A DNA stretch of 63,011 nucleotides from an uncultured Spartobacteria bacterium. GTDB lineage: Bacteria; Verrucomicrobiota; Verrucomicrobiia; Chthoniobacterales; Chthoniobacteraceae. The position numbers and the translations under genes are program-made. The notes under the pieces are model-generated. The model had not been told where the DNA came from and searched no databases. It saw nothing but the letters and a program-made list of their open reading frames with translations. Shown here one piece after another: positions 1 to 63,011 of the stretch (positions are counted from its first letter, which is position 1; each line of letters opens with the position of its first letter). The stretch covers positions 1 to 63,011 of the forward strand of contig CAIRYQ010000081.1 in NCBI GenBank assembly GCA_903882875.1. Direction: 5' to 3'.

Positions 1-36
1 GGTCGGCCCCCGGCCTCCTGCGCCGGGGATGGACAA

Positions 37-80
37 ACCCAAAAACCCAAACTAAACCAATAAACCAATAAACCAACCAC
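37..80. repeat. A/C-rich low-complexity stretch
   Basis: This stretch is a run of near-repeats of a ccaataaa-like word, unlike the GC-rich surroundings. Nothing suggests coding. It lies just outside the dnaE relic and is best read as non-coding sequence at the edge of a decayed region. Confidence 0.4.
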
Positions 81-120
81 TCGGACTAACTCTCCCTGTG
101 GCTCGAAAATGTGAGTCCGG

Positions 121-450
121 TCAATCAAGATTACAGCCCAGTCCGCTATCGAAGGCCGTGACGATGCCTTCGGCCTCGATTACCGGGATCTAAACGGTCG
201 CCAGCCCGAAGTGCAGGTAAGTCGTGGCAAATATTTCGCGCTCAATGATGCCTGCGTGGTCGCAGAACGTGATAAACTTCATCTGCTCACCATTGACCTG
301 ATGATGCGAGCGGTCGGTGATGATGAGCCCGCAGGTGATGACGCGCTGGCCGGCGTAATGGGCGAAATCTCGAATGGGGCAATACGTCTCCCACGGGATG
401 CCAGGGAACTGATCGAGCGGATGCAACCAGCGACGCTGCAAAATACGATA
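121..450 (-). pseudogene. DNA polymerase III alpha subunit (DnaE) C-terminal relic
   Basis: The minus-strand translation reads HPLDQFPGIPWETYC, then GQRVITCGLIITDR, then NGEQMKFITFCDHAGIIE. This is the pattern of the OB-fold region near the C-terminus of bacterial DnaE-type polymerases. An in-frame TAG at about 190 follows GLATV. Recognisable homology appears to resume after it (IPVIEAEGIVTAFDSG, matching the usual YPVLEVEATVEPFENG pattern) until a second stop near 121. No catalytic palm or PHP domain is present. It is a short, twice-interrupted remnant of a larger gene and should not be read as a working polymerase. Confidence 0.7.
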
Positions 451-458
451 TGCAGGGT

Positions 459-812
459 ATGAAGACCACATCTGCCTGGCGGGTTGACATCGAAGCCCCG
501 CTCTTTCCCACACTCACTTCCGATCTCCGTGTGCATGTGCTCGTGGTCGGCGAGGGAATCACGGGCGTCACCGCAGCTGTTAAGCTCAAACGCGCGGGGC
601 GCACCGTGGCTATGATCGAGCGTGGCAAGATCGGCGGTGGGGAGACCGGTCACACCACGGCACACATCACCTACGTGACCGATATGCGGCTGAGCAAGCT
701 GCCGAGGACATTCGGACGCGACCACGAGCAGGCGGCTTGGGATGCCGGGTTGCCAATTCCCGTCTCACCATCATCGCTGCAAACAGGCCGGACTAATGAA
801 ACGCATCTTTGA
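459..812 (+). pseudogene. FAD-dependent oxidoreductase (DAO family), N-terminal fragment
   Basis: The translation begins MKTTSAWRVDIEAPLFP and carries a Rossmann dinucleotide-binding motif (VVGEGITGVTAA) and the GGGETGHTTAHIT segment. These are typical of the first about 90 residues of DAO-type oxidoreductases, including those with a C-terminal Rieske domain. Homology stops near 750. The remaining residues to the stop at 812 look random, and the substrate-binding and C-terminal domains are gone. The fragment lies head-to-head with the dnaE relic, so the two probably arose from the same decay or rearrangement events. Confidence 0.7.
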
Positions 813-1995
813 ATTGCCGATTCACTTGCTCTGCTGCATTCTCTTCATCGGATGCTCCAAGACCCCGACGACGGAGAGCGAACGGCTTGAGAAAGCGGCC
901 GCACAGGGCGATGCCGCGGCGCAATTCAGTATCGGCGCATCGCTTGGCGGCCAGGCAAGCGGCGACAATAAGCAAAAGGAAGCCGCCTCATGGTTTCAGA
1001 AATCAGCCGCGCAGGGAAACGTGCAGGCGCAGGTTGCGCTTGGTGCGATGTATCGGGAAGGCAGGGGCGTGGAGAAGGACATTTCAAAGGCGATCGAGTG
1101 TTATCAGAAAGCCGCGGAAAACGGATATCCCGAAGCCCAGATCCGGCTCGGCTCGATGTATCAGTATGGCGCGGACATTCCCGAGGATGCAGCCAAGGCC
1201 GCCGCTTGGTATCAAAAAGCTGCGGAGCAAGGTGACACCGAGGCCGTCATCCGTCTCGGGGACATATTCGGAAAGGATGAAGCCGCACCGAAGAAACGGG
1301 ATCAGGCCATTCTGGTGTATCAGAAGGCAGCGGACCTGGGGGACGCGGAAGCGCAGATGCGCCTCGCAGCCAGCTATGCCGAAGGCAGGGGTGTCCCGAA
1401 GGACGCGTATAAGGCATTTGAATGGTATCTAAAGGCCGCCGAGCAAGGGCTCGTCACAGCTCAATTCGCAGTAGCCGTCATGTATGCCAGCGCCAGTGGT
1501 GTCCGGGAAGACAAAGCCAAGGCATTTGAATGGTACCAAAAATCTGCGGCTCAGGGAAAACCCGCCGCGCAGAACAACCTCGGCCTCCTTTATGCCAATG
1601 GCACTGGCATTCCAAAGGATGCAGCCAAAGCCCTCGTTTGGTTTCAGAAATCCGCCGCGCAGGGGAATGCCGAGGGCCAGAACAATCTCGGACTCTTCCA
1701 TGCTGGCGGCATAGGCATTCCCAAGGACGATGCCGCCGCTACCGAATGGTTCAAAAAATCTGCCATGCAGGGGAATTCTGATGCGCAAAGCAATCTCGCA
1801 CACCTGTATGCCGACGGAGCAGGCATCTTGAAGGACGAAGTCCGCGCCTATGCTTGGTTCAACCTCGCCGCAGCCAAGGGCAAAAAGGAAGCTGCAACGC
1901 AGCGCGACGCGCTCGAAAAGCAGATGACTGCGGAGCAGAAAACTCAGGCGCAAAGTCTCTCAGCCGAACTCGTCGCAAAAATGCCGAAGCGATAG
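796..1995 (+). CDS. Sel1-repeat lipoprotein
   Basis: This 399-residue protein starts with a lipoprotein signal peptide (hydrophobic LLCCILFIGC with a lipobox cysteine at about residue 20). The rest consists of roughly nine to ten Sel1-like repeats of about 36 residues, with the usual pattern A..WYQKAAEQG...AQ..LG.MY..G.G. Sel1 repeats form TPR-like alpha-solenoid scaffolds for protein-protein contacts, so it is probably an envelope-anchored adaptor with unknown partners. The ATG at 796 is chosen because it directly precedes the signal peptide; the 18 codons upstream belong to the decayed oxidoreductase region. No operon partner is visible. Confidence 0.85.
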   Translation: MKRIFELPIHLLCCILFIGCSKTPTTESERLEKAAAQGDAAAQFSIGASLGGQASGDNKQKEAASWFQKSAAQGNVQAQVALGAMYREGRGVEKDISKAIECYQKAAENGYPEAQIRLGSMYQYGADIPEDAAKAAAWYQKAAEQGDTEAVIRLGDIFGKDEAAPKKRDQAILVYQKAADLGDAEAQMRLAASYAEGRGVPKDAYKAFEWYLKAAEQGLVTAQFAVAVMYASASGVREDKAKAFEWYQKSAAQGKPAAQNNLGLLYANGTGIPKDAAKALVWFQKSAAQGNAEGQNNLGLFHAGGIGIPKDDAAATEWFKKSAMQGNSDAQSNLAHLYADGAGILKDEVRAYAWFNLAAAKGKKEAATQRDALEKQMTAEQKTQAQSLSAELVAKMPKR

Positions 1996-2603
1996 CTCCG
2001 CTTTGAAGTTGTTGAATCGTATGAAAGAACGCATTCACGAAATGCCCACCAGTGTGTCGCGTCCGTCGTGCCTAGTTTTGGCATCCTCGTTACCCATCCC
2101 GCGTCGCAAACTCGTTTGCGATGGAGACAGGTGCCCAGCCCGCTGCGTTATCTGCGCATAACTGCATCACAGTTCAGCGGAGTGGGGAAGTCTGGAAGAT
2201 ATGTTCGAGACGCTTTGTTGCTTCGTGCTTGCACGATTCCCCGGTGTCCCGTGTGCCTGCCAATCCTTGAAACCCGGAGTGCGAGTTCCGACGGATTCTC
2301 ATTGCCCGTGCTTCACGTTTCCTTGCTCTGCGATCGTGAGGCATTGCGTATTCCGGAGGATTTGCGTCAGGCGCTGCGTCATTCATTCCATGAGAACCTG
2401 AATCGCAAGACGGAGTTCGTGCTTTGCGTGGGCAGAGGACAATATGTGGCTTTGCTGGGTTAAGTAACCCACCAAGGCAGCCAACCGGATGCTGCGGTAT
2501 TGTCCTAGCAATCACCTATCAGCACTTGAATTACCAATTCACCAGCAAGCAATCGCTACCGCGGGGAATGCAGGGCATTCGGAATGTACTGCGGCATTTG
2601 CGT
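1996..2603. other. Intergenic region without a convincing gene
   Basis: A plus-strand reading frame runs from 2068 to 2463, and its last 45 residues look vaguely protein-like (REALRIPEDLRQALR, FVLCVGRGQYVALLG). The first half is arginine/serine-rich noise and I recognise no family, so it may be a gene tail or a decayed ORF. A perfect 6-bp inverted repeat (TGGGTT-AAGT-AACCCA) overlaps its end near 2456-2471 but lacks a T-tract. I see no RNA gene or insertion sequence here. Confidence 0.4.
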
Positions 2604-3584
2604 TCACTTTGCCAGCGCGTTCTGTTCCGGCACTAATGTCCAGCTTTTGTCCGGATTGTATTCCGACATTTGTGATGCAATCGCTTCCGTCCTTAAACCG
2701 AGATCCTTCTCATACAGTTTGCCCTGTTGATTGACGATGAATGTCATGACTCCTGATTCGCCCCAATTTGAGGGATAGGCGAGCATCGCAAATCCTGCGA
2801 TCATATTGCCATTAATGACATAGTTATACTTTCCGCCCGGTGCTGCCGGACCCTGCGCTGTAAGGATTTTGAATAGATAACCATGGAAAGGCTGCGGGCC
2901 TTCACCCTTCTTTTTGGTGCCGTAGCCCTCCGCCCGGGCTTCTGCAACGAGAGGGCCGTAGGGGCTGGTTTCCTCATTCGCAGCCGCTTCCCAGTAAAGG
3001 CCGTCTTTCTTCCCCGGAGTGCTCTTGAATTTTTGAGCATACTGCAGGACCTCGCTGCCGTTGCGATCCTTGCTGGCATATTCCCGCTGGGCATCCACGT
3101 AGGTGCGACAGACACCGATGGTGTTCAATTCATCTTCGCCGATGTGTCGGTTGATGATTTCTTCCTGCCCGGCTTCGGTGTCAAAAGACCAACGATCGTC
3201 CTTTTTGACGAGCGGGATCGGGAAGGGCCAGTTTTCTGCGCCGATGTTCAGGATGACTTTGCCCTCCCCATCAGGAACGGGATTGCACATGCGTGTGATT
3301 TCTTTGGAAAACCGGGCGAAGTTGGCTGCGTCCTCCACTTTGTCACCGGTGACAAGGGACTTGTGCCCCGGACCGAAGATTTCCTGAAGTGCCGAATGGT
3401 CCACTGCTTTTGTAGCATCAATCACGGCCTGGATAGCGTCCTTGGGAGAGGCAAATGTGCGTTGTTTGGCAGCAGGAATTTCTTTCTCAGCGCGAAGCTG
3501 CAGAGGCAGGAATGCCCCGGCTGCCATGATTAGCACTGTGATTAAGGTTCTGGCTGGATGTTGGGGTTGATTCAAGTTTTTCAT
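2604..3584 (-). CDS. DUF2950 family secreted protein
   Basis: The protein is about 326 residues with an N-terminal signal peptide (hydrophobic run ending LQLRA). The body matches the DUF2950 pattern: FASPKDAIQAVIDATKAVD near the start, DDRWSFDTEAGQEEIINR in the middle, and PQPFHGYLFKILTAQGPAAP and INGNMIAGFAMLAYP toward the end. The molecular function of DUF2950 is unknown; it is a periplasmic or envelope family commonly encoded beside DUF3300 proteins. Here the DUF3300 gene lies just upstream on the same strand (38 nt gap), so the two are likely co-transcribed. The start at MKNLNQ gives the cleanest signal peptide. Confidence 0.85.
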   Translation of the reverse strand: MKNLNQPQHPARTLITVLIMAAGAFLPLQLRAEKEIPAAKQRTFASPKDAIQAVIDATKAVDHSALQEIFGPGHKSLVTGDKVEDAANFARFSKEITRMCNPVPDGEGKVILNIGAENWPFPIPLVKKDDRWSFDTEAGQEEIINRHIGEDELNTIGVCRTYVDAQREYASKDRNGSEVLQYAQKFKSTPGKKDGLYWEAAANEETSPYGPLVAEARAEGYGTKKKGEGPQPFHGYLFKILTAQGPAAPGGKYNYVINGNMIAGFAMLAYPSNWGESGVMTFIVNQQGKLYEKDLGLRTEAIASQMSEYNPDKSWTLVPEQNALAK

Positions 3585-3622
3585 AGGCTTTGCGTATTTG
3601 ATATTTGGGTATGTCATTTCGT

Positions 3623-5002
3623 TTAGCGTTTCTTTCTGCTCAGGGCTCCCTGCGCACTGGCTGCACGTGCCGCAGGGGCGGGAGCCACGTGAAACGCGCT
3701 CCTGACTGGCGCGGCTCTCTGGATGGGCGCGGCTCTCTGGATGGGCGCGGCTCTCTGGATGGGCGCGGCTCTCTGGATGGGCGCGGCTCTCTGGATGGGC
3801 GCGGCTCGCTGGACGGGAGCGGCTCGCTGGACGGGAGCGGCTCGCTGGACGGGTGCGGCTCGCTGGACGGGTGCGGCTCGCTGGATGGGCGCGGCTCGCT
3901 GGACAGGAACGGCTCTCGTAACATTGAGCGGTTGACGGCTATTCTGTCCTCGGCTGCTAGCCGCGCGCGTATCACTTCCGCGGCCATAAGTGTTCAATAT
4001 GTTGCCTGGATGTGTTGGAATCTGGGCAGCCGCAGCGGGAGCAACCCTCTGTCCTTGCGCAACAGGCGCATGGCCTGCACCCCGGCCTGTGAAGTCGCGT
4101 TGTGCCGGGTTCGCGACACTGCCTGTGTGGGGACTCACGGCTGCAACGCCGGTGCGCGCACTTTCGGCTGCACGGGTTCCATGCGGGATTGTCACACCGG
4201 GTAATGCCGCGGGGCGGGCGACAGATCGGGAAGCGCGATTGGAAGTTCTGGCCGCGCGTTGCATGCTGGTGGCGCTCGGTTGCCACGGTCGAGTATTTGC
4301 AAGATTGCCATTTCTGCCTGCGGCCCCGCCCCGACCCCGGTAGTCCGCCCCGCCCTGCCAGTCACCCCTGTAAACGCCATGCCGCCGCCAATCCATGTCG
4401 TAATTAAGCCACGCGCCCATGGGGTAACCCATTCCAAATGTGATGAACGGCGTGTCTCCATAATCACCGTCATCAAAAATGGTGTCGGGATCATACGTGG
4501 GCATGTAAATGGAGTCGGGGTTTGTCGGCTCAATGCTAATGTCACCATTGTCCACCACCACCTGCTGCTGTGTGGTATTCACGAGGTGCCCCGCGGCCTT
4601 TGCCTGCGCGCGGAGTTGTTGAATCGCATCCATCACAGCCGCCGGCTGGGAGAGAAACGCGTCGCCGAGTTGCGTGGTCCAGTCGAGGTTTTGATTCAGC
4701 CATTGCAAAACATCGGGATAGCGCGTGAGTGCCTTGACGCTGTCGTCCCACGATTGGTTTTGGGTTTGTGCAGGGTCGCCCTTTGCAGCCACATAGCGTT
4801 GCGCGAGCACGATGTCGGAGGGCACTGTCGAGGCTGGCAGAATCAACGCAATCAAGGAATCCGGATAAAGTGCGAGCGGGCCGAGCAATTGGTCCAGTTG
4901 CTCCTGCGTCAGGAGCGGTGCGGCGGCCGGCGCAATGGGTGCCTGCCCCCGTGTGGATGCAAACAGACATAGACTGAAAAGCAGGGTGAGAAGGTGTTTC
5001 AT
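3623..5002 (-). CDS. DUF3300 family secreted protein with QRAAPV tandem tail
   Basis: This 459-residue protein has a signal peptide (MKHLLTLLFSLCLFASTRG). A DUF3300 domain spans about residues 30-230: LLTQEQLDQLLGPLALYPD, WDDSVKALTRYPDVLQWLNQ and TNPDSIYMPTYDPDTIFDD. A basic, alanine-rich low-complexity C-terminus follows, in which the hexapeptide QRAAP(I/V) is repeated about 12 times. DUF3300 has no assigned function but is an envelope family. The ATG at 5002 is preferred because it starts the signal peptide; upstream codons are not conserved. It is first in a likely two-gene unit with the DUF2950 gene. Confidence 0.85.
   Translation of the reverse strand: MKHLLTLLFSLCLFASTRGQAPIAPAAAPLLTQEQLDQLLGPLALYPDSLIALILPASTVPSDIVLAQRYVAAKGDPAQTQNQSWDDSVKALTRYPDVLQWLNQNLDWTTQLGDAFLSQPAAVMDAIQQLRAQAKAAGHLVNTTQQQVVVDNGDISIEPTNPDSIYMPTYDPDTIFDDGDYGDTPFITFGMGYPMGAWLNYDMDWRRHGVYRGDWQGGADYRGRGGAAGRNGNLANTRPWQPSATSMQRAARTSNRASRSVARPAALPGVTIPHGTRAAESARTGVAAVSPHTGSVANPAQRDFTGRGAGHAPVAQGQRVAPAAAAQIPTHPGNILNTYGRGSDTRAASSRGQNSRQPLNVTRAVPVQRAAPIQRAAPVQRAAPVQRAAPVQRAAPVQRAAPIQRAAPIQRAAPIQRAAPIQRAAPIQRAAPVRSAFHVAPAPAARAASAQGALSRKKR
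3703..3918. repeat. 18-bp tandem repeat inside the DUF3300 gene
   Basis: Ten 18-bp units run from 3721 to 3900 (plus strand ggatgggcgcggctctct), flanked by one degenerate unit on each side. Variants come in adjacent pairs (two ggacgggagc units, two ggacgggtgc units), which points to recent segmental duplication or slippage. The unit is six codons, so copy-number change keeps the frame. Confidence 0.9.
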
Positions 5003-5195
5003 GGCGTATCGGCTAATATTCAAAAGTATTCGGTGAAATGCGTTTCTGTTTCCGATGCTATGGGTGACTGGCGAACTGGGTGAATCAATCACCATTCCAT
5101 CGGGCTGGCCTCGAAAATGGCCGTATCGTGAAAAGAAGTTCCTCAGAAATTCGGCAAGTGATGTTGTTTCCTGTGCAGAATTACCGGGCATCCTC
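5003..5195. other. Upstream region of the DUF3300 gene
   Basis: This is moderately AT-rich non-coding sequence between the DUF3300 start and an IS relic. It probably holds the promoter for the DUF3300/DUF2950 pair, but no clear -35/-10 pair can be picked. Confidence 0.3.
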
Positions 5196-5291
5196 TTCAA
5201 CGAGGCGAGGCGGTTCAATGAGCTTGAGCGTGAGAACGCTTAGCTGAAGAAGATGCTGGCGGAGTCGCTGCTCAAGAACCGGGTATGGGAG
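5196..5291 (+). pseudogene. IS3-family OrfA transposase relic
   Basis: The frame reads FNEARRFNELERENA, then an in-frame TAG at 5241-5243, then LKKMLAESLLKNRVWE. This is the leucine-zipper end of IS3-type OrfA proteins (usual pattern EARRLKELEDEN.RLKKLLAE.MLDN). No helix-turn-helix, OrfB catalytic domain or terminal inverted repeats are found nearby. It is a short, dead trace of an insertion sequence. Confidence 0.6.
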
Positions 5292-5318
5292 GCGGCTTTC
5301 GCGCGCTGGCCCTCAGCG

Positions 5319-8300
5319 CTACTTCGCCCCAAGGAACCCCACCAAATCCGCCACCTCCTCCGCCGTCAGCGTGTAGAGCAGGCCGGGGGGCATGATGCTC
5401 ACGGGGGACTTCTCGCGCTTCACGATCACGTTCTTGTAGAGGTTTGCCGTCTTCCCGGCGAGCGGGTCGGTGAGGAGGGTGATGGTCGCGCTGGATTCCT
5501 CCTTCACGAGGCCGCTCAATTCGCTCGTGCCGCCCTTGCCGTCGAGGATCGTCAGCGTGATCATCGCGTATTGGTCGCCGATGACCTTGCTCGGGTCGGT
5601 GATGGATTCGAGGATGTCGTGCCGGCCGAAACGCTGCGCGACGGCGGTGAGGTCGGGGCCCACGTTGCCGCCCGCGTCGCGGAAGAGATGGCACTGCGCG
5701 CATTGCGCCTGCGTGTAGAGATCCTTCCCGCGCGCGAGGTCGGGCTTGCGGTCCTTCAGCTTGTCGAGCGCGGCTTCGAGTTCGGGCAAAGTCCACGCCT
5801 TTACAAAATCGCGCGGCTTCAGCACGGCGGGCGGCGGCGACGCGACGGGGTGCATCCATTCCGCGAGCGCGGCGCGGTCGGACTCCGGCACGCGCGATGC
5901 GGCATCGGCGCGGATGGCCTCGACGAACTTCGCGAACGAATTGCCGCCCGAGTAGCGCGCGGCCTTTTCGTGGAACCACCGGAAATACCGCACGCGCTGT
6001 TCGGGCGTCCACCCGTGCGCCCAGCGCAGGCAGAGCGCATACCAGATCTGCTCCTCTTGGGAAGGAGTCAGGAGTCGGGAATCAGGAGTCAGACCCGAGG
6101 CGGGAGTCTTTCCTGACTCCTGTCCCCTGCCCCCTGACTCCTGCGCCCCCGCGCCCTCCATGAGCGCGAGCGTCTTCTCGATTACCTGCCGGCCCAGTTC
6201 GGCGTGAAAGGCCGCGCCCTTCCTGCCGGGGAAAATGTCCGCGCCGGGGTTTGGCACCGGGCCGAGGCCGGAGTTGAGCGAAGCGGGCCGGGAGCCGGGA
6301 TTCACCGGCGGCGCTTCGGAGGGAAGGGTGTCCGCCTTGGCGGCGGCTGGAGCTGCTTGGGCGAAAAGGGGAGCGGATGCTGCAAAGGCACTTCCAGCCG
6401 GGGCAAACGCCGGATCCGATGCTCCCTTCGATGGGGCGGATTGCGAAACCGAGGAAGCCGACTGCCCATCCGATGGAGCGGATGCCTCAAAAGCATGTGT
6501 GTTTGCAGTAAAAGCACATGCTTTCTCAGGAAACGCATCTGCGTTTACAGAAAAAGCATCTGCTTTTGTAGAAAAAGCATGTGTATTTATAACAAAGGCA
6601 TCTGCTTCCCTGATGAAAGCATGTGCTTTTATAGAAGAAGCATGTGCTGTTACGTCAAAGGCATGTGCTTTTATTTCAGAAGCATGTGCATTCTCATCAA
6701 ACGCATGTGCCTTTTTCTCAAAAGCATCTGCTTTTGATGTAAAAGCATGTGTGTTTGCTGTAAAAGCATGTGCTTTTATTGCGTCCGATTGGGGCTTTTC
6801 TGAGGATACTGACGCGAATTCCGCTGGAAAACCGTCTTTTCTCTGAAAACTGCCGCTCTTTCCGCCAGACGGGCCGGGGGCTGGAGCTTTCGGGCTCTCC
6901 GACGCTTTGCCAGCGGGTTTGCCGACGAGATTGGCGTTCAGTTCGCCCAGTTCGGGATTCGAGAGCCAGACGAGGAGGGCGCAAAGCTCGCGGTTCAGCC
7001 GCCACGCGGGGGCATCCACCGGCGCACCGGGGTGGAACGCGCGCTCCGCCGCGCGTTCGGCGGGGGCCTGCTTGTCGTCCGCCTTCGGAAGCGGGCGCGG
7101 AGCGCCCGCTCCACCGGCGGTGGCGGCGTTGGCCGGGAATGGGGGGACCGGGTAATGCGCCAGCAGTTCCTCCATCACGGCCTTCACCCGTTCCTCCGAA
7201 GGCCGCCCCTGCCGCGCAAAGCTCAGTTCGAGGATGCGGAGTTTGAGGAGCTTCAGGTCGTCGGAGAGCGGGGCGAAGGGGTATTTGCCGAGTGTCTGGA
7301 GCACATCGGCCTGCGTGGTGGCATCACCCGCACGGGCGAGGGCGAGGAGTCCCATGAGGCCGTCCTGGGCGCGGGCGCGCGCAGGTTCTTTCACCTTCTC
7401 CTCGGTCCAAGGCTCAAAGAAAATGACTGGCCCATTCAGGAAGACGCTTCTGGTGTCGGGCTGGGGCTCGCTCACCGCAAGGGCGCGAAGTTTGTCCTGC
7501 GGCAGTCTTTCCACGAAGTTCCGTGCGGCGGAATAAATGAAGAGGTCGCGGTCATCAATCGCCTGCGCTTTGTCCACCATGCGGATGAGCCCGGGTGCGC
7601 TTTGGTCTCCTTCCAATTGCCGTCTGAAATCACGCTCCAGGGCATTCTTAAATTCGTCTTCCGGCACCCCATCCGGGGCGCTTGCTTTTGCTGACGGCGA
7701 TCCGGTGGTTGCGCTCGCTTCGCTCGCTGCACCACCGGCTACATTCCGCTGCGCCTCCGGCGCGCTAGCCTGCGCGGACTTCTCTTGCTCCAACAGAGGT
7801 AATAGTTTGGCGAGCCTATCCTGCAGCGCTGCCTCCTTGTTAAGTTTGGCAAGCCTCTCTTGCGATTCTTTCAACGTGGACACCTTTTTCCCCACGTAAC
7901 TCACCCGATACAGCGCCGCCGCGGTGCCGCGGCCGCCGACGGTAAAGACCATCGAGCCGTCGCGCAGGAATTCCATGTCCGTGACCGGCATTCCTTTTCC
8001 GCTGAGGAAGACTTCCACGTCGCCGTTCGCCTCGGCGTCGCGCGGGTAGGTGTAGCTGGCGAGGTCGTTCCTCGCGGTGAAGCTCGCGCCTTTCTGGTGG
8101 AGCGTGACGGCGAGGATGCGGCCATACGTCCAGTCGTGCAGGAAGAGCGCGCGGCGGTATTTTTCCGGCCAGCCTTTCGCCTCGGTGCCGAACTTCATGC
8201 CGGTGGGGCAGCCGACGCCGATGTCGGCCACGGCGGGGAGCGAGTCGGGGAAATAGGCGGGCCATTTCGCGCTGCCTTCGCGGAAGCCGTATTCGCCGCC

Positions 8301-9125
8301 GGGGACGACGTGGAGGATGCGCGTGGGGCGATACCACGGGAGGCCGCGGTCCCACTCCATGTCGGCGTCGTAGGTGAAGAGTTCGCCGTCGGCGTTGAAG
8401 GCGATGTCGTAGGGATTGCGGAAGCCGCCGGCGAAGAGTTCCCACTTCGTGCCGGCGGCGTCGGTGCGATAGACGCAGCCGTAGGGGGCCTTGATTTTGT
8501 CGAAGAAGGTGGCGACGGGATCCTTCAGCCGCGGGAGGAGGTCGTCCTCGCCCCAATGGCGATACGGGGAGTCGGGCGCGAGGCCGTCGAGGATGCCGGT
8601 GCTGTTGCCGTTGACGATGTAGAGCTTCTTGTCCGGCCCGAGGACGATGGCGTGCGCGCCGTGTTCGCCCGCGCCGCCGGGGATGGCCTTGAAGAGCGTG
8701 GCGGTGTCGAGGTTGCCGTCGCCATGCGAGGACTTGCACCGGTAGATGCCGCGCCCCTGCGGGCCGTTGCCGGAGACGTAGAGGGAGTCGAACGCCCAGA
8801 GCATGCCCATGGCGTCGCCGACGGGGACTCGCACGCGCTCCCATTTCTCGACGCCCATCGTGCCGAGTGTCGCGCGCCACATGCCGCCCCACTTACTGTC
8901 CTTCTTGCTGTCCTCGGTGAAGCCGGATTCAGGGATGGCATTCTGCGGGGAGATGTAGAGCCGGCCCTGATCGTCCTGCGCCATGCAAATCCACGAGCCC
9001 TCGCGCGGCCCGGCCTCGCGCAGCAGCTCGACCTTGAACCCCGGCGGAACCTTGAGCTGATCCGGCGGCGTGACGGCGGCGCTGCAAAGCGTGGCGGTGA
9101 TGAGAAGGAGGGAGAGCATTCGCAT
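5319..9125 (-). CDS. PVC-type membrane-bound dehydrogenase/heme-binding protein
   Basis: This 1,268-residue protein has a signal peptide (MRMLSLLLITATLCSA). An N-terminal beta-propeller-like sugar-dehydrogenase region (about 25-420) includes PPGFKVELLREA, ALFLHDWTYGRILAV and GSMVFTVGGRGTAAALYRV. A long, poorly conserved middle follows. The C-terminus is a cytochrome c/heme-binding domain with CAQCH at about 1142-1146 and MPPGLLYTLTAEEVADLVGFL. The architecture is the planctomycete/verrucomicrobial dehydrogenase-cytochrome fusion, probably periplasmic and oxidising an unknown, perhaps sugar, substrate. The ATG at 9125 fits the signal peptide; the open frame upstream is antisense to queA. Four repeat blocks interrupt the middle in frame. 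It is divergent from queA. Confidence 0.85.
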   Translation of the reverse strand: MRMLSLLLITATLCSAAVTPPDQLKVPPGFKVELLREAGPREGSWICMAQDDQGRLYISPQNAIPESGFTEDSKKDSKWGGMWRATLGTMGVEKWERVRVPVGDAMGMLWAFDSLYVSGNGPQGRGIYRCKSSHGDGNLDTATLFKAIPGGAGEHGAHAIVLGPDKKLYIVNGNSTGILDGLAPDSPYRHWGEDDLLPRLKDPVATFFDKIKAPYGCVYRTDAAGTKWELFAGGFRNPYDIAFNADGELFTYDADMEWDRGLPWYRPTRILHVVPGGEYGFREGSAKWPAYFPDSLPAVADIGVGCPTGMKFGTEAKGWPEKYRRALFLHDWTYGRILAVTLHQKGASFTARNDLASYTYPRDAEANGDVEVFLSGKGMPVTDMEFLRDGSMVFTVGGRGTAAALYRVSYVGKKVSTLKESQERLAKLNKEAALQDRLAKLLPLLEQEKSAQASAPEAQRNVAGGAASEASATTGSPSAKASAPDGVPEDEFKNALERDFRRQLEGDQSAPGLIRMVDKAQAIDDRDLFIYSAARNFVERLPQDKLRALAVSEPQPDTRSVFLNGPVIFFEPWTEEKVKEPARARAQDGLMGLLALARAGDATTQADVLQTLGKYPFAPLSDDLKLLKLRILELSFARQGRPSEERVKAVMEELLAHYPVPPFPANAATAGGAGAPRPLPKADDKQAPAERAAERAFHPGAPVDAPAWRLNRELCALLVWLSNPELGELNANLVGKPAGKASESPKAPAPGPSGGKSGSFQRKDGFPAEFASVSSEKPQSDAIKAHAFTANTHAFTSKADAFEKKAHAFDENAHASEIKAHAFDVTAHASSIKAHAFIREADAFVINTHAFSTKADAFSVNADAFPEKACAFTANTHAFEASAPSDGQSASSVSQSAPSKGASDPAFAPAGSAFAASAPLFAQAAPAAAKADTLPSEAPPVNPGSRPASLNSGLGPVPNPGADIFPGRKGAAFHAELGRQVIEKTLALMEGAGAQESGGRGQESGKTPASGLTPDSRLLTPSQEEQIWYALCLRWAHGWTPEQRVRYFRWFHEKAARYSGGNSFAKFVEAIRADAASRVPESDRAALAEWMHPVASPPPAVLKPRDFVKAWTLPELEAALDKLKDRKPDLARGKDLYTQAQCAQCHLFRDAGGNVGPDLTAVAQRFGRHDILESITDPSKVIGDQYAMITLTILDGKGGTSELSGLVKEESSATITLLTDPLAGKTANLYKNVIVKREKSPVSIMPPGLLYTLTAEEVADLVGFLGAK
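6061..6144. repeat. GGAGTCAGGAGTC dispersed repeat, in frame
   Basis: Copies of caggagtc on the left face copies of gactcctg on the right, giving a snap-back structure within the cytochrome gene. On the coding strand it reads QESGGRGQESG...LTPDSRLLTPS at about residues 993-1021, a low-complexity peptide outside any domain. The frame is kept. Confidence 0.75.
6487..6780. repeat. 14-unit, 21-bp array of hairpin-type repeats
   Basis: Fourteen contiguous 21-bp units can be laid end to end with no spacer. Nearly every unit contains AAAGCA-TG-TGCTTT or AAAGCA-TC-TGCTTT, an inverted repeat with 6-bp arms. The units are AT-rich in a GC-rich gene. On the coding strand they encode 14 heptads containing (K/N)A(H/D)AF at about residues 782-880 of the cytochrome protein. 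Because of the palindromes, the opposite strand also stays open (KACAF/KASAF). Confidence 0.95.
7021..7120. repeat. GGTGGAACGCG inverted-repeat element, in frame
   Basis: The left arm GGTGGAACGCGCGCTCCGC (from 7031) matches the reverse complement of the right arm GCGGAGCGCCCGCTCCACC (ending about 7113) at 17 of 19 positions. The same element occurs intergenically at 40527-40628. Here it is in frame in the cytochrome gene and encodes a charged, alanine/proline-rich insert at about residues 667-702. Confidence 0.75.
7702..7738. repeat. CCGGTGGT...ACCACCGG hairpin, in frame
   Basis: A perfect 8-bp stem encloses a loop that itself repeats gctcgctt/cgctcgct. It encodes AGGAASEASATTG within the cytochrome protein and sits in low-complexity sequence between domains. 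Confidence 0.65.
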
Positions 9126-9224
9126 GAGCCGCGCATACAGCGGCGGAATGCGCAGGGCGATTCGGAAATGCGGGCGCATTCGGAAGTGGACGCCGCGCGC
9201 GCGACGCGGAACCTTCGCCGCCCT

Positions 9225-10202
9225 GTGAGTCTCCGCACCGCCGATTACGATTACATCCTGCCCGAGGAACTCATCGCGCGCTACCCCGCCGAGCGACGCG
9301 ATGGCTCCCGCATGATGGTCCTTCACCGCGCCGAGCAGCGCATTGAGCACCGGATGTTCGCCGACTTCCCGACATTCCTCCGCGAAGGCGACCTCACGGT
9401 GCTGAACGACACGCGCGTGATCCCAGCGCGCGCATTCTCGGACGACGGGAAGATCGAGCTGCTCTTCCTCGAACCCATGCCCAACGGCCCGCACACATGG
9501 AAATGCCTCGTGAAGCCCGGACGCAAGATGCGCCTCGGCGCGCTCGTGCATGTTGGTGGCGTGGCCGGCGTCGTGCGCGGCATCGAGCCGCAAGGCGAAC
9601 GCATCATCGAATTCCTCGGCACAGTGGATTTGGAAAAGCACGGCGAAATCCCGCTCCCGCCCTACTTCGAGCGCAAGACCGAGCCATCCGACAACGTGCG
9701 CTACCAGACCGTCTTTGCCCGCGAATCCGGCGCTGTGGCCGCGCCCACCGCCGGGCTACACTTCACGCCCGAACTGCTCGCGCGAATCCCGCACGCATTC
9801 GTCACGCTGCACGTCGGAGTGGGCACGTTCCGCTCTGTGCTCGTCGAGAATCTCGTCGATCACCGCATGCACTCCGAGCGCTTTTTATTTAGCGAGGAAA
9901 CCGCCGCCGCGTGCAACGCCGCGAAGCGCATCGTCGCCATCGGCACCACGAGCGCGCGCGTGCTCGAAAGCATAGGCCGCCCGCTGCGCGCCGCCTCGGG
10001 GACGACGGACATTTTCATTCGCCCGCCCTACACGCCGCGCGCGGTGGACATGCTGCTCACGAATTTCCACCTCCCACAGAGCACGCTGCTCATGCTCGTC
10101 TCCGCGCTCGCCGGACTGGAGTTCATCCTGCGCGCCTACGCCGAGGCGATCCGCGAACGCTACCGTTTCTACAGCTACGGCGACTGCATGTTGATCGTGT
10201 AA
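9225..10202 (+). CDS. queA: S-adenosylmethionine:tRNA ribosyltransferase-isomerase
   Basis: QueA transfers and isomerises the ribosyl moiety of SAM onto 7-aminomethyl-7-deazaguanine at tRNA position 34, giving epoxyqueuosine. The sequence shows the family hallmarks: DYDYILPEELIARYPAERR at the N-terminus, LNDTRVIPAR, SGAVAAPTAGLHFTPELL, HVGVGTFR, HRMHSE and TTSARVLES, then TDIFIRPPY and TNFHLPQSTLLMLVSA. The GTG at 9225 puts the conserved DYDYILPEELIA where the family starts and gives 325 residues. An in-frame ATG at 9168 would add 19 atypical residues. It is divergent from the cytochrome gene and stands alone; no tgt or queC-E lies in the window. Confidence 0.93.
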   Translation: MSLRTADYDYILPEELIARYPAERRDGSRMMVLHRAEQRIEHRMFADFPTFLREGDLTVLNDTRVIPARAFSDDGKIELLFLEPMPNGPHTWKCLVKPGRKMRLGALVHVGGVAGVVRGIEPQGERIIEFLGTVDLEKHGEIPLPPYFERKTEPSDNVRYQTVFARESGAVAAPTAGLHFTPELLARIPHAFVTLHVGVGTFRSVLVENLVDHRMHSERFLFSEETAAACNAAKRIVAIGTTSARVLESIGRPLRAASGTTDIFIRPPYTPRAVDMLLTNFHLPQSTLLMLVSALAGLEFILRAYAEAIRERYRFYSYGDCMLIV

Positions 10203-10355
10203 CGGAGGAATCCGCAGCTTGCGCAAGATGAGTGCAGATTTCTGTTCGCATCCTCTCACGAACGCTGCGGACCGAAGACCAGTCACATTTCACCAGTCAC
10301 CAGTCACAGCCGCGGATTCTCAGACGGCCCGCCGCCTTCCGTCGTCGGCTACGAT
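10203..10355. repeat. Convergent spacer with dispersed repeats
   Basis: The spacer between queA and the methyltransferase contains ccagtcacatttcaccagtc and a further ccagtcac copy (about 10278-10308). It also holds half of the GTAGCCGACGACGGA element (10337-10352, reversed). Both are repeat families seen elsewhere in the window. No gene or clear terminator was found. Confidence 0.5.
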
Positions 10356-11381
10356 TCACGGTTTGCGCGCGGCGATGTATCCCCGTCCGACAGCGGTGGA
10401 CTTGTGCTCCAGCCACTCGAAGCCGAGTTCGCCCAAGTAGGATCGATACTCGCCGATGGAGTAGCATTTTCCCTCGGTGATGTTCATCAGCAGCGCGGAG
10501 TATTCGGCGATGTGCAGCGGGCCGGTTTTCTCGGCGTTGATGAATGCGTCGTGGATGACGACGAGGCCGCCGCTCGGGAGCGTGGCGTACGATTTCGCGA
10601 GCAGGCTGCGCACGGCGGAATCGTCCCAGTCGTGCAGGACATTCGACCACAGGTGCACGTCGAAGCCCGCGGGCAGCGGGCCGGCGAAGATGTCGCCGGT
10701 GTGGACATTCACGCGTTCGGAACAGCCCTGCTTGGCGATGCACTCGGTGGCGATGCGATCCACGGGCGCGCGCTCCAGCACGGTCGCGCGGAGGTGCGGA
10801 TTTTTCGCGGCGAGCGCGCAGGCGTAGATGCCGCTGCCGCCGGCGATGTCGAGCAGCGCGGTGTGCTGTGAGAGGTCGAGCAGCTTCGCCATCGCGGGCC
10901 CGAGCAGGATGCCGCGGCAGTCCATCGCCGCCGTGAATTGCGCGGCGAAATCCGGGCGCTGCATGGCCTGCGCCCACGCCTGCGGGTCGAAGCTGCCGAA
11001 GTTCGCGGGCTTGCCGGTCTTGAGGACCTTCAGCATGTCGAGCGTCGGCTGGCGGTCCTTCATCGAGGAAAAATACGGCGCGAGGTTCCAGCGCGAGCCG
11101 GCGGTGAGATGTTCGCGCGCGCGCAGCGTGAGGTGGAAGCAGCCACCGTTTTGCTGCACGAGTCCCTGTGCGGTGAAGAGCGTGAGCATCACATCCGTCG
11201 GGCGCGGGTGGATTTCAAAGTGCGCGGTGATGGCGGCGAACGTGCTCGGGTGATCGGCGAGCCAGGTGAAAAAATCGAGGTGCGAAATGCCGACCGCAAG
11301 CAAATCCACGGCGCTGATGCCGTCGCGGTAGCGGTAGAGGGAGAGCGGGTCGGAGACGGGATCGTCGAGGAGGTGGAGCAT
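10356..11381 (-). CDS. SAM-dependent O-methyltransferase (HIOMT-like)
   Basis: This 341-residue protein has two parts. The N-terminal winged-helix dimerisation region includes LAVGISHLDFFTWLADHP. The C-terminal Rossmann methyltransferase domain has LLDIAGGSGIYACALAAKNP (SAM-binding glycine loop), NVLHDWDD and the GGLVVIHDAF strand. This is the plant/antibiotic O-methyltransferase type (acetylserotonin or carminomycin O-methyltransferase-like), whose usual substrates are small phenolics or polyketides. No biosynthetic neighbours are visible, so the substrate is unknown. It is convergent with queA and stands alone on its strand before kpsF. Confidence 0.8.
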   Translation of the reverse strand: MLHLLDDPVSDPLSLYRYRDGISAVDLLAVGISHLDFFTWLADHPSTFAAITAHFEIHPRPTDVMLTLFTAQGLVQQNGGCFHLTLRAREHLTAGSRWNLAPYFSSMKDRQPTLDMLKVLKTGKPANFGSFDPQAWAQAMQRPDFAAQFTAAMDCRGILLGPAMAKLLDLSQHTALLDIAGGSGIYACALAAKNPHLRATVLERAPVDRIATECIAKQGCSERVNVHTGDIFAGPLPAGFDVHLWSNVLHDWDDSAVRSLLAKSYATLPSGGLVVIHDAFINAEKTGPLHIAEYSALLMNITEGKCYSIGEYRSYLGELGFEWLEHKSTAVGRGYIAARKP

Positions 11382-11425
11382 GGTGAAAGTGTGCCTTTAG
11401 TTTTTTGAACAGCCCGCTATGGAAT

Positions 11426-12415
11426 TTACACGAGGCGGAAGCGCGCGAGGTCTTGTGTGTCCACGATGCCGGCGGGGATGTTCGCCGCATCCACGACGAC
11501 GAGGTCGTCAATGCGGTGGCGTTCCAGGATGTGGAGGACTTCGTAGGCGAGCGCGCCGCAGCGGATGGTGATGGGCTTCCGCGTGAGAAAACCCGTGACG
11601 GGGAGATCAAGCAGGTTTGGATTTTTTTCGAGGTGCCGCGCGAAATCGCCCTGCGTGAAGATGCCGGCGAGCGTGCCGTCTCCGGCGAGGGCTACGGCGC
11701 AGCCGGCGCGGCGGCGTGCCATTTCAAAAAGGACCTCGCGCACGATGACCGTGGGCTTGATCATGGCCATCTGATCGGGGCTGCGCATGATTTGATCCAC
11801 GGTGAGCAGCAGTGTGCGGCCGAGTTTTCCGTTCGGATGAAATTTCGCGAAGTCCTCGCGCGTGAAGCCGCGGGCTTCGAGGAGCGTCATCGCGAGCGCG
11901 TCGCCGAGGATGAGCATCGCGGTGGTGCTCGCGGTGGGCGCGAGTTCGAGCGGGCAGGCTTCGCGCTCGACAGATGCGTCGAGGTGGATGTGCGCGTTTT
12001 TTGCGAGGAAGGATTCGCGTTTGCCGGTGATGGCGATGATGCGCACGTCGAGCCGCGCAAGGGCGGGGAAGACGTTCACGAGTTCGTCGGTCTCGCCGCT
12101 GTTGCTGAGGATGAGGATGGCGTCGCCGTCGCACACGATGCCGAGGTCGCCGTGCAGGGCGTTGAGCGCGTTCAGCATCACCGCGGGCGCGCCGGTGCTC
12201 GTGAGCGTGGCCGCGATTTTCTCGCCGATGTGGCCGGACTTGCCGACGCCGACGACCACGACCTTGCCGCGCTTTTCCACGACCTCGCGGAACGCCTCGA
12301 CTGCGCGTGCGAACGATTCGTCGAGCCGTTCGCCGACGCGGCGCGCCTCGGTGAGTTCGAGATCGAACACGCGGCGCGCGCGCGCGAGGTGCTCGGAGGT
12401 GGACGGCGTGGACAT
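11426..12415 (-). CDS. kpsF: KpsF/GutQ-type arabinose-5-phosphate isomerase
   Basis: This 329-residue protein has a SIS sugar-isomerase domain (VVGVGKSGHIGEKIAATL, LHGDLGIV, LILSNSGETDELVN, PTASTTAMLILGDALAM) followed by two CBS domains (from LLLTVDQIM to DTQDLARFRLV). Such enzymes interconvert ribulose-5-phosphate and arabinose-5-phosphate for the Kdo of lipopolysaccharide. The motif FHPNGKLGR is typical. Verrucomicrobia are diderms, so an LPS role fits. The ATG at 12415 matches the usual family start. It is divergent from ctpA across 122 bp. Confidence 0.9.
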   Translation of the reverse strand: MSTPSTSEHLARARRVFDLELTEARRVGERLDESFARAVEAFREVVEKRGKVVVVGVGKSGHIGEKIAATLTSTGAPAVMLNALNALHGDLGIVCDGDAILILSNSGETDELVNVFPALARLDVRIIAITGKRESFLAKNAHIHLDASVEREACPLELAPTASTTAMLILGDALAMTLLEARGFTREDFAKFHPNGKLGRTLLLTVDQIMRSPDQMAMIKPTVIVREVLFEMARRRAGCAVALAGDGTLAGIFTQGDFARHLEKNPNLLDLPVTGFLTRKPITIRCGALAYEVLHILERHRIDDLVVVDAANIPAGIVDTQDLARFRLV

Positions 12416-12537
12416 GCGCGGAGTTTTCCCGGTGCGATGCCGTGTGACGAGTGAAAAGCCGGGAGAGCCGCGCCACTTCCGTCCCGGCTCCGCCACGGTT
12501 TGCTTTTCAAAATCCCGCCGGGTGCTACGGTCGCGGG

Positions 12538-13809
12538 ATGAAGCTTCCCCGTTTCCTCTCCGTCGCCGTGTCGCTCTGCCTCCCGGCGGCGGGTCTGCTT
12601 GCGCAGGAGGCCGCGCCCGCGGGGGACAAGGATTCGCCCTACGAGCAGATCAAGACCCTCACGCGCGCGATGGAACTCATCCGGCAGGATTACGTGGACG
12701 GGAAAAAGATCAGCTACGAGCAGCTCATGCGCGCGGCGCTGAAAGGGATGCTCCAGAGCCTCGATCCACACTCGCAATTCATGGAGCCCGCGAATTTCGA
12801 GGACATGAAGGAGGACACGGAGAGCCGGTTCGGCGGGCTCGGCGTGCATGTCACGGAGCGGAATGGCGAGCTGATCGTCGTGTCGCCGATGGAGGACTCG
12901 CCGGCGTTTCGCGCGGGCATTTTGCCGGGCGACAAGATCATCAAGATTGACGGCCAGAGCGCGGAGCGGATTGACATCAATAGCGCGACCGAAAAGCTGC
13001 GCGGCGCGCCGGGGACAAAGGTCACGCTGACGATTTTGCGTCCGGGGACGAAGGAGATTAAAGACTTCGAAATGGTGCGCGAGACGATCAAGGTGTGGAG
13101 CGTGAAGGACGCGAAGCTGCTCGCACAGGATCTGACCGGGCAGATGAAAATCGGCTACGCGCGCATCACGCAGTTCAACGCGCCGACGGCGGAGGAACTC
13201 GCGAAGAAGCTCGATGAGCTGGAAAAAAAAGGAATGCAGGCGTTCGTGCTGGATCTGCGGTTCAATCCCGGCGGGCTGCTGAATTCCGCGGTGGATGTCG
13301 CGGGGATGTTTCTTCCGCCGGCGACTGTCGTTGCCACGACCGAGGGACGAGTTCCTTCTCAGTCGCGAAAATACACGGCGAATCCCGCGCTGCACCGTCG
13401 CGCAAATTATCCCGTGGCCGTGCTCATCAACAATGGCAGCGCGAGCGGCAGCGAGATCGTCGCGGGCGCGCTGAAGGATACGAACCGCGCAATTCTCGTC
13501 GGCGAGACGACCTTTGGAAAAGGCAGCGTGCAGAGTATCATGCAGCTCCCCGACGGCTCGGCGCTGAGGCTCACGACGGCGAAGTACTACACGCCGGGCC
13601 ACCAGGTGATTCACGAGCACGGCGTCGCACCGACGATCCTCGCGACGATGACGATGGAGCAGGAACGGTCGCTCATCGTCCAGCGCCGCGAGGATCTCCC
13701 CGATGAGCAGCGCACGAAGGAACTCGCAAATTTCCGGGACACGCAGCTCGAGCGCGCGGTGGACGCGCTCAAGGGCGTGCTCGTGTACGCGCAGCGCGGA
13801 GGAAAGTGA
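12538..13809 (+). CDS. Carboxy-terminal processing protease (S41)
   Basis: This 423-residue protein has a signal peptide (MKLPRFLSVAVSLCLPAAGLLA). A PDZ domain spans about 95-180 (GGLGVHVTERNGELIVVSPM, AGILPGDKIIKIDG). The S41 peptidase domain contains VLDLRFNPGGLLNSAVDVA, the catalytic serine in NNGSASGSEIVAGAL and the catalytic lysine in GETTFGKGSVQ. These periplasmic serine proteases trim or degrade proteins by their C-termini. Its stop overlaps the start of tsaD (GTGA), implying translational coupling. Confidence 0.92.
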   Translation: MKLPRFLSVAVSLCLPAAGLLAQEAAPAGDKDSPYEQIKTLTRAMELIRQDYVDGKKISYEQLMRAALKGMLQSLDPHSQFMEPANFEDMKEDTESRFGGLGVHVTERNGELIVVSPMEDSPAFRAGILPGDKIIKIDGQSAERIDINSATEKLRGAPGTKVTLTILRPGTKEIKDFEMVRETIKVWSVKDAKLLAQDLTGQMKIGYARITQFNAPTAEELAKKLDELEKKGMQAFVLDLRFNPGGLLNSAVDVAGMFLPPATVVATTEGRVPSQSRKYTANPALHRRANYPVAVLINNGSASGSEIVAGALKDTNRAILVGETTFGKGSVQSIMQLPDGSALRLTTAKYYTPGHQVIHEHGVAPTILATMTMEQERSLIVQRREDLPDEQRTKELANFRDTQLERAVDALKGVLVYAQRGGK

Positions 13810-14813
13810 GCGCGGTGACGGTCCTCGCGATCGAGACTTCCTGCGACGAGACAGCCGCCGCGGTGATGCGCGGCGATGCGCTGTTGTCGAGCGAGGTCGC
13901 GTCGCAGATTCCGCTGCACGCGCTGACCGGCGGCGTGGTGCCGGAGGTCGCGTCGCGCAATCATCTGCGCACACTGCGCCCGGTGATCGCGAGCGCACTG
14001 GCAAAGGCGGGCGTCTCACTCGGTGGAATCGAGATTTTCGCCGCGACGCGCGGACCGGGGCTCGCGACTTCGCTGATGATCGGGCTGTCCGCGGCAAAAG
14101 GACTCGCGCTCGGATTCCGCCGGCCGTTCGTCGCAGTGAACCACATCGAGGCGCACCTGCTCTCGCCATTTTTCGGGCGCGGCGGCGTGCGCCCGGCAAT
14201 CGGCCTCGTCGTGAGCGGCGGGCACACGATGCTCGTCGAGATCGAGGCGGTCGGAAAATATCGGCTGCTCGGCAAAACACACGACGACGCGGCAGGCGAG
14301 GCGTTCGACAAGGTCGGCAAGCTGCTCGGCCTGCCGTATCCCGGGGGGCCGAATGTGAACCGGCTCGCGCGCGAGGGCGACGCGACGCGCTTCGATTTCC
14401 CGCGCTCGATGCTTTCGTCGGGCGACTTTGCGTTCAGCTTCAGCGGGCTGAAGACGAGCGTGCGGTATCTCCTGCAAAAAATGGACAGCGTGCCGGTGGC
14501 CGATGTGTGCGCGTCATTTCAGGAAGCCGTCGTGGACGTGCTCGTGGACAAAACCGTGCGTGCAGCGATCGAGACGAGGTGGAAGACAATCGCGGTGAGC
14601 GGCGGCGTGAGCTGCAATTCACGTCTGCGTGAAAAGCTGGCAGCAGCGTGTTCCGCTCGCGGCATCGAGCTGCTGCTCGCCGAACCTTCGCTCTGCACGG
14701 ACAACGCGGCGATGATCGCCTACGTCGCTTCACTACGGGTAGCCGGTGGGCAGGTGAATGATCTTGCGGAGGACATCGATCCGAACCTGCGGCTCGATGC
14801 AATGCCACAGTAG
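13806..14813 (+). CDS. tsaD: tRNA N6-threonylcarbamoyladenosine synthase subunit TsaD
   Basis: TsaD transfers threonylcarbamoyl to A37 of ANN-decoding tRNAs, working with TsaB and TsaE. The 335-residue sequence shows LAIETSCDETAAAV, the metal-binding histidine in VASRNHLRTL, VNHIEAHLLSPFF, LVVSGGHTMLVEI, DDAAGEAFDKVGKLLGLPYP and VSGGVSCNSRLREKL. The start is a GTG that overlaps the ctpA stop by 4 nt (GTGA). The stop codon TAG is the first part of a hairpin repeat shared with other sites in the window. Confidence 0.96.
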   Translation: MSAVTVLAIETSCDETAAAVMRGDALLSSEVASQIPLHALTGGVVPEVASRNHLRTLRPVIASALAKAGVSLGGIEIFAATRGPGLATSLMIGLSAAKGLALGFRRPFVAVNHIEAHLLSPFFGRGGVRPAIGLVVSGGHTMLVEIEAVGKYRLLGKTHDDAAGEAFDKVGKLLGLPYPGGPNVNRLAREGDATRFDFPRSMLSSGDFAFSFSGLKTSVRYLLQKMDSVPVADVCASFQEAVVDVLVDKTVRAAIETRWKTIAVSGGVSCNSRLREKLAAACSARGIELLLAEPSLCTDNAAMIAYVASLRVAGGQVNDLAEDIDPNLRLDAMPQ

Positions 14814-14837
14814 CCGCCGACGGAGGGAGGCGGCTAC
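14810..14837. terminator. Hairpin repeat between convergent tsaD and ispA
   Basis: The 9-bp arms GTAGCCGCC and GGCGGCTAC flank a 10-nt loop. It begins at the tsaD stop codon and lies between convergent genes, so it could act as a bidirectional terminator, though there is no T-tract. The same GTAGCCGnCGA word occurs inside ribF and near 10337-10352, so it is also a dispersed repeat. Confidence 0.5.
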
Positions 14838-14849
14838 GAAAGAAGCGGC

Positions 14850-15731
14850 TCAGTACTCCCGCGCGAGCAGGTAATCCGCGAGGGCGCGCAGCGTGTCGGC
14901 CTTTTTGCCGAATGGCTTCAGCGCGGTGTGGGCTGTGCGCGTGAGGCGCTTTGCCTCGGCGCGGCTTTTTTCGAGGCCGAAGATCGCGGGATACGTGGCC
15001 TTCTGCGCGGCGACATCCTTGCCGGCGCTCTTGCCGAGTTTTTCGGTCGGCTGCGTCACGTCGAGGATGTCATCAATCACCTGGAACGCGAGGCCGACGC
15101 TCTGGCCGAAAGTGGTGAGTGCTTTGAGCTGCGCGGGCGTGGCGTTTGCGCTCATCGCGCCGAGGCGGATGCTCGCAGTGAGGAGCGCGGCGGTCTTGCA
15201 GCGGTGGATGTATTTCAGATCGTCGCCGCCGAGTTTGCGGCCTTCGCCCTCAAGGTCGGCGACCTGCCCGCCGACGAGCCAGCGGCTGCCGGATGCGTGT
15301 GCGAGGTCTGCGATCTGCACGGCGATGGGATGGCGTCTTGCGGGTTTTGATTTTGAGAGAATCTCGAATGCGACGGTTAGCAGTGCGTCGCCGGCGAGCA
15401 CGGCGATGCCGTCGCCGAAGACCTTGTGGTTCGTCGGGCGGCCGCGGCGGAGATCGTCGTCGTCCATGCACGGGAGATCGTCGTGGATGAGCGAGTAGGT
15501 GTGGATGCACTCGACTGCGCACGCGGCGGGAAGTGCGTCCGCGATTTTTCCACCGCACGCCTCCGCGCTGGCGAGCGTGAGCACGGGGCGCAGGCGTTTT
15601 CCGCCGGCGAAGATCGAGTAGCGCATCGCCTTGTGGATGGTGTGCGGCTTTGTGGATTCCGACGGGAGATGGCGGTTCAGCTCGCGATCCACCAATTTGG
15701 TGCGCGCGGCGAGATAGCTGGGGATTTCCAT
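14850..15731 (-). CDS. ispA: Polyprenyl (farnesyl-type) diphosphate synthase
   Basis: This 293-residue trans-isoprenyl diphosphate synthase has both aspartate-rich motifs: the first as DDLPCMDDDDLRRGRPT and the second as DDILD in VIDDILDVT. GGKRLRPVL lies near the N-terminus. The small residue pattern and length fit the FPP synthase/IspA group, condensing IPP with DMAPP/GPP to farnesyl diphosphate; exact chain length cannot be read from sequence. Start ATG at 15731 (MEIPSYL). It lies 51 nt downstream of nadE on the same strand and may be co-transcribed. Confidence 0.9.
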   Translation of the reverse strand: MEIPSYLAARTKLVDRELNRHLPSESTKPHTIHKAMRYSIFAGGKRLRPVLTLASAEACGGKIADALPAACAVECIHTYSLIHDDLPCMDDDDLRRGRPTNHKVFGDGIAVLAGDALLTVAFEILSKSKPARRHPIAVQIADLAHASGSRWLVGGQVADLEGEGRKLGGDDLKYIHRCKTAALLTASIRLGAMSANATPAQLKALTTFGQSVGLAFQVIDDILDVTQPTEKLGKSAGKDVAAQKATYPAIFGLEKSRAEAKRLTRTAHTALKPFGKKADTLRALADYLLAREY

Positions 15732-15782
15732 CCGCCGAGTAAGCTGCAATCGGCGCGGCGGGTTCGAGAAGAAAGTGCGGCG

Positions 15783-17417
15783 CTATTCCGCGAATCGCTG
15801 GGCGACGGGCATCCTGCGACCGACTCCGAATGCCTTGCTGGTGACCTTGAGGCCGGGCACGGCCTGCGCGCGTTTGTATTCGTTTTGCGCGACGCGCTTC
15901 ACGACCCAGTGTACGGTTGCGATGTCAAAGTCACGCGCGGCGATTTCATCGGCGCTCTGTCCTTCCTCGACGAGAAGTTCGAGGATCGGGTCCAGAATTT
16001 CGTACGGCGGGAGCGTGTCCTGGTCGCGCTGGTTCGGGCGCAATTCGGCGCTCGGAGGTTTTTCGATCGTGGCGGCGGGGATGATTTCGCGGTCGCGGTT
16101 CAGCCAGCGGGCGAGCTTGTAGATCATCATTTTTGGCACGTCGCTGATCACGGCGAGGCCGCCGCACATGTCGCCGTAGAGCGTGCAGTAGCCGACGGCG
16201 AGTTCGCTCTTGTTGCCAGTCGTGAGGAGCAGGTGGCCGAATTTGTTGCTGAGGGCCATGAGCGTCATGCCGCGGAGTCGGGGCTGCATGTTTTCCTCGG
16301 TCACGTCCTCGGGTTTGCCGTCGAAGAACGGGGCCATCTGCTCCTTGAACGCAGCGAAAGACTTTTCGATCGGGATCGTGAGGCAGCGGACGCCGAGGGC
16401 GGTGGCGAGCTTGAGCGAATCGCCCACGCTGCCTTCGCTCGAATAGCGGGTGGGCATGGTGACGCCGAGGACATTGTCCGCGCCGAGCGCCGCGGCGGCG
16501 ATGGCCGCGGTGACTGCGCTGTCAATGCCGCCGCTGAGGCCGAGCACGGCGCTCTTGAATCCGCACTTTGCAAAGTAGTCGCGCGTGCCGAGGACGAGGG
16601 CGCCGAACAGCTCCTCCTCCTCGCATTGGAAGTGCGGAGTGCGAAGTGCGGAGTGCGGAGTGCGGATTTCGACGAGCGCATTTTCTGCGCGGAAAGAAGC
16701 GAGCTGCGCGATGCATCCGCCGGTCTCGCTGACTGCGAAGGAATTTCCGTCGAAGATGAGCTGGTCGTTTCCGCCGACGGTGTTGCAGTATGCGATCGGG
16801 ACGTCGTGCGCGCGTGCGCGTGCGCTGAGCATGCCGAAACGGCGGCGCGGTTTGCCGACCTCGAATGGCGAGGCGCTGAGATTGAGGATCACTTTCGCGC
16901 CCTGCGCGGCGAGTGAGGCGAGCGGGTCGCAGTCGTAGAGCTGGCGCGGGAGATATTCGCGGCTCCAGATGTCCTCGCAGATCGTGACGCCGCAACGGAT
17001 GCCGGCGATTTCGACGGGCTCGTTTTTTTCCGCGGGCTGAAAATAGCGGGCCTCGTCGAAGACATCGTACGTCGGCAGGAGCGATTTGAAGATGCGGCGG
17101 ATGGGTTGGCCGCGCTTGAGGATCGCGGCGGCGTTTCGGAAGGGACGGCCGGGGCCGGAGTTCACGTCCACGTAGCCGACGAGGAGCGGAACATCGCCGA
17201 CTTTTGCGTGCAATGCTTCGAGTGCGGCGAGGTTTTGTGGGACGAAGCGGCTTTTGAAAAGAAGGTCGAGCGGCGGGTAGCCGGGCAGCGCGAGTTCGGG
17301 CGTGAGAACGACGTCGGCGCCACTTTTTACGAGCGACGAATACGCGGTGAGGATGGCCGCGGTGTTTGCGGCGAAATCGCCGACGGTGGGATTGATTTGT
17401 GCGAAGCCGACCTTCAT
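15783..17417 (-). CDS. nadE: Glutamine-dependent NAD+ synthetase
   Basis: This 544-residue two-domain enzyme makes NAD+ from deamido-NAD+ using glutamine. The N-terminal nitrilase-fold glutaminase has the Glu-Lys-Cys triad in ELALPGYPP, KSLLPTYDVFDE and CEDIW. The C-terminal synthetase has the P-loop LSGGIDSAVTA. GNKSELAVGYCTLYGDMCGG and RPNQRDQDTLPPYEILD are also typical. The interdomain linker carries an in-frame direct repeat (RTPHSALRTPHF), a low-complexity insertion. Start ATG at 17417 (MKVGFAQINPTVGD) matches the family. Confidence 0.95.
   Translation of the reverse strand: MKVGFAQINPTVGDFAANTAAILTAYSSLVKSGADVVLTPELALPGYPPLDLLFKSRFVPQNLAALEALHAKVGDVPLLVGYVDVNSGPGRPFRNAAAILKRGQPIRRIFKSLLPTYDVFDEARYFQPAEKNEPVEIAGIRCGVTICEDIWSREYLPRQLYDCDPLASLAAQGAKVILNLSASPFEVGKPRRRFGMLSARARAHDVPIAYCNTVGGNDQLIFDGNSFAVSETGGCIAQLASFRAENALVEIRTPHSALRTPHFQCEEEELFGALVLGTRDYFAKCGFKSAVLGLSGGIDSAVTAAIAAAALGADNVLGVTMPTRYSSEGSVGDSLKLATALGVRCLTIPIEKSFAAFKEQMAPFFDGKPEDVTEENMQPRLRGMTLMALSNKFGHLLLTTGNKSELAVGYCTLYGDMCGGLAVISDVPKMMIYKLARWLNRDREIIPAATIEKPPSAELRPNQRDQDTLPPYEILDPILELLVEEGQSADEIAARDFDIATVHWVVKRVAQNEYKRAQAVPGLKVTSKAFGVGRRMPVAQRFAE
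16629..16665. repeat. AGTGCGGAGTGCG direct repeat within nadE
   Basis: The word agtgcgga/agtgcgaa is repeated five times in tandem with an 8-9 bp step. It encodes TPHSALRTPHF in the linker between the glutaminase and synthetase domains and keeps the frame. Confidence 0.75.
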
Positions 17418-17553
17418 GGACGGCGGCGACACTACGGCAGGGCGGCGGGCGATGGCTACGGCGAGTTTGCGCAGGGCGCGTCAGGTGCGCTGACGCGATG
17501 CACCGTCATGCGAGTGACCGGTCACTTCCACGAAGCGGCCGATTTTTCCGCCC

Positions 17554-17751
17554 TCAGTGAAACTCGGAATTCTTATTGATGGGATGCGCCACCTGCCGCG
17601 AATCGCCGTACAATGCCTTTACCGCCTTGTCGCCGTTGATGTCCTCATTGGCCTGCCAGATCATGTGCTTGTAAAATTCGATGAGCCCCGCGGCGCACAG
17701 CCCCCAGAACATGGTGATGAAGACTTTTTGCATGAAAGAATTCTGAATCAT
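17554..17751 (-). CDS. Small hypothetical membrane protein
   Basis: The frame encodes 65 residues: a hydrophobic segment (VFITMFWGLCAAGLIEFY, one probable membrane helix) followed by a polar tail (ANEDINGDKAVKALYGD). I do not recognise a family. It lies 32 nt downstream of the CPBP protease on the same strand and upstream of nadE, so it could be part of that transcript. An alternative start is the internal Met at 17733. The calm amino-acid composition, unlike shadow frames of GC-rich DNA, supports it being real. Confidence 0.5.
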   Translation of the reverse strand: MIQNSFMQKVFITMFWGLCAAGLIEFYKHMIWQANEDINGDKAVKALYGDSRQVAHPINKNSEFH

Positions 17752-17783
17752 GCCCGTATCGCAAAGCAGATCGCCGGCCAGAC

Positions 17784-18470
17784 TCACCAGAATCCCCACT
17801 GGCCGGTGCGCAGGATGTAGATGGCGAGGACGAGATTCGTGACGGCATGGGTGAGCACGCACGCGGCGAGGCTGCGGGTGCGGTAGGCGACGAGATTGAA
17901 AAGCGCACCGGTGACAATGGCGGCAGGCCAGTCCTCGCTTTTGTGAATGGCGCAAAACCCCGCGATGCTGATGAGAAAGGAGCGCCATGTAAAAGTGCCG
18001 AACGGGACCGATGCAAAATCCTCCCGCACGAGGAAGCGCAGGAGGAAGCCGCGCCAGAAGATTTCCTCGACGAAGGGGACGACGACGATCATGCGGAAAA
18101 GCCGTGCGGCAAGAGTGCCCCAGAAAGGCCAGCCGGAGCTTCCGAAAAAATAGGGATCGAAGCCGTCAATCCGCGGAGCGGTCTTGAAAATCACCTGCGG
18201 CGCGATCCACACGGCGAGGGAGAGAAAGCCGACGAGTGATGCAAATCCGAATCCTGCAATGGGGCGGAGTTCGACACGCCTGCGCAGCCTCCAGAGCAGT
18301 ACGGCACACACGGCGGTCTGGAGCGGAAAGATCCAGTAACGCGGCTGCGAGAGCGCCCAGTATGCGTAGCCCTCCCCGAGTTTTCTCACGACTGCATCGA
18401 GAAAAAGGAACGCAAAAAAAACGAGGAAGGGCGCGGCATAAGCTACCCTTTCAGAGCGCACACCATTCAT
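17784..18470 (-). CDS. CPBP intramembrane metalloprotease (CAAX protease-related)
   Basis: This 228-residue integral membrane protein carries the CPBP (Rce1-like) motifs: EEIFWRGFLLRFLV (glutamate pair and arginine), a CAIHKSEDW helix with the histidine, and LTHAVTNLVLAIYILRTGQW near the C-terminus. The C-terminal pattern and the VPFGTFTW segment resemble the CAAX-protease-related proteins associated with exosortase/PEP-CTERM systems. No exosortase gene is in this window. Start ATG at 18470 (MNGVRSERVAYAAPFLVF). Only a few bases separate it from the divergent gene to its right. Confidence 0.8.
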   Translation of the reverse strand: MNGVRSERVAYAAPFLVFFAFLFLDAVVRKLGEGYAYWALSQPRYWIFPLQTAVCAVLLWRLRRRVELRPIAGFGFASLVGFLSLAVWIAPQVIFKTAPRIDGFDPYFFGSSGWPFWGTLAARLFRMIVVVPFVEEIFWRGFLLRFLVREDFASVPFGTFTWRSFLISIAGFCAIHKSEDWPAAIVTGALFNLVAYRTRSLAACVLTHAVTNLVLAIYILRTGQWGFW

Positions 18471-18488
18471 TTTATGGAAAAGAGATCC

Positions 18489-18746
18489 ATGATTGCGAAC
18501 GAGACACGGGAAACAAATCCTGAGCAACTCCTGAAGCTCCTGGAGATGCAGGTCGCCGCGGCGCGGGAGCGCCGTGCGGCACGGGAGCAGGGCCGGAGCC
18601 ATGCGGGGACGATCGGGATTTTCATCATCGTGGCGGGGGCCGCATTCGCGCTGTGGATGCTCACGGTGCTGCTCGATCAGATGCGCCCGCAGCACGGCGA
18701 GCGGAAGGAAAATGCAAGCGCCACACCGATTGAGCGTGCGAGGTGA
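18489..18746 (+). CDS. Small hypothetical membrane protein upstream of pilM
   Basis: The 85-residue protein has a basic, helical N-terminal half (EQLLKLLEMQVAAARERR), one membrane helix (IGIFIIVAGAAFALWMLTVL) and a short polar tail. I do not recognise the family. The ATG at 18489 is preferred because an AAAGAGA ribosome-binding-like site precedes it; an upstream ATG at 18474 would leave only 3 nt to the divergent CPBP start. It lies 45 nt before pilM and could belong to the pilus transcript. Confidence 0.6.
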   Translation: MIANETRETNPEQLLKLLEMQVAAARERRAAREQGRSHAGTIGIFIIVAGAAFALWMLTVLLDQMRPQHGERKENASATPIERAR

Positions 18747-18791
18747 ACGGCCGCCGAAACGAGGCACAACAACTGCTTTCTCAAAATTCAA

Positions 18792-19850
18792 ATGGCAAAG
18801 ACCCTCACATCCGCAATCGGCGTTGACCTCGGACGCTACTCGCTCAAGTCGGTGCTCCTGCAAAAAAAGGGCGGCAACCGGTTTGTCGTCACTCACTTTG
18901 CATCGCTGCCGGTCACGGAGGCGGCGGAGCGCACGCCGGAGATGCTCGGGAGCGAGATCAAGGCGCTGGTGAAACAGATGGGCGGCAGCGCAAAGGGATG
19001 CGCAGTGGCGGTGAGCAGCCCCGGCGCGCTGATGCGAATCATCGAGCAGCCGGAAACGCCGCCGGAGGTCCTGCGCGACGCGCTGCGGCTGAACGGCACG
19101 GCGCTGATGAACCAGGACTGCAAAAATTTCGTGCTCGACTGCGTGGATTGCGACGCTTCCGCGGCGGGAGCCGCACGGCCGGCACCGGGAGCGCATCCTT
19201 CCGCCGCGGCGCGCCGCTATCTCGTCGCGGGGCTGCCGCGCACCGAGGTCACGCAGCTCACGGAGTCCTTCACGATCGGAGGGCTGGGCAATGTCTCGAA
19301 CCTGCAGCTCGCCCCGCTGGTGGTGTTCAATGCGTTTGAATTTGCGCAGCCAGACGTCTTCAACAACCAGGCGTTCTTCCTGATTGATTTCGGCCACTCG
19401 TCCTCGACGATGATGATCGGCGCGCGACGCGAGCTGTCACTGATCCGCACCGCGGAGTTCGGCGGCAAGTCGTTCCTCGAATCGCTGTGCGGACTGAGCG
19501 GCGAGAGCTCTGAGACGGTGCTCACCGCGCTGGGGAACGAGGACGAGGTGATGATCGAATACGCCCGCATGGCCCTCATGGCGCTGACACGCGAAATCGG
19601 AAGCTCGATTGGATTTTACGAGGGGCGGCGCGAAGAGACGATCTCGCAGATTTGGGTTTCCGGCGGCCTCGCTCGAAATGCCACGCTCCTGCGGCTCCTC
19701 GGCGAGGAACTCCGAATGCCGTGCCAGCCGTGGATGGCGCTCGAACGGTGCGAACTCAATGTTTCCTCATCCAGACGCGCGCAGATCTCGGAGGAGATGC
19801 TGGACTACAGCGTCGCCTGCGGAGCCGCCGCCCAACTCCTGAACGCCTGA
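18792..19850 (+). CDS. pilM: PilM-like type IV pilus assembly ATPase-fold protein
   Basis: This 352-residue protein of the actin/FtsA-like PilM family has SAIGVDLGRYSLKSVLLQ (phosphate-1 loop) at the start, FFLIDFGHSSSTMMIGARRE in the middle and QIWVSGGLARNATLL (adenosine motif) near the end. PilM is the cytoplasmic ring component that binds the N-terminal INL motif of PilN and links the pilus motor to the envelope. It opens a run with three small envelope genes in pilN-pilO-pilP order. Confidence 0.85.
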   Translation: MAKTLTSAIGVDLGRYSLKSVLLQKKGGNRFVVTHFASLPVTEAAERTPEMLGSEIKALVKQMGGSAKGCAVAVSSPGALMRIIEQPETPPEVLRDALRLNGTALMNQDCKNFVLDCVDCDASAAGAARPAPGAHPSAAARRYLVAGLPRTEVTQLTESFTIGGLGNVSNLQLAPLVVFNAFEFAQPDVFNNQAFFLIDFGHSSSTMMIGARRELSLIRTAEFGGKSFLESLCGLSGESSETVLTALGNEDEVMIEYARMALMALTREIGSSIGFYEGRREETISQIWVSGGLARNATLLRLLGEELRMPCQPWMALERCELNVSSSRRAQISEEMLDYSVACGAAAQLLNA

Positions 19851-19856
19851 CCCGCC

Positions 19857-20525
19857 ATGGCCCTACGCATCAATCTTTACCACGAAGTCCTCCGCGCAAA
19901 GCGGCAGGAACAATACGATCCTCTCAAGCTCTCGCTGCTCGCGCTCATCGTCGTCGCCCTCATCATGGCCAGCTATTACGGCGTCCAGTTGAAGCGGACG
20001 AGCGATGTCCGCGGCTTGTACAGTTCGCAGAAGGCCGAGTTCGACAAACTCGAGCCGCAGGCGAAGGAGGCGGAAAAAAGGGAGGCTGAACTGAACAAGC
20101 AGAACGACCTTTCGGAAAAGCTCACAAAGCGGATGGAGAAGCGCATCTACTGGGCGCCGCTCTTCGAATACGTGATGCAGACCGTGCCTTCCAATGTCCA
20201 GCTCACGAGGCTGGCCTGCGACAGCGGCAAGGACAAAGGGGGCGTCAGTGTGATGTCCATCGAGGGGCTTGCCGCGGATGTGGAGCCGCGTGCAGTCGCC
20301 GAGAGCCTGCGCAAGGCCATCGCGGCGAAGGTCACCGCAAAATATCCCAATGCCGCCGCGACATTCAGGAACCTCGACGACAGCACCGAACACCCGGTGG
20401 TGGACGGCAGGCGCGTTTCCGCCGTCGTGTTCACGATCAATGTCACGTTCAAGGCCGAGCCGGATCCCACCCCGACGCCCGCGCCGGCAAAGCGCATCGC
20501 CAAAAACGAAGCACCAGCACTATGA
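19857..20525 (+). CDS. PilN-like pilus assembly protein
   Basis: The 222-residue protein starts MALRINLYHEVLRAKRQEQ, with an INL-type cytoplasmic segment as in PilN. One transmembrane helix (LSLLALIVVALIMASYYGV), a coiled coil rich in Glu/Lys/Ala and a ferredoxin-like periplasmic domain with LFEYVMQTVPSNVQLTRLA follow. It follows pilM by 6 nt and overlaps the next gene by 4 nt (ATGA). The assignment rests on position, topology and the N-terminal motif; sequence similarity to proteobacterial PilN is low. Confidence 0.7.
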   Translation: MALRINLYHEVLRAKRQEQYDPLKLSLLALIVVALIMASYYGVQLKRTSDVRGLYSSQKAEFDKLEPQAKEAEKREAELNKQNDLSEKLTKRMEKRIYWAPLFEYVMQTVPSNVQLTRLACDSGKDKGGVSVMSIEGLAADVEPRAVAESLRKAIAAKVTAKYPNAAATFRNLDDSTEHPVVDGRRVSAVVFTINVTFKAEPDPTPTPAPAKRIAKNEAPAL

Positions 20526-21082
20526 AGGCCATCAAACTCAACAAGGAAGAAATCCAAAAGATCGCCCTCGGAGGAATGATTTTCTGCGGCGTGATCTACT
20601 CGTACTTTGCATTTCTGGTCAGCCCCCTCAGCGCCGCTCGGGAACAGGCGATCAAGGATACCGCGGACATCGGCCCGAAGATCACATCGGCACGGGCGCA
20701 GATCTCGAAAACCAAGGGCATCGAGGAAAAATCGCCCGCGGCGGTGCTCCTGCTCGAACAGGTGCACGCGATGATCCCGCAGGGCGCACCCATCGCGTGG
20801 GTCCCCACGAAGCTCGCCGATCTCTTCAAACGCGAAAACGTGGACAAGGTCTCCACCCGCATGGCGGGCGAGGCGCCGGAGAAGGATCTCACCGGCTTCG
20901 GCAGATACGTCTGGAACGTCGAGGTGCCCCGCGTGGAGTTCATCACATTCGGCAGGGCCCTCTCGGCATTGGAAAACGACGAGCCGCTGATGGAGATCCA
21001 GTCGGTGGAGGTGGATGCCGGCCGCGACGACGTGCAGTTCCAACGCGCCTCCATCACATTGCAAAACATCGTCCGCCAATGA
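20522..21082 (+). CDS. PilO-like pilus assembly protein
   Basis: The 186-residue protein has a short cytoplasmic tail, one transmembrane helix (GMIFCGVIYSYFAFLVSPL), a coiled coil and a small periplasmic domain. This is the topology of PilO and of the Akkermansia outer-surface pilus proteins of the Amuc_1100 neighbourhood. It overlaps both neighbours by 4 nt, so the block is a tightly coupled operon. The family assignment is by context and topology. Confidence 0.65.
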   Translation: MKAIKLNKEEIQKIALGGMIFCGVIYSYFAFLVSPLSAAREQAIKDTADIGPKITSARAQISKTKGIEEKSPAAVLLLEQVHAMIPQGAPIAWVPTKLADLFKRENVDKVSTRMAGEAPEKDLTGFGRYVWNVEVPRVEFITFGRALSALENDEPLMEIQSVEVDAGRDDVQFQRASITLQNIVRQ

Positions 21083-21582
21083 AAACCGCCCCTCTTTTTC
21101 TCACCGTCGCAGCAGTCGCCGTCTCCGCGCTGGCCCAGGCCGAGCCGGAAAAAAAGAAAGGCTACGAGTTGAAGAACCGCTCCGCATTTCACACCCAGGA
21201 AGATGCGAGGATTCCGTTTTGGCCCTTCGGCTTCGTGCGCCCTCCAAAGGGCTACGTCGCACCGGTGACTGCCGTGTCAAAGATCCGGATCGATCCCAAT
21301 CAGTTCAACCTCACGAGCGTCCTGCTCGGCAATCCGGCTCTCGCCACGATCAACGGCCACGCGTTTGCCGAGGGCGAAGTCCTGCCGGTCGTCTATGGCA
21401 ATGAGCGGCTGCGCGTCGTGCTCCGCACGGTCCGGGACGGCGGCGTCACGCTCGACTACGACGGGCAGCAGGTCTTCGTGGCGATGAAGCGGCCCGAACT
21501 CGTACCGCGGCAGGCGCAGCAACAGTCGTCGTCACAGTCGTCCGAGTTTGTGATCCCGATCGGGCCCACGTTCGGAAAATAG
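21079..21582 (+). CDS. PilP-like secreted pilus accessory protein
   Basis: The 167-residue protein has a signal peptide (MKTAPLFLTVAAVAVSALAQA). Its single beta-rich domain includes LLGNPALATINGHAFAEGE and RVVLRTVRDGGVTLDYDGQQ, resembling PilP/GspC-HR-like modules that contact the secretin. A Gln/Ser-rich tail follows. It is last in the pilM block. The expected next gene, a PilQ secretin, is absent here; the next gene is an unrelated YkgJ-type protein. Confidence 0.6.
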   Translation: MKTAPLFLTVAAVAVSALAQAEPEKKKGYELKNRSAFHTQEDARIPFWPFGFVRPPKGYVAPVTAVSKIRIDPNQFNLTSVLLGNPALATINGHAFAEGEVLPVVYGNERLRVVLRTVRDGGVTLDYDGQQVFVAMKRPELVPRQAQQQSSSQSSEFVIPIGPTFGK

Positions 21583-21761
21583 GGCTCACTGGAAAGGCTC
21601 GGCGCCGTGTGCGTCGGAGCGATGTCGTGTGGATGCCTCTGCGCCGCCATCCCGCGCCGTATCGGTGTTTTCCACCGCTGCGAAATCTTCGGGGCCGATC
21701 CGGCCACAGAGACAAACTCGCATCGCTTTCCAAAACGCGTGCGGCGTAGTTCAGTGCGCCC

Positions 21762-22214
21762 ATGCAGCCAGCCGCAGATGATCCCACGCAGTCCGCCATG
21801 CGCGCCACCCGCGCAATCTATGCGGCACTCGAACAGCGCCCCGCGCAGCGCGACTGCATCCGCCGCACCGAGTGCTGCCAGTTCAAGCTCACGGGGCGCA
21901 CGCCGATGCTCACCGCAGGCGAGGCGCTCGTGGTCTCCGCGGCGTTGCGCGCGAGCGGGCGGCGGACTTTGCCGGAGTCCGCCGATGCCGCGACGGGGCG
22001 CTGTCCGCTGCTGAATCCCGCAGGCAAGTGCATCGTGTACGAAGCGCGTCCATTTGGATGCCGCACCCATTTCTGCGCCGCAGCCGGCGGGCCGTACACG
22101 CGGAACGAGGTGCGCGATCTGGTGCGGCGGCTGGAGGACATTGATGCCGCGCTCGGCGGCGACGGACCGCACGCGCTGCCGATGGCCGTGGAATCAGCCC
22201 TGAAAAAAATCTAA
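21762..22214 (+). CDS. YkgJ-family cysteine cluster protein
   Basis: The 150-residue protein has the conserved cysteine pattern of YkgJ-type (zinc- or iron-chelating) proteins: CIRRTECCQFKLTG, then GRCPLLNPAGKCIVYEARPF, then GCRTHFC. The exact biochemical role of the family is unsettled. It is separated from the pilus genes by 179 bp and convergent with mutL, so it is likely its own transcript. Confidence 0.75.
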   Translation: MQPAADDPTQSAMRATRAIYAALEQRPAQRDCIRRTECCQFKLTGRTPMLTAGEALVVSAALRASGRRTLPESADAATGRCPLLNPAGKCIVYEARPFGCRTHFCAAAGGPYTRNEVRDLVRRLEDIDAALGGDGPHALPMAVESALKKI

Positions 22215-22248
22215 CATCCGCAGCGCGGGGTGTCGCGCAGGTGAAGCC

Positions 22249-24087
22249 TCACACCTTGCGCCCGAATTTTTTCTCCAGTTCCAAGTAGCTGAGCTGAATC
22301 ATCGTCGGGCGTCCGTGCGGGCAGCAGTACGGCAGTTCGCACGCAAGGAGATCCTGCACGAGGCGCAGGCATTCCGGTTCGCGCAGGATGTCGTTCGCTT
22401 TCACCGCGTGTCGGCAGACGGTCTTCGCGATCATGTCCTCGCCGAGCCGGAGCTTCGAGGTCTGCTGCGACGTGTCGCGGAGTTCGTCAATGATGTCGCG
22501 GAGAAGCTGCGGTGAATCGCTCGCGCCGAGGAATTGCGGCAGCGCGTCAATTTTGAAAGTGCCCGCGCCGAACGGTTCGAGGCCGATGCCCGTTCGCGAG
22601 AGTGCATCGAGATTTTCGCGCAGCCAGTCGGCGTCCTTCGGCGCGACTTGCAGTGTGATTGGCAGCAGCAGCCGTTGAGTCGGCACGCCCTGGCCTTCCA
22701 TGCGCCGCCGCATTTCCTCGAAGAGAATCCGCTCGTGTGCCGCGTGCTGATCCACGAGCACGAGGCCGCCCGCATTTTCCATGAGGATGTAGAGCCGCCC
22801 GAGCACGCCGATGAATTTGAAATCCAGCGTCGGTCGTGGCTGCAGCAGCTGCTGTGCTGAAAATGCAGGTGCGGGTTGTGCGCTGGGCGCAGATGTGAAT
22901 GTCAACAGCGCTGTAGACTCGGATGTGCCAGCGATTTGATGCGTCGGATTTTCTGCGGGCGCTGCGGAGGACGCGGGGATTTGCGACCAGTCGCGGCGCA
23001 GCGTGAATTGCTCCGGCGGCGGAATCAGCGGCAGCGTTTCGTCCGGCGTGAACGGCTTGCTCGGCGGCGCGGTGAATGTGCGGCTCCACGACGTGCGATC
23101 GCTTTCCAAGGTGCGCCGCGTGATCTCTACGATGACTTCGCGGATGTGCGCCGGATCGCGGAAGCGCACTTCGCGTTTTGCGGGATGCACATTCACATCC
23201 ACGGCGGCGGGATCCATTTCGATCGAGAGGAACGTGACCGGGTGCTGACCCTTCATCAGCGCGGTGTGATAGCCTTCGCGAAGTGCGTGCGAGATCGTTG
23301 GGTTTTCGATGGGGCGACCGTTGAGGAAAACGATTTGCTGCTGCCGGTTCGAGCGGCTCACTCCGGCGCGGCCGAGCAGTCCGCTGACGCACACTCCGGC
23401 AATTTCCGTCTCAGACACTTCGAGCAATTCATTCACGAGGGTCGTGCCGAAAAGATCGCGCAGCCGCTCACGCAGCGTCTGCCCCGGCGGGAGCTGATGC
23501 ACGAGGCGCTCGTCATTCAGAAAAACAAAGCCGACGTGCGGATGGCCGATGGCCTGAAGTTGCAGCACGTGCTCGACGTGGCTGGCCTCGGTGTTTTCCG
23601 TGCGGAGAAATTTCCGGCGCGCGGGGAGATTGTAGAAAAGCGAGCGCGCCTCGATCTGCGTGCCTTCGGGCTCGCCGCTGTCGCGGACGGTTTCCATTCT
23701 GCCGCCATTGACGAGCACTTCGGTTCCGGCGAGCGCGCCGTGTTCGCGCGTGGTGAGGCGGAAGCGTGAGACGCTTGCGATGCTCGGCAGTGCCTCTCCG
23801 CGGAAGCCGAGTGTGTGAATCGCCATGAGGTCCGCGCCCGTGCGGATTTTGCTCGTGGCGTGGCGTTCGAGGCAGAGAAGCGCGTCGTCGCGATCCATTC
23901 CGCAGCCGTTGTCGAGCACGCGCACGAGTGAGTTTCCGCCGCGACGGATGAGCACTTCGATACGCGTGGCCCCGGCATCGAGCGAATTTTCCACGAGTTC
24001 CTTCACGACGCTCGCAGGGCGCTCGACGACCTCGCCCGCGGCCACCTGCGAAGCCACCTCCTCGGGCAGCAGGGCGATTCGGCTCAT
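22249..24087 (-). CDS. mutL: DNA mismatch repair protein MutL
   Basis: This 612-residue protein has the GHKL ATPase motifs KELVENSLDAGATRIEV, DNGCGM and GFRGEALPSIASVS at the N-terminus, then a proline/alanine-rich linker. The C-terminal dimerisation domain contains DQHAAHERILFE, the DQHA(X)2E(X)4E endonuclease motif, plus PYCCPHGRP near the end. It should therefore be a nicking-competent MutL, as in bacteria that lack MutH. It is divergent from the Fe-S carrier gene across 36 bp. Confidence 0.95.
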   Translation of the reverse strand: MSRIALLPEEVASQVAAGEVVERPASVVKELVENSLDAGATRIEVLIRRGGNSLVRVLDNGCGMDRDDALLCLERHATSKIRTGADLMAIHTLGFRGEALPSIASVSRFRLTTREHGALAGTEVLVNGGRMETVRDSGEPEGTQIEARSLFYNLPARRKFLRTENTEASHVEHVLQLQAIGHPHVGFVFLNDERLVHQLPPGQTLRERLRDLFGTTLVNELLEVSETEIAGVCVSGLLGRAGVSRSNRQQQIVFLNGRPIENPTISHALREGYHTALMKGQHPVTFLSIEMDPAAVDVNVHPAKREVRFRDPAHIREVIVEITRRTLESDRTSWSRTFTAPPSKPFTPDETLPLIPPPEQFTLRRDWSQIPASSAAPAENPTHQIAGTSESTALLTFTSAPSAQPAPAFSAQQLLQPRPTLDFKFIGVLGRLYILMENAGGLVLVDQHAAHERILFEEMRRRMEGQGVPTQRLLLPITLQVAPKDADWLRENLDALSRTGIGLEPFGAGTFKIDALPQFLGASDSPQLLRDIIDELRDTSQQTSKLRLGEDMIAKTVCRHAVKANDILREPECLRLVQDLLACELPYCCPHGRPTMIQLSYLELEKKFGRKV

Positions 24088-24123
24088 TTGACTTGGGTTG
24101 CGGCGGTCATTACGTTCGGGGCG

Positions 24124-24471
24124 ATGCTCACGCTCACCGATTCAGCCGTCAAACATCTTCAGGAATTGCTCCGCGAAAAAGGCGAGCCCGGCAAGGCGCT
24201 GCGCATTTTTGTCGAGAAGGGCGGTTGCGCGGGCATGAGCTATGAGATGAAGCTCGATGATCCCGCCGCGGGTGATTTTGCCGAGGGCCGCGAAGGCGTG
24301 CAGGTCGTGGTGGATCCCGCGAGTCTGCCGTTTGTGAGCGGCTCGACGATTGATTACAGCGACGATCTTGCGGGCGCGGGCTTCCGCATCCAGAATCCGC
24401 GCGCAGTGCGCTCGTGCGGCTGCGGCACGTCATTCGAGCCTGCACTGGAAACGGCTGCGAGCGCGAAGTAG
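24124..24471 (+). CDS. A-type iron-sulfur cluster carrier (HesB/IscA/ErpA)
   Basis: The 115-residue protein carries the three conserved cysteines of A-type carriers: EKGGCAGMSYEM and SCGCG near the C-terminus. These proteins pass [4Fe-4S] or [2Fe-2S] clusters to target apoproteins. The ATG at 24124 (MLTLTDSAVKHLQELL) fits the family. It probably starts a rightward unit with the following membrane protein and trmL. Whether it is IscA, SufA or ErpA cannot be told, and no isc/suf genes are in view. Confidence 0.88.
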   Translation: MLTLTDSAVKHLQELLREKGEPGKALRIFVEKGGCAGMSYEMKLDDPAAGDFAEGREGVQVVVDPASLPFVSGSTIDYSDDLAGAGFRIQNPRAVRSCGCGTSFEPALETAASAK

Positions 24472-24492
24472 CGCAGCAGTCACACACGGCGC

Positions 24493-25968
24493 ATGAATGT
24501 GCTCCAGGACGAGAGGCCGCTGCGCCGCGATTCGGGGAACCGGTTCTTCATCTGGTCGGTCGTGCTGCTGCTCATGACGGGCCTCTGCTTCGCGAGCTGG
24601 ATCGGCAGCTTCTATGTGTTCAAGCACCCTGAAAATCCGAAGTGCTACCGCATCCTGAAAAAATTCAAACGCATCGATCCGCCGAAGCGGTTTGCGGTGA
24701 CGGAGGCGCCGAAGGGCGAGTTCCTCAGCGCGGCGAAACTGATCGAACGGTTCGGCAAGCTCGGGAAGCTGGAGCTTGCGTACGAGAACGAGGTGCTGAT
24801 GCGAAACTACCTCACGAATTTCCGCGAGTCGGGGCGGAAGGTGCCGTACGTGTCGGGAAAATTTCAGATCGTACAGAGCTTCGATCTCGGGCGCGCGGAC
24901 TGGTTCCCCGGCGGCGCGGTCGCGATCGCACAATCGGAGAACCTGCCGCAGATGCTCGTGGAGTTTGTATTTCCGGCCGGGCCGGAAAACGTGCCCGCGA
25001 TCCGCGAGACGGTGACGATGGGCGTGGATGTGACGCTGCATCGTTCGCAGGATCTGTGGGCGCTCGTGCATGTGGAGCGGCACGCGGACGGGCGGATGCA
25101 GTTCACGGCGCTGCCGCTGCCGTACGGCGGCTGGCAGTTGAAGAGCGGGACGGGAAGCTTCACGCTCCAGTCGCCGGAGGAGCTGTCGCGCGACGAAAAA
25201 CTGGAGCTGAATCTCGCAGCGGGTCTGCCGATCGTGCGCGACCCGCGGCTCGCCGCGGCGCTTGCGGAGCACAAGGATTTCCGGCGCAAGGCGCTGGCGC
25301 GCGCGGGCGACGACCAGGCTGCTCTCGCCGGGCCGGAGCTGGTGCGTTACGAGCCGCCGAAAGCGACTGAGGAAAATCCCGGCGACGGTGGTGGAAATGC
25401 GCAAGCCAAGACTGAAACGCGGCCGGTTCCCGCACCCACACCGCGGTCTGCGCAGATCGCACGTCCGGTTCCGACGCCTGCGCCCGCAGTTCCGCTCCCC
25501 CCACGCCCGATCGTGAAATCGAGGCCGAACGCGGGCATCATCGGTGCGGAGCCGCCGGGTGAACCGACACCGGCACCCGCGCCTGCGGCGATCATGGCCG
25601 CGCCTTCGCAGACCACAGTTCCGGGCAGCGCGGGCCGCGTGCTCTCGACGGCGGAAGCCAGCGGGCTCGTGGATCATTTTGCCGCAAGCGGGCCGGCGGT
25701 GCTCAGCGGTGATTTCGTCGTGACCGGCGTGCTCGGCACGCGCGTGGCATTGCGCACGCAAGAATCGCTGCGCGATCCGGACGCGGATCCGAAGCTCCCC
25801 GGCGGCAACGCGGCGCTGATCGTCGTGGAGTTCCCGCCGGGAGTCGCGGTGCCGCAAAAGGACGCAACATTTTCGCGCGACGCGGAGCGCGGCTTCGTGA
25901 TCCGCGATGTGATCCGCGGGCGCAACGGCCAGATCACGATCGTCGCGAACGAACGCGCCGGAGAGTGA
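24493..25968 (+). CDS. Hypothetical membrane-anchored protein with Pro-rich linker
   Basis: The 491-residue protein has an N-terminal transmembrane anchor (FFIWSVVLLLMTGLCFASWI). A globular region of about 230 residues follows (GKFQIVQSFDLGRADWFPGG, DLWALVHVERHADGRMQF). Next come a long Pro/Ala linker (about 305-385) and a small C-terminal beta domain (SGDFVVTGVLGTRVALRTQE). I recognise no named family; it looks like a verrucomicrobial envelope protein. It sits between the Fe-S carrier (21 nt) and trmL (7 nt), suggesting one transcript. Confidence 0.75.
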   Translation: MNVLQDERPLRRDSGNRFFIWSVVLLLMTGLCFASWIGSFYVFKHPENPKCYRILKKFKRIDPPKRFAVTEAPKGEFLSAAKLIERFGKLGKLELAYENEVLMRNYLTNFRESGRKVPYVSGKFQIVQSFDLGRADWFPGGAVAIAQSENLPQMLVEFVFPAGPENVPAIRETVTMGVDVTLHRSQDLWALVHVERHADGRMQFTALPLPYGGWQLKSGTGSFTLQSPEELSRDEKLELNLAAGLPIVRDPRLAAALAEHKDFRRKALARAGDDQAALAGPELVRYEPPKATEENPGDGGGNAQAKTETRPVPAPTPRSAQIARPVPTPAPAVPLPPRPIVKSRPNAGIIGAEPPGEPTPAPAPAAIMAAPSQTTVPGSAGRVLSTAEASGLVDHFAASGPAVLSGDFVVTGVLGTRVALRTQESLRDPDADPKLPGGNAALIVVEFPPGVAVPQKDATFSRDAERGFVIRDVIRGRNGQITIVANERAGE

Positions 25969-25975
25969 TGCGCCG

Positions 25976-26434
25976 ATGCTGAACGTCGTCCTCGTGGAGC
26001 CGGAGATCCCGCCGAACACCGGCAACGTGGGCCGGGTCTGCCTCGCGACCGGCGCACGGCTGCACCTCGTGAAGCCGCTCGGATTCTCGCTCGACGATCG
26101 CGCGCTGCGCCGCGCGGGGCTGGACTACTGGCGCGAGGTGGACGTGAAGCTGTGGGATTCGCTCGATGAACTTTTCGCCGCCTCGGGATCGGACGCGCGC
26201 TTCTTTTTTCTGACGACAAAGACAGAGCGCGCGTACTGGGACGCGAGTTTCGAGGACGGTGATTTTCTCGTCTTCGGCCGCGAGACGAAAGGGCTGCCGG
26301 AAGCGCTGCTCGCGGCGCATGCCGAATCGTGTTTCACGATCCCGATGCCCGGCAGCACGCGCTCGCTGAATCTCGCGACCGCCGCCGGCATCGTGCTGTA
26401 TGAAGCAGTCCGCCAGATTGCGCGGCGCGGGTGA
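25976..26434 (+). CDS. trmL: tRNA (cytidine/uridine-34 2'-O)-methyltransferase
   Basis: The 152-residue SPOUT methyltransferase has the trefoil-knot motifs VEPEIPPNTGNVGRVC, FLVFGRETKGLPEALL and IPMPGSTRSLNLATAAGIVLYEA. TrmL methylates the wobble ribose of tRNA-Leu species. The length matches the family. It closes the rightward Fe-S carrier - membrane protein - trmL unit. Confidence 0.92.
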   Translation: MLNVVLVEPEIPPNTGNVGRVCLATGARLHLVKPLGFSLDDRALRRAGLDYWREVDVKLWDSLDELFAASGSDARFFFLTTKTERAYWDASFEDGDFLVFGRETKGLPEALLAAHAESCFTIPMPGSTRSLNLATAAGIVLYEAVRQIARRG

Positions 26435-26468
26435 GGCGCGGAAATTTTTTGCGGTTCCCAGTTCCCGT

Positions 26469-26918
26469 TCAGCCCTCGCCCTGCTCCTCCATTTTTTTCA
26501 AAATGTCCGTGCGATCCTCGACTTCGTCCCACACTTCGCCCGCGACGTAAATCGGCGCGGCCTGCTGCACGGCGAGCGCGATGCAGTCGCTCGGGCGTCC
26601 GTCCAGCTCGATGATTTTCCGCGCGTGAAGCTCATTTTCCGCGCTGATAATGAGACGTGCGAAATACGTCTCGCTCTTGAGATCGTTGATGATGACGCGA
26701 TCCACCTTTGCTCCGAGCGCGGCGAGCAGGTGCGCCATGAGATCGTGCGTGAGCGGACGTTCCTTGGGCGTCTTGTTCATGAACATCCCGATGGCCGCTC
26801 CGACGGATTCGTCCACGTAAATCACGAAGACCTTGTGCTCATTGCCCACGAAAACCGCCCGCCCGTTGTTGTAGGGAAGGATTGCCCGGATCTGGACGGG
26901 GACGACCTGTTTGCTCAT
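26469..26918 (-). CDS. Bifunctional nuclease domain (DUF151) protein
   Basis: The 149-residue protein matches the BFN/DUF151 family: ILPYNNGRAVFVGNEHKVFV, PLTHDLMAHLLAALGAKVDR and ELDGRPSDCIALAVQQAAPIYV. Some members have been reported to have RNase/DNase activity; the role in bacteria is unclear. Start ATG at 26918 (MSKQVVPVQ). It is convergent with trmL and divergent from the next gene. Confidence 0.85.
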   Translation of the reverse strand: MSKQVVPVQIRAILPYNNGRAVFVGNEHKVFVIYVDESVGAAIGMFMNKTPKERPLTHDLMAHLLAALGAKVDRVIINDLKSETYFARLIISAENELHARKIIELDGRPSDCIALAVQQAAPIYVAGEVWDEVEDRTDILKKMEEQGEG

Positions 26919-27208
26919 TTGCCGCATGCTAGACCGCTGCCGCACGGATGACAAGGAGGCGGAGAGCTTTGGCGTTTGGTCCCGCGCAGCATTCTTCGAC
27001 GCCCCGGCGATATCTCCAGAATGGAAAATCAGCATTCTCCCCTCCTCCGCCGAGGCCAGCGGTGTCACAACTGCATGATTTTTCCAAGTCGCCGTCCGCC
27101 GCGGTTTTCATAATCGCGGAAAATCCCGTGCCTCCCGCCGATATTGCCGGTGCGCAGGCACGCGATCCGCTTTATCCATTCCTGCGAGTCCTCCGTGGCC
27201 CGCGCCAG

Positions 27209-27874
27209 ATGAACGAATCACCCGAGTCCCACCGCCAGCATCCCGAGGCCGGGCAGCAGCCTTCCGCCACGGTGCCGGCACCGCCGGTGAATCCGGGCCT
27301 GGGTGCGGCGTTGAGCCAGGACTACGATGCGGTGCAGTCCGATCTGCAGCATGCAAACGAACTCGCAGCCAGCCTCGAATCGAAACTCGCGGGAAAGTCC
27401 AAGGAGGTTCTGCACCTGCGATTTTTGTTTGACCAGACCAAGACGCACCTCGCGCACATGCAGGACGGCATCATCGCGATGCGAAAGGAGCGGCACAAGC
27501 TGGCAAACGAGGCGATGCGCGCGATGGGGCTCGACATCATGCTCAAGCGCGTGACGGCGGAGCGCGATCGGCTGAAGATCGAACTCGATGGCGTGCTCGA
27601 GGGGATTGCCGCCGAAAAAGCGGCCCAGCCGCTGCGCTTTGACAAACGCGACCACCAGATCGCGGAGCTGACCTTCGAGCTTGTGAAACTCCGGGCGGAG
27701 GTCGCGGATCTGCGGAAAACCAACCCGACCCCGTCGCCTCCACAGCCGCCGCCGCGCACGGCGGAGAAGGAGCAACGCCCGCTAAAAACCTCCGCGGATC
27801 ACGAGACGTGGGAGGAACCCGAGATGGAGATTATTCCGACCGAACGCGTGGCCGGTGGTCGCGCGAAGGCTTGA
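27209..27874 (+). CDS. Coiled-coil hypothetical protein
   Basis: The 221-residue protein has a Pro/Gln-rich N-terminus. A long helical coiled coil follows (about 40-160: DAVQSDLQHANELAASLESK, DRLKIELDGVLEGIAAEKAA, AELTFELVKLRAEVADLRK), then a Pro-rich acidic tail. There is no signal peptide or membrane segment. I recognise no family; it may be a cytoplasmic structural or scaffold protein. The ATG at 27209 is chosen because upstream in-frame sequence is composition-wise non-coding. It precedes pfk by 55 nt. Confidence 0.65.
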   Translation: MNESPESHRQHPEAGQQPSATVPAPPVNPGLGAALSQDYDAVQSDLQHANELAASLESKLAGKSKEVLHLRFLFDQTKTHLAHMQDGIIAMRKERHKLANEAMRAMGLDIMLKRVTAERDRLKIELDGVLEGIAAEKAAQPLRFDKRDHQIAELTFELVKLRAEVADLRKTNPTPSPPQPPPRTAEKEQRPLKTSADHETWEEPEMEIIPTERVAGGRAKA

Positions 27875-27903
27875 CTGACTACGTTGCGTACCGTTCGTGT
27901 TTG

Positions 27904-27923
27904 GCGGATTAAAGGCAATCCGC
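27904..27923 (+). promoter_or_regulatory. Perfect hairpin just upstream of the pfk start
   Basis: The 7-bp arms GCGGATT and AATCCGC flank a 6-nt loop, ending 6 nt before the ATG of the phosphofructokinase gene. It overlaps the position where a ribosome-binding site would lie and no other obvious one is seen, so it might modulate translation. It could equally be chance. Confidence 0.3.
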
Positions 27924-27929
27924 TGACAC

Positions 27930-29324
27930 ATGAAACGAATCGGAATTCTCACTGCGGGCGGCGACACGCCCGCGCTCAACGCAACCATCCACGGCGCAAT
28001 CGTCCGCGCAAACGAGCTTCGCATCGAGGTCCTGGGCCTGATGAAAGGCTTCAACAGCCTCTTCAACCCGAAGGTCCCGCACGTCCACCTGAACCCGCTC
28101 TTCCAGGAAATCCCGGAACTCGATCCCACCGTGGGCGGCACGCTCATCGGCTCGTCGCGCGATTTTGTGGATCCCGACAACAAGGAGCAGCTCGAAATCA
28201 TCGTCGCTCGCCTCCGCCACCTCGGAATCGAGGGCCTCATCTGCGTCGGCGGCGATGGCACGCTGAACGGTCTTCAGCCCCTCGCCGAGCGCCTGCCGAC
28301 CGTGCTCGCGCCGAAGACGATTGATAACGATCTCGGCCTGAACTACCCGAGCGAGCCGGATGAGTGGGTGCGCACAAACGACCCCGCGGTGAAAGGCGGC
28401 GTCCGCTACAGGCGCACGGATTCGCAGGCCGTGTTCGATCTTGAGCAGATGGTCAATTACGTCACGCCCGGCTACGCCACGGCGGTCTTCGTCTCGGCAA
28501 GCGGCGTTGAGCGCCTGCGCACGACTGCGGAAAGCCACCGCCGCATCGCCATCATCGAAGTCATGGGCCGCCACTCCGGCTACATCGCGCTCGGCTCTTC
28601 GTATGGCCGGCCCGACATCGTGCTCGTGCCCGAGGTGCCGCTCGATCTCGAGCATCTCGCGGAACGCGTGAAACACATCTACGACCTTCAGAAAAATGTC
28701 GTCATCGTCTGCGGCGAGGGAATCGTGGACGCGCAGGGCAACGAGCTCGGCGCAGAATCCAAGACCTTCGATCCCGCCGGAAATGTCGCGCTCACCGGTG
28801 CGGCGGAGGCGCTGCGCGGGAAGCTCATTCAGATGCTCGGCGACAAATATTTTCAGCACTACCGCCGCGGCGAGTCCGCACGCGAAGCCGTCTTCACCCG
28901 AAAGGTCGGCCACACCCAACGGGGCGGACGTCCGATTTTGTTCGATCGATTCTACGCTGCGCAACTAGGCGCAAAGGCCGTCGAGCTTCTCAAAGAGGGG
29001 CGCAACAACTCCGTCGCCGTGCTCCATTACAGCAAGGCGCGCGGCTTCCAGGTCGAGGGCTACGATGCGAACCGCTTCCGCGACCGCTGGGGCCTCATCC
29101 ACGCCCGCCAGATGCACCCCGCACTCTACGACGCCCGCCTGCTGAAGCCTTCGCGCCTCGGCATCGAATACCTGCTGCCCATCTTCACGAACGCGATCGG
29201 CGAGGACGACATGGAGCACACGCGCCGGACGCTCTTCGCCACGGGCAACCTCACGCAGCCGTACCACTCGATCAATACGGACATCAACAAACGCATCCGC
29301 TACCTCCCCGAGGCACCGGTGTAA
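27930..29324 (+). CDS. 6-phosphofructokinase (ATP- or PPi-type uncertain)
   Basis: The 464-residue PFKA-family enzyme has LTAGGDTPALNATI (phosphoryl-donor loop), CVGGDGTLNG (about 107-110), APKTIDNDL (K129), ESHRRIAIIEVMGRHSGYIA and KVGHTQRGG. The Gly in GGDGT is the ATP-type residue, whereas the lysine in PKTIDND is usual in PPi enzymes, so the donor is not fixed by these sites. It phosphorylates fructose-6-phosphate in glycolysis. At 464 residues it is longer than the E. coli PfkA class. Confidence 0.88.
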   Translation: MKRIGILTAGGDTPALNATIHGAIVRANELRIEVLGLMKGFNSLFNPKVPHVHLNPLFQEIPELDPTVGGTLIGSSRDFVDPDNKEQLEIIVARLRHLGIEGLICVGGDGTLNGLQPLAERLPTVLAPKTIDNDLGLNYPSEPDEWVRTNDPAVKGGVRYRRTDSQAVFDLEQMVNYVTPGYATAVFVSASGVERLRTTAESHRRIAIIEVMGRHSGYIALGSSYGRPDIVLVPEVPLDLEHLAERVKHIYDLQKNVVIVCGEGIVDAQGNELGAESKTFDPAGNVALTGAAEALRGKLIQMLGDKYFQHYRRGESAREAVFTRKVGHTQRGGRPILFDRFYAAQLGAKAVELLKEGRNNSVAVLHYSKARGFQVEGYDANRFRDRWGLIHARQMHPALYDARLLKPSRLGIEYLLPIFTNAIGEDDMEHTRRTLFATGNLTQPYHSINTDINKRIRYLPEAPV

Positions 29325-29344
29325 ATCCAGGCCGCGCTGAACCC

Positions 29345-30375
29345 TCAGCGCACCCTGAGATGTGGCGCGAGGTGGACAAGCAGGCGCTGCGTGCGTGCGA
29401 TGGCGGCGGTGCGCAGCGGGTGATAGTTCGTGTCGAACATCTGCTCCTCGGGCAGCATGGATTCGGACACCTCGCCGAGCACCGGCACACCGAGCGATCC
29501 GTAGAATTCGTGAAATTGTGCAGGCATCCGTTTCGCCTCGGGCGCGTCGTATTCGGGGCGGTGGCAGAGGTTCGGAAAAGTGGCGAGCACGCGGATATCG
29601 TTCGTCTTTGCCCACACGCAAAATTCCCGGATCGCGCGGAACCCCGAAGGTGACAGCGGGAAGCCGATCGTCCCGAGCCACGCATCGAACCATGTGAGCG
29701 CCGTGCCCGCCTCTGCAGCGCCGTACACGACATCCGCAAAGCGCGACGCCGGATCCCGCGAGCAGCACCTTTTGAAAAGCCCGAGCAGGAACATTGAGAC
29801 GCCCGCAGCCATGTCCGTGCGGTTTGCCTTCAACTTCTTGTCCGCAAACTGCGGGATGATCTCCCAGTGCCACACGATCGGCCCCGCGATGAGGTGCTGG
29901 AAAAAGACGACAAACACCGAGTAGTCGAGCGGCCGGTAGTGCGGCCGCTGATCGCGGTACACGTCCACGAGGTAGCCGATCTGCGTGAACGTGAAGAACG
30001 AGATCGCAAGTGGCAGCGCGATGTCCAGCCGCGCAAATGTGTGTCCGCTCGCACGCCCGAATGCGTCGAGGATGAAGTTCGTGTATTTGAAATAGCCGAG
30101 CAGGAGAAGATTGATCGCGACGCCCGAAATCACCGCCACGCGCGCCGCAGGCTTCCCTCGCCATCGGTTGATTCCCTCGGCGATCGCGTAGTTGAAGCCG
30201 ATCGAAAAGAGCAGCAGCGGGACGCATTCGATCTTCCACCAGCCGTAGAAAAGCAGCGACGTCGCGAGCAGCCACCACTTTCTCACTACCTGCGCCCGCG
30301 CCGGGATCGCGAAGAACCCCGCGAGCGCGATCGGCAGGAAGACAAAAGATGAACTGCCAGGAGCCGAACAGTATC
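29345..30375 (-). pseudogene. MBOAT acyltransferase / SGNH-like protein deletion chimera
   Basis: From the right, the frame reads SSFVFLPIALAGFFAIPARA (N-terminal MBOAT helix, no good start codon). WWLLATSLLFYGWW, LGYFKYTNFI and FFQHLIAGPIVWHWEIIPQF follow, all typical of AlgI/DltB-like O-acyltransferases. After TWFDAWLGTIGF the MBOAT sequence stops before its catalytic histidine region. It continues as FSIYF-less sequence LSPSGFRAIREFCVWAKTND and MFDTNYHPL, which looks like the C-terminus of an SGNH/AlgX-like partner. In LGLFKRCCSRDPAS two compensating frameshifts distort the usual LGLFKKVLLADPAS. It is an in-frame fusion left by deletion and is probably dead. Confidence 0.7.
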
Positions 30376-30482
30376 AGGCCATGATTTCGATGCGATCGCC
30401 CCAGTTGATGGTTGAGTCTTGGGAGACGCACTGCATCTTCCTCCGGGAACACACGTCTCTCGAACACCCTCTGACCACCGAC

Positions 30483-30761
30483 ATGAAAAGTGCCTACGAA
30501 CTCGCGATGGAACGCCTCGAAAAACAGTCGCCGACCGCGAAGCTGACCGCCGCACAGAAGGCGGAAATCACCGAGCTGGAATCGCTCACCAAGGCGAAGA
30601 AGGCGGAGCAGGAACTCTTTCTGAAAGGCGAAATCGAGAAGGCCGAGGCGAAGGGCGACTACGAGGCGTGCGAGCAACTGAACAAGCAGCTCAAGCACGA
30701 ACTGCAAAAGCTCGACGACGATCTGGAGCGGAAAAAGGAAAAGGTGCGCGGAAAAAAGTAG
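30483..30761 (+). CDS. Small charged helical hypothetical protein
   Basis: The 92-residue protein is almost entirely helical and charged (SAYELAMERLEKQSP at the start, EIEKAEAKGDYEACEQLNKQ, then a Lys-rich end). I do not recognise a named family; small proteins of this type recur in Verrucomicrobia. It probably forms a coiled coil. It is transcribed rightward between the broken MBOAT gene and the MFS transporter. Confidence 0.65.
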   Translation: MKSAYELAMERLEKQSPTAKLTAAQKAEITELESLTKAKKAEQELFLKGEIEKAEAKGDYEACEQLNKQLKHELQKLDDDLERKKEKVRGKK

Positions 30762-30813
30762 GGGGCACTTTCATTTTCGCGCGGGCGTACGGACCGGACA
30801 CCGCACAACCCGC

Positions 30814-32058
30814 TCACGCCGCCTTCTGCGAAGGCTTGATCAGGAATGTCAGCGCGGCTCCTGCGATGAGCAGCGCGCCCGCGAGCATAAATGATGATGC
30901 GTAGTTCCCCTTGCCCGCCGCGTCCTTGCTCGCGTTGAAAAGGATCTGCTGCACTTTCGGTAGCGCGAAGCCGCCGACGCCCCATGCGGTGAAAAGCATG
31001 CCGTAGTTCATGCCGAAACTTTTCAGGCCCCACAGCTCCTTCGTGAGCGAGGGAAAGAGCGAGAGGTTTGCGCCGTAGTTCGCGCCGATGAGCGCGGCAA
31101 GCGCGACGATGACGACGGGCAGCGTGTCCTTCGAACCCGTGATCGGGATCGCCGCGAACATGAGCGCGGCCTGCACGATGAGCACGAGGCACAGCGTCCA
31201 GCGGCGTCCGATTTTGTCCGAGAGAGTTCCGGCGAGCACACGCCCGCCCGCATTTCCGACGGCCATGACTGCGACCGCCACGAACGCCAGCGCACCCATG
31301 CTTTTTTTCGCCATGCCGCTCACGCTGCTGATGACCATGAGGCCCGCGCCCGAGCCGATGAGATAGATGAGCCACAGCAGCCAGAACCGCGACTGCCGTA
31401 CAATCTCACCCGGCGTCGCGCCAGCGGCAGGCGTCGCAGCGGATGATTTTGCGACGGAAAATCCCGCAGGCGGATTCACGAGGAACTGCGCGAGGCCGAC
31501 GACGATCACCGTGAGCAGGATGCTGTAAACCCTCATCGCGTGCAGCACTCCCTCGCTCGGCATGCCAGTCTTCAAAAGATAATCCGTGAGCGGCGCGAGA
31601 TACACGGGAGCCAGGCCGAAGCCCGCGACGACGAGGCCCGCGATGAGCCCGGTCTTCGCGGGCGGGAACCATTTCAGCGCGGGCGGCGTCGCCGACGAAT
31701 AGCCGAAGCCGATGCCCGTGCCCGCGAGCACGCCGAACCCGATGATCCAATTCCAGTAATCCGTGGACAACGAGGCGACGTAAAATCCGATGCCGACCAG
31801 CACACCGCCGATCGTCGCCGTGATGCGCGGGCCGAACTTGTCCTGACAGCGCCCCGCGAGAATCATCGCGCCCGCGAAGACGAGGCAGCACACGGAGTAG
31901 GGATCGTTCGGCTGCGTGCCCTTCCAGCCGAATTCTTTTTCGATCACGCCCTTCACGAGGCTCCACGCGTAGAGGATGCCGAGCGCGAGATTGATGCCGA
32001 GTCCGGCGAAGGTGACGATCCAACCGCGGTTCGCGGGTGTGTGAGGTGTGTCGGTCAT
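30814..32058 (-). CDS. MFS transporter, oxalate/formate antiporter (OFA) family
   Basis: The 414-residue, 12-helix transporter has GWIVTFAGLGINLALGILYAW at the start, the loop motif GRCQDKFGPR between helices 2 and 3, GIGFGYSSATPPALKWFPPAKTGLIAG and a repeat loop DKIGRR in the second half. OFA members exchange small carboxylates such as oxalate/formate or lactate/pyruvate; the substrate here is unknown. It is followed at 45 nt on the same strand side by the dGTPase-like gene running in the same direction. Confidence 0.85.
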   Translation of the reverse strand: MTDTPHTPANRGWIVTFAGLGINLALGILYAWSLVKGVIEKEFGWKGTQPNDPYSVCCLVFAGAMILAGRCQDKFGPRITATIGGVLVGIGFYVASLSTDYWNWIIGFGVLAGTGIGFGYSSATPPALKWFPPAKTGLIAGLVVAGFGLAPVYLAPLTDYLLKTGMPSEGVLHAMRVYSILLTVIVVGLAQFLVNPPAGFSVAKSSAATPAAGATPGEIVRQSRFWLLWLIYLIGSGAGLMVISSVSGMAKKSMGALAFVAVAVMAVGNAGGRVLAGTLSDKIGRRWTLCLVLIVQAALMFAAIPITGSKDTLPVVIVALAALIGANYGANLSLFPSLTKELWGLKSFGMNYGMLFTAWGVGGFALPKVQQILFNASKDAAGKGNYASSFMLAGALLIAGAALTFLIKPSQKAA

Positions 32059-32103
32059 GGTGGGGTTGTATTGGAAAAATTCCGCCGGCGCGAAGTCACG
32101 CGC

Positions 32104-33294
32104 TCACTTTTTTCTGCGCGCGCTCTTCGCCGTGCGCTTCGCAGCGGGCTTGCGCGACTTTTTGAAAAGCCGCGCGTGTTCGTCGAGCAGGTAGCGGTCG
32201 GTCATGCCGGAGACGTAGTCGAACACCGTGCGGTGCAGGCCGCCGTCGTCCATGCGGCGCGCGGTCGCCTCGCCGAGCAGCTCGGGCTTCTTCAGATACG
32301 CGGCAAAGACCTCGCCGAGCATGTCGCACGCGGCCTTGTTCGCACCGGCGACCCGCGGGTGGTAGTAGAGATTTTTGTAGAGGAATTTCCGGAGCTGCAC
32401 GTTCGCGCGGCGCAGCGAATCGCTATACGCGATGAGCGGGCGAGAGTAGGCGCGCACGTCGTCGGCGCTGCGCACGCCCGCAGCCTCGATGCGCGCGGAA
32501 CTCGTGCGGATCACATCGGCGACCTGACGATCAATGAGGCACCGGATGACATACGCACGCAGGTCCGCGCCCTTCAGCCCCGGAAAATCGCGCCGCACCT
32601 GCACCTCGGTGACGCTCCAAGCCTCCAGGCCGGCGAGCTGCTTCGGTTCGAGCAGCTTGAAATCGAGGCCGTCGTCGAGGTCGTGGCTGTAATAAGTGAT
32701 CTCATCGGCGAGGTTCGCGACCTGCGCCTCCAGCGAAGGGTGCGCCGTGCGTTTGCCGCCGGGTTTCGCGCTCTCGTAAAATCGCGCGTGCTTTTGCAAT
32801 CCCTCGCGGACTTCGTGGCTGAGATTCAGGCCGGGGAATTTCGGATAGCGCAGCTCGATCACGTCCACGACGCGCAGGCTCTGCTCGTTGTGATCGAAGC
32901 CGCCATGGTCGCACATCAGCTCATCGAGCGTCTCCTCGCCCGTGTGGCCGAAAGGCGGATGCCCGAGATCGTGCGCGAGCGCGATGACCTCGGCGAGATC
33001 CTCGTTCAGCCCGAGCGCACGCGCGATCGTGCGCGTGATGTTTGCGACCTCGAACGTGTGCGTGAGCCGCGTGCGCAGGTGATCACCCGTGCCGTTCAGG
33101 AAAACCTGCGTCTTGTATTCCAGCCGCCGGAACGCGCGGCTGTGAATCACCCGCGCCCGATCGCGCTGGTAGTCCGTGCGGTGCGGATGCTTCGGCTCAG
33201 GATGGATGCGCCCCTCGGAGTCGCCAGACTTTTGCGCGTAGCTCGCGAGCACCACGCGCTCCTGCGCCTCGAGTTCGTCCCGCGTGCGGATCAC
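32104..33294 (-). CDS. dGTPase-like HD triphosphohydrolase
   Basis: The 396-residue HD-domain protein resembles deoxyguanosine triphosphate triphosphohydrolase-like proteins. It has RTDYQRDRARVIHSRAFRRL, RTRLTHTFEVANITRTIARA (first H), ALAHDLGHPPFGHTGEETL (HD pair) and ITYYSHDLDDGLDF. Family members hydrolyse dNTPs to nucleoside plus triphosphate, often with relaxed base choice. It overlaps the upstream membrane protein gene by 4 nt, indicating co-translation. A Lys/Arg-rich C-terminus (KKSRKPAAKRTAKSARRKK) is unusual and may bind nucleic acid. Confidence 0.88.
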   Translation of the reverse strand: MIRTRDELEAQERVVLASYAQKSGDSEGRIHPEPKHPHRTDYQRDRARVIHSRAFRRLEYKTQVFLNGTGDHLRTRLTHTFEVANITRTIARALGLNEDLAEVIALAHDLGHPPFGHTGEETLDELMCDHGGFDHNEQSLRVVDVIELRYPKFPGLNLSHEVREGLQKHARFYESAKPGGKRTAHPSLEAQVANLADEITYYSHDLDDGLDFKLLEPKQLAGLEAWSVTEVQVRRDFPGLKGADLRAYVIRCLIDRQVADVIRTSSARIEAAGVRSADDVRAYSRPLIAYSDSLRRANVQLRKFLYKNLYYHPRVAGANKAACDMLGEVFAAYLKKPELLGEATARRMDDGGLHRTVFDYVSGMTDRYLLDEHARLFKKSRKPAAKRTAKSARRKK

Positions 33295-33608
33295 TTCGGC
33301 TCCCCCTTCGTCTTCGCATCAATGTGCGCGATGTCCGCCTCGATGCGCCGCTTCATGGCACGCGCCATCGCGCGGATGATCAGGATGTCGAACACCGCGA
33401 GCAGCAGCCCGGCGATCGTGAGCCACGCGCACACCGCCCAGTATGCGAAGTAGAGCCAGAAATGCCTGCGCGCCCACGAGTCGGACATCAGCCACGAGCC
33501 GAGGAACAGCATCACCATCGCAGCGAGCATGACCCACAGCATGAGATTCCGGCGCAGCCGCGTGTCGCGGAGGATGCCTTTCGTGAGGAGGATGATGGCT
33601 CGGAACAT
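33291..33608 (-). CDS. Small hypothetical membrane protein coupled to the dGTPase
   Basis: The 105-residue protein has two transmembrane helices (LMLWVMLAAMVMLFLGSWLM and WLYFAYWAVCAWLTIAGLLL) and a basic C-terminal helix. I recognise no named family. Its stop overlaps the start of the dGTPase-like gene (ATGA), so the two are one transcript. Confidence 0.7.
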   Translation of the reverse strand: MFRAIILLTKGILRDTRLRRNLMLWVMLAAMVMLFLGSWLMSDSWARRHFWLYFAYWAVCAWLTIAGLLLAVFDILIIRAMARAMKRRIEADIAHIDAKTKGEPK

Positions 33609-33964
33609 CGCGCAGAGGTTTCCTTTTCCCGCGCACGGAGGTCGAGCAAAGAAACGGGGGCGAGCCCTGACAATGACAGCCGACGGCGGGAATCGGTGCG
33701 GGGTAGTGGCTCATTTCAAAACCGTTCTCATCTTGACTGAGAAAAATGTACAGCTTCTCTCGCGCATGCGCACGCGCGCGCCCGCGCTCCTGTTTTTGCG
33801 CCTGCGCCTGCGCGAACGCGGCAGGGATCACCACTGCCAATGCCTCAGGGACGCTCCGGAACACCGCCGGATTTCATCGGGGATTTTCAAACTGAGCAAT
33901 CACCGGTGGTGGCCTCGCTTTGACAAGCGCACCCTCGCTCGCCATCGTCCGCGCCCTTTCAACG
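33609..33964. other. Divergent spacer upstream of ileS
   Basis: I see no gene here. A TTGACA hexamer at 33920-33925 lies 40 bp before the ileS start and could be a -35 element, but no convincing -10 box follows. A TTGACT sits near 33735. No T-box or other riboswitch structure is recognisable. Confidence 0.3.
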
Positions 33965-36790
33965 ATGAGCGCCAATTACAAAGACACCCTGCTGCTGCCA
34001 AAGACGGACTTCCCGATGAAGGCCGATCTCGTGAAGCGCGAGCCTGAGCGGCTCGCGAAGTGGGAGGCCGCGGGGCTCTACCGGCAGATTCTCGATGCTC
34101 GGATCGGCGCGCCGCTTTTCGTGCTGCACGACGGGCCGCCGTTCGCGAATGGCGACGTCCACATGGGCACGGCGCTGAACAAGATTTTGAAGGACCTCGT
34201 GGTGAAGTCGCGCTCGATGCTCGGCTTCCGCGCGCCGTTCGTGCCGGGCTGGGACTGCCACGGGCTGCCGATTGAGTTCAAGGTGGTGAAGGAGCAGCGC
34301 GGCCTGGAGCCCGCGGAAATCCGCCGCCGCGCCGAGGCGTTCGCGCGCAAATACATCGACATCCAGCGCGGGCAGTTCAAGCGGCTGGGCGTGTTCGGCT
34401 CGTGGGAGGATCCGTATCTCACGCTCGCGCCGGGCTACGAGGCGGACATCATCCGCGCCTTCGGCAGGCTCGTGGAGAAGGGCCTCGTGTATCAGTCGAA
34501 GAAGCCCGTGTATTGGAGCACCGGCGCGCAGACCGCGCTCGCGGAGGCGGAGGTGGAGTTCATGAAAAAGGACGACCCTGCGATTTTTGTGAAGTTCCCG
34601 ATCCAGGAATATCACAGCGACGATCCGTTGCCGTTTCCTCGCGACGTTCAGCCGAGCTTCGTCATCTGGACCACAACGCCATGGACGCTGCCTGCAAATG
34701 TTGCCATCGCGGTGCATCCGCGCGCCGAGTATGTCATCGCAGAATTCGCTGGCCGGGAACAAACTCCGCTCATCGTTGCGCGCGAGTTGATCGGTGCATT
34801 TCAGAAGGAAACCGGTTTCGTTTTGCAAAAAGAAATCGCATCGCTTCGCGGTGAACAACTTGCCGCGTTTAGAGTGCGGCATCCATTTCTCGACCGCATT
34901 TCACGCGTCGTCACAGCAGAGTTTGTGACAATGGACACGGGAACTGGGCAGGTTCACATCGCGCCCGGCCATGGCAAGGACGACTACATGGTAGGACTTC
35001 AATACGGACTCGACGTGCTCTCGCCCGTGGATGACTTCGGCAAATTCACCGAGGACGTCGGCGTGTCCGCGTGGGTCGGCAAGTATGTCTTCGATGCCAA
35101 CGCCGAGATCGTCACTTTCCTCCGCGAGAACGGCTCGCTGCTCGCGGAGCAGAAATACACGCACGACTACCCGCATTGCTGGCGCAGCAAGACGCCCATC
35201 GTCTTCCGCGCAGTGGAGCAGTTTTTCATCAAGGTGGACGCCATCCGCGCCGATGCGCTGAAGGCCATTGATGAGACGCAGTGGATTCCCGCGTGGGGGC
35301 GCAACCGCATCTACGGCACCGTCGAGTCGCGGCCCGACTGGTGCATCTCGCGCCAGCGCACGTGGGGCGTGCCGCTGCCGGTTTTCTACGAGGACTCCGG
35401 CACGCTTGCCGGGAGCAATAGGACGCCCATCGTGCGCGCCGATCTCGCGGCGAAGGTCGCCGACCTCGTCGAGAGCGGCGGGACGAACCTGTGGTTTGAA
35501 AAGGACGACGCGTGGTGGGCCGCGCAACTCGGACTGCCCGTGGGCACTTCGCGCCGCAACGACACGCTTGATGTTTGGATTGATTCCGGCGTCTCGCATC
35601 AGGCCGTGACTTCGCGGCATCCGGAGCTGAAGGCGTGTGGCGGAGTCGCCGACGTCTATCTCGAAGCGACCGACCAGCACCGTGGCTGGTTCCAGTCTTC
35701 GCTCATGACGAGCGTCGCGCTCACCGGCCACGCGCCCTACAAGACGGTCATCACGCACGGCTTCGTCGTGGACAAGGACACGAAGAAGAAAGTCAGCAAG
35801 AGCGACCAGGGCACCTACAAGAAGCCGATGGAGGCCGAGTATTTCGTCGGCAAATACGGCGCGGACATCGTGCGCCTGTGGGCCGCGAGCGTGGAGTTCA
35901 CGAACGACGTGCCATTTTCCGAGGACGGTTTCGCGCGCACGAGCGAGGCATATCGCAGCTTCCGCAACGTGCTGCGCATCCTGCTGGCGAACATCGCCGG
36001 ATTTGAATTAGGAAGCCTGAAAGCCATGAAAGAGGCAGGGGAAAGCGGTTCGGCTACATCCCAAATTCCTGGCTTCCTGGCTTCCAAATTTCTTCACGGT
36101 GCGACGACGGTGGACAAGTGGGTGCTGTCGAAATTGCAGGGCGTCATCGCGACGTGCCGCGCGGCCTACGAGGCCTACGACTTCCGCCGCGTGTTCGAGA
36201 CGCTGAACCAATTCTGCACCGTCGAGCTGAGCGCGCTCTACGTGGACATCACGAAGGACCGCCTTTACTGCGACGCCGCGAACAGCCCGCGCCGCCGCGC
36301 GACGCAGAGCGTGATGCACGCTTGCTTCGACGCCGTGGCAAAGCTTCTCGCGCCCATCCTCGCCTATACCGCCGACGAGGCGTGGGAATTCGCCGGACAC
36401 AAGACGAGCATCCACATCGAGAAATTCCCCGAGGCCGACGCCGCTCTGCGCGACGAAGCGTTGGAAGCAAAAGTGGACGAGTGGCTGAAGCTGCGCGCCG
36501 CCATTTACCAGCAAGCAATCGAGCCCGCGCGTCAGGCGAAGACCATCGCAAAGTCCCTCGAAGCCGCCATCACGCTCGACATCGCCGACGCGCAGCACGC
36601 CACGCTGAACGCCGACAAGGCCGAACTGGAGGAGTTCCTCATCATCAGCGAACTCACCCTCGCATCCGGTGTTGAGCCCGTCGCGAAAGTCTTCCGCAGC
36701 GGCCAGCCGCAATGCCCGCGCTGCTGGCGTCACCTGCCGCTCACCGCGAAGGGCGTGTGCGCGCGCTGCGACGAGGCGCTGCCTGCGTGA
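33965..36790 (+). CDS. ileS: Isoleucyl-tRNA synthetase
   Basis: The 941-residue class I synthetase has the HIGH-equivalent PPFANGDVHMGTALNKI, the editing domain, GWFQSSLMTSVA, the KMSKS-equivalent KKKVSKSDQGTYKKP and a C-terminal zinc finger (CPRCWRHLPLTAKGVCARC). Start ATG at 33965 (MSANYKDTLLLPKTDFPMK) fits the bacterial family. Between the catalytic core and anticodon domain is an in-frame insertion (about 36007-36092) derived from a dispersed inverted repeat. The gene precedes a toxin-antitoxin pair and then lspA, its usual neighbour. Confidence 0.97.
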   Translation: MSANYKDTLLLPKTDFPMKADLVKREPERLAKWEAAGLYRQILDARIGAPLFVLHDGPPFANGDVHMGTALNKILKDLVVKSRSMLGFRAPFVPGWDCHGLPIEFKVVKEQRGLEPAEIRRRAEAFARKYIDIQRGQFKRLGVFGSWEDPYLTLAPGYEADIIRAFGRLVEKGLVYQSKKPVYWSTGAQTALAEAEVEFMKKDDPAIFVKFPIQEYHSDDPLPFPRDVQPSFVIWTTTPWTLPANVAIAVHPRAEYVIAEFAGREQTPLIVARELIGAFQKETGFVLQKEIASLRGEQLAAFRVRHPFLDRISRVVTAEFVTMDTGTGQVHIAPGHGKDDYMVGLQYGLDVLSPVDDFGKFTEDVGVSAWVGKYVFDANAEIVTFLRENGSLLAEQKYTHDYPHCWRSKTPIVFRAVEQFFIKVDAIRADALKAIDETQWIPAWGRNRIYGTVESRPDWCISRQRTWGVPLPVFYEDSGTLAGSNRTPIVRADLAAKVADLVESGGTNLWFEKDDAWWAAQLGLPVGTSRRNDTLDVWIDSGVSHQAVTSRHPELKACGGVADVYLEATDQHRGWFQSSLMTSVALTGHAPYKTVITHGFVVDKDTKKKVSKSDQGTYKKPMEAEYFVGKYGADIVRLWAASVEFTNDVPFSEDGFARTSEAYRSFRNVLRILLANIAGFELGSLKAMKEAGESGSATSQIPGFLASKFLHGATTVDKWVLSKLQGVIATCRAAYEAYDFRRVFETLNQFCTVELSALYVDITKDRLYCDAANSPRRRATQSVMHACFDAVAKLLAPILAYTADEAWEFAGHKTSIHIEKFPEADAALRDEALEAKVDEWLKLRAAIYQQAIEPARQAKTIAKSLEAAITLDIADAQHATLNADKAELEEFLIISELTLASGVEPVAKVFRSGQPQCPRCWRHLPLTAKGVCARCDEALPA
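36007..36092. repeat. GGAAGCC inverted-repeat insertion within ileS
   Basis: The left part GAATTAGGAAGCCTGAAAGCC faces the right part GGCTTCCTGGCTTCCAAATT, forming an imperfect snap-back. It encodes about 28 residues (GSLKAMKEAGESGSATSQIP and on) not found at this point in typical IleS, between the core and the anticodon-binding domain. The frame is kept. Confidence 0.65.
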
Positions 36791-36840
36791 TCTCCGCCTG
36801 TGGGTTTGCAAACATCCACCGCCACAGCTACGCTCCGCGC

Positions 36841-37071
36841 ATGATTCTCGAAACGCTTCCTTCCGTGCAGAAGCTCACCCCTAGCGAGCAGTCGCAGCTC
36901 GTCGAGGAGCTGTGGGAACGCTGGCTGCCGCGCGACGACGAGCCGACGAACGCTGCCATTGTCGAACTGCTGGAAGCCCGCATGGCGCACTACCGTCAAC
37001 ATCCCGAGACAGCCGTGACGTGGGACGAGGTGAAGCAGCGCATCGAGCGGCTACGGCAATGCCGGCAGTGA
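36841..37071 (+). CDS. Addiction-module antitoxin component (TIGR02574-like)
   Basis: The 76-residue protein has the family pattern LTPSEQSQLVEELWERWLP then TWDEVKQRIERL, as in small antitoxin-like components paired with ParE/RelE toxins. It overlaps the toxin gene by 13 nt. The pair is inserted between ileS and lspA, 50 nt after ileS. Confidence 0.85.
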   Translation: MILETLPSVQKLTPSEQSQLVEELWERWLPRDDEPTNAAIVELLEARMAHYRQHPETAVTWDEVKQRIERLRQCRQ

Positions 37072-37364
37072 CATTCCTCGCCGGTGCGGACCGAGATGTG
37101 TTTGAAATCTTCGCACGCATAGAGGCCCGCAATCCCGATGCAGCGGACACGTTTCTCCAGCGAATCGCCGACAGCGTGCGGCAGTTGGGCGAGCATCCCG
37201 AGTCCGGCCCGGTTTTCGTCGCGGCATTCAGGCGGCTTGTGATGCGCGGTCACCCGTTCGGGATTTTTTACACGCTGGAAGCTGAGCGGCTTTTCGTGCA
37301 GGCCGTGCTCGATCTGCGGCAGAGTCCCGAAGCCATCCGCCGCCGCCTGAGTCTCGAATTATGA
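37059..37364 (+). CDS. ParE/RelE-family toxin
   Basis: The 101-residue protein has the RelE/ParE fold pattern: FARIEARNPDAADTFLQRI, LGEHPESGPVF, RRLVMRGHPFGIFYTLE and FVQAVLDLRQSPEAIRRRL. ParE toxins poison gyrase and RelE toxins cut mRNA; which applies is unknown. The gene overlaps its antitoxin upstream and its stop overlaps the lspA start (ATGA), tying lspA translation to the module. Confidence 0.85.
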   Translation: MPAVTFLAGADRDVFEIFARIEARNPDAADTFLQRIADSVRQLGEHPESGPVFVAAFRRLVMRGHPFGIFYTLEAERLFVQAVLDLRQSPEAIRRRLSLEL

Positions 37365-37897
37365 AATTCCTCGCCGCCATCGCGCTGCCTGCCTACGCGC
37401 TCGACCAGCTTACGAAGTGGTGGATTTTCACTCACTACGCACTCGTGCCGAGCGAGCGGAACCTCGCGCTCTTTCCTGCCGCCATCGCGAAGACCGCGCA
37501 CCTGCCACTCGACACTGACGTGATCCCCGACTGGTTTTCAATCGTCCATTGGGGCAACACCGGCGCGGCGTTCAGTTTCCTGAGCGATCAGCCGTGGGTC
37601 TTCATCGTGCTCTCGGTCGCGGCGTTCGTCGGGCTGCTCATCGCGTGGAAAAAGAACGTCTTCACGGATGCCCCATCGCGCGTCGCGGTGCCGCTGCTGC
37701 TCGGCGGTATTCTTGGAAATGTCACAGATCGTTTCATCCACGGCTACGTCGTGGATTTTCTGCTCTTCGATCTGCACGTCCGCTTTGCGAATCCGTGGCC
37801 GGCATTCAATGTCGCGGACTCGTGCATCTTTGTCGCCGCGGGGCTTTTTGTGATCGCTGCGATCCTCGATGCACGGAAGCAGCGCGCGAAGAAGTAG
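37361..37897 (+). CDS. lspA: Lipoprotein signal peptidase II
   Basis: The 178-residue, four-helix aspartyl protease cleaves prolipoprotein signal peptides. It shows LDQLTKWW, the conserved NTGAAFSFL, the catalytic aspartates in GGILGNVTDRFIHGYVVDF and FNVADSCIFV, and a basic tail. It normally follows ileS directly; here a toxin-antitoxin pair intervenes. Several lipoproteins in this window are its likely substrates. Confidence 0.95.
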   Translation: MKFLAAIALPAYALDQLTKWWIFTHYALVPSERNLALFPAAIAKTAHLPLDTDVIPDWFSIVHWGNTGAAFSFLSDQPWVFIVLSVAAFVGLLIAWKKNVFTDAPSRVAVPLLLGGILGNVTDRFIHGYVVDFLLFDLHVRFANPWPAFNVADSCIFVAAGLFVIAAILDARKQRAKK

Positions 37898-37900
37898 CGC

Positions 37901-38113
37901 CTACTGTGCGCGAAAGTTGACCTCTTCCTCGGGCATGAGCAACCGCGCGCCTTTGATGAGTCTGCAGAATTCCTTCTTCGTCGCGGTCACATGTTTCCCT
38001 TCGCCCGTCACGAGGTTCTTCATCGTCTTGTAGCGCACCTCCAGCCGTTCGAGCGTGACGATGCGCAGGAATTCACCGCCCAGATGCCAGACTTGGTTTT
38101 GCCGCAGTTTCAT
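37901..38113 (-). CDS. Small hypothetical basic protein
   Basis: The 70-residue protein MKLRQNQVWHLGGEFLRIVT... is followed by RLEVRYKTMKNLVTGEGKH and ends MPEEEVNFRAQ. It looks like a compact beta-rich (SH3/KOW-like) protein. I recognise no named family. It is convergent with lspA at 3 nt. Confidence 0.6.
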   Translation of the reverse strand: MKLRQNQVWHLGGEFLRIVTLERLEVRYKTMKNLVTGEGKHVTATKKEFCRLIKGARLLMPEEEVNFRAQ

Positions 38114-38195
38114 CCCGGCAGCTTGTCGCGCGGATGCCGTCTTGCGGCGAATGAAAATTTTTCCCGTCCGCGGAAATTGGTTGCACGCGACAGCC

Positions 38196-38852
38196 TCAGC
38201 GCGAGCCGAAGTAGAAGAGCATGAGCGCGAGCGGGAGCGCCTCGAGCTTGTCGCCAAACGGAATGGACTGCTGCCAGCCGAAGAGCTGCACGACGATCGC
38301 AAACGCGACGGCGATAAGCGTGACGACCGCCTTCACATCCTCGAACCACGACGCGCCTTTCACGGGCTTTCCCCTGCCCCACCAAGCGACGACCGTGCCG
38401 ACTCCGATGCCGAGAAAATACGAGCCGACGCTGATGAAGACGGGCGCGGCGACGCGGTCGCGCAGGCGGCCCTTGCACGCGAGGTAGATCGCGAGTCCGA
38501 CGAATGCGAGGACGATAATCGTGCGCAGCGAATGCCTCGGAAGATTCAGCGGATGCGTCTCGTCCTCGATGAGATCCTCGGCCTTGAGCTTCTCGCGCAT
38601 CGCAGGCGAGAGTGGCACGAAGCGCCGGTGCGCGAAGTAGTGCGCGAGGACGATCATGAGCGATTCAAACCACAGCAGGCTCACCTGGATGCCGCGCGAA
38701 GTCTGCACGACGATGAAGCCGACGGTCATGAGCGTGAGCAGCGCGCGGATGCTGCCGGGCGAGAGGCCGAGCGTTTTTCGCGTCCGAGGCGCCATGAGCA
38801 AAAGCGGCGCGCCCGTTTTCCGATCCATGAGCAGACGGTGCATCGGACGCAA
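38196..38852 (-). CDS. Hypothetical multi-pass membrane protein
   Basis: The 218-residue protein has about five to six transmembrane helices (SIRALLTLMTVGFIVVQTSR, TIIVLAFVGLAIYLAC, YFLGIGVGTVVAWWGRG, VVTLIAVAFAIVVQLFGW). I recognise no family. It follows the next membrane protein gene by 24 nt, so the two are probably one transcript. Confidence 0.7.
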   Translation of the reverse strand: MRPMHRLLMDRKTGAPLLLMAPRTRKTLGLSPGSIRALLTLMTVGFIVVQTSRGIQVSLLWFESLMIVLAHYFAHRRFVPLSPAMREKLKAEDLIEDETHPLNLPRHSLRTIIVLAFVGLAIYLACKGRLRDRVAAPVFISVGSYFLGIGVGTVVAWWGRGKPVKGASWFEDVKAVVTLIAVAFAIVVQLFGWQQSIPFGDKLEALPLALMLFYFGSR

Positions 38853-38876
38853 TTCTGTCCCGGCTGCGCTGTGCGG

Positions 38877-39707
38877 CTACTTGTCGAGCTTGTCGCCGCC
38901 AGATGCGGATTTGTCGGCGTCCTCGTCGAGCAGCGTGGCGCGCTGGTGGAGGATGCGATCCAGCTTCGCCCAGTGGAACCACAGGCCGACGATGTTCTCG
39001 TAGCGCTTGATCACGTGCTGCTGGTTGTCCACCGCGATCAGGTCGCCGCCGCCGAAGCCGAGCAGCGTCTCGAGCACGTCGCGGTATTTCGTGACGAAGC
39101 GCAGGCCCGAGCGGTCCGTGAGCTCCGAGCCCTCGCCGAAGTGGAACTCCGCAATTTCATTCGGGCTGAACTGCTTCTTGCGGTTGAACACCATCTCGAA
39201 AATCGAGCACACCCACGGGATGAGCAGCAGCCAGCAGATCACAGACACGGTGCCGTGGTCGTACTGCGGGTTCAGGTTTTTGAAGTGCCGCAGGATCGGG
39301 CCGATGATCGCGACATTGTGCAGGCTCTCCATGTAGCGCGCAAACAGCCACACGACCGCCACCACGAGCGAGCAGAGCACGAGTTTTTTCAGGCTCATGT
39401 CGTAGAGGATCGCGAGGATGAAATAGACGAGCGTGAAGATGAAAATCCACGCGCCCGCCTGCGCCGTGAGGATGTGCGGGCAGACCAGCCGCAGCAGGAA
39501 ACCGACCGCGATCACGATCCACAGGAAAAACGCGGGCGGCGCGGAATAGACGATGATCTCGTCCGGCTTCTTGCCACCGCGCACGATGTGGCCCACAGCC
39601 ACAAACGGCGCGGCGATGATGCGGCCGAACCGAGCGACGATGTTGACGTGTGCAGCGGGCGGCTGCGTTTTCGTGGAAGGTGCCTTCGGATCGGATGAGT
39701 CAGCCAT
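38877..39707 (-). CDS. Hypothetical membrane protein with PH-like domain
   Basis: The 276-residue protein has a Pro-rich N-terminus and five or so transmembrane helices (PPAFFLWIVIAVGFLLRLVC, WIFIFTLVYFILAILYDMSL, LVLCSLVVAVVWLFARYM, VSVICWLLLIPWVCSIFEMV). A soluble C-terminal domain follows (RSGLRFVTKYRDVLETLLGF, HVIKRYENIVGLWFHWAKLD). No named family is recognised. The paired gene downstream is also a membrane protein. Confidence 0.7.
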   Translation of the reverse strand: MADSSDPKAPSTKTQPPAAHVNIVARFGRIIAAPFVAVGHIVRGGKKPDEIIVYSAPPAFFLWIVIAVGFLLRLVCPHILTAQAGAWIFIFTLVYFILAILYDMSLKKLVLCSLVVAVVWLFARYMESLHNVAIIGPILRHFKNLNPQYDHGTVSVICWLLLIPWVCSIFEMVFNRKKQFSPNEIAEFHFGEGSELTDRSGLRFVTKYRDVLETLLGFGGGDLIAVDNQQHVIKRYENIVGLWFHWAKLDRILHQRATLLDEDADKSASGGDKLDK

Positions 39708-39866
39708 GGCGTGTTTGGGAAAGGCTGCCCGCTGGAACGCCGGGGAGCAAGCGAAAGGCGGGGGCCAATGGCGGACGTGCGGGACGGCGAGGTTGCTGGC
39801 AGTTTTTCGCCGCGAGCACCGTTGCTGAAATCGAATCCGCGATCGAGCGCCTGCCTTAACACCGAG

Positions 39867-40028
39867 ATGGTGCGGCTAGCCGCTTGGCTGGAGAAATCTT
39901 CCCAACGCCACGCGGCGATCAGTGGACGCGAGCATCACGATCTGGACGACTTCATCGGCATCTGGCGCGAGGACGCGGATTTTGAAGCCGCGCAGCGTGC
40001 GTTCGCGCAGGTGGACGAGGCGACGTGA
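39867..40028 (+). pseudogene. VapB-like antitoxin, N-terminally truncated
   Basis: The 53-residue remnant (RHAAISGREHHDLDDFIGIW then FEAAQRAFAQVDEAT) resembles the C-terminal toxin-neutralising half of small antitoxins paired with PIN toxins. The DNA-binding N-terminal half is missing; upstream in-frame sequence is unlike protein. It overlaps the broken vapC by 4 nt. Confidence 0.5.
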
Positions 40029-40345
40029 AAATGAACATCGCGCTCGATACGAATGCCTACAGCGATTTTTTCCGCGGCGTTATGTCGAGAGTGGCGGTGA
40101 TTCGTTCTGCGACTCGCATTCATGTGCCGCTGATTGTGCTCGGTGAATTGCGCGCGGGGTTTGCCTCCGCCCATCGCGAGACCGAGAATCTCACCACGTT
40201 GGAAAGTTTCCTGTCCCGCCCGCGCGTGTCCGTTCCGCGGCCCGATGAGGAGACGACGGAACATTGCGCGAAGATTTTTCGCGGCTCCGAAAAATCGGCG
40301 TGGCGATCCCGACAAACGATCCGGCTGCATTCGTTTCGTGCTTGA
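40025..40345 (+). pseudogene. VapC-like PIN-domain toxin, frameshifted and truncated
   Basis: The frame starts MNIALDTNAYSDFF (first catalytic Asp) and continues through VPLIVLGELRAGF (catalytic Glu) to EHCAKIF. Near 40270-40280 the frame slips: the expected LRKIGVAIPTND continues in another frame (FSRLRKIGVAIPTND) and then stops matching. The last catalytic acidic residues of the PIN fold are missing. It is probably inactive. Confidence 0.75.
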
Positions 40346-40675
40346 ACACCCGTCGCCGTTTGTCACTTGCGGCGGACGCCCTTTCATCCCAGCGCACTTG
40401 CCGAAACCCAGTCCTGCGTCTCGTCACTAATGATGACAAAATTCAGTCGCGTAGCATCCGCCGTGCGTGCGGACTCCGTAGAAGCAAAATCAGTAAAGTG
40501 TAGCCGCCATGGTTCGGGGATCGTTGGCGCGGTGGAACGCGTCGCTCCGCGCGCGTTTCGCGCGTGGATTGGAAAGCTTGCTTGCAAGCCGCTGGAAGCG
40601 CGCGCGGAGCGACGCGCTCCACCGGCGCGGCCGTGCCTTCATCCAAGAACGCGCCACACTTTGACTTAAGCCGCT
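40346..40675. other. Spacer dominated by an inverted repeat
   Basis: I see no gene. The right half is the inverted repeat at 40527-40628; the left half is the degraded tail of the vapC region. A TAGCCGCC word, the head of the GTAGCCGCC repeat family, lies at 40501. Confidence 0.4.
40527..40628. repeat. GGTGGAACGCG inverted-repeat element
   Basis: The arms GCGCGGTGGAACGCGTCGC and the near-complement at 40606-40628 (GGAGCGACGCGCTCCACC...) form an approximately 25-bp stem around a loop of about 45 nt. The loop holds a smaller palindrome (AAGCTTGCTTGCAAGC). A related copy lies in frame in the cytochrome gene at 7021-7120. It is the left border of the hydrolase island, just past the DUF1906 stop. 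Confidence 0.8.
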
Positions 40676-41446
40676 CTAGGCTGGCGGAAGGATGAGCTTC
40701 CCGAGGAACGCATCGAGATCGAGTCCGGGATTTGCCTCGTTCGTATCGATCCCGTCGCCACCGCCACACTCGGCCGCGTATTGCCAGGCATGGACCGGGC
40801 AGTTCGGCGCAGGCGACGGCTGGACGTGCGCAGGATTCCAAGGTGGAGGAACCACACAGGTCGGCGGATCCGCCACCCATCGTGCCAGCCAGACGCTCGA
40901 ACAGGGGGCTGTCTGCTGGGCTTGTGCCAGAGCGATCCACGTAGCATGATCCAAATTGCAATATAGCCCCGGCAGAAGCGTGACGCCATCCTGTGAGGAT
41001 TGCCGGCTATAAGCCTGCAAAGTCAGCGCCCAGCCAATCCAATAACTTGCGGAAAGCGAAGGATTGGGATCTCCCTCCACATCCAGATAGACAAAGAACT
41101 GCCCTCCTTGCGACCGGAGATAGTCTGCTCCAAAGGCGGCGAAGATGGCGTCCACATTTCCACGGGCATCACGCGCTCCATCGGCCTGGGTTCCATGCAC
41201 GTTTCCGGTCTGGCGGGCAATTGGTGCCACCCGAATCTTCCGCTGGGCCAGCACCGCATGCTCATGGTTTGGATTATATTGGACGCCACCGAAGTCGGAC
41301 GGCGTCTTGAAATAGCGTCCCCAGAAGCGGGGATCGTCTCCGAATAAGTCACGCGCACGATCCAGCAGGGTTTTCCCGCCGATTTGATGAAGCACCTCAG
41401 CGGAACTGTCCGCACCCGGCGCACCTATGTTTTTGTTGTCTGGCAT
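40676..41446 (-). CDS. DUF1906 (GH25-like TIM-barrel) protein
   Basis: The 256-residue protein matches the glycoside-hydrolase-like DUF1906/Rv2525c pattern: RFWGRYFKTPSDFGGVQYNP at the start, QFFVYLDVEGDPN with the acidic pair at the barrel core, LLPGLYCNLDHATW, and the ending AWQYAAECGGGDGIDTNEA. The fold is related to GH25 lysozymes, so a cell-wall or glycan role is plausible, though not all members are active. No signal peptide is seen. It is the last gene of the leftward island. Confidence 0.75.
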   Translation of the reverse strand: MPDNKNIGAPGADSSAEVLHQIGGKTLLDRARDLFGDDPRFWGRYFKTPSDFGGVQYNPNHEHAVLAQRKIRVAPIARQTGNVHGTQADGARDARGNVDAIFAAFGADYLRSQGGQFFVYLDVEGDPNPSLSASYWIGWALTLQAYSRQSSQDGVTLLPGLYCNLDHATWIALAQAQQTAPCSSVWLARWVADPPTCVVPPPWNPAHVQPSPAPNCPVHAWQYAAECGGGDGIDTNEANPGLDLDAFLGKLILPPA

Positions 41447-41501
41447 ATTGATGTTTTGTTGTTTGTTGTTGGTCTGTGATAGGAATGGACTGCCGGTTCT
41501 A

Positions 41502-42566
41502 TTATGGCGAAGCGGCTGGCAGCACCTCGACCTCTGCCCAAAGCGCCCCCGGTCCCTGTGGATCGCCAAGCAGACGGACATGCTGGCCTATTGAAATGAT
41601 CCCCTTTGGCTGCTGCTTCGAGCGCGCGGCAACACGGACATTGACTGGCACGATAATCTTCACCTCATCCCCAGCCTTGGGAATCCTAGCACCAGTATCC
41701 ACAGTCTGCAGGCCCCAGCCGGAGTCATTATGATTGCCGAGTAACACCCATCCTTTCAATCCAGCCGGAGCTTTTTTCCACTCATAGACGTCCGCCGTAT
41801 AGACCGGAAGCGTTTCAGGGTTCTTGCCCAGCAATTCAGCCACACCGACGCTACGCTCGTATTTTACCCGCAACGCGACTCCGATGGTGATACCCGGTGT
41901 CTTGTTTGCAAAGCGTTTTACGATGACTTTGTCCGCCGACCCAAATCGGATTGCAGCTGCCTCGGGCGGAGCTGCCATCGTGTAAGGAGTGCTCCGGTTG
42001 GCAGCCACATCGATGTCCTTTATTTTCCGATCATTGGCATCCAGCAATTCAGCGTGGTAGGCAAAGCTCTCGTCAACCGTCACAATCTGAAGCGTCCTGC
42101 CGGGCACAGACCAAGAGGCACCGGCTGCAGCTGGTTCCTGGGCGTAAGCCGAGGACGAAAAAATGGAAAATAACCCAAACCCTCCATTCTCTTGAAATTC
42201 AGTTGCAGGCTTGGGCTGTGAGTTACCCGGCTTCTGTTGCGGATCATTCTGCACCCCGCTGCCCAGATTGATGAGGAATGAGGGCAGCGCGATTCCAAAG
42301 ACGAAAGCCTTCCCCGCGTTCGGTTCGCGGAAAATCCGCACCAGCAGGGCCCCGAGCACACCGAAGCCAATGACGAATGCCCAAACTTCCCCTTCAATTT
42401 TCGAAACGACATGCCCTGCGGTAAAGAATTCGCGGATTTGCCGCATCAGCACCGCCAGTACGCCTCCAACGAAACCGGCAATCATTACGTCCCATTTGTT
42501 CTCGGATGTATTCGATGCAATCCCATTTTCAGGTGTTGCTTTTGGACCTTGGTTCTCAGGAGGCAT
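41502..42566 (-). CDS. Hypothetical membrane protein of the hydrolase island
   Basis: The 354-residue protein has about three transmembrane helices in its first 110 residues (VMIAGFVGGVLAVLMRQI, VWAFVIGFGVLGALLVRIF, AFVFGIALPSFLINLGSGV). A linker and a soluble domain with GRTLQIVTVDESFAYHAELL, VGVALRVKYERSVGVAEL-like strands and a C-terminal barrel (GQHVRLLGDPQGPGALWAEV) follow. I recognise no family. It is 42 nt downstream of the FN3-like gene and 55 nt upstream of the DUF1906 gene. Confidence 0.65.
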   Translation of the reverse strand: MPPENQGPKATPENGIASNTSENKWDVMIAGFVGGVLAVLMRQIREFFTAGHVVSKIEGEVWAFVIGFGVLGALLVRIFREPNAGKAFVFGIALPSFLINLGSGVQNDPQQKPGNSQPKPATEFQENGGFGLFSIFSSSAYAQEPAAAGASWSVPGRTLQIVTVDESFAYHAELLDANDRKIKDIDVAANRSTPYTMAAPPEAAAIRFGSADKVIVKRFANKTPGITIGVALRVKYERSVGVAELLGKNPETLPVYTADVYEWKKAPAGLKGWVLLGNHNDSGWGLQTVDTGARIPKAGDEVKIIVPVNVRVAARSKQQPKGIISIGQHVRLLGDPQGPGALWAEVEVLPAASP

Positions 42567-42608
42567 AGCTGGCGGAGGTTTGGGTTTAAGAACGGAACTG
42601 AAACTTGA

Positions 42609-43529
42609 CTAGGTGAGCACCACCGTCACCACCTCGCTCGCCACACTCTCACCGGCGGCGTTTTGGGAGGTGACGTAAAACTTCACGGTGGCCTTTGCGG
42701 GCAGGTTTTCCAAGAGCACGTCCAGTTCGCTGGTCAGTGGCAGCGCCACGGGCGAGGCATCCACTCCGATGACCTGCTTGAACGGGCGGTAATGGTCCGC
42801 GCGCGGCGCATGGGCCCATGCAAACAGCGCCGCGGTCGCGCTGACCTGGTGGCCATTCACCGAATCGGGGATGGCCGGAGTCTGCGCACCGGCGGGCGGG
42901 ACAAGGCCGAAGTAATACCATTCGTCCGAATCGGCATCGAGGAGCTGGCCGAGTTCCGTCTTCAGGCCGCTCATGCGGTCGCGCAGCGTTTGCACGGCGG
43001 TGTCGCGCGTACTCTTGGACTTGGAACGGTCGCCCACGGCCTGATTCAGCGCACTGCGGGCGGCAGTCAGCGCGGCGGAGAGCGCCTGAGCATTGGCTTG
43101 GGTGTAATTCTTGGCAGCTATCTCCTTGCCGGGATTCGCCTTCAGGTAGGCGGCGATGCCGTCGAGGATTTTCACGCGGCCGGGGATGTCCGTCGGCACC
43201 TGCGTCGTGCCCGGCGCGAAGCCGACCGCCTTCCAATCATCCGAGGGAGCCGTGCCGAAATCGTCCGTCAACTGCCGCTTGGCCAGGAAGAGGAAGCCCT
43301 TTGCGTTGGAATTCGCCACATTGCGCGCGGAGAGCGCCTTCCCCTCGTTCCCCTGTGCCAGCGGGAACGCCGCATCGGCATCCTTCGCCGCCTGAAGGTC
43401 GGGATCAAAGACGGCCTGCGTGTTTTGCTTGATGCCGATTTCGGCCTCGTGCGCGCCCAGCGCATCGCTCATGTCGTCGCCGAGGGCAAAAAGGGCGGTG
43501 TTTGTGTCGGGGAGTCGGTTCTGTGCCAT
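42609..43529 (-). CDS. FN3-like domain protein of a verrucomicrobial family
   Basis: The 306-residue protein has a helical N-terminal half (DTNTALFALGDDMSDALGAH, then ANSNAKGFLFLAKRQL and an Ala-rich coiled coil). The C-terminal part is a fibronectin type III-like domain (WYYFGLVPPAGAQTPAIP, LDVLLENLPAKATVKFYVTS then NAAGESVASEVVTVVLT). There is no signal peptide. It resembles a multi-copy, uncharacterised family in this phylum, so structural or adhesive use is possible. The ATG at 43529 is chosen because sequence upstream is the repeat array. Confidence 0.65.
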   Translation of the reverse strand: MAQNRLPDTNTALFALGDDMSDALGAHEAEIGIKQNTQAVFDPDLQAAKDADAAFPLAQGNEGKALSARNVANSNAKGFLFLAKRQLTDDFGTAPSDDWKAVGFAPGTTQVPTDIPGRVKILDGIAAYLKANPGKEIAAKNYTQANAQALSAALTAARSALNQAVGDRSKSKSTRDTAVQTLRDRMSGLKTELGQLLDADSDEWYYFGLVPPAGAQTPAIPDSVNGHQVSATAALFAWAHAPRADHYRPFKQVIGVDASPVALPLTSELDVLLENLPAKATVKFYVTSQNAAGESVASEVVTVVLT

Positions 43530-43917
43530 GGGAGTTTTGGATTTGTGTTTTGATGAAAGCCGGAGGCCGGATTTCGGGGATAAAATCAGAAGGAAAACCG
43601 AATGGGTGACGCCGTGCCCGTCCGTTTCCGGTGTCCAAATGGATGCCCACGGCCATGCCCGCCCGTTTCTGGCGCTGAAACGGAGAGCCACGCGTGTGCC
43701 CGCCCGCCAACGGAGCCGAAACGGACGCCCACGCGCGTGGGCGCCGGTTTTCGCCCTGAAAATCCGCGCCCACGGCCGTGCCCGTTCATCACAGGCTCCC
43801 GAAATGTGCCGCCACGCGCGTGCCCGTCCGTTTTAAGGGGGAAAACGGCCACCCACCGCCGTGGCCGGGTTTTTCCAGGGCAGAAACATGCGGGAACGAT
43901 GGAAGAATGGGGAATCA
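43530..43917. other. Spacer holding the 41-bp repeat array
   Basis: This gene-free region within the island is filled mainly by the array at 43621-43867. Open frames on both strands arise from the repeats and look like Arg/Pro/Ala-rich noise, so I do not call genes. Confidence 0.5.
43621..43867. repeat. Six-unit 41-bp double-hairpin array
   Basis: Six degenerate units of 41-42 bp begin at 43621, 43662, 43703, 43744, 43785 and 43827. Each has a cgttt...gaaacgg-type half (e.g. CCGTTTCTGGCGCTGAAACG) and a gcccacgcgcgtgggc-type half (perfect in unit 3 as GCCCACGCGCGTGGGC). Sequence flanking the units on both sides looks like further decayed copies. No conserved spacers occur, so it is not a CRISPR array. 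Confidence 0.85.
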
Positions 43918-45153
43918 TTAGTTGCGTGGCGTCCTGTTCAGGCTCACAGCTTTTTTGTTTTTGCTGGCACCAGTGCGGTCCTTTTCATTGGGATCCTTGC
44001 CGGAGTTGCGGATGTTGATGAAGCGTCCGAGCACGTCGAACCAGAACGGCGCTCCCAGCGAGGCTGCAATGGCGGTGAGGAACCAGCCTGCTATGACAAG
44101 CAGCCAAGCTTGTTTCCAATAGTCTTTCTGCGCCTGCTCCCAGCCCATCGGAATGCCGGTGTCCTTGAGCTTGGTGATACTTGCATTGAAATCCGACATG
44201 GTTGCATCGACACCTACTGCTTCGTCCAAATCCTTCTGCGCTGCGACCGACTTATCGATATCTTTGGCAGCTTTCGCGGCACCCAATTTTTCATTCGCCT
44301 TCTTTATCGCATCTTCCTTGCTCTTATGCGCCGCCAACACATGCTCATAGGTTCCAGGAGGAGAAGAAGTTTTTGAATAGTTTCCAGCCTGTGTGGCCAA
44401 GGCTTTGGCCAGATTCGGGCTCTTGGAAAGGGTATCTACGATACGGAGTGTATCAACATTGAGAATGGCAGCCAAAACAAGCCCAATCACGATCATCCAT
44501 TTTTGCGCAAAACGCTTATACCAGCCAGAAACACGATCCATCGCGTCATTGAACCAAGCCTCAATCGCGGTCTTGAACTTGCCCAAGTTCTGCCCTGCGA
44601 TGGCGAGCAGGGAAGACAGACCCTGCTTCAACTTATCGTTTTCCGGCAGCGCTGCTATTGCGTCCTTGAGAGCCTGGGGGATGTCACCCGAGGTCAGATC
44701 GAGAATTGCATTGGCAACAGGCGGATTGGCAACGGACGCATTCAGCTTGCCATTGACAAGCTGATCGAGCAACGAGGTGACGAAAGCCCCTGCCGGAATG
44801 TAGGAGGGGGAGTTGCTCTTGTCAGAGCGTGACAGGGCATTGATTAGACCGTGATTGCACAGGGCTTGCACCCGGTCATTTGGGTCAGGATCTGGCGCGG
44901 ATGGTGCGACAAAGAAACTCTTAATCCATCCTCCTATGGCTTTCAGGAGATTGCTGACGCAGTCCACCAAGTGTCGCCACCCACTTTTGGGTGCGGCAGC
45001 ATCGGTGCCAAGCAGTTCCTTCAATCCCATTCGCAGGAATTTCGCCCGCTGATCGAAGTAGGAAAGAATGACTTCATTCAGCGCCGAGACGACAAGGCTG
45101 AAGAGCAGGAATACAAAAACAGTACCAATGGCAACATCGAGGATGGGAGGCAT
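43918..45153 (-). CDS. Hypothetical membrane protein, terminal-anchor family
   Basis: The 411-residue protein has an N-terminal membrane helix (VAIGTVFVFLLFSLVVSALN), a long helical middle and a central hydrophobic segment after MDRVSGWYKRFAQKWMIVIG. A coiled coil (AHKSKEDAIKKANEKLGAA and on) and a C-terminal membrane segment (WLLVIAGWFLTAIAASLG then APFWFDVLGRFINIRNSGKD) follow. This arrangement recurs in an uncharacterised bacterial family. It is expressed 18 nt downstream of the small 107-residue gene. Function unknown. Confidence 0.7.
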   Translation of the reverse strand: MPPILDVAIGTVFVFLLFSLVVSALNEVILSYFDQRAKFLRMGLKELLGTDAAAPKSGWRHLVDCVSNLLKAIGGWIKSFFVAPSAPDPDPNDRVQALCNHGLINALSRSDKSNSPSYIPAGAFVTSLLDQLVNGKLNASVANPPVANAILDLTSGDIPQALKDAIAALPENDKLKQGLSSLLAIAGQNLGKFKTAIEAWFNDAMDRVSGWYKRFAQKWMIVIGLVLAAILNVDTLRIVDTLSKSPNLAKALATQAGNYSKTSSPPGTYEHVLAAHKSKEDAIKKANEKLGAAKAAKDIDKSVAAQKDLDEAVGVDATMSDFNASITKLKDTGIPMGWEQAQKDYWKQAWLLVIAGWFLTAIAASLGAPFWFDVLGRFINIRNSGKDPNEKDRTGASKNKKAVSLNRTPRN

Positions 45154-45171
45154 GGCGGTGCGAATCTGGAA

Positions 45172-45495
45172 TTAAATCGCCGAGATGGCGGCAGTGATGA
45201 TGATGCTGATGACGCCATTGATGAAGCTGTCGAAAGCGGCATGTGCGAGGCCGGCTTCCTTTAGGGCATCCATTTTAGCCAGATCGCCCTCATCTTGCAT
45301 CAAATCCCTGAATTGATCGGCCGTGATTTGCCCCTGCTCCAATTGGTCGGTGTAGTTTTGCAAATCCGCCTTCGCAGCTTGCAAAAATGCGTTCCCATCC
45401 GCAATGGCTTGGGTTTTGTAAGTGGTGAATGTGGTTTCCGCGAGGTGAGCGATTCCCTGTTCCGCGCTTTGTATGATTTTGTCGATGTCGGCCAT
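45172..45495 (-). CDS. Small helical hypothetical protein
   Basis: The 107-residue protein is helical and acidic (DIDKIIQSAEQGIAHLAETT, LQNYTDQLEQGQITADQFRD) with a hydrophobic C-terminus (FINGVISIIITAAISAI) that could insert in a membrane. I recognise no family. It lies 23 nt after the lipoprotein gene and 18 nt before the large membrane protein. Confidence 0.65.
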   Translation of the reverse strand: MADIDKIIQSAEQGIAHLAETTFTTYKTQAIADGNAFLQAAKADLQNYTDQLEQGQITADQFRDLMQDEGDLAKMDALKEAGLAHAAFDSFINGVISIIITAAISAI

Positions 45496-45518
45496 GGTCG
45501 TATTGTCGGTTGGTATTT

Positions 45519-45962
45519 TTAGTTCTGTGAAGATTGATTCTGAGGCTTTTTGTTCTTTCCGCTTTCAAGCTGGATGATTTCATCAAATTCCCGTCCCACA
45601 TGGCCCTTCTTGTCTTCAATGAAAGTCTTGCTTTGGGGGCCTGATGTTTTCCACGCAGTCAGAAATCTGTTCAGGATTCCATTGTCACCCCGCAGCACAT
45701 CCCAGGAAGAGATGGTATAATGATTGAGCGGGCGGCCTTTGTCATATTCATACGCCTTGTCCAGTTCGAGATGGAGTGCGGCGATCTCCTTGGAGTAATT
45801 GGAGTAGGAGCCTGTTGCCTTGTCCATGAGGGCAAGGGTATCCACCTTCGCATTGGTTGCATTGGCATAGGCAGCCTGATCATAGGTTGCGATGGTGCTG
45901 CAACCAGTGAGAATGCCGAACAGCAGGATGATTATTGTGCGCGTTACGTTAATGATTTGCAT
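45519..45962 (-). CDS. Small lipoprotein, island copy 2
   Basis: The 147-residue lipoprotein has the signal RTIIILLFGILTGC with a lipobox Cys. The mature part is helical and charged (NAKVDTLALMDKATGSYSNY, IAALHLELDKAYEYDKGRPL). No family is recognised. With the preceding lipoprotein it lies just downstream of the lipase. Confidence 0.7.
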   Translation of the reverse strand: MQIINVTRTIIILLFGILTGCSTIATYDQAAYANATNAKVDTLALMDKATGSYSNYSKEIAALHLELDKAYEYDKGRPLNHYTISSWDVLRGDNGILNRFLTAWKTSGPQSKTFIEDKKGHVGREFDEIIQLESGKNKKPQNQSSQN

Positions 45963-46035
45963 CGTTGTTTTGGTTTGTTCTGGAGTGTCGCGAGTGCTTG
46001 ATGATATTGAGAGAGCAGGAAGCAAAGGCGGTGAA

Positions 46036-46446
46036 TTATTTACTTGCACCGTTTTCAACCCCTTGGGCCAATGCTTCCAATAGATCAGCGGCGATTTTTC
46101 CGTTGCCACTGAGTTTGCTGTAGTAGCGCGCATAGGTGTCAGCCACGATTTTTCCGATGAGAGCGGCTTCAGGATCAGTGGTGAAGCTGGCTATCGCTTT
46201 GTTGACAGCAGGAACGGTTGGAACTTCTCCTGTTGCCAAAGAGCGAAGGGCCGCACTGATATTGTAGACATCCGCCTTTGTTCTGGAGCTTTGTTTGCGC
46301 ATTGCAATCTCTGTGCCTGTTGCGGCTGCAATGGTGATATACGGCAGGCTTCCTTCTATATTTTGCACTGCGCAACCTGTCAGCGAGATGTACGCAAATG
46401 CTGTCAGTGCAACGATGATCGGGTGGGTGATGCTATTATTTTTCAT
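46036..46446 (-). CDS. Small lipoprotein, island copy 1
   Basis: The 136-residue lipoprotein has the signal IIVALTAFAYISLTGC with a lipobox Cys. The mature part is helical (AAATGTEIAMRKQSSRTKAD, EAALIGKIVADTYARYYSKL). No family is recognised. It starts 25 nt after the lipase stop, which suggests co-expression. A role in protecting the envelope from island hydrolases is a guess. Confidence 0.7.
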   Translation of the reverse strand: MKNNSITHPIIVALTAFAYISLTGCAVQNIEGSLPYITIAAATGTEIAMRKQSSRTKADVYNISAALRSLATGEVPTVPAVNKAIASFTTDPEAALIGKIVADTYARYYSKLSGNGKIAADLLEALAQGVENGASK

Positions 46447-46471
46447 AGTTTTGACTGTTGGTAGGAATGTT

Positions 46472-47359
46472 TTAAATGAGGGTGCTGAGTGCTGCTTGTT
46501 GTGCGCCCACTACGGCGGCGTAGCCGTCCATGCTGTGGTCACCCACATCGGTTCGGACATTTCCCATGATGCTGAAGAATTCCTTGAAGCTCTCGAACGT
46601 GCGGACGAGCAGATTCGCCCATTGGGAACTTTGGAGTTTCGGTGTGCCCGTATCGTCGAAATGAATCATTTGCCCGATGTCGCCGTAGTCCCATCCGCGA
46701 AACGGAACGCGGGGAACAAGATCCTGCTTGTTGACGAAGCGGAAGGTTTTGGACTGGAGGATTTGGTCATAGCTGGCGCAGAAGGGATGCAGACCGACAC
46801 GGGGCTGGCCGAAAGTGTAGATGCCGCTCACCGGGCGGATGGTGTCGTCCGGAAGAAATGAAAAAGCCGCACCGGAGAGCACCGCGAGTGCGCCGCCCAG
46901 GCTGTGACCAGTGATCCAGAAGGTGGGCTGTGGCGCGGAGGCCAGCGTTGCGAGGCTGGCGTTCTTGTCGGGGCGCGGCGCGACAATTTCCAGAGCGGCA
47001 TTGATTTTGTCCCAAGCATCTCTCAACGCGTGCCCGAAGCCCGCATGCACGTCACCGACTTCCGCCGCACCTTCAAAAAGCCACGAAAAGCGGGCGGGCG
47101 TCGCTTGAAGATCGTCCATCCAGTCCCGCGTGTCCTGAGTTCCCCTAAATGCGAGAATGGCGTGGGTATCGCAGCTTGCGACGAAAGCGTGCAGGCCGAG
47201 AAACCATTCCGTGAGATCAATCCACTCGAAATTTGGAAACCCCAGCCGTGCAGCGGTGCTGCGCGCAGCGGGTTGGTCGAGGTAGGCAGCCTGCGAGGCT
47301 TGCGCCAGTAGCAGCGCGTTATCTGCGCTGAATTTTGTAGCAGTTGGATCGAAGGGCAT
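46472..47359 (-). CDS. Class 3 lipase-family hydrolase
   Basis: The 295-residue alpha/beta hydrolase has the serine nucleophile in TGHSLGGALA (S153), TFGQPRVG, the catalytic Asp in VNKQDLVPRVPF (D213) and a His in VGDHSMDGYAA (H275). CDTHAILAFRGTQDTRDWMD is the family's oxyanion region. Lipase_3 members cleave triacylglycerols or phospholipids. No signal peptide is visible, which is unusual for a lipase. It starts 13 nt after the papain-like protease gene. Confidence 0.85.
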   Translation of the reverse strand: MPFDPTATKFSADNALLLAQASQAAYLDQPAARSTAARLGFPNFEWIDLTEWFLGLHAFVASCDTHAILAFRGTQDTRDWMDDLQATPARFSWLFEGAAEVGDVHAGFGHALRDAWDKINAALEIVAPRPDKNASLATLASAPQPTFWITGHSLGGALAVLSGAAFSFLPDDTIRPVSGIYTFGQPRVGLHPFCASYDQILQSKTFRFVNKQDLVPRVPFRGWDYGDIGQMIHFDDTGTPKLQSSQWANLLVRTFESFKEFFSIMGNVRTDVGDHSMDGYAAVVGAQQAALSTLI

Positions 47360-47372
47360 AATGTTAGTTGGG

Positions 47373-48152
47373 TTACTGCACGACGCGGATGGTCCAGAAG
47401 TCGGAGGACAGGTTGGCAGTGAGAAGGTAGGCGTAGGGCATGGTGAAGTAGCCTTTGATGCCCCAGCCGTTGCCCCAGGAGTTGCGGATGATGAATCGCT
47501 GCAGGCTGTCGTCGTAGCCGACGGCGAGGACGGCGTGACCGCCGAGGACACTTTCGCCGGTGGCGGGCAGATTGAGCACGCCAGTTTTGGCGACCTGCGG
47601 GCCTTCAAAGGCGGAATAGACGGTGAAGCCGAGGACGAATGGATAGCCTGCGGCGAGGCAGCCTTTCATCTGAGCCAAATCACGGGCGACAGCCTGATAG
47701 CTGACGGCTTTGTTTTTCAGTGCGTCGGCGTATGCCTTTTGGGGCGGTTTGGCGGCGAATTGACTTATGTCATAGGGCCATTCGGGTTCGGGGCAGACGC
47801 CTTGTTTGGAGACGCTCTTGATGCCGTCGCGAATCTGTGCGCCGGCGTCGGAGGCAACGGTGTGCTCGATGACGCGCTCGTTATAGTAGATGAAAAGGCG
47901 CGAGGGCATGAAGTCGGCGAGCTTTTGCTTGAGCAGGTCGAATTCGATGGCAGCGGCGATGGCGTTGGCGGTGCAACTGCCGAGCTGGCCTTGGTCATAG
48001 ACGGCGGGGCAGGCTTTGCGGAGATCGGCTTTTGGCGGAAGCGCGGCGACTGTGGCGCGGGGAGCGGCGAAGATGTGGTCGCGGTGGTCGGGCAGGTCGG
48101 GCTGCCAGCCGTAGCCGCGTTTGAGGGATTTGTTGGCGAGTTTTTTGGACAT
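47373..48152 (-). CDS. Papain-family (C1) cysteine protease
   Basis: The 259-residue protease has the oxyanion Gln and nucleophile in DQGQLGSCTANA (Q54, C60), the His in VLGGHAVLAVGYD (H206) and the Asn in IIRNSWGNGWG (N224). The N-terminal GYGWQPDLPDHRDHIF is typical of a bacterial C1 subgroup; there is no long inhibitory prodomain and no signal peptide. It is the first gene of the leftward hydrolase island and precedes the lipase by 13 nt. Confidence 0.88.
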   Translation of the reverse strand: MSKKLANKSLKRGYGWQPDLPDHRDHIFAAPRATVAALPPKADLRKACPAVYDQGQLGSCTANAIAAAIEFDLLKQKLADFMPSRLFIYYNERVIEHTVASDAGAQIRDGIKSVSKQGVCPEPEWPYDISQFAAKPPQKAYADALKNKAVSYQAVARDLAQMKGCLAAGYPFVLGFTVYSAFEGPQVAKTGVLNLPATGESVLGGHAVLAVGYDDSLQRFIIRNSWGNGWGIKGYFTMPYAYLLTANLSSDFWTIRVVQ

Positions 48153-48582
48153 GGTGTTTGAGGTTGTGATTTTTTTGAAAGCCTTGGCGGCTTGGAGTAA
48201 TTTAGTCTCTCGGCATCACTCGAAACTCCGGTGAGAGCCTTTGATGGAAACGTCCAGTTTTCGAGTTGGTGATGGCAATGTGCTTGCCAGCGGCGACAGG
48301 AGAACAGGCGCGTTGGCTGCGCGTCTATGGGGTGGATTCCCTTTTTGAATGGGTAGGATTCCCGTGCCTTTTTGGGAGAACTATCCGGGCTGCTTGGCTT
48401 GATGCTGGAGCATGAGGCGGGCAGGCGGAGCGGGTATTTTCAGTCGTGTTGCGAAGAATCTGCGGCAGCGCGGTTTCCTGCTTGCGTTGATCAGCGGGAA
48501 ATGGGTAGTTCTCACGCGTGTCCGCTATGTCGAAGGGGGTACCTTCGGAAAACGGGCTTGGAAATACGAACCCCAGATTGCG
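48153..48582. other. Divergent regulatory spacer
   Basis: This 430-bp spacer lies between the start of the protease-lipase island and the response regulator gene and should contain both promoters. A T-tract (atttttttg at about 48170) lies close to the island start. No RNA gene or repeat is recognised. The reading frame open upstream of the regulator from 48412 has non-conserved composition. Confidence 0.35.
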
Positions 48583-49239
48583 ATGAAAGCGGCTCCAGCA
48601 TCGAAAACAGGCCCGGCACCCACGACGGTGGTGCTCGTGGATGATCATGATTCGCTTCGGGGGATGCTGCGGCTGATTTTGAATCTGGAGGGCGGCTTCG
48701 AGGTGGTGGGCGAGGCGGGGAGCGGCCTGGAGGCGATGAAAGTGTGTCGCGCAGCGAGGCCGCAGATCGTAATTTTGGATCTGAAGCTGCCGGAACTGAA
48801 CGGCACGCATCTCATCCGCCTGTTGCGGCAGGAGCCGTGGGAGGTGCGCGTGCTGGTGTACACGGGCTCGGCGGATGAGGCGCTGATGCTTGAGGCGCTG
48901 GCCGAGTCGCCGCACGGGTTTGTGCGCAAGGAGGATTCGCTGCCGGAACTGCGCGCTGCGCTGAAGGCGGTGGTGGCCGGGGCGCGACTTTTGTCGCCGT
49001 GGGCCTCGCGGCTCATGCCGTCCAAGGCGGACGATGCCCTCAGGAAACTCACGCCGTCGGAGCGCGCGGTGCTGCAGATGCTGGCCGAGGGGCTTCACAC
49101 GAAGGAGGTCGCCGAGGCGCTGGGGGCGTCGGTAAAGACGGTGGAGCATCATCGCCAGCATCTGCGGGACAAGCTGGGGCTGCACGATGTGGCGGCTCTC
49201 ACGCGCTTTGCGATCCGGCACCGGATGGTTGCGCCGTGA
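48583..49239 (+). CDS. NarL/FixJ-type response regulator
   Basis: The 218-residue protein has a receiver domain (VVLVDDHDSLRGMLRLIL, phospho-acceptor D66 in VILDLKLPE, then the YTGSADEALML switch region). A LuxR-type helix-turn-helix follows (LTPSERAVLQMLAEGLHTKE, ALGASVKTVEHHRQHLRDKL). It should activate or repress transcription upon phosphorylation. No histidine kinase is adjacent, so it is an orphan. It is divergent from the hydrolase island and might regulate it, by position only. Start ATG at 48583. Confidence 0.88.
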   Translation: MKAAPASKTGPAPTTVVLVDDHDSLRGMLRLILNLEGGFEVVGEAGSGLEAMKVCRAARPQIVILDLKLPELNGTHLIRLLRQEPWEVRVLVYTGSADEALMLEALAESPHGFVRKEDSLPELRAALKAVVAGARLLSPWASRLMPSKADDALRKLTPSERAVLQMLAEGLHTKEVAEALGASVKTVEHHRQHLRDKLGLHDVAALTRFAIRHRMVAP

Positions 49240-49333
49240 GACGCCATCTGTGAGCGTGGCGTGGCTTTGTCACCGCCAGAAGAAGAATGCGTGCTTGGCG
49301 GCGTGTGATGTCTGCGCGAAAGAAACGCCTCCC

Positions 49334-50308
49334 ATGAAAACGCTCCGCCTCATCCTTTCCGTGCTGTCGCTCGGTGCCGTGCTCCGTTCGGCGGAAGATA
49401 ACGGGATGCAGGTTGCCGGGCAGGCGGCGCATGAGGCGAGCCCTTTCCCGCCAAAGCAGCCCGTGACCGGGCCGGGCGGATCGGGCTACGCCCACCGCAG
49501 CGTGAAACAGACCGAATACGGCGAGGGCGGGCAGCAGTATTGGATCATCGAGCCCGCGCAGCCGGCGCCGAAGCGCGCCCCGCTCGTGATTTTTCTCCAC
49601 GGTTACAGCGCGGTGACGCCCGACACGTATCGCGGCTGGGTGGACCACCTCGCCAGACGCGGCAACATCGTCGTGTATCCGCGCTATCAGGCGCGGCTGT
49701 TCTCGCCTGCGACGGAATATTTTCCAAACGTCGCCGCATCCGTGCGCGATGCGCTCGGTGTGCTCGCGCAGCCCGGCCATGTGGCACCGGATCTCGAGCG
49801 CGTCGCGCTCGTCGGACATTCGGCGGGCGGCGTGCAGACGGCGAATTATGCGGCGCTCGCAGCGGCGGAAAAGCTGCCCGCGCCCAAGGCCGCGATGATC
49901 GTCGAGCCGGGGCAGGGAAAGAGCGGCGGCATCAGGCTCATCCCGATGGAGGACTGCGGAAAATTTCCCGCGGCCCTGAAATTGATCGTGATGGTCGGCG
50001 ATGCGGACGGGCTCGTGGGCGAAGGCTGCGCGCGGATGATCTGGCGCGACACGAAGCATGTGCGCGAGCGCGCATTCGTCACGCTGCGCAGCGATTCGCA
50101 TGGCGTGCCGGCGTTGCGTGCGGATCATCTCGCACCGATCAGCTGGTCGCGGCCTGCGACGGATGCGCTCGACTGGCTGGGAATGTGGCGGACGCTCGAC
50201 ACGCTGATGGACGAGGCATTTTCCGGCAAGCCTCTCAACGTGGATGCGGACATGGGAGCGTGGAGCGACGGGGTGCCGGTGACGCCGATGAAGGTCGAGC
50301 GCCATTGA
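49334..50308 (+). CDS. Secreted alpha/beta hydrolase
   Basis: The 324-residue hydrolase has a short signal peptide-like N-terminus (MKTLRLILSVLSLGAVLRSA). An alpha/beta-hydrolase core has PLVIFLHGYSAVTPDTYRGW, the nucleophile elbow in VGHSAGGVQTANYA, the acid in VMVGDADGLVGE and the His in SDSHGVPALRADHL. It resembles PET-hydrolase/dienelactone-like secreted esterases more than lipases; the substrate is unknown. It lies 94 nt after the response regulator. Confidence 0.8.
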   Translation: MKTLRLILSVLSLGAVLRSAEDNGMQVAGQAAHEASPFPPKQPVTGPGGSGYAHRSVKQTEYGEGGQQYWIIEPAQPAPKRAPLVIFLHGYSAVTPDTYRGWVDHLARRGNIVVYPRYQARLFSPATEYFPNVAASVRDALGVLAQPGHVAPDLERVALVGHSAGGVQTANYAALAAAEKLPAPKAAMIVEPGQGKSGGIRLIPMEDCGKFPAALKLIVMVGDADGLVGEGCARMIWRDTKHVRERAFVTLRSDSHGVPALRADHLAPISWSRPATDALDWLGMWRTLDTLMDEAFSGKPLNVDADMGAWSDGVPVTPMKVERH

Positions 50309-50515
50309 GCAGGCGACTTCAAACAAAGACCGTCAGCGTCCGAGAAATGAGGTCGGGTCGTGGCTTTCGACAAGCGATGAGGGCCGGCTGTTCCGCCCTG
50401 CGGCATCCCTGAGCGGCCATCTATTTTGAAAAACGGCAAAGGATCGCATCCATCGCTTGACGCATGTGAATTCTCTCCCTAGCTTCCGCGGATTCAACGC
50501 AGACCCGGTCACTCG

Positions 50516-50542
50516 AAAGTGGGTTCACAGCCCACTTTTTTT
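50516..50542 (+). terminator. Intrinsic terminator/attenuator in the nusA leader
   Basis: A perfect 8-bp stem (AAAGTGGG / CCCACTTT) with a 7-nt loop (TTCACAG) runs directly into a run of seven T residues at 50536-50542, 31 nt before the nusA start codon. It looks like a Rho-independent terminator placed in the 5' leader, where it could act as an attenuator of the nusA operon. NusA stimulates pausing and intrinsic termination, so autoregulation is plausible. Confidence 0.75.
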
Positions 50543-50573
50543 GTTCCCGGTATGCAGTCATTTTTACACAGCC

Positions 50574-51827
50574 ATGAACGCCGAATTTATCGCGATGATC
50601 GAGTACCTCGAGAAGGAGAAGGGCATCAAGCGGGATGTCCTGATCGAGGCTGTACAGAGCGCGCTTCTGAGCGCCGCAAAGAAGTCGGTCGAGGCCGGAA
50701 GAAACCTTGAGGTCATCATGGATCCGAAGACGGGCGAGATTCGCGCACGGGCGCAGCTTGTGGTCGTGGAAAAAGTGGACAACAAGCACGACGAAATCGC
50801 GCTGAACAAGGCGAAGATCGCGAAGCCGGATGTGAAGCTCGGCGAGGAAGTCTGGGTGGATGTGACGCCGAAGGATCTCGGGCGCATCGGTGCGCAGACG
50901 GCGCGGCAGGCCATCATGCAGCGCATCCGGCAGGCGGAAAAGCAGATGATTTACGACGAGTTCCGCGACCGCGCGGGCGAGATCGTGTCGGGCATCGTGC
51001 GGCGATTTGAGCGGCAGGATGTGATGATTGACCTCGGGAAATTCGAGGCCGTGATGCCGAACCGCGAGCGCGTGCAGACGGAAGATTACGCAATCGGCGA
51101 CCGCGTGCGCGCGTATGTCGTCGCAGTCGAGAACACGGCGCGCGGCCCGGAGATCGTCCTCTCGCGCAGCCATCCGAATTTCGTCCGGCGTCTTTTTGAA
51201 ACCGAAGTCGCCGAGATCGGTGATCGCACGGTGGAGATCAAGGCCATCGCCCGCGAGGCCGGGCACCGCACGAAGGTCGCGGTGTTCAGCGCGAACGAAA
51301 AGGTGGATCCGGTCGGCGCATGTGTCGGCATGAAGGGCGCGCGCGTGAAGAACATCGTGCGCGAACTCAACAACGAAAAGGTGGACATCATCCGCTGGTC
51401 GCCCGACGTGAAGGAACTCGTGATGGAGGCGCTGAAGCCCGCAAAGCTCAAGAACGTGACTTTGAACGAGGCGAAAAAGACCGTCGAAGTCCGCGTGGAC
51501 AACGACCAGCTCTCGCTCGCCATCGGCAAGCGCGGACAGAATGCGCGCCTCACCGCGCGGCTTTGCGGCTGGGAGATTAACATCGAGGAGGACACCTCCG
51601 TGAAGGACGCGTTCGTCGCGAGCGTCTCCGGCGCGGCCAAGCAACTCATGGACGGGCTCGGCATTTCCGAGGCTGTCGCGCAGAAGCTCGTGGCCGTCGG
51701 CATGAATGCCGTCGAAGTCGTCGCCGATGTCTCGGCGCAGGATATCGTGGACGCAGCCGGGATTGACCTCGCGGCCGCCGAAGGAATTGTCAACAAGGCC
51801 AAGAGCGCCGCCCTGGCTTCACAATAG
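50574..51827 (+). CDS. nusA: Transcription termination/antitermination factor NusA
   Basis: The 417-residue protein has the N-terminal RNA polymerase-binding domain (MNAEFIAMIEYLEKEKGIKR), the S1 domain (GEIVSGIVRRFERQDVMIDL), and two KH domains (AREAGHRTKVAVFSANEKVD, VGACVGMKGARVKNIVREL, QLSLAIGKRGQNARLTARL). The C-terminal part is an acidic repeat. The gene heads the nusA-infB-rbfA-nrnA-truB-ribF operon. The usual upstream rimP gene is missing; the leader has a terminator hairpin instead. Confidence 0.95.
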   Translation: MNAEFIAMIEYLEKEKGIKRDVLIEAVQSALLSAAKKSVEAGRNLEVIMDPKTGEIRARAQLVVVEKVDNKHDEIALNKAKIAKPDVKLGEEVWVDVTPKDLGRIGAQTARQAIMQRIRQAEKQMIYDEFRDRAGEIVSGIVRRFERQDVMIDLGKFEAVMPNRERVQTEDYAIGDRVRAYVVAVENTARGPEIVLSRSHPNFVRRLFETEVAEIGDRTVEIKAIAREAGHRTKVAVFSANEKVDPVGACVGMKGARVKNIVRELNNEKVDIIRWSPDVKELVMEALKPAKLKNVTLNEAKKTVEVRVDNDQLSLAIGKRGQNARLTARLCGWEINIEEDTSVKDAFVASVSGAAKQLMDGLGISEAVAQKLVAVGMNAVEVVADVSAQDIVDAAGIDLAAAEGIVNKAKSAALASQ

Positions 51828-51863
51828 GTGAAGCCATGAATACCAAGGAGCACATTTCGATTC

Positions 51864-54056
51864 ATGCCGACCAAGAGCAAGAGCACAGGAGCCAGCGCGG
51901 GCGACAAGCCCGTGAGGTCACTTCTCAAACCCATCACGGCTAAGAAGGCCGAGCCCGCTGCCGCAGAGGAAAAAAAGCCGGCGAAAAAAGTCGCCGACGA
52001 AAAGGACAAGGCCGGAAAACCAGTCTCAAAGCGCGGCCCCAAGGCGGGCGAGGAGCCGGTCGCTGAGAAGCCAAAGGAGACGCTTTCGCTGATTGACGAC
52101 AAGCCTAAGACGCCGCGCGTGCGCAAGGCGTCCACGCTCACAAATCCCGTCCTGCCGAGCATCTCGCGCATCATGGCCCAGGAGCCTGCGCCGGCACCTG
52201 CGCCCGCCGCCGAAGCCACGGCGCTCGAAGTTTCGCCGACCGGCGAAAAGCTCATCCATCTCAAGCCGCCTTTCACCGTGAAGGATCTCGCGGCGGCGAT
52301 GAATGTGAAGCCGTTCGTGCTGATCAAGAACCTGATGGACATCGGGGTCTTCGCGAACCAGAACCAGAATCTCGAGGCCGACATCGCGGCGAAAATTTGC
52401 GAGCAGAACGGGTTCAAGTTTGAGAAGGAGCGCCGTGAAAAAGGCGCGGGCGTCCACAAGGCCGAGACAAAAGTCGTCGCGCCTCCGGCACCGAAACCCG
52501 AGGAAGTCGCCGAAGAGGAGGCGCCCGACGTGCTCAAGCTCCGCGCGCCCGTGGTCACCTTCATGGGCCATGTGGATCACGGCAAGACGACGCTCATGGA
52601 CACGATCCGCCGCGCACGAGTTGCAGCGGGCGAGGCCGGCGGCATCACGCAGCACATCGGCGCGTACGCCGTGAAGCACAAGACGAAGGACGGCAAGGAG
52701 CATTCCATCACTTTCCTCGACACGCCCGGCCACGCCGCGTTCACCGCGATGCGTTCGCGCGGTGCGACCGTCACTGACATCGTCGTGCTCGTCGTGGACG
52801 CGAGCGACGGCATTATGCCGCAGACGCTCGAAGCCCTCAGCCATGCGCGTGCGGCGAAAGTGAAAATCATCGTGGCCATCACAAAAATCGATCTGCCCGG
52901 CGCGAACATTGACCGCGTGAAGGGACAGCTCCAGGAAAAGGGTCTCCAGCCCGAGGACTGGGGCGGCGACGTGATCGTGTGCCCGGTTTCCGCTGTGAAA
53001 AACCAAGGGATCGATCACCTGCTGGAGATGATTTTGCTCGAAGCGGAAATCCTCGATCTCAAGGCAAACTCAAGGGTGCCCGCACGCGCATCCGTCATTG
53101 AGGCGCAGGTCGAACAGGGCCGCGGCCCGACGGCGACCGTCATCGTGAAAATGGGCACGCTGAAGATCGGCCAGCCGTTCATCTGCGGCGACTACTCGGG
53201 AAAAGTGAAGGGCCTCGTCAGCGAGACCGGCGCGAACATGAAGGAGGCCGGCCCCGCGACTCCCGCGAAAGTGATCGGCTTCTCCGGGATGCCAAATGCC
53301 GGCGACGAACTCATCGTCATGGAGAGCGAGCGCAGCGCGCAGCAGCTCAGCATTGAGCGGCTGGAGTCGAAGCGCCTCGGCAAGCTCACCGCGCCGCGCC
53401 GCGCCACGTTGGAGAATATTTTCGAGACCATCAAGCAGGGCCAGAAGCCCGTGCTCACCCTCATCCTCAAGGGCGATGTGCAGGGATCGCTCGAGGCGAT
53501 CACCACGTCGGTCAGGCAGATCGAGAGCAAGAAGGTGGATCTCAACATTGTCCACTCCGCCGTCGGCCCCGTGTCCGAGAACGACGTGCTCCTCGCCGCG
53601 GCGAGCGGCGCGGTCGTCGTCGGCTTCGGCGTGAAGGTCGAGAACAACGCCGCCGCCGCCGGGAAAAAGGAAGGCGTCCAGATCAAGCTCTTTTCGATCA
53701 TCTACGAGCTGATCGATCAGGTGAAGGAGGCGATGGCCGGCCTGCTCGACCCGGAGAACCGCGAACAGATCATCGGCCACGCGCAAGTGAAGCAGGTCTT
53801 CGAACTTACGAAGGGCATCGTCGCCGGCTGCTATGTCAGCGACGGACGCATCCAGCGCACGGGCCGCGCGCGTGTCATCCGCAACCGCCAGCCGGTTTAC
53901 GACGGCGGCATCGCGACGCTGAAGCGTTTCCAAGATGACGTGAAGGAAGTGCGCAGTGGAGTCGAATGCGGCATCAAGCTCGGCGACTACACCGAGTACG
54001 AAGTCGGCGACATCATCGAGTGCTACCTGCTCGAAAAAGTGCCGCAGTCGCTGTGA
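51864..54056 (+). CDS. infB: Translation initiation factor IF-2
   Basis: The 730-residue GTPase has an Ala/Lys/Pro-rich N-terminus, the IF-2N domain ([20 protein letters not shown]), and the G-domain motifs [35 protein letters not shown] and [10 protein letters not shown]. The C-terminal initiator-tRNA-binding domain includes [15 protein letters not shown]. It brings fMet-tRNA to the 30S subunit. It starts 36 nt after nusA. Confidence 0.97.
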
Positions 54057-54061
54057 CCGGA

Positions 54062-54145
54062 CGGCTGAGAGTTGATGGCTGAGAGTTGAGAGGCGCGAAG
54101 CCCGATGCTCTCCGACTCTCAAGCCTCAACCTTCAACTCCCAATC
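54062..54145. repeat. Inverted repeat between infB and rbfA
   Basis: The word ggctgagagttgatggctgagagttgagag is faced by ctctcaagcctcaaccttcaactccc about 45 bp on, forming an imperfect stem. It belongs to the same class of dispersed, snap-back repeats seen elsewhere in the window. It touches the likely rbfA start and offers an ATG at 54105 that is probably not used. Confidence 0.65.
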
Positions 54146-54149
54146 ATCC

Positions 54150-54527
54150 GTGAAAAACCGTCTCGACCGAGTCAACGAATCCATCAAGCGCGAGCTTGGC
54201 GCGCTCGTCCGCCGCGAGATCACTTTCCAGGCGAAGCTCGTCACCGTGAAGGAGGTGGACATCACGCCCGATCTCAAGAGCGCGCATGTGTACATCGGCA
54301 TCATCGGCACGCCCGAGGAGCAGCGCGCGGCGATGGCGCAGCTCCACGAGGCACGGATGAAACTGCAGCACGAACTCAGCCGCCGCATCATTTTGAAATT
54401 TACACCGCACCTGTATTTCAAACTCGATGCGACCGGCGAGCGCGGCGACCGCATCCTGCAAATCCTCGACGAACTCCACCTCCCGCCCGAGCCGCCGGCG
54501 CCGCCTTCCACGGAAAATGCCCGCTGA
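54150..54527 (+). CDS. rbfA: 30S ribosome-binding factor A
   Basis: The 125-residue protein has RVNESIKRELGALVRREITF at the start, VTVKEVDITPDLKSAHVYIG and LKFTPHLYFKLDATGERGDR near the end. RbfA helps mature the 30S subunit. The GTG at 54150 (VKNRLDRVNES) is preferred to the ATG at 54105, because the codons between are part of a dispersed repeat. Its end overlaps the start of nrnA by 11 nt. Confidence 0.9.
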   Translation: MKNRLDRVNESIKRELGALVRREITFQAKLVTVKEVDITPDLKSAHVYIGIIGTPEEQRAAMAQLHEARMKLQHELSRRIILKFTPHLYFKLDATGERGDRILQILDELHLPPEPPAPPSTENAR

Positions 54528-55497
54528 TTCGACACTCGCCGAAATTGCGGACGTCATTCGCGCGAAGCAGCGATTCGTCGTCATCTCGCACATCCGTCCC
54601 GACGGCGACGCGCTCGGATGCACGATCGCGATGGGCCTCTGCCTGCGCGCGCTCGGCAAGGACGTGCAAATGTGGAACGACGACGGCTGCGTCGAACGGT
54701 TCCATTTTTTGCCGGGTTCAAATTTCGTCACACAGCCGCCCGCCGAGCCGCAGGAATTTGACGTGGCCATCATGCTCGACACCGCCGTGAAGGAACGCGG
54801 CGGACGCTGTGTGAAGGCCGTAAAGCACGCGGACATGTGGATCAATCTCGACCACCACGTCTCGAATCCGCGTTACGGCGATCTGAATTTCATAGACACG
54901 ACTTCGCCGGCCACGGGCCAGATCTTGTTCGAGCTTTTCCGCGCCGGGAACCTGCCGCTCACGTACGAGATGGCCGACAATCTCTTCGTCGCCATCAGCA
55001 CCGACACCGGGAGCTTCCAATACTCGAACACGACAGCGCGCACGTACGAGATCGGCGCGGAACTGGTGCGACTCGGCGTGAACGTCGGCGAGATTTCGCA
55101 GCGCACGTACGAAAGCCACCCGCGCCGGCGGATCGAGCTGCTCAAGGCGATGCTGAACGTGCTGCGCTTCACCAGTGGGGATCGCGTCGCGAGCTTCGCG
55201 TTGCCGCTCTCCACCGTGCGCGAACTCGGCACGAAGCCCGACGACACCGAGGGGCTGATCGATCACATCCGCGCGATCGAAGGCGTCATCGTCGCCGCAT
55301 TTTTCGAGGAACTCGAAGGCGGACTTGTGCGCGCCTCACTGCGCTCGAAGCCCGGCGGCGTGGATGTCTGCGAAGTCGCCGCGCAATTCGGCGGCGGCGG
55401 CCACACGCTCGCCGCGGGCCTCCGCATGCGCGGCACCCTTGCAGAAGTGCAGGAAAAAATCCTCCAAGCTATCCATGACAAACTCCCGCGACATTGA
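54517..55497 (+). CDS. nrnA: DHH-family oligoribonuclease/pAp phosphatase NrnA
   Basis: The 326-residue protein has the DHH phosphoesterase motifs SHIRPDGDALGCTIAM, IMLDTA, INLDHHVSNPRYGDLNFIDT and STDTGSFQYSNTT. The DHHA1 domain has FGGGGHTLAAGLRMRGTL. NrnA degrades nanoRNAs and 3'-phosphoadenosine 5'-phosphate. It overlaps rbfA and truB at its two ends, implying coupling. Confidence 0.92.
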   Translation: MPADSTLAEIADVIRAKQRFVVISHIRPDGDALGCTIAMGLCLRALGKDVQMWNDDGCVERFHFLPGSNFVTQPPAEPQEFDVAIMLDTAVKERGGRCVKAVKHADMWINLDHHVSNPRYGDLNFIDTTSPATGQILFELFRAGNLPLTYEMADNLFVAISTDTGSFQYSNTTARTYEIGAELVRLGVNVGEISQRTYESHPRRRIELLKAMLNVLRFTSGDRVASFALPLSTVRELGTKPDDTEGLIDHIRAIEGVIVAAFFEELEGGLVRASLRSKPGGVDVCEVAAQFGGGGHTLAAGLRMRGTLAEVQEKILQAIHDKLPRH

Positions 55498-56197
55498 CGG
55501 CGTCCTGCTGGTGGACAAAGCCGGCGGCATGACCTCGCACGACATCGTCGCCATCGCGCGGCGCACGCTGAACACGAAAAAGATCGGCCATTGCGGCACG
55601 CTCGATCCGCTCGCGACTGGCCTGCTCATCCTCACGCTCGGACGCGGCACGAAGATTCAGGATCTGCTCATGGCCGAGGACAAGGAATACGTCGGCACGC
55701 TCAAGCTCGGCGAGAACACGGACAGCCAGGACGCCGACGGACAAATCACCGAGACGAAGCCAGTGCCGGAATTATCGCGCGAGCAGATCGAGGCCGCGTT
55801 CGCAAAGTTCAAAGGCGACTTTTACCAGATGCCGCCCATGGTTTCCGCGATCAAAAAGGACGGCGTGCCGCTCTACAAACTCGCGCGCCAGGGCAAGACC
55901 GTCGAGCGAGAGCCGCGCTTCGTCCACGTCTATGCGCAGGAGCTTCTCGGCGTCCGTGTGCCGGAGATTGATTTTCGCGTCGTGTGCAGCAAGGGCTTCT
56001 ACGTTCGCACCTACGCGTTCGACATCGGCGCGGAACTCGGATGCGGCGCGCACCTCAAGGCGCTCCGCCGCACGAAAAGCGGAAAGTTTTCCGTCGAAAA
56101 TTCCGTGACTGCCGATGTGCTGAAGAACGGCCCACTCGAAACTGTGCTCGCAAAGGTGATGACGCTGCCGCAGGTCTCGATCCTGCGCGGCGCTTAG
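55475..56197 (+). CDS. truB: tRNA pseudouridine-55 synthase TruB
   Basis: The 240-residue pseudouridine synthase has GVLLVDKAGGMTSHDIV, the catalytic Asp in KKIGHCGTLDPLATGLL, QMPPMVSAIKKDGVPLYKLA and CSKGFYVRTYAFDIGAELGC. It modifies U55 in the T-loop of tRNAs. The ATG at 55475 overlaps nrnA by 23 nt. The protein is slightly short of E. coli TruB and lacks the extra C-terminal domain. Confidence 0.93.
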   Translation: MTNSRDIDGVLLVDKAGGMTSHDIVAIARRTLNTKKIGHCGTLDPLATGLLILTLGRGTKIQDLLMAEDKEYVGTLKLGENTDSQDADGQITETKPVPELSREQIEAAFAKFKGDFYQMPPMVSAIKKDGVPLYKLARQGKTVEREPRFVHVYAQELLGVRVPEIDFRVVCSKGFYVRTYAFDIGAELGCGAHLKALRRTKSGKFSVENSVTADVLKNGPLETVLAKVMTLPQVSILRGA

Positions 56198-56215
56198 CGT
56201 GCAATCCCGCACAGC

Positions 56216-57217
56216 GTGAGCGTGAAAATCCTCCGATCGATCTCCGAACTCGCGGACATCGCCGGGCCGATCGTGATCGCCGCGGGTGTGTTCGACGGCT
56301 TCCATCTCGGCCACCGTGCGGTGATCGAGCGCGCGATCGGCGACGCACGCGCAGTCGGCGGGACGCCCGTGGTGCTCACATTCGATCCGCATCCCGCCGC
56401 CGTCTTGCGTCCGCAAAGTGCACCTGCGCTGCTCACTTCGACTCGGCACAAGCTGCGGCTCATCGCCGATGCGGGAATCGCGCACGCGCTCGTGCTGGAT
56501 TTCACGACCGAGTTTGCCGCGCAGCCGCCGGAGATTTTCATCCAGGCTCTCGCCGACGCGTGCCGCCCTCTGCGCGAAATCTGTGTGGGCGAGGACTGGG
56601 CATTCGGAAAAGATCGCGCGGGAAATCTTTCGCTCCTCACCGCGCTTGGAAAAAAACTTGGTTTCACCGCCGTCGCTCTCGCACCCGTGAGCGTGGATGG
56701 AAAAGCCGTGAGCAGCACCGCCATCCGTGCCGCAGTCGAGAATGGCGCGCTCGCCGATGCGGCACGCTTGCTGGGCCGCGAATTTGGCGTGCTTGGCACA
56801 GTCATCGAGGGCCGCAGGCTCGGGCGGACGCTTGGTTTTCCCACGGCAAACGTGCGTCCCGAAAGCGAGCAGCTTCCTCCGAATGGTGTGTATGCTGTGA
56901 AGGCTGTGAAGGCTGTCGTAGCCGCCGAGGGAACGGTGCGGGCCGATCCTGCGAGGAACGAAAAGAGCAGCCCGCCTCGCTCCGTCGTCGGCTACTGCGG
57001 GATCGCGAATGTCGGCGTGCGCCCGACTGTTTCGGGCGAGGTCGCGCAGCGTCTCGTCGAGGTGCATCTGTTCGATTTCTCCGGTGATCTTTACGGCTGC
57101 GACATCGAGGTGTTCTTCGGGCGGTTCGTGCGTCCGGAGCAGAAGTTTCCGGGGCTCGATGCGCTGCGTGCACAGATCGCGAACGACGTGGCGGACGTGC
57201 GTGGAATGTTTGCGTAG
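56216..57217 (+). CDS. ribF: Bifunctional riboflavin kinase/FAD synthetase
   Basis: The 333-residue enzyme has an N-terminal FAD synthetase (GVFDGFHLGHRAVIERAI, VVLTFDPHPAAVL, SSTAIRAAVENG). The C-terminal flavokinase domain has GRTLGFPTANVRP, ANVGVRPTV, DFSGDLYGCDIEVFF and RPEQKFPGLDALRAQI. It converts riboflavin to FMN and FAD. An in-frame insertion of about 26 residues (56918-56995) splits the flavokinase region between NGVYAV and CGIANVGVRPTV. The start is GTG at 56216, with a second GTG at 56222 as an alternative. Confidence 0.93.
   Translation: MSVKILRSISELADIAGPIVIAAGVFDGFHLGHRAVIERAIGDARAVGGTPVVLTFDPHPAAVLRPQSAPALLTSTRHKLRLIADAGIAHALVLDFTTEFAAQPPEIFIQALADACRPLREICVGEDWAFGKDRAGNLSLLTALGKKLGFTAVALAPVSVDGKAVSSTAIRAAVENGALADAARLLGREFGVLGTVIEGRRLGRTLGFPTANVRPESEQLPPNGVYAVKAVKAVVAAEGTVRADPARNEKSSPPRSVVGYCGIANVGVRPTVSGEVAQRLVEVHLFDFSGDLYGCDIEVFFGRFVRPEQKFPGLDALRAQIANDVADVRGMFA
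56918..56995. repeat. 78-bp palindrome-ended insertion within ribF
   Basis: The left end GTAGCCGCCGAGGGA faces the right end TCCGTCGTCGGCTAC as imperfect inverted repeats (12 of 15 pairs). The sequence between encodes about 26 extra residues in the flavokinase domain, in frame. The same end word forms the tsaD/ispA hairpin and occurs near 10337-10352. Confidence 0.8.
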
Positions 57218-57305
57218 CGCGGAAGAATGCCGCTGCGAGCAGGCGTGTTGGACGCGCCAGAAAAGAAGCGTTGGACACTGGCATCGCGCCCGAACTACAT
57301 GCGGC

Positions 57306-59960
57306 ATGAGCATCCGAAAGTTCCTCCGTCCCGTCGTCGCGATCATCTGCTGCGTGCAGGCTGCCTGCTTTGCCGCGGAGTCCGATGCGGTGTGCCGCTA
57401 CGACCGGCAGCTTTTGCCGACGCCGCTCACCGACAAACCGGGCCGCAAGTACGCGCGCGATCGCTTCGTGGACATCCTGCACCTGAAGCTCGATGTGACT
57501 CCCGATTTCGCAAAACGCACGGTGAGCGGGACGGCGACGCTGAGCTTCAAGCCGATCGCAAAACCGCTCGCAAAGCTCGAACTCGATTCGGTCGGGCTGA
57601 CGATTGATGCGATCATCTCGAACGGGACGACCGTCGCGGAACATGTACTGACGAATGAAAAGCTGATCCTCATTTTCAAGGAACCGATCGCGGCGGACGC
57701 GGAGGCGAGCGTGAGCATCACGTATCACGCGCAGCCGACGGTCGGGCTGTATTTCCGAACGCCCGAGACGGGCTGCAAGCCGGGCGACACGCAGGTGTGG
57801 AGCCAGGGCGAGGCGGAGCAGCATCACTTCTGGTTTCCGAGTTACGACTATCCGAATATGCGTTTCACGAGCGAGGTGATCTGCCATGTGCCGGACGGCA
57901 TGGAGGTGGTGTCGAACGGCTCGCTCATCGGAAATCAGAAGGACGCGCGTGGGCTGAACGCGTGGCACTGGAGGCAGGACAAGCCGCATGTAAATTACCT
58001 CGTCGCGCTCGCCGCGGGATACTTCCACAAGATCGAGGGAAAGGCCGGCGCGCTGCCGCTCGCGGTGCTCGTTCCGCCGTCGGAAAAGGAGCAGGCTGAA
58101 AATGCGTTTCGCGACACGGCGAAGATCATCGAGTTCTATCAGCGCGAGATCGGCGTGCCTTTTGCGTGGGACAAATACTACCAGGTGTACTGCCTCGATT
58201 TCACCGCGGGCGGGATGGAGAACACGAGCTGCACCTTCCAGGCGGCGCGGCTGCTTTTCCAAAATGACACCGAGCAGCTCCGCTCACTGCACTGGCTCGA
58301 CGCGCACGAGACGGCGCACCAGTGGTTCGGCGATCTGGTGACGTGCCGTGACTGGTCGCACCTGTGGCTGAATGAGGGCTTCGCGACGTACTACACCGCG
58401 CTCTACGAGGAAGAACGCGACGGGCGCGATGCGATGCTCTTCGAGATGTGGAAGAACGCTCAAGGCGTCTTCGCGGCGACGGACACGAAGCCGATCGTGT
58501 GGCGCGACTACCGCGATCCGATGGAGCAGTTCGGCTATCGCGTGTATCCGAAAGGCGCCTGGGTGCTGCACATGATCCGCAGCCGGCTCGGGCCGGAATT
58601 GTATCGCAAGAGTATCCACGCTTACGTCGAGCGGCACCGGAATGGAATCGTGACGACGGATGATTTGCAGTCGGTGCTGGAGGAGCAGTCGGGGCTGTCG
58701 TTTGATCAGTTCTTTGATCAATGGTTGTATCACGGCGGTGTGCCGGAGCTGAAGGTGGACTACGCGTGGGACGCGGCGACGAAGCAGGCGCGGCTGAATG
58801 TGAAGCAGGTGCAACCGTTGAGTCCCGAGGTGATGCTGTTCCGGTTTGATCTTCCGGTGCGGTTCTTCGTGAACGGGCAGGACAAACCGCTCGATTTCAA
58901 AGTCAGCGCGGGCAAGTCCGAGGAGGATTTCTATTTTCCGCTGCCCGCCGCGCCGGAGCTGGTGCGCGTGGATCCGGACTACACGCTGCTCGCGAAGATC
59001 GAATTCCAACCGACGCCGGAGATGCTCAAGCGCCAGCTCGCGGGCGACGTCATCGGACGGATCCTCGCCGTGCAACTGCTCGGCAACAAGAAGGACGCCG
59101 CGAGCGCGGAGCAGCTCAGGCAGGTGCTGAACGCCGACGCATTCCACGGCGTGCGCAGCGAGGCCGCGAAGGCGCTGAAGAAAATGAACACCAACGAGAC
59201 GCGCGCGGCGCTCGCGCAGAGCTTGAACCAGCCCGACGCGCGCGTGCGTCGCGAAGTCGTCGAGGCGCTCTCGGCGTTTCATCACCCGGAGGCGTGGCAG
59301 GCGCTGTGGCAGCAGTCGCAGCGGGAAAAAAATCCGGGAGTGCTTTCGGCGATCCTCCGCACATGGGGCGCTCGGGCTGGGGAAAAGGACGTGTCTGATG
59401 CGCTGCGCAAATTTCTCGCGACGGCGAGCTATCACAATGAGATCGCCGCCGCCGCCATCGCTGCTTTGCGCGCGCAGGACGACGGCAGCGCGGTGCCGGA
59501 GATTCTGCGCGAGTTTGGCCGGATCGCTTCGGAATTCGATGCGCGGGAGAAGGAGCAGGCATTCGATGCGCTCGCATTTCTTGCGCGCGATGCGAGGCAT
59601 CCGAACCGCGATGAGATCCTCGCGCTTCTCGCGCAGCAGCTCGGCCACGACGACGAAAAGATCCGCGCCGCCGCGGCGAAATCACTCGGCACGCTGCGCA
59701 ATCCGAAGGCGCTCGCGCTGCTGCAACCGCTGGTGGCCGTCGTGAAGCCTTACAACGATCCCGTGCGTGCCGCTGCGGAGAAATCCATCCAGGCGCTCGA
59801 AGCCGAGCAGGCGAAGCCGCAGGAATTCAAGGACGTGTGGACGAAGATGCAGGAGCTGCAGAAAAAGACGGAGGAACTGGAGAAGCAGCTTGAGAAGCTC
59901 GGGAAAAAATCCGCGCCGGAGAAACCGGCTGCCGAACCGCCCAAGCCTGACGGGAAATGA
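57306..59960 (+). CDS. M1-family aminopeptidase with HEAT-like C-terminus
   Basis: The 884-residue protein has a signal peptide (FLRPVVAIICCVQAACFA). The gluzincin core has TAGGMENTSCTF (GAMEN-like), the zinc motif HETAHQWFGDLV with the downstream Glu in WLNEGFATYYTALYEEE, and WDKYYQVYCLDF. From about 600 to 840 it is a series of helical HEAT-like repeats (SEAAKALKKMNTNETRAALA, REVVEALSAFHHPEAWQALW, AAAAKSLGTLRNPKALALLQ). A coiled-coil tail (ELQKKTEELEKQLEKLGKK) ends it. It is probably an exported, metal-dependent aminopeptidase, 88 nt after ribF. Confidence 0.88.
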   Translation: MSIRKFLRPVVAIICCVQAACFAAESDAVCRYDRQLLPTPLTDKPGRKYARDRFVDILHLKLDVTPDFAKRTVSGTATLSFKPIAKPLAKLELDSVGLTIDAIISNGTTVAEHVLTNEKLILIFKEPIAADAEASVSITYHAQPTVGLYFRTPETGCKPGDTQVWSQGEAEQHHFWFPSYDYPNMRFTSEVICHVPDGMEVVSNGSLIGNQKDARGLNAWHWRQDKPHVNYLVALAAGYFHKIEGKAGALPLAVLVPPSEKEQAENAFRDTAKIIEFYQREIGVPFAWDKYYQVYCLDFTAGGMENTSCTFQAARLLFQNDTEQLRSLHWLDAHETAHQWFGDLVTCRDWSHLWLNEGFATYYTALYEEERDGRDAMLFEMWKNAQGVFAATDTKPIVWRDYRDPMEQFGYRVYPKGAWVLHMIRSRLGPELYRKSIHAYVERHRNGIVTTDDLQSVLEEQSGLSFDQFFDQWLYHGGVPELKVDYAWDAATKQARLNVKQVQPLSPEVMLFRFDLPVRFFVNGQDKPLDFKVSAGKSEEDFYFPLPAAPELVRVDPDYTLLAKIEFQPTPEMLKRQLAGDVIGRILAVQLLGNKKDAASAEQLRQVLNADAFHGVRSEAAKALKKMNTNETRAALAQSLNQPDARVRREVVEALSAFHHPEAWQALWQQSQREKNPGVLSAILRTWGARAGEKDVSDALRKFLATASYHNEIAAAAIAALRAQDDGSAVPEILREFGRIASEFDAREKEQAFDALAFLARDARHPNRDEILALLAQQLGHDDEKIRAAAAKSLGTLRNPKALALLQPLVAVVKPYNDPVRAAAEKSIQALEAEQAKPQEFKDVWTKMQELQKKTEELEKQLEKLGKKSAPEKPAAEPPKPDGK

Positions 59961-59966
59961 GTTCGC

Positions 59967-60890
59967 CTACTTTTCGCCGGAAACGGCGCGCATGAGCAGC
60001 GCATTGCGCATCTCCTCGAGCGGCGCCTCGCGCTGGAACCAGATTTTGAAACTCAGCGCGCCCTGGTGCAGCAGCATGGAGAGGCCGTTTACGCCGCGTG
60101 CGCCGACGGTGTCGGCGGCGGTGAGCAGCGGGGTGCGGTGGCCGACGTACACGGTGTCGTAGATGAGATGTGATGCGGTGAGATATTTCGCGGGTACGGG
60201 CGAACGCTCGCCGGGCCTCATGCCGAGCGCGGTGCAGTTCACGATGAGGTCGCTGTTTGCGAGGCCTATTTTCAAAAAGAGATCCGAGATGTCGCCGGAG
60301 GACACGCGGTCGAAGGGGTAGATTTCCGCGATGTCGTCGAACAGGGGTTCGAGCTTGTCGAGGCTGCGGTTTAGCAGTGTAAGCGCGGGGCATTGCTCGG
60401 CGGCGCACTGCATGGCGATGGCGCGTCCTGCGCCGCCGCCCGCGCCGAGCACGAGCACGCGGAGGTCGTGCAATTCGGCGCCGAAGCATTCGCGCACGGC
60501 GCGCGAAAAGCCGGGGCCATCGGTGCTGAAGCCGCTGAGTTTTCCATCCGCGCCGACGACCACGGTGTTCACGCCGCCCGCGCGTTTTGCGCCCTCGTCG
60601 GCGGTGTCCACGGCGTCGAGCACGCCGGGCTTGTGCGGGATGGTGCAGTTGATGCCGATGAAACCGGCCTTGTGCAGCAGGCCGAGCGCTTCGGTGAGTT
60701 CCTCCGGGCGGATGTGCAGGCGCGTGTAACGCGCTGGGATTCCGAATGCGGCGAGCGCGGCGTTGTGCATCTGCGGCGACGCGGAATGCGCGACGGGATC
60801 GCCGATGACCGCGAGCCGCAGCGGAGGATCGCAGTCTGCCGTCGCCGTGCGCCAGTCGCGCAAATCCGCGAGAGTGTAAACTTCCTTCAC
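59967..60890 (-). CDS. aroE: Shikimate dehydrogenase
   Basis: The 307-residue enzyme has the substrate-binding pattern IGDPVAHSASPQMHNAALAA and INCTIPHKPGVLDAVDTADE, the NADP Rossmann motif VLVLGAGGGAGRAIAM and YDTVYVGHRTPLLTAA. It reduces 3-dehydroshikimate to shikimate in the aromatic pathway. The GTG start at 60890 overlaps the gltX stop (GTGA). It is convergent with the M1 aminopeptidase gene at 6 nt. Confidence 0.93.
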   Translation of the reverse strand: MKEVYTLADLRDWRTATADCDPPLRLAVIGDPVAHSASPQMHNAALAAFGIPARYTRLHIRPEELTEALGLLHKAGFIGINCTIPHKPGVLDAVDTADEGAKRAGGVNTVVVGADGKLSGFSTDGPGFSRAVRECFGAELHDLRVLVLGAGGGAGRAIAMQCAAEQCPALTLLNRSLDKLEPLFDDIAEIYPFDRVSSGDISDLFLKIGLANSDLIVNCTALGMRPGERSPVPAKYLTASHLIYDTVYVGHRTPLLTAADTVGARGVNGLSMLLHQGALSFKIWFQREAPLEEMRNALLMRAVSGEK

Positions 60891-62242
60891 TTCGTCGCGG
60901 AAAGTTTCGCCAGCGCGCGGTCGAAGCGCGCGAGCACGCGCTCGCGTCCGAGCACCTCCAGCGTGTGGTAGAGGCTCGCGCCGACGGAACGGCCGGTCGC
61001 GCCGATGCGCGCGGGATGCACGAACTCGCCGACTTTCACACCCGCGAGCGTAGCCTGCGACTTGAGCGATGTTTCGAGAGCGGCTGCGGTCCATTTACCG
61101 AGCCCTGCGTATGCTGCTGCGAGCCCTGCGTATGCTGCTGCGAGCGCGCGGAGATGATCGAGCGCGCCAGGCTTGGCGAGGACTTTCGCGACGGCTTCGG
61201 CATCGAACGGGAAATCCTCGGTGAAGAAATAGTCCATCCACGCGGGAGCATCGCTGAGCTTTTTCAGCCGCTCACGCACGAGCGTGAGCACGGGCAGTAT
61301 GTTCGCGCGCGTGTCGAAGTTGATGCCCGCTTTTGTCAGCCACGGCTCGACTTGCTCGGCGAGTTTTTCGAGCGGCATTTGCAGGATGTATTGCTGGTTG
61401 ATCCAGTCGCATTTCTCCAAGTCGAAATGCGCGGCCTTGCGGTTGATGTTCGCGGGATCGAAGCGCTCGACGACTTCGCTGATCGGCATGATCTCGCGAT
61501 CGTCCTTCGGCGACCAGCCGAGGAGGCAGAGGAAATTGCGCACGGCTTCGGGCACGTAGCCGCCCTCGATGTAGCCGCCGACTGCGGCACCCTGGTCGCG
61601 CTTGCTCATCTTGGTGCCATCCTTGTTCATGATGAGCGGGATGTGTGCGTAGCGTGGCGGCGTCGCGCCGAGGGCTTCGAAAAGTTCGAGGTGCTTCGGC
61701 GTGTTCGAGAGATGATCCTCGCCGCGGATGACGTGCGTGATCTTCATCTCGATGTCGTCCACGACGTTCACGAAATGGAATATCCACGAGCCGTCCGGGC
61801 GGCGGATCGTCATGTCGGGATGCGTCTCCGCATTCGAGAGGTCGAACGGGATTTTCCCGCACACCATGTCGTCCACCGTCTGCACCTTGCGCAGCGAGCG
61901 GAAGCGCAGCGCGCCGCCGTCCTCGTAAAGGTGGCCGCCCGCGCGCAGCTTCGCGATGTAGCTTTCGTAGATCGCATTGCGCTGACTTTGAAAATACGGG
62001 CCGAAGTCGCCGCCCACGAGCGGGCCCTCGTCCCAGTCGAGCCCGAGCCAGCGCAGGCCGTCGTAGATCGCCTGCATCGCGGCCTCGGTGTTGCGCGCGG
62101 CGTCGGTGTCCTCGATGCGCAGGATGAATTTACCGCCGGTGTGCCGCGCGTAGAGCCAGTTGAAGAGCGCCGTGCGCGCGCCGCCGACGTGGAGATAGCC
62201 GGTGGGCGATGGGGCGAAGCGGACGCGGACTTGTTCAGACAT
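60887..62242 (-). CDS. gltX: Glutamyl-tRNA synthetase
   Basis: The 451-residue class Ib synthetase has the HIGH region RVRFAPSPTGYLHVGGARTA, ILRIEDTDAARN, THVIRGEDHLSNTPKHLELF and the KMSKS region NKDGTKMSKRDQGAAVGGYI. The anticodon-binding half contains an exact in-frame duplication of seven residues (AAAYAGL). It overlaps the downstream aroE start by 4 nt. Confidence 0.96.
   Translation of the reverse strand: MSEQVRVRFAPSPTGYLHVGGARTALFNWLYARHTGGKFILRIEDTDAARNTEAAMQAIYDGLRWLGLDWDEGPLVGGDFGPYFQSQRNAIYESYIAKLRAGGHLYEDGGALRFRSLRKVQTVDDMVCGKIPFDLSNAETHPDMTIRRPDGSWIFHFVNVVDDIEMKITHVIRGEDHLSNTPKHLELFEALGATPPRYAHIPLIMNKDGTKMSKRDQGAAVGGYIEGGYVPEAVRNFLCLLGWSPKDDREIMPISEVVERFDPANINRKAAHFDLEKCDWINQQYILQMPLEKLAEQVEPWLTKAGINFDTRANILPVLTLVRERLKKLSDAPAWMDYFFTEDFPFDAEAVAKVLAKPGALDHLRALAAAYAGLAAAYAGLGKWTAAALETSLKSQATLAGVKVGEFVHPARIGATGRSVGASLYHTLEVLGRERVLARFDRALAKLSATK
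61099..61140. repeat. 21-bp exact tandem duplication in gltX
   Basis: Two identical 21-bp copies (61099-61119 and 61120-61140) encode AAAYAGL twice in the anticodon-binding part of gltX. The frame is kept. Confidence 0.9.
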
Positions 62243-62360
62243 AAGGCGCGGGAGCGTGGGGAAAGTTCCCGCGCGTGGCAAGCGGTGCGCGCGCCGCACC
62301 CGTCACCACCGTACGGTCACGCGCGCCATTCCGCGTCTGTGAGCGGCCCGGTTCGCGTTT

Positions 62361-62909
62361 TCATTTGATTGAGTTCCAGAGAGCTTTCTCGTGTTCGCGG
62401 GAGTTGGCGGGTTGCGATGGCTGCCAACGCAAGCGGTCGTAACCTGCCAATCGCAGTATGCCGTCCAGTTCGTTTGCGAAATGGCGGATGGATGCCGGGA
62501 AGCTGTTGTCGAAGTAACTGGCCTTCTGGCGCTCACCCTGCCGCAGCCACAAGACCCATTGTGTGCCGTCATAGACATGGAAAATCGGATGGTAAGCTTT
62601 CTGGAGGCGGGGCAAGCCGTGGTGTGTCACCGCCTGGGCTATCGCCCGGAGCTGTTCTTGTGAGAGCCGCATTGATGCGTGCTCCCAGCGCCTGTTGTGA
62701 AGCGAACGATGCAGCGAGGTCTGCCCGTCTTCCGCTATCGAAACGGTGTCCAAGCCGCCCCACCCGCTCCCACGCCCAAAGTCGAGTTTGAATGGTCGTG
62801 CGGCATCAAAGGGAATGGTGCCAGCAGGGGCTGAAACCATCCGGCCACTGGCAAAAGAACAGCACACAAGAATGGACAGGGAGAGGAAACCTACTAGAAG
62901 TGGTTTCAT
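62361..62909 (-). CDS. Hypothetical secreted protein
   Basis: The 182-residue protein has a signal peptide (MKPLLVGFLSLSILVCCSFA). The mature domain contains KLDFGRGSGWGGLDTVSIAE, QEQLRAIAQAVTHHGLPRL and HVYDGTQWVLWLRQGERQKA. I recognise no named family. It runs leftward, 118 nt to the right of gltX, and is probably separate. Confidence 0.65.
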   Translation of the reverse strand: MKPLLVGFLSLSILVCCSFASGRMVSAPAGTIPFDAARPFKLDFGRGSGWGGLDTVSIAEDGQTSLHRSLHNRRWEHASMRLSQEQLRAIAQAVTHHGLPRLQKAYHPIFHVYDGTQWVLWLRQGERQKASYFDNSFPASIRHFANELDGILRLAGYDRLRWQPSQPANSREHEKALWNSIK

Positions 62910-63011
62910 AAGTTCCGAGCGGGCCGGAAAATATGTCTGTACAATGTAAATCGGGAGTGATGAAAGACTGGGGATGCAAGCGTCATTACTCAGCGAAGCG
63001 CAATGGCGGCA

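What the first reader, a model, noticed from the sequence alone, without database searches (positions are those of the whole stretch)
40676..48152. Three-hydrolase island: papain-like protease, class 3 lipase and GH25-like protein with lipoproteins and membrane partners
Seen: nine co-directional genes with mostly short gaps, encoding a C1 protease, a Lipase_3 hydrolase, two small lipoproteins, a small helical protein, three membrane/FN3-like proteins and a DUF1906 protein. None of the three hydrolases shows a signal peptide, although all belong to families that usually act on extracellular or wall substrates. Inference: it could be a leaderless effector set released by lysis or a contractile or other secretion machine, or a surface-processing or antagonism module. 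I know of no described system with this composition.
Basis: partly seen in the sequence, partly recalled or inferred. Interest (0 to 1): 0.75.

Follow-up and report, generated by a model that had tools for sequence, protein, structure and literature searches.

The report
Membrane-linked cassette of unexported hydrolases
A bacterium carries a gene cassette in which a membrane protein, a lipoprotein and a small helical protein travel with protein- and lipid-cutting enzymes that lack export signals; related bacteria carry the same core with other cutting enzymes, which looks like an undescribed cell-lysis or enzyme-release device.

Summary
The nine minus-strand genes at 40676-48152 are real; C1 protease and Lipase_3 are intact and leaderless. 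Two labels were not confirmed (DUF1906 for the last gene, FN3 for the seventh). The cluster is not chance. Among 213 genomes of the order, lipase and C1 lie within 4 kb in 4 of the 6 holding both. A lipoprotein-small helical protein pair recurs: in 20 further hel loci, 17 have a lipoprotein gene directly upstream, and 16 lie beside the membrane protein mem411 or an enzyme gene. mem411 also occurs in Pseudomonadota, Bacteroidota and Cyanobacteria; 25 of 35 mem loci have a catalogued enzyme (amidase, CHAP, GH75-like, lipase, patatin and others) within three genes or fused to it. None of 41 such neighbours has an N-terminal export segment. A response regulator stands divergently at several cassette heads. 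No contractile sheath or T6SS VipB was detected in the host genome. Best reading, inferred: a regulated lysis/demolition cassette whose membrane scaffold holds cytoplasmic hydrolases until released on the envelope. Closest functional analogue: holin/endolysin release (T10SS), but holin criteria are not met and spanin evidence is inconclusive. Death versus enzyme release is unresolved. New variant of a known kind.

The parts
47373..48152 (-). g1: leaderless C1 (papain-like) protease, 259 aa
   Evidence: Pfam Peptidase_C1 2.3e-16; PDB 3ois 1.2e-75; catalytic C/H/N kept
46472..47359 (-). g2: leaderless class 3 lipase, 295 aa (ATG at 47359)
   Evidence: Pfam Lipase_3 2.5e-27; Ser/Asp/His kept
46036..46446 (-). 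g3 lipo1: small lipoprotein, 136 aa; no relative in the fetched loci
   Evidence: lipobox by eye; weak Rz-like spanin phrog_456 E=0.0017, residues 3-68 only; no homologue in fetched loci
45519..45962 (-). g4 lipo2: lipoprotein of the conserved lipo-hel pair, 147 aa
   Evidence: lipobox Cys invariant in 9 of 9 aligned sequences, this one included; PADLOC model 'Csx23' 1.7e-10
45172..45495 (-). g5 hel107: small helical protein with hydrophobic C-terminus, 107 aa
   Evidence: matches in 26 of 213 genomes of the order at E<=0.01, ten of them below 1e-20; lipoprotein gene directly upstream in 17 of 20 further loci
43918..45153 (-). g6 mem411: predicted 3-TM inner-membrane protein, core of the cassette
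   Evidence: 26 of 213 genomes of the order, 12 plasmid records of other phyla; three TM segments here and in 27 of 37 homologues at a similar threshold; fused to Lipase_3 in L054
43611..43857 (.). five copies of a 41-nt repeat between mem411 and g7
42609..43529 (-). g7: soluble 306-aa protein, conserved partner
   Evidence: homologue L091_3 in a row with Rv2525c, GDSL-like and C1 genes; remnant in L155
41502..42566 (-). g8: 354-aa protein, three TM segments near the N-terminus
   Evidence: TM scan; homologue L155_10, 28.6% over 343 aa, E=6e-43, same relative position; weak match L061_3 (E=4e-4) right after mem
   Evidence: no Pfam/NCBIfam hit; one relative besides the host, 60% identity, in G538
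48412..49239 (+). divergent LuxR-family response regulator, likely control gene
   Evidence: Pfam Response_reg 1.3e-21 and GerE 5.9e-15; relatives (26-43% identity) divergent to cassette genes in L002, L058, L061, L075, L076, L077, L078, L091; also L155

Best explanation
A regulated lysis/demolition cassette. The 3-TM protein mem411 sits in the inner membrane with its C-terminus in the cytoplasm (inferred from positive charges, and from a fusion that places a lipase on that end) and keeps leaderless hydrolases at the membrane. The lipoprotein-helical pair links the device to the periplasmic or outer-membrane side. When the divergent response regulator or another trigger switches it on, the membrane part opens or disrupts the inner membrane; lipase, protease and (in relatives) wall hydrolases reach lipids, envelope proteins and peptidoglycan, and the cell lyses. 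The hydrolases are interchangeable modules. Shown: gene content, order conservation, lack of export signals, the fusion, module swapping. Inferred: topology, opening step, trigger, lysis. Whether lysis serves defence by cell death or release of enzymes is not resolved.
For: Core pair: of 20 further loci with hel (one duplicate dropped), 16 have a lipo-family gene and one more a lipobox gene directly upstream on the same strand, 3-51 nt away; 16 of 20 lie beside mem411 or an enzyme or PG-binding gene (my reading). Synteny: L155 (another family) has regulator <-> lipo-hel-mem/g7 remnant-g8-M15/PG-binding; L061 has regulator <-> 11 genes on one strand: alpha/beta hydrolase-like, lipo, hel, C70 protease, two unknown, mem, g8-like, CHAP/PG-binding, lipase, C1. 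Fusion mem411-Lipase_3 in L054, patatin gene adjacent. Rv2525c-lipase-mem on a cyanobacterial plasmid. mem then amidase, 1 nt apart, in Caballeronia and Hymenobacter. 25 of 35 mem loci have a catalogued enzyme within three genes or fused. 0 of 41 such neighbours has an export segment. Caspase, trypsin-nuclease and membrane-embedded patatin-like genes directly beside the lipo-hel pair or its next gene in sister loci, and a TIR gene nearby.
Against: No functional data. mem411 matches no holin family and its structure prediction failed (pLDDT 35). The window's own wall hydrolase is uncertain (g9 unassigned). 10 of 35 mem loci show no catalogued enzyme within three genes, and 4 of 20 hel loci stand alone. 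The catalogue was seeded from these neighbourhoods, so its enrichment (38 of 183 near vs 4 of 116 far) is partly circular; 6 of the 25 positive loci rest on similarity alone (of these, Pfam was run on L048 and L059 and found no family) and two are haloperoxidases, not hydrolases. In the fused L054 protein only the first TM segment passes the threshold; three appear in the mem part at a looser one. C1 alone is common (49 of 213 genomes) and shares a locus with mem in only 6 of the 14 genomes with both.
Confidence: 0.45

Rival explanations
1. Holin-like, T10SS-type release: the membrane part and the lipoprotein export leaderless enzymes as cargo, with or without lysis, to act outside the cell on polymers or neighbours.
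For: Leaderless chitosanase-like GH75, lipases, proteases and chloroperoxidases look like cargo; T10SS of Serratia and Yersinia release proteins with holin, endolysin and spanins (PMC10847048 passages), and Salmonella T10SS are reported as non-lytic (PMC13284979 abstract).
Against: mem411 is not holin-like in size; no i-spanin recognised; the fused lipase (L054) and the patatin-like proteins with several TM segments are tied to the membrane, which does not suit release.
Confidence: 0.25
2. Antagonism effectors with immunity: hydrolases are delivered into rivals and the lipoproteins are periplasmic immunity proteins.
For: Tle1-like phospholipase genes near mem in L054 (Pfam) and L040 (annotated DUF2235); chagasin-type inhibitor directly after C1 in L084; sheath matches in 6 of 26 mem-positive against 15 of 187 other genomes.
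Against: No sheath or VipB match in the host genome; the lipo-hel pair goes with many unrelated enzymes, not one cognate toxin; a chagasin gene in 1 locus only.
Confidence: 0.15
3. Island of separately useful genes gathered at an insertion hot spot beside a response regulator; no joint function.
For: Low GC; different cassettes at what looks like the same ribBA-flanked site in the sister family (my reading); C1 often occurs without the other parts.
Against: Same-strand order and adjacency kept across families, and the mem411-lipase fusion.
Confidence: 0.1

Closest known systems
Type 10 secretion system (holin/endolysin/spanin cassettes: Serratia ChiWXYZ, Yersinia entomophaga YenLC)
   Same: Small regulated cassette with a membrane protein, a wall hydrolase and lipoproteins, used to release proteins such as chitinases (PMC10847048 passages).
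   Different: No holin family and no recognised spanin pair; mem411 homologues are mostly about 290-670 aa; proteases and lipases lie inside the cassette; enzymes are swapped freely.
Trypsin-NucA 'System 3' of Kaur et al. 2020 (PMC7159879)
   Same: Sister cassette L153 encodes a trypsin-Endonuclease_NS fusion, and L041 has a nuclease plus a trypsin-S8 protease with amidases. The section read describes this core, activated by proteolysis, with associated effectors that may attack peptidoglycan.
   Different: That section does not mention a lipoprotein, a small helical protein or a mem411-type core; the window has no trypsin or NucA match.
T6SS lipase/amidase effectors and extracellular contractile injection cargo
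   Same: Similar enzyme classes, leaderless, sometimes with Tle1-like genes.
   Different: No sheath or VipB match in the host genome.
Csx23 (type III CRISPR effector)
   Same: lipo2 matches PADLOC's Csx23 model.
   Different: Lipobox in all 9 aligned sequences; Csx23 is described as a protein with two N-terminal TM helices and a cytoplasmic cA4-binding domain (PMC11014256 passages); its structure was not among the PDB matches of lipo2; no Csm1 match in the genome.
Xylellain-type C1 protease (PDB 3ois; the name xylellain is recalled)
   Same: g1 aligns over residues 8-258 of 259, E=1.2e-75.
   Different: Nothing in g1 marks it as exported; the PDB entry's own context was not examined.

Membership tests
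T10SS / phage-type lysis cassette | small holin | tested here: not met
   mem411 and hel107 match no holin family in Pfam or PHROGs at E<=0.1; mem411 is 411 aa with 3 TM
T10SS / phage-type lysis cassette | leaderless peptidoglycan hydrolase (endolysin) | tested here: inconclusive
   met in relatives (Amidase_2, CHAP, DUF2272, GH25, phage lysozyme, M15); the window's g9 is unassigned
T10SS / phage-type lysis cassette | Rz/Rz1 spanin pair | tested here: inconclusive
   lipo1 weak match to Rz-like spanin phrog_456, E=0.0017, residues 3-68 only; lipo2 none
T10SS / phage-type lysis cassette | export of leaderless cargo or lysis | not testable with these tools
   needs experiment
T6SS effector set | T6SS sheath in the genome | tested here: not met
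   VipB not found in G000; found in 3 of 24 genomes searched
Extracellular contractile injection cargo | contractile sheath in the genome | tested here: not met
   Phage_sheath_1C not found in G000; found in 21 of 213 genomes
Trypsin-NucA System 3 | trypsin-like protease with NucA nuclease | tested here: not met
   no such family among the nine proteins; present in L153
Csx23 type III CRISPR effector | Cas10-type signalling complex in the genome | tested here: inconclusive
   no Csm1 match in G000; Cmr2 not searched
Polymorphic toxin | toxin domain at the C-terminus of a long trafficking protein | tested here: not met
   stand-alone 259- and 295-aa enzymes with one Pfam enzyme domain each

The most novel reading that the evidence does not exclude
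An undescribed class of bacterial self-demolition machine: a fixed core (lipoprotein, small helical protein, and a membrane scaffold of the mem411 or patatin-like kind) that accepts interchangeable proteases, lipases, nucleases and wall hydrolases, under a neighbouring response regulator, comparable in logic to apoptosis and spread across phyla through its membrane scaffold.
Probability: 0.33. Interest if true: 0.82.

Novelty: new variant of a known kind. Interest (0 to 1): 0.62.

Why it matters
If right, mem411, found here in four phyla and without a significant match in Pfam or NCBIfam, gains a testable role: a membrane scaffold that arms cytoplasmic hydrolases. It would tie lysis-type release systems to protease/lipase/nuclease self-destruction systems through one shared core, and would explain why wall- and lipid-active enzymes in these loci carry no export signal.

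Tried and rejected
Csx23/CRISPR reading of lipo2: PADLOC model hits, but lipobox, no Csx23 chain among PDB matches and no Csm1 match. Phage origin: one scan of viral contigs with two short peptide patterns found no mem411 relative; the only strong PHROGs hits (E<1e-5) are a lipase and a peptidase family. L004 is an enoyl-CoA hydratase, a false hit. G199 and G324 are weak and were dropped before counting (L055, L056). Structure predictions of mem411 and g9 were unusable, so no fold search was run. lipo2, hel107 and g9 gave no plasmid match. GH75 and CHAP labels were checked late: L077_6, L059_8 and L048_4 match no Pfam family and keep their label only by similarity. Seven literature searches turned up no description of this composition in their listings: Csx23, DUF1906 (61), DUF2272/lipase/amidase (62), type 10 secretion system (73), patatin/caspase/trypsin/peptidoglycan (95), Verrucomicrobia/papain/lipase/lysis cassette (96), chitosanase/GH75/amidase (97); the library holds open-licence papers only. 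Papers: PMC10847048, PMC11014256, PMC11229360, PMC12419801 and PMC3482391 passages; PMC13284979 abstract and outline; PMC7159879 passages and one section.
Full report
What is there. Nine minus-strand ORFs run from 48152 to 40676. In order of transcription: C1 protease, class 3 lipase, lipoprotein lipo1, lipoprotein lipo2, 107-aa helical protein hel107, 3-TM protein mem411, soluble g7, g8 (three TM segments), and g9. Gaps are 13-73 nt except for 388 nt between mem411 and g7, where five copies of a 41-nt repeat lie. GC of the island is 0.566 against 0.589-0.652 in windows of equal size outside it. Protease and lipase are confirmed by Pfam and keep their catalytic residues. The label DUF1906 for g9 could not be confirmed, nor FN3 for g7.

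The organism. mem411 relatives come from 'Verrucomicrobia bacterium isolate 9' and a Prosthecobacter MAG, so the phylum is very probably Verrucomicrobiota.

Conservation. In 213 genomes of the order, matches were found to mem411 in 26, the lipase in 16, C1 in 49, hel107 in 26 at E<=0.01 and g9 in 2, the host counted in each. Six genomes hold both lipase and C1: in four they lie within 4 kb (G000, G382, G459, G508; the G508 lipase match is partial), in one they are 46 kb apart, in one on different contigs. Six hold mem411 and lipase: same locus in three. Fourteen hold mem411 and C1: same locus in six (my reading; sets counted). In an even sample of the phylum hel107 was found in 1 of 288 genomes, the host itself, and mem411 in 4 of 337 including the host, two of them weak and dropped. 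mem411 relatives are also on 12 plasmid records of Pseudomonadota, Bacteroidota and Cyanobacteria.

The core. hel107 relatives (A and B types, only weakly alike) have a lipoprotein gene directly upstream: of 20 loci apart from the window (one duplicate dropped), 16 carry the lipo family, one a lipobox protein, two a short ORF without a recognised signal, and one none. Nine aligned lipo2-type sequences, the window's included, keep the lipobox cysteine. Sixteen of the 20 loci lie beside mem411 or an enzyme or PG-binding gene; L161-L164, with weaker hel matches, do not (my reading). In L158 the neighbour is known only by a PG-binding domain, and in L152 and L153 the patatin match is below Pfam's cut-off.

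The swapping parts. Next to mem411, by Pfam: Amidase_2 (L003, L040, L041), DUF2272 (L002), CHAP/PG-binding (L053, L061; CHAP alone in L067), Hydrolase_2 (L043), GH75 (L058, L062, L065; L015 and L075 below the cut-off), phage lysozyme (L045, opposite strand), Rv2525c (L044), patatin (L054, L071, L075), DUF900 (L015), vanadium chloroperoxidase (L046, L047); in L058 the GH75 gene lies several genes away, at the far end of the cassette. Next to lipo-hel: C1 (L154, L156), phage lysozyme (L159), caspase and a relative of the CHAP proteins (L160), DUF900 hydrolase, a patatin-like protein with several TM segments and a trypsin-Endonuclease_NS fusion (L153), M15/PG-binding (L155). In L054 mem411 and Lipase_3 are one 662-aa protein. 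Of 35 mem loci, 25 have a catalogued enzyme within three genes or fused; ten do not. Of the 25, 18 rest on a Pfam match above cut-off, one (L058) on 61% identity to the window's lipase, and six (L048, L050, L059, L060, L064, L070) on similarity alone. Catalogued genes make up 38 of 183 genes within three of mem and 4 of 116 genes six or more away (Fisher p=1.1e-5); because the catalogue was seeded from these loci, this overstates the case. The 41 catalogued genes within four of mem all lack an N-terminal hydrophobic segment, whereas 193 of 812 genes in the loci have one; no upstream start codon changes this, though one frame (L015_3) runs to the contig end and the 41 include a duplicated pair and fragments.

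Control gene. A response regulator with receiver and LuxR-type domains stands divergently at the head of the cassette in the window. Relatives stand divergently to cassette genes in L002, L058, L075, L076, L077, L078, L091, L061 and L155. In the sister family several of these cassettes appear to share one site beside a ribBA-like gene (my reading), so part of this association is a shared insertion site. In the host family the regulator also occurs without any window cassette gene beside it (L121-L125).

Mechanism. mem411 homologues mostly have three TM segments (27 of 37 at one threshold), with no K or R before the first and two or three after it in most, which puts the N-terminus outside and, with three spans, the C-terminus inside. 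The lipase of the fusion would then be cytoplasmic and tethered; in that protein the second and third segments pass only a looser threshold. Leaderless wall, lipid and protein hydrolases behind an intact inner membrane are harmless to the wall until the membrane opens; this is the logic of holin/endolysin lysis, inferred here. Sister cassettes with caspase and trypsin-nuclease genes resemble the published trypsin-NucA conflict systems (PMC7159879) and make self-destruction my preferred reading. Release of enzymes for use outside (T10SS logic) remains a serious rival. Delivery by an injection machine is unlikely here.

Novelty. The enzymes belong to known classes; the core proteins lipo2, hel107, mem411, g7 and g8 have no match above a curated cut-off in Pfam or NCBIfam, and seven literature searches turned up no description. 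I call it a new variant of a known kind; the bolder reading is in the section on the most novel reading.

Noticed in passing
43611-43857: Five copies of a 41-nt GC-rich repeat with palindromic parts between mem411 and g7; possibly a mobile or recombination-prone intergenic repeat.
   Followed up: partly
40530-40624: 35-nt inverted repeat (89% complementary, 25 nt apart) just downstream of the last gene of the island.
   Followed up: no
L003:9929-13603 and 14141-17815: mem588 plus amidase unit present twice in tandem, with proteins of equal length and matching ends, in a Prosthecobacter MAG; true duplication or assembly artefact.
   Followed up: no
L084:6973-7299: Chagasin-family (I42) cysteine-protease inhibitor gene 17 nt after a C1 gene: a likely guard for the producing cell. 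No other such gene among the called genes of the fetched loci.
   Followed up: partly
L155:7575-7793: 72-aa ORF joining a mem-type N-terminus to a piece of g7: looks like a deletion remnant of the syntenic cassette.
   Followed up: partly
L046 and L047: Vanadium chloroperoxidase genes without an export segment upstream of mem411 relatives on Paracoccus and Rhizobium plasmids.
   Followed up: partly
45519-45962: PADLOC's Csx23 model matches five of the eight lipo2-type lipoproteins scanned; the model may have captured lipoproteins unrelated to CRISPR.
   Followed up: partly
L053:2004-7019: STAND-like NTPase and SIR2-like genes (my reading of the sequences, no family call) a few kb from a mem411 locus; genome G514 has a contractile sheath match on the same contig.
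   Followed up: no
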